Shown here: piece after piece, positions 1-7,341 of the stretch
How the letters are laid out: every line of letters starts with the position of its first letter
Position numbering within the stretch: the stretch's first letter is position 1
From: Deltaproteobacteria bacterium RIFOXYA12_FULL_61_11
Lineage (GTDB): Bacteria > Bdellovibrionota_F > JAHFAK01 > YA12-FULL-61-11
Direction of reading: 5' to 3'
NCBI GenBank assembly: GCA_001799195.1
Contig: MGSU01000222.1
Coordinates: 1-7,341, forward strand
Length of the DNA stretch: 7,341 nucleotides
Translations under genes and position numbers: made by a program
The notes under the pieces: model-generated
What the model saw: the letters and a program-made list of their open reading frames with translations, nothing else
What the model was told of the DNA's origin: nothing
Databases searched by the model: none

Positions 1-123
1 CTGCACCCGTCCATGCCGTTACCTCTTGTGCAACCAACCGAACATCATGTTTTCCTTTCCCTTCCTGGGGACGCGGGGGTGGAAACTCTGAGTAGTATGT
101 TCCCTCTTCTTCCGTTCGGGTCC
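1..123. other. non-coding flank downstream of the PRTase gene
   Basis: I see no supportable gene here. The open frame starting at position 13 on the plus strand is proline/glycine-rich, has no ribosome binding site and runs antisense into the phosphoribosyltransferase gene. Confidence 0.5.
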
Positions 124-143
124 TCCCCCTGCACCCAGGGGGA
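124..143 (-). terminator. hairpin just after the PRTase stop, no U-tract
   Basis: The arms TCCCCCTG (124-131) and CAGGGGGA (136-143) are perfect complements around the 4-nt loop CACC. On the minus strand the stem begins 5 nt after the TGA stop of the phosphoribosyltransferase gene. The flank beyond it is GGACCCGAACGG, with no run of T, so this is not a classical intrinsic terminator. It could act as a 3'-end stabiliser or a U-less terminator. The structure is seen in the sequence; the function is inferred. Confidence 0.4.
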
Positions 144-148
144 TTTCC

Positions 149-784
149 TCATTCCACGGGTCCAAAAAGCAGGTCTCCCGTGTCCCGCAGGGCAGCGAGG
201 ACCGGGTAGTTCGAGGTGAGGTAGAGAGCGTGCAGCCTCCCCTTACCGGGCAGGAGCTTGGGGAGCAGGGTGCCGAGGGCTCGGCGGGTCAGGAACACTA
301 CTGCCAGGTCGACGGGAGTCCGGTGCTGTTGGTACAGAGCATCGACACAGCTCGCCAAGGTATCCCCCCGAGCAGCGACGACATCGAAGAGCACCACGGG
401 GAGGTTGCCGGAGGGTGGGAGCTTGCAGGACACCAGCCTGGGGACGCCGTGCTCGTCCCGAGCGGTCGAGATCAAGCCGATCCGAGCCATCCCCTTACCC
501 GCCAGCACCTCGCGCGCTCCCACGTATAGGGGCAACGCTGCGCGGAGTACGAAGACCGGCAGGAAGGGGCCCATCTCCGCATAGAGCTTCTCACAGAGGT
601 CCGCGCCCAAACGCTCGAGCCAACGCCGGAATTCCTGGCCATTGCCGAGCAAGGCCCGGACCTCGGGCGGGATCGGAGGAAAGCGCGCCTCTCCCTCCGC
701 CAGACCCTCGAGGACCCGTTCGGGGAGGATCGCCGCCACGGTGCGAAAAAGCTGGTCATCGAGGCGATGGATGTGTCGTCGCAT
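149..784 (-). CDS. divergent uracil phosphoribosyltransferase-like protein
   Basis: A type I phosphoribosyltransferase of 211 aa, close to the usual 208-210 aa of bacterial UPRT, which makes UMP from uracil and PRPP in the cytoplasm. UPRT landmarks occur in order: VLRAALPLYVGA (79-90, compare ILRAGLGM), RIGLISTARDEHGVP (101-115, the GLYRDE-type segment), CKLPP (120-124) and the PRPP loop DVVAARGDT (134-142, compare DPMLATGGT). The C-terminus keeps RDTGDLLFG (200-208, compare GDAGDRIFG). The preceding uracil-recognition segment (GLNxxGYIxPG) is not recognisable, so the base specificity may differ. The ATG is set by AAGGA six bases upstream. The first 29 bp overlap the deaminase gene, so the two are probably translationally coupled. 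Family confidence is high; uracil as the substrate is uncertain. Confidence 0.82.
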   Translation of the reverse strand: MRRHIHRLDDQLFRTVAAILPERVLEGLAEGEARFPPIPPEVRALLGNGQEFRRWLERLGADLCEKLYAEMGPFLPVFVLRAALPLYVGAREVLAGKGMARIGLISTARDEHGVPRLVSCKLPPSGNLPVVLFDVVAARGDTLASCVDALYQQHRTPVDLAVVFLTRRALGTLLPKLLPGKGRLHALYLTSNYPVLAALRDTGDLLFGPVE

Positions 785-2108
785 GGATGGTCCTTAGACG
801 TTGGGCGAGCAGTTTCCTGGCCAGGGCTGCCAGGGGGCCGCGATCCCGGGGGCGCGCGAGCAACCTGCCGGCGCGTTCCGACAACTCTTGCTGATCCAAG
901 GTACCGACCACCCTGTCCCGCATCAGCCACTGCCCGTCGACCATGACCTCGCGCACCGCCCCGGCACCGCAGGCATACACGAGATGAGACTGCAGACGCT
1001 CCGCTGGGACGAGTCGAGGATCGGAGAGCTCGAGCAGAACCAGGTCCGCGGGCATACCGGCGACGATCCTGCCATCGCCACCTGACAGCGGAAGACCGCC
1101 GCGGGCAACGGCTCGGAACAAGCGAGCGCCGAGCTCCCGCGGGTAGCACGCTGCCCCGCGCCGGAATCTCGTGAACAGATCGGCCACCCGCATTTCCTCG
1201 AAAAGATCCAGGTTGTTGTTGCTCACGGCCGAATCGGTCCCGAGGAAGACGTTCACTCCGGCCGCGAAGGGTTTGTCTGCCTCGAGCAACCCACTGAAGA
1301 GTTTCAGGTTGGAGGTCGGGCAGAGCGCAAGAGCGGTTCTCGTCGAGGCCAGGACCTCGAGTTCCTCGGGGGTCGCCCAGGTACCGTGAGCCACCAGGGT
1401 CTGTTTCCCCAATACTCCGAGACGTTGGAGGTGCAGGACAGGCGTCGTACCGCTGGTTTCCCTCACATACTCGCGCTCGGCCTTGGTCTCGGAGACGTGC
1501 AGAGTGAGGGTGGCCTGGTGGTCGTCGCACAGACGGCCGCACCCTTCGACCAACTCGTCGGAGCACAGGTACAGGGAATGAGGAGCGAGCCCCGCAGTGA
1601 TTCTGGGACAACCGAGGGCCGCGATCCGGTCCAGGTGCTTGCGAGCGGCACGAAAAGCCGCTCTTCTTTTCAGCGCGAATCCGTAATCCGTAAGCCCGAG
1701 CGCAGCAACCACCCGAAGGCCGCTGCGAACCAGCACCTCGAGCGTCGGCTGGGGGAAGGTGTCCATGGCCACCACCCCGGTGGTCCCGGCTCGTATGGCC
1801 TCGAGGAGTCCGAGGCCGAAAGCGACCGTGAGCTCCTCGACCGGTGCGCCGGCCGGATAGGTGGCTACGAGCCAGGGGAAGAGGGAATGCACATCGTCCT
1901 GACCTTTATCGAGGTAAGTCCCGAGATGGGTATGGCCGTTGACCAAGCCCGGCAGGACGAGCCGACCGCGGCAGTCGACGACCTCGTCCCCGGCTTCTTC
2001 GGCCTGGTGATCGACGACGTGCAGGACGGTACCGGCACCGACGGCGATATCCTTCCGCAGCGCTCTCCCCTCGGGATCTAAGATCAGTGCGTTGCGGAGA
2101 ATAATCAT
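756..2108 (-). CDS. MtaD/TrzA-family amidohydrolase (base or nucleoside deaminase)
   Basis: A 450-aa metal-dependent hydrolase of the amidohydrolase superfamily, in the group containing methylthioadenosine/S-adenosylhomocysteine deaminase and the triazine chlorohydrolases. The metal and catalytic residues are all visible: GHTH (H59, H61), GLAPHS (H177), LHVSETKAE (H204, E207), VAHGTW (H241) and GTDSAVSNNNLDLFEEMR (D292). An N-terminal beta domain (1-50) and a C-terminal part returning to it (GMPADLVLLEL, 351-361) are typical, and the length is normal. The protein is likely cytoplasmic and binds one Zn or Fe. It precedes and overlaps a phosphoribosyltransferase gene, which favours a role in deaminating a purine or pyrimidine that is then converted to a nucleotide. 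The substrate cannot be read from sequence; MTA/SAH, cytosine, guanine or a modified base are all possible. The ATG at 2108 has a modest GGGAAG upstream. Confidence 0.9.
   Translation of the reverse strand: MIILRNALILDPEGRALRKDIAVGAGTVLHVVDHQAEEAGDEVVDCRGRLVLPGLVNGHTHLGTYLDKGQDDVHSLFPWLVATYPAGAPVEELTVAFGLGLLEAIRAGTTGVVAMDTFPQPTLEVLVRSGLRVVAALGLTDYGFALKRRAAFRAARKHLDRIAALGCPRITAGLAPHSLYLCSDELVEGCGRLCDDHQATLTLHVSETKAEREYVRETSGTTPVLHLQRLGVLGKQTLVAHGTWATPEELEVLASTRTALALCPTSNLKLFSGLLEADKPFAAGVNVFLGTDSAVSNNNLDLFEEMRVADLFTRFRRGAACYPRELGARLFRAVARGGLPLSGGDGRIVAGMPADLVLLELSDPRLVPAERLQSHLVYACGAGAVREVMVDGQWLMRDRVVGTLDQQELSERAGRLLARPRDRGPLAALARKLLAQRLRTIHATTHPSPR
791..795 (-). promoter_or_regulatory. Shine-Dalgarno of the PRTase gene inside the deaminase ORF
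   Basis: On the minus strand AAGGA lies six bases before the ATG at 784. It sits within the last codons of the upstream amidohydrolase gene. This supports the 784 start and reinitiation by ribosomes finishing the deaminase. Confidence 0.65.
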
Positions 2109-2122
2109 GGGCTTCCCGGAAC

Positions 2123-2142
2123 ATACTCGAGCGCCGAGTATA
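2123..2142 (-). promoter_or_regulatory. extended -10 overlapped by a palindrome, upstream of the deaminase
   Basis: On the minus strand TGGTATACT matches an extended -10 (TGnTATAAT), with TATACT at 2137-2142. No good -35 is seen 17 bases upstream. The same bases belong to a perfect inverted repeat, ATACTCG (2123-2129) and CGAGTAT (2135-2141), with a 5-nt centre. The palindrome would cover the -10 and start site, as a repressor operator does. An internal promoter in the 63-bp gap would separate deaminase expression from that of the upstream winged-helix gene. Confidence 0.4.
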
Positions 2143-2171
2143 CCAGAGGTCGAGAGGAGCGGGAAGGAGGA

Positions 2172-2522
2172 TCAGACCACGCTGAGGTCGAGTTCTTCAA
2201 AACCCTGGTTCCCGATTTCGAGAGGTTGGCTCAGGACTTGATAGGTGCCGCGGGCATCATGTGCGATGAAATCCTTGCCGATAAGACCTTCCCGGGACTC
2301 CTCGAGTTCTTGGGGCGAGATATTCAGCAAATCGCAAATAGCGGCATCGTTCTGGCGGGCTATGCCAAAGGTGTCTGCAACGAGGTGCAGGTAAAAATAG
2401 AGAAGGAGTTCATCGGGTTGTAATACCGACAAGGCCTCGTCATTGAAGAAATCCGGTGGCACGAGCCAGTAGTATCGCTTCATGGCGCGAATGCGATCGG
2501 GACGGAGGAATTTCCGGCGCAT
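2172..2522 (-). CDS. small winged-helix-like DNA-binding protein, family unknown
   Basis: A 116-aa basic-to-acidic protein. Residues 14-50 (MKRYYWLVPPDFFND, then LQPDELLLYFYLHLVAD) look like the first helices of a winged-helix domain, as in replication-initiator or DnaD-type N-termini. Residues 60-82 (AAICDLLNISPQELEESREGLI) resemble a helix-turn-helix, and 84-100 (DFIAHDARGTYQVLSQP) a beta wing. The tail (101-116) is acidic. No enzymatic domain is present. GGGGGAG six bases before the ATG at 2522 favours this start over Met14 (2483), which has no ribosome binding site. The gene lies 63 bp upstream of the deaminase on the same strand, so it may regulate the deaminase/PRTase pair or itself. 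I do not recognise the family, and DNA binding is inferred from pattern only. Confidence 0.7.
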   Translation of the reverse strand: MRRKFLRPDRIRAMKRYYWLVPPDFFNDEALSVLQPDELLLYFYLHLVADTFGIARQNDAAICDLLNISPQELEESREGLIGKDFIAHDARGTYQVLSQPLEIGNQGFEELDLSVV

Positions 2523-2555
2523 GATCGTCTCCCCCAGAGAGTACCAACTCCCTGA

Positions 2556-2584
2556 ACTATACCTCCGGCCTGTCCGGTAATCAA
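2556..2584 (-). promoter_or_regulatory. sigma70-type promoter of the winged-helix gene
   Basis: On the minus strand the -35 TTGATT (2579-2584) and the -10 TATAGT (2556-2561) are separated by exactly 17 bp. The -10 differs from consensus at one base and the -35 at two. Transcription would start near 2549, giving a leader of about 27 nt that holds the Shine-Dalgarno. Confidence 0.65.
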
Positions 2585-2599
2585 GACAAAATAAATTTT

Positions 2600-2611
2600 T
2601 TTGTTAACAAA
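2600..2611. promoter_or_regulatory. 12-bp palindrome in the divergent AT-rich spacer
   Basis: TTTGTTAACAAA is a perfect palindrome 16 bp upstream of the -35 of the winged-helix gene, in an AT-rich patch (2585-2621). A second palindrome, CGCTAGCG, follows at 2623-2630. The spacer (2523-2725) separates two divergent genes, so these are reasonable regulator sites for either. No clear promoter for the plus-strand GIY-YIG gene was found in the spacer. Confidence 0.35.
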
Positions 2612-2725
2612 TGTAAAAATAACGCTAGCGCTTTGTCGTGCAGCACTGCATTGCCGCTACAGCGGAGGTCGCCACCCTCCGCGGAAATTACATGGAGATT
2701 CCCAGACCATCGGGGACTTGCTAGG

Positions 2726-3046
2726 ATGCAGGGGTTCATTCCGGGAGTATCGACCTTGGGCTGGCTGGTCTATCTTCTCCGCTGTGCCGATGACACCTTG
2801 TATTGCGGAGCAACCAACAATCTTCCCAAGAGGTTAGAGGAACATCAGCGGGGCCGCGGCGCGCGATACACCCGGGGACGCGGTCCCGTCGCCCTGGTCG
2901 GCAGCCTGCACTGTCCTCGGGGCCGCTCCGAAGCCCTGAGTTTGGAAGCAGCTATCAAACGACTGCGGCGTCCCGCAAAACTTCAGCGTTTCGGCCGAGT
3001 CCCCGAGACCGGAGCACCGTGCGGGGAGGGAAAAGAATCGGAGTAG
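2726..3046 (+). CDS. standalone GIY-YIG nuclease-domain protein (YhbQ/UPF0213 type)
   Basis: A 106-aa protein that is almost entirely a GIY-YIG domain of the small YhbQ/UPF0213 type. The GIY segment is WLVYLLRC (13-20) and the YIG segment TLYCGATNNLPKRLEEH (24-40). RGARYTRGRGPVALV (44-58) and SEALSLEAAIKRL (68-80) follow. The two tyrosines (Y16, Y26), the arginine R36 and the glutamates around 69-74 expected in the active site are present. The family is linked to DNA cleavage or repair, but its cellular role is poorly defined. I chose ATG 2726, ten residues before the conserved Trp-Val-Tyr strand, with GGGGA nine bases upstream. An upstream extension to 2633 is open but shows no family similarity. 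The gene is convergent with the lipoprotein gene, 3 bp between stops. The arginine-rich tail (81-106) is not conserved. Confidence 0.85.
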   Translation: MQGFIPGVSTLGWLVYLLRCADDTLYCGATNNLPKRLEEHQRGRGARYTRGRGPVALVGSLHCPRGRSEALSLEAAIKRLRRPAKLQRFGRVPETGAPCGEGKESE

Positions 3047-3049
3047 ACG

Positions 3050-3769
3050 TCAGAAGGCCGGGGTGCAACCTTCCCAGGATTTCACGGAACGACCTTCCCC
3101 ATTGAAGCATTGACCACCGTTCGCATCGGTCCAGCGCGCGTTGGGACCGCACTCACGCAGACATCGCCGGCACTCGGGCTGGTTCGGCTCACGGAAAGGT
3201 GCGCAGTCCGCGGTGTAATCTCGCTCTTCGGCAGCCTTGCAGCCGTGCTGGGCCACCGGTTGACCGATCGGAATGAACCACTTGGTCTCGCACTCGCAGG
3301 TCCCCTCAGCCCAACGCGTGTGTCTCCCCTCCTCGTTCACCGCTGCTCCGTGGAGGCAGGTCAAACAGGAAAGGAGTTCCGCTCCCGTGGTATTACCCTG
3401 GCACCACTGACAAGAGACCTTGTTGGTCAGCGCCGCGCAGGGATCTCCTCCAGCGGCGGGATCGTCGTAATAGCCAGGATCGTCGGGTGGATTTTCGATA
3501 ATGGGGGCTGGGGGCTCGGGATCGGTCGCGACGGGAATCGTGAGCTCGGGTACGTCCTGGCTGGCGTCGGCGGGAAGTTCGGTCGAGGAAGTTCCGTCCG
3601 GGGTTCCCTGCGGTTCCACCACTGCGGGATTGATAGGCAACATAGGTAGGGACGGTTGCGGTGCAAGGCCGAGGGGTTGAGCGCTCGACGGAGGAGCACC
3701 CAGGTCTCCCTGATCCGCGCAAGCGATGCACAAACCCACGACGATCAAGAGCCAGCGCATGGTCATCAT
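3050..3769 (-). CDS. cysteine-rich lipoprotein with a proline-rich linker
   Basis: A 239-aa putative envelope lipoprotein of no family I recognise. Residues 1-16 form a signal peptide ending CIA, with Cys17 as the likely lipidated residue; Cys at -3 is atypical for a lipobox. Asp19 lies at +3. Residues 24-108 are rich in Pro, Asp and Glu and look like a disordered stalk. Residues 109-239 hold 14 cysteines (111, 120, 123, 135, 138, 158, 160, 177, 189, 200, 203, 207, 221, 235), enough for seven disulfides. Two parts share the pattern CxxCL, Asn, RW, Cys (135-158 and 200-221), which suggests an internal duplication. The start could be Met1, Met2 or Met4; no ribosome binding site decides. It may be a surface binding or adhesion protein, but that is inference. 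Confidence 0.78.
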   Translation of the reverse strand: MMTMRWLLIVVGLCIACADQGDLGAPPSSAQPLGLAPQPSLPMLPINPAVVEPQGTPDGTSSTELPADASQDVPELTIPVATDPEPPAPIIENPPDDPGYYDDPAAGGDPCAALTNKVSCQWCQGNTTGAELLSCLTCLHGAAVNEEGRHTRWAEGTCECETKWFIPIGQPVAQHGCKAAEERDYTADCAPFREPNQPECRRCLRECGPNARWTDANGGQCFNGEGRSVKSWEGCTPAF

Positions 3770-3771
3770 CC

Positions 3772-3853
3772 ACTCGAACAGGTTCCGAGTTCTCTCTTAC
3801 AGTCGATACTGTACCTTAAAACTCCGGGAGATTCCAGCTCTTGTCCCCCCCCC
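3772..3853 (-). promoter_or_regulatory. upstream region of the lipoprotein gene: two inverted repeats and a 9-base G tract
   Basis: This is the 105-bp gap between hydrolase stop and lipoprotein start. On the plus strand it holds ACTCGAAC-AG-GTTCCGAGT (3772-3790, one bulged base), just before the start codon. It also holds TACAGT-CGAT-ACTGTA (3798-3813, perfect 6-bp arms) and nine C in a row (3845-3853, G9 on the coding strand). The minus-strand TACAGT at 3808-3813 could serve as a weak -10, but no good -35 accompanies it. The function of these elements is unproven. Confidence 0.3.
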
Positions 3854-3874
3854 TTTCCCGAGGCTCCACGAGGT

Positions 3875-4813
3875 TCAGGAGCTTTCCGCTTGCCGAACCT
3901 GCTCGCCGCTCCGACGCTGCCACGAGGGAAGAATACGCTCCTCGAGGAACTTTTCGATGCGCAAGTTGATCAATTCCGGGTACTCGACATAGGCAGCATG
4001 GCTACCTCGGCGAAGCACCAGCAGCTCAGAGCCGGGAATACGCTCGTGCATCAACAGGGACTGAGCCAGCGGAGTGAAGACATCGTCTTCGCCGGCTATG
4101 ATCAAGGTCGGGACCCGGAGGTTGCCGAGCTCATCAGCAAGACTGTGCGTCCGCATATGCTTGGCCATGGTTATGAAAGTGCGGAGATCCATCTCGGCGA
4201 GCATGGTCATGTAATGATCAATCGCTTTCCGCTCCGAGAGTTGCCAATTGACGAAACCGAGGACCTTGGCCACCGGGAACCCAAAACCGTATTGGACCGC
4301 GCTGCGTAAGAGTTTCCTGGCCACGTGCTCAGGGGTTGGCGAGGTCAGTTCGAAGAGCTGCAGCAGCCGGTCGAACTGGCGTTCGAAAAAGGCTGAATTG
4401 AGAAAGGTCTTGAAAGGATTTTCATAGGTGCCGAAACCGGTGATGAGGCCGAGAGTCCGTTCGGGAAAACGGTGGGCGAACTCGAGACAGACCTGCACTC
4501 CCCAGCTATGCCCGATGAGCAGGGTGGTGTCGATCTTCTCGGCTTCGAGGATGGCCTCAAGATCGCCCATGATGTTATCTATGCCCATGGCCTCTGGATC
4601 CGCCGGAAGTCCCGAGCGATGATGACCTCGGTAATCCCAGAGGATGATGCCGAGCATGGACGAGAAATGAGCCACCAGATGGTTCCAGAAGGTGTCCATC
4701 GAACACCCGATCCCATTACAACAGACGAGCCACGGGCCGGTCCCGGTCCCGAGGATCCGGTAGCCGAGCATGGTCCCGTCATGGCTTACCAGGGTTCTAT
4801 CGCCTGCCTGCAT
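3875..4813 (-). CDS. alpha/beta-fold hydrolase
   Basis: A 312-aa serine hydrolase of the alpha/beta superfamily. Numbered from this start, the nucleophile elbow GHSWG puts Ser103. The acid is in AGEDDVFTP (probably Asp244) and the histidine in RRGSHAAYVEYP (His272). The oxyanion strand is WLVCCNGIG (28-36), followed by WDYRGHHRSG (59-68). A helical cap occupies about 130-220. The length is normal for the superfamily, but substrate is not predictable; esterase, lactonase, epoxide or C-C bond hydrolase activities are possible. There is no signal peptide, so it should be cytoplasmic. A GTG at 4867 would add 18 residues, but it has no ribosome binding site and the extra residues are arginine/glycine-rich. 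The ATG at 4813 has GAGGG nearby. Transcription may continue into the lipoprotein gene 105 bp downstream. Confidence 0.88.
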   Translation of the reverse strand: MQAGDRTLVSHDGTMLGYRILGTGTGPWLVCCNGIGCSMDTFWNHLVAHFSSMLGIILWDYRGHHRSGLPADPEAMGIDNIMGDLEAILEAEKIDTTLLIGHSWGVQVCLEFAHRFPERTLGLITGFGTYENPFKTFLNSAFFERQFDRLLQLFELTSPTPEHVARKLLRSAVQYGFGFPVAKVLGFVNWQLSERKAIDHYMTMLAEMDLRTFITMAKHMRTHSLADELGNLRVPTLIIAGEDDVFTPLAQSLLMHERIPGSELLVLRRGSHAAYVEYPELINLRIEKFLEERILPSWQRRSGEQVRQAESS

Positions 4814-4914
4814 ACGCCCTCGCCTAGGTGTCGTTCCTCCTGCTGCCCTCGACGATACTCTCGGCACTCAATGAAGACAATCCAAACACGAAGGGCCTGC
4901 TTTCCGAAAAGGCA

Positions 4915-4939
4915 TTATGCACAGCCTTGCTGTGGATAA
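4915..4939. promoter_or_regulatory. head-to-head pair of DnaA boxes
   Basis: TTATGCACA (4915-4923, plus) and TTATCCACA (minus strand, 4931-4939) both match the DnaA consensus TTATNCACA. They face each other across 7 bp. Counting one more base on each side, the arms match at 9 of 10 positions, so the whole 25 bp is a near-perfect palindrome. It lies about 100 bp upstream of the hydrolase start. Confidence 0.6.
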
Positions 4940-5186
4940 CTTTCCAACTCACTGATGCAGGATGAAAGCTTCTCGGGACCTAGCATACCCCTAGCCCGGC
5001 ACCCCTGGATTGGGGCAGCGGCATCGCGGAGCCACTCGCCCCCTTGTCCTATGGACGTCGCAGTGCAACTTTTCGGGCATCGTACCGTCTATCAATGAGC
5101 TGCGAGGTGACGATGAAATCCTGACCAATTCGTGAACCGTTCGAGATCGCAAGGATTTTACCTTTTCGAAGCAAGGAAAGTCGAGG

Positions 5187-5209
5187 TTATCCACAATTCC
5201 TGTGGATTT
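5187..5209. promoter_or_regulatory. second head-to-head DnaA-box pair
   Basis: TTATCCACA (5187-5195, plus) is a perfect consensus box. AAATCCACA on the minus strand (5201-5209) is a weaker box with the ATCCACA core. They face each other across ATTCC, giving perfect 7-bp inverted arms (5189-5195 and 5201-5207). A moderately AT-rich segment lies just to the left (5153-5186). Confidence 0.55.
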
Positions 5210-5580
5210 TCTGTTCGCGCTGCGACCTCGATTCCACGGGCCGCACCGGGATAATCATTGGGATCTGAGTGGTATTCTCGAGCATGAACACCAAGGCACA
5301 TCTAGGGGACACCGCACCCGAGAAAAGAAGAAAGAAGCGGGGGATCCATTCCCCCTTGGACCCCGAAAAAGTGGAGCAAACAGCTCACGACCGTAACCTA
5401 GTCTCCTGCCTTAAACCACCCAATAACACATTGAAAACAGCGTGCTTCACCTAGAAAGTCAAGTCGAGCCCCAAGTTCCCGCCGAGGAAGCAACTTTTCT
5501 CCCCCGATTTCCAAGCTCCGGACGAGGGTGCTGGGTTTGCAACCCGAACGGATACCAAGAACAACCTCCCAACGAATCTG

Positions 5581-5607
5581 ATTCGATTCCGAAAACCGGA
5601 ATCGAAT
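5581..5607 (-). terminator. perfect 11-bp hairpin after the Fic stop, no U-tract
   Basis: The arms ATTCGATTCCG (5581-5591) and CGGAATCGAAT (5597-5607) are exactly complementary around the loop AAAAC. On the minus strand the stem starts 4 nt after the TAG of the Fic gene. The following bases (CAGATTCGTTGGG) contain no run of T. It is a likely transcript 3'-end structure, but classical intrinsic termination is doubtful. Confidence 0.5.
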
Positions 5608-5611
5608 TGAC

Positions 5612-6781
5612 CTACCTGCCCGGCAGTTCCGTGCCGCGACTCATGATTTCGATATAGCCCGCGTAGCTGAACAGGCGGTTGCGTTTCTGGGCGGTCAGCT
5701 CCTTGACGATACCGAGCTGCTCTAGGTGGCTTAGCGCCTTGTTGACCGTGGCCGGGGTGATGCCGGTCTTCTCCACCAACGAGCCCGAGGTGGCGATGGG
5801 ATGCTCCATCAGTGCCCGGTGGACTTGGAGCGTGGATGCCGCCGCTCGGCCGAGGCCGCTGATCTTGTCACGGTCCTGGTTCAACAGGTCGAGAAGCTGC
5901 TGGGCCGTTTCCACAGCTTGGGTGGCGGTGACGATCACGGCCTCGGCAAAGAAATCGAGCCAGGCTTCCCAGTCGCCGGTCAGGCGCACGTTGTTGAGCA
6001 GCTCGTAGTAATACTGGCGGTGCGTCTTGAAATAGAGGCTGAGGTAGAGCATCGGCTCCCGCAGCACCTTCTGTTCGCACAGCAGCAGCGCGATCAGCAG
6101 ACGACCGAGACGGCCGTTACCGTCGAGGAACGGGTGGATCGTCTCGAACTGCACATGGGCCAGCGCTGCCTTGAGCAGCACGGGTGTCGGCTCCGGCTGA
6201 TCATGAAGGAAAAGCTCCAGCTTGCTCATGCACTCCAGCACTTCTTCGGCGGGCGGCGGAACGAAGGCCGCATTGCCGGGCCGGGTGCCTCCGATCCAGT
6301 TCTGGCTGCGCCGGAACTCGCCCGGGGTCTGATTACTGCCCCGGCCCTTGGTCAACAGCACCCCATGGATCTCGCGGAACAAGCGCAGCGACAGCGGCAG
6401 CCCTTCCTCCAGCAGGCGCAGACCATGGTCGAGGGCGGCAACATAGTTGCTGACCTCCCGCACATCATCCAGCGGCACGCCTGGTTCCTGATCCAGTTCG
6501 AACAGCAGCAGGTCGGACAGCGACGACTGCGTTCCCTCGATCATGGAGGAGAGCACCGCTTCCTTACGGACGTACATGTAAAGGAACAGCGAGGTGTCCG
6601 GCAACAGCGTCGAGACGCTGTCCAGCCGCCCGAGCGCCAGCAGCGCCTGATCGAACTTGCTGCGCAGCCCCGACGTCCAATCGATGAGCGGACGCGGCGG
6701 CAGCGGCGCGGGCACGAAGGCCTGGGCCTTCTCCCCCACCGCCGATATGGTCACATATCTGCCTTGGAGTTCTCGCTTCAT
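5612..6781 (-). CDS. fic: class II Fic family protein adenylyltransferase with C-terminal winged helix
   Basis: A 389-aa Fic protein that should transfer AMP from ATP to a hydroxyl side chain of a target protein. The catalytic motif HPFLDGNGRLGR (216-227) is intact: His216, Asp220, Asn222, Arg224 and Arg227. The flap region around IGGTRPGNAAFVPPP (163-177) is present. The N-terminal inhibitory helix carries SSMIEG (78-83), the (S/T)xxxE(G/N) motif with Glu82, so this is a self-inhibited class II enzyme. Residues 318-375 form a winged helix (LVEKTGITPATVNKALSHLEQLGIVKE, 335-361). The layout and length match Shewanella SoFic-like proteins. GAGG eight bases before the ATG supports the start. There is no adjacent small antitoxin gene, as expected when inhibition is internal. 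Upstream octamer repeats suggest autoregulation through the winged helix. The target protein is unknown. Confidence 0.93.
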   Translation of the reverse strand: MKRELQGRYVTISAVGEKAQAFVPAPLPPRPLIDWTSGLRSKFDQALLALGRLDSVSTLLPDTSLFLYMYVRKEAVLSSMIEGTQSSLSDLLLFELDQEPGVPLDDVREVSNYVAALDHGLRLLEEGLPLSLRLFREIHGVLLTKGRGSNQTPGEFRRSQNWIGGTRPGNAAFVPPPAEEVLECMSKLELFLHDQPEPTPVLLKAALAHVQFETIHPFLDGNGRLGRLLIALLLCEQKVLREPMLYLSLYFKTHRQYYYELLNNVRLTGDWEAWLDFFAEAVIVTATQAVETAQQLLDLLNQDRDKISGLGRAAASTLQVHRALMEHPIATSGSLVEKTGITPATVNKALSHLEQLGIVKELTAQKRNRLFSYAGYIEIMSRGTELPGR

Positions 6782-6796
6782 CCTGCCTGCCTCGAA

Positions 6797-6847
6797 CCTA
6801 AAATAAGGCTCGCTTTTATTTTATCTTAAATGCAGATCCTAAAATAA
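6797..6847. repeat. three AT-rich octamers upstream of fic (candidate operator)
   Basis: TAAAATAA occurs at 6799-6806 and 6840-6847 on the plus strand, both within the longer CCTAAAATAA, and inverted as TTATTTTA at 6816-6823. The direct copies start 41 bp apart, about four helical turns. The nearest copy ends 16 bp before the fic ATG. This fits an operator overlapping the promoter. I could not fix a -35/-10 pair, because several AT-rich hexamers would serve. Confidence 0.5.
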
Positions 6848-7018
6848 AGAGTCAGGAAGGAAAAATCAAGTGGAGTTCCCAAGGGGGACCGCTTCGATTT
6901 ACTCAGACGAGCGTTCGACACTGCAATCTCGTCAACAACCGTATCTCAATTTCTATATTGTGCACCCGTTGCATTGAGCATGGGGGCAAGGTGAGGGTCG
7001 ATGGCTCGGCCGTGCATT

Positions 7019-7171
7019 TCAGGGTTGCTTCTGTTTCGCCTGATACTTGTCGAACCACTCGCGCGCCATCTGTTGGGCTTTTGCCAGGTCTTCTTTGGTT
7101 AATTTTTTTGAGACAATGTTTCGACCCTTTGCCGCGAGCTTAAGCTGAAGTTCTTTGCCTAAATATCCAGC
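7019..7171 (-). pseudogene. C-terminal fragment of a Sel1/TPR-like protein
   Basis: On the minus strand an open frame of 50 codons ends at TGA 7019-7021 and reads AGYLGKELQLKLAAKG, then ...KKLTKEDLAKAQQMAREWFDKYQ. The LTxEDLAKAQxMAREW pattern is what I recall from the C-termini of Sel1-repeat/TPR proteins. Upstream, coding character is lost at about 7172, where the sequence turns AT-rich, and an in-frame stop follows at 7184-7186. There is no start codon or ribosome binding site, so this is the tail of a larger gene. The simplest reading is disruption by the insertion sequence to its right, with the 5' part beyond the window. The family name is from memory and is tentative. Confidence 0.6.
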
Positions 7172-7266
7172 AAAATATATGAATTAGTAAATATATCAAT
7201 GATGTAAATGCATTTCTCAAGTTATCAACATTGCAAAAAGTAGTCACTAATTAATTGCTTTTTCAC

Positions 7267-7295
7267 TTGACAAAGGGTTCAACAGGCCATATTAT
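7267..7295 (+). promoter_or_regulatory. strong promoter of the transposase gene
   Basis: TTGACA (7267-7272) is a perfect -35. TATTAT (7290-7295) is a -10 with one mismatch, and the spacer is exactly 17 bp. The expected start of transcription, about seven bases downstream, falls on the ATG at 7302. Confidence 0.65.
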
Positions 7296-7301
7296 CAATC
7301 T

Positions 7302-7341
7302 ATGGCTACGAGAACCGGCACAGTTCACGTTGTTACTACGA
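7302..7341 (+). CDS. transposase, N-terminus only (IS4-superfamily, IS1634-like)
   Basis: Thirteen codons are visible, MATRTGTVHVVTT, and the frame runs off the window. This start resembles, from memory, N-termini of IS1634-type transposases of the IS4 superfamily, which carry a His-Val-Val-Thr segment before a YKGKxY/HLLRRSYR region. No Shine-Dalgarno precedes the ATG, and the promoter places the transcript start at or next to it, so translation is probably leaderless. The identification rests on a very short peptide and on context: a strong promoter, an AT-rich leader and a disrupted neighbour. Confidence 0.55.
   Translation, partial: MATRTGTVHVVTT

Follow-up and report, generated by a model that had tools for sequence, protein, structure and literature searches.

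The 7,341-nucleotide stretch of DNA analysed here (the window), which is the entire contig C222 of a draft genome of 4,640,824 bases in 342 contigs (87% complete), carries in a gene-free gap three exact TTATNCACA DnaA boxes and one two-mismatch box, arranged as two facing pairs. Binding of DnaA at these predicted boxes is very likely, being well supported by the rarity of the boxes, by the conservation of such a pair in a genome of the same class, and by the recurrence of facing pairs near dnaA in other bacteria. As judged from the DNA letters, there is about an even chance that C222 is a non-coding control locus of the DARS type, or one that holds DnaA, and one of two in this genome, the other lying on contig C95.

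The first pair consists of two exact boxes, TTATGCACA (4915-4923, forward strand) and TTATCCACA (4931-4939, reverse strand, then ACTT), separated by a 7-bp spacer and with a start-to-start offset of 16 bp. The second pair, 272 bp from the first, has the third exact box, TTATCCACA (5187-5195, forward strand), as its left arm, followed by the 5-bp spacer ATTCC (5196-5200) and the near match AAATCCACA (5201-5209, reverse strand), which deviates at two positions. The first-pass annotation of this DNA had placed three exact and one near match within 295 bp, in two facing pairs with 7- and 5-bp spacers, and these positions were reproduced. Its estimate, by base counting, of one exact match per 30 kb was too high, as the genome-wide count that it had called for gave 29 exact boxes, about one per 160 kb. 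Because the reversed-pattern control yields 31, the genome as a whole is not enriched in boxes. Three of the 29, however, lie within 281 bp on C222, the only contig with more than one, and the remaining 26 are spread one each over 26 other contigs. Dinucleotide-shuffled versions of the gap contain a mean of 0.01 exact boxes, none of 500 reaching the three observed, and a search of the genome for exact facing pairs (spacer 1-12) yields a single one, against none in the control. With one mismatch allowed, the box count of the whole window is unexceptional (30/200 shuffles); what stands out is the exact boxes and how they are arranged. At a stringency equal to that of the second pair, facing pairs arise at about 2 per 10^5 positions in a background of 172,776 positions of the same genome, among which none has a spacer of 5 bp.

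The gap that contains both pairs extends from 4868 to 5611, or from 4814 if the gene to its left starts at an internal ATG, and its 744-798 bp are gene-free by the open reading frame list and Pfam, in line with the earlier description of some 800 bp with no convincing gene. To the left lies an alpha/beta hydrolase gene (3875-4867, reverse strand; PF00561, E=2.7e-18) with a likely start near 4813, and to the right a Fic-family gene (5612-6781, reverse strand; PF02661, PF13784), so that both flanking genes point the same way and there is no switch in gene polarity. Two weak, one-mismatch matches to the IHF consensus WATCAANNNNTTR are found in the gap, one between the pairs (5090-5102, forward strand) and one beyond them (5424-5436, reverse strand), against a shuffle mean of 0.52, with 20 of 200 shuffles reaching two. 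An Rfam scan of the gap returned no family at the curated threshold, and with nothing near that threshold a non-coding RNA was rejected as a reading; parS sites were likewise absent even with up to three mismatches allowed. At the DNA level, similarity of C222 to other genomes amounts to chance matches of 20-28 bases. The palindrome of the second pair (5189-5207) also scores weakly as a terminator-like hairpin, with TTTCTGTTCG after it on the forward strand, where no clear gene precedes it. At the contig end (7303-7341) an open frame begins with MATRTGTVHVVTTRR and resembles the start of an IS transposase, so a mobile element is the probable cause of the contig break.

A sister locus is found on contig C95. 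Of the 26 single exact boxes, the one at C95:13714 alone has a facing one-mismatch partner, forming the pair TTATCCACA-GGTGC-TGTTGATAA (C95:13714-13736), and a second facing pair, TTGTCCACA-GGTCT-TGGGGATAC (C95:13981-14003), one arm of which is a two-mismatch box, lies 267 bp away, compared with 272 bp on C222. A relaxed facing pattern matches these two loci only in the whole genome, and its reversed control matches none. Beyond the boxes, the C222 and C95 sequences come first among 344 comparisons when scored globally and are unremarkable when scored locally; this marginal similarity was not accepted as homology, and since the sequence between the pairs barely exceeds chance likeness, a shared architecture is claimed rather than proven common descent. 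The genes neighbouring the C95 locus differ from those at C222, its pair stands about 360 bp from a likely gene start, and the GC skew of the contig is mostly positive on either side of it.

The closest known geometry is that of the E. coli DARS sites. The core of DARS1, at bioD-uvrB, reads GTTATCCACT-ATTCC-TGTGGATAA-CCA-TGTGTATTA and that of DARS2, upstream of mutH, TTATTCACC-TTTTC-TGTGGATAG-AGT-TGTGAAGAA, with box offsets of 14 and 12 bp in both. The two share this spacing, with box I opposed to boxes II and III and DnaA molecules in head-to-head contact (PMC5742627, PMC8682772); of the three boxes, I and II are crucial, and full activity also requires III (PMC4585315). The second window pair, TTATCCACA-ATTCC-TGTGGATTT, has the same box I-II geometry as the DARS1 core TTATCCACT-ATTCC-TGTGGATAA, its arms standing at the box I and box II positions. 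In its extended form, GTTATCCACA-ATTCC-TGTGGATTT, it equals DARS1 in offset and in both the length and the letters of the spacer, and GTTATCCAC-N-ATTCCTGTGGAT is common to the two (21 of 22 bases), though the five spacer letters could agree by luck alone about once in 1000. The 14-bp offset recurs in three of the four facing pairs of the genome (the second window pair and both C95 pairs). Box III, expected in the direction of box II and 12 bp further on, is absent at all four, for which reason C222 is not filed as a DARS. The annotation's suggestion of a datA- or DARS-like site thus found its best geometric fit in the spacing and spacer letters of DARS1 and falls short at box III.

In its wider features the locus resembles DARS1 and DARS2 in being non-coding, in occurring at two loci per genome, and in its facing boxes I-II at 14 bp with a 5-bp spacer (PMC5742627). 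It departs from them in that C222 and C95 each have two facing pairs some 270 bp apart and no box III, in the 7-bp spacer of the first pair, and in the weakness of its IHF sites. The datA locus holds five boxes in about 1 kb together with an IHF site, and facing-pair geometry is a hallmark of DARS rather than of datA. As a non-origin cluster that could hold or inactivate DnaA, C222 is nonetheless comparable to datA and to the DnaA-box clusters of B. subtilis (PMC5295017). DARS sites have been described in E. coli itself and in beta- and gamma-proteobacteria related to it (PMC5742627); B. subtilis is without both datA and DARS according to a 2026 review (PMC13220808).

The comparison with relatives that the annotation had proposed was made with one further genome of the phylum, G001, which is of the same class and has the same kind of pair. 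Its single comparable site, TTATGCACA-GTC-TGTGGATAA-CTC-TGTGTATAG, lies in the gap between a LamG-like gene and an apparent valyl-tRNA synthetase gene and agrees with the first window pair in the order of its arms and in the letters beside them, TTATGCACAG..CTGTGGATAACT; its spacer is 3 bp, and a third box is offset by 12 bp, as between DARS boxes II and III. No dnaA occurs in the 12 kb read there. The dnaA-dnaN gap of G001, on another contig, has four boxes of no more than one mismatch each, a number reached in 3 of 300 shuffles, and shows a weak minimum of the skew; the origin of G001 is therefore probably at dnaA-dnaN, and the facing pair is probably not its origin.

Across 386 genomes surveyed, the pattern TTATNCACAG-N0-8-CTGTGNATAA is present in 16 and its reversed control in none, which indicates selection; both phylum genomes examined contain it, and two of the 16, besides the genome of C222 itself, have two such loci. 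Elsewhere, 4 of 14 facing-pair loci adjoin dnaA. Conversely, among the dnaA loci of named genomes, 19 of the 80 examined carry a facing pair (control 0), nearly always within 500 bp upstream of dnaA. Pairs linked to dnaA include some of GC-rich genomes, with as few as 2-5 boxes. A facing pair with an added third box is not specific to DARS, as 9 of 15 such places in other bacteria are next to dnaA. Four facing pairs far from dnaA on long contigs (G203, G179, G236, G034) lie in DNA of constant skew sign, so that a facing pair by itself marks DnaA binding and not an origin. The G203 pair (G203:C2:837168; L015:1501-1521) stands at the start of an apparent ribonucleotide reductase gene, with no skew switch, and is a candidate for DnaA control of nucleotide supply. 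Two related genomes show about ten exact DnaA boxes in less than 260 bp (L185, around 1501-1690; L186, around 1121-1384), with no dnaA in the roughly 3 kb read; these clusters are probable dnaA-unlinked origins.

That C222 might itself be a replication origin had been offered as an option from the start. As a chromosomal oriC moved away from dnaA, with DnaA filling the boxes, opening nearby DNA and loading the helicase, it is the main rival of the DARS-like reading, though the less probable of the two. As in the oriC of E. coli and B. subtilis, a cluster of consensus DnaA boxes occupies an intergenic gap, here the highest concentration in the assembly, and facing pairs also lie beside dnaA in many bacteria, as the 19 of 80 loci illustrate. 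Contig C65, which carries the dnaA gene of this genome, has no exact box and no cluster, so an origin at dnaA was rejected. The only dnaN of the bin, with gyrB and gyrA on contig C303, was also discarded as an origin marker: the first 6 kb (G000:C303:1-6000, L133) have 30% GC in a genome of roughly 60% GC, and C303 is thus almost certainly a contaminant. The genome's own dnaN is consequently missing, as is 13% of the genome, and the real origin may be missing from the assembly with it. An origin of the TTGTCCACA type, as in other GC-rich bacteria, was rejected as well, since the 16 copies in the genome do not cluster except at the C95 site. Against an origin at C222 itself, the gap has no AT-rich DNA unwinding element, its lowest-GC stretches being ordinary for the genome (25-55% of 740-bp pieces are as low or lower). 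The earlier observation that dnaA, gidA, rpmH and parAB do not adjoin the locus held in a Pfam search of the seven main window reading frames, and dnaN is likewise absent from them. The flanking genes share one direction, a sister locus of the same layout exists, none of the four comparable dnaA-unlinked pairs sits at a skew switch, and in G001 the near-match boxes and skew minimum are at dnaA-dnaN; C222 itself offers only 7.3 kb for GC skew. The missing AT-rich stretch, the sister locus and the constant skew at the comparable sites lower the probability of the origin option; the other part of that earlier proposal, a site bound by DnaA, is well supported.

A further reading, in line with the DnaA-controlled promoters that the annotation had also suggested, in which DnaA on the first pair regulates the hydrolase gene about 100 bp downstream, appears unlikely. 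The pair does lie ahead of the likely start codon, at a distance of 102-126 bp, and the G203 pair is found where an apparent ribonucleotide reductase gene begins, a class of gene under DnaA control in E. coli. However, the neighbouring genes differ at C95 and in G001, the distance to the likely gene start at C95 is about 360 bp, and the second window pair, 272 bp further off, would be left unexplained. That the boxes cluster by chance, or form a palindromic operator bound by a different regulator, is very improbable: the unremarkable count with one mismatch allowed would suit chance, yet the uniqueness of the exact facing pair against an empty control and the presence of pairs in both phylum genomes speak against it, and the varying spacers (7, 5 and 3 bp) poorly suit a dimeric operator. 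All readings other than the DARS-like, origin and promoter ones taken together have little probability.

The DARS-like reading draws on the only exact-box cluster in the genome and its sister of the same layout, on the 14-bp offset of three of the four pairs and the near-identity of the second pair to DARS1, on the third box that stands beside the probably non-origin pair of G001 with the spacing of DARS boxes II and III, and on the constant skew around dnaA-unlinked pairs together with the lack of an AT-rich unwinding stretch in the gap. The DnaA of this genome (L003:9252-10628) is in keeping with it: its DNA-binding signature, GGKDHSTVIHA, is canonical, and the residues aligned to the arginine finger and the AID-2 leucine of E. 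coli, as named in PMC5742627, are conserved. Its best relatives share 43-48% identity, and its Walker A lead-in is unusual, FIAAGSGLGKTHL where relatives have IYGGVGLGKTHL. Against the DARS-like reading are the absence of box III at every pair, the first-pair spacer of 7 rather than 5 bp, the two-mismatch arms at window position 5201 and in the second C95 pair, the mostly dnaA-adjacent occurrence of the three-box geometry, and the marginal likeness of C222 and C95 beyond their boxes.

If the DARS-like reading is correct, DnaA molecules on each facing pair would have their AAA+ domains turned towards each other, and head-to-head contact, as at a DARS site, would release ADP and allow DnaA to reload ATP, thereby setting the ATP-DnaA level ahead of the next replication round. 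In a minimal version, the loci would simply store DnaA, like the DnaA-box clusters of B. subtilis. The full proposal, that a phylum with few sampled genomes has two DARS-like DnaA-reactivation loci, each made up of two facing box pairs, is put forward tentatively. Should C222 be an origin instead, it would provide an origin candidate for this lineage. If reactivation does take place there, DNA-directed nucleotide exchange on DnaA would extend past E. coli and the proteobacteria related to it, and a rare paired locus with DARS geometry in a distant phylum would make directly testable the question of how DnaA is recharged in most bacteria.
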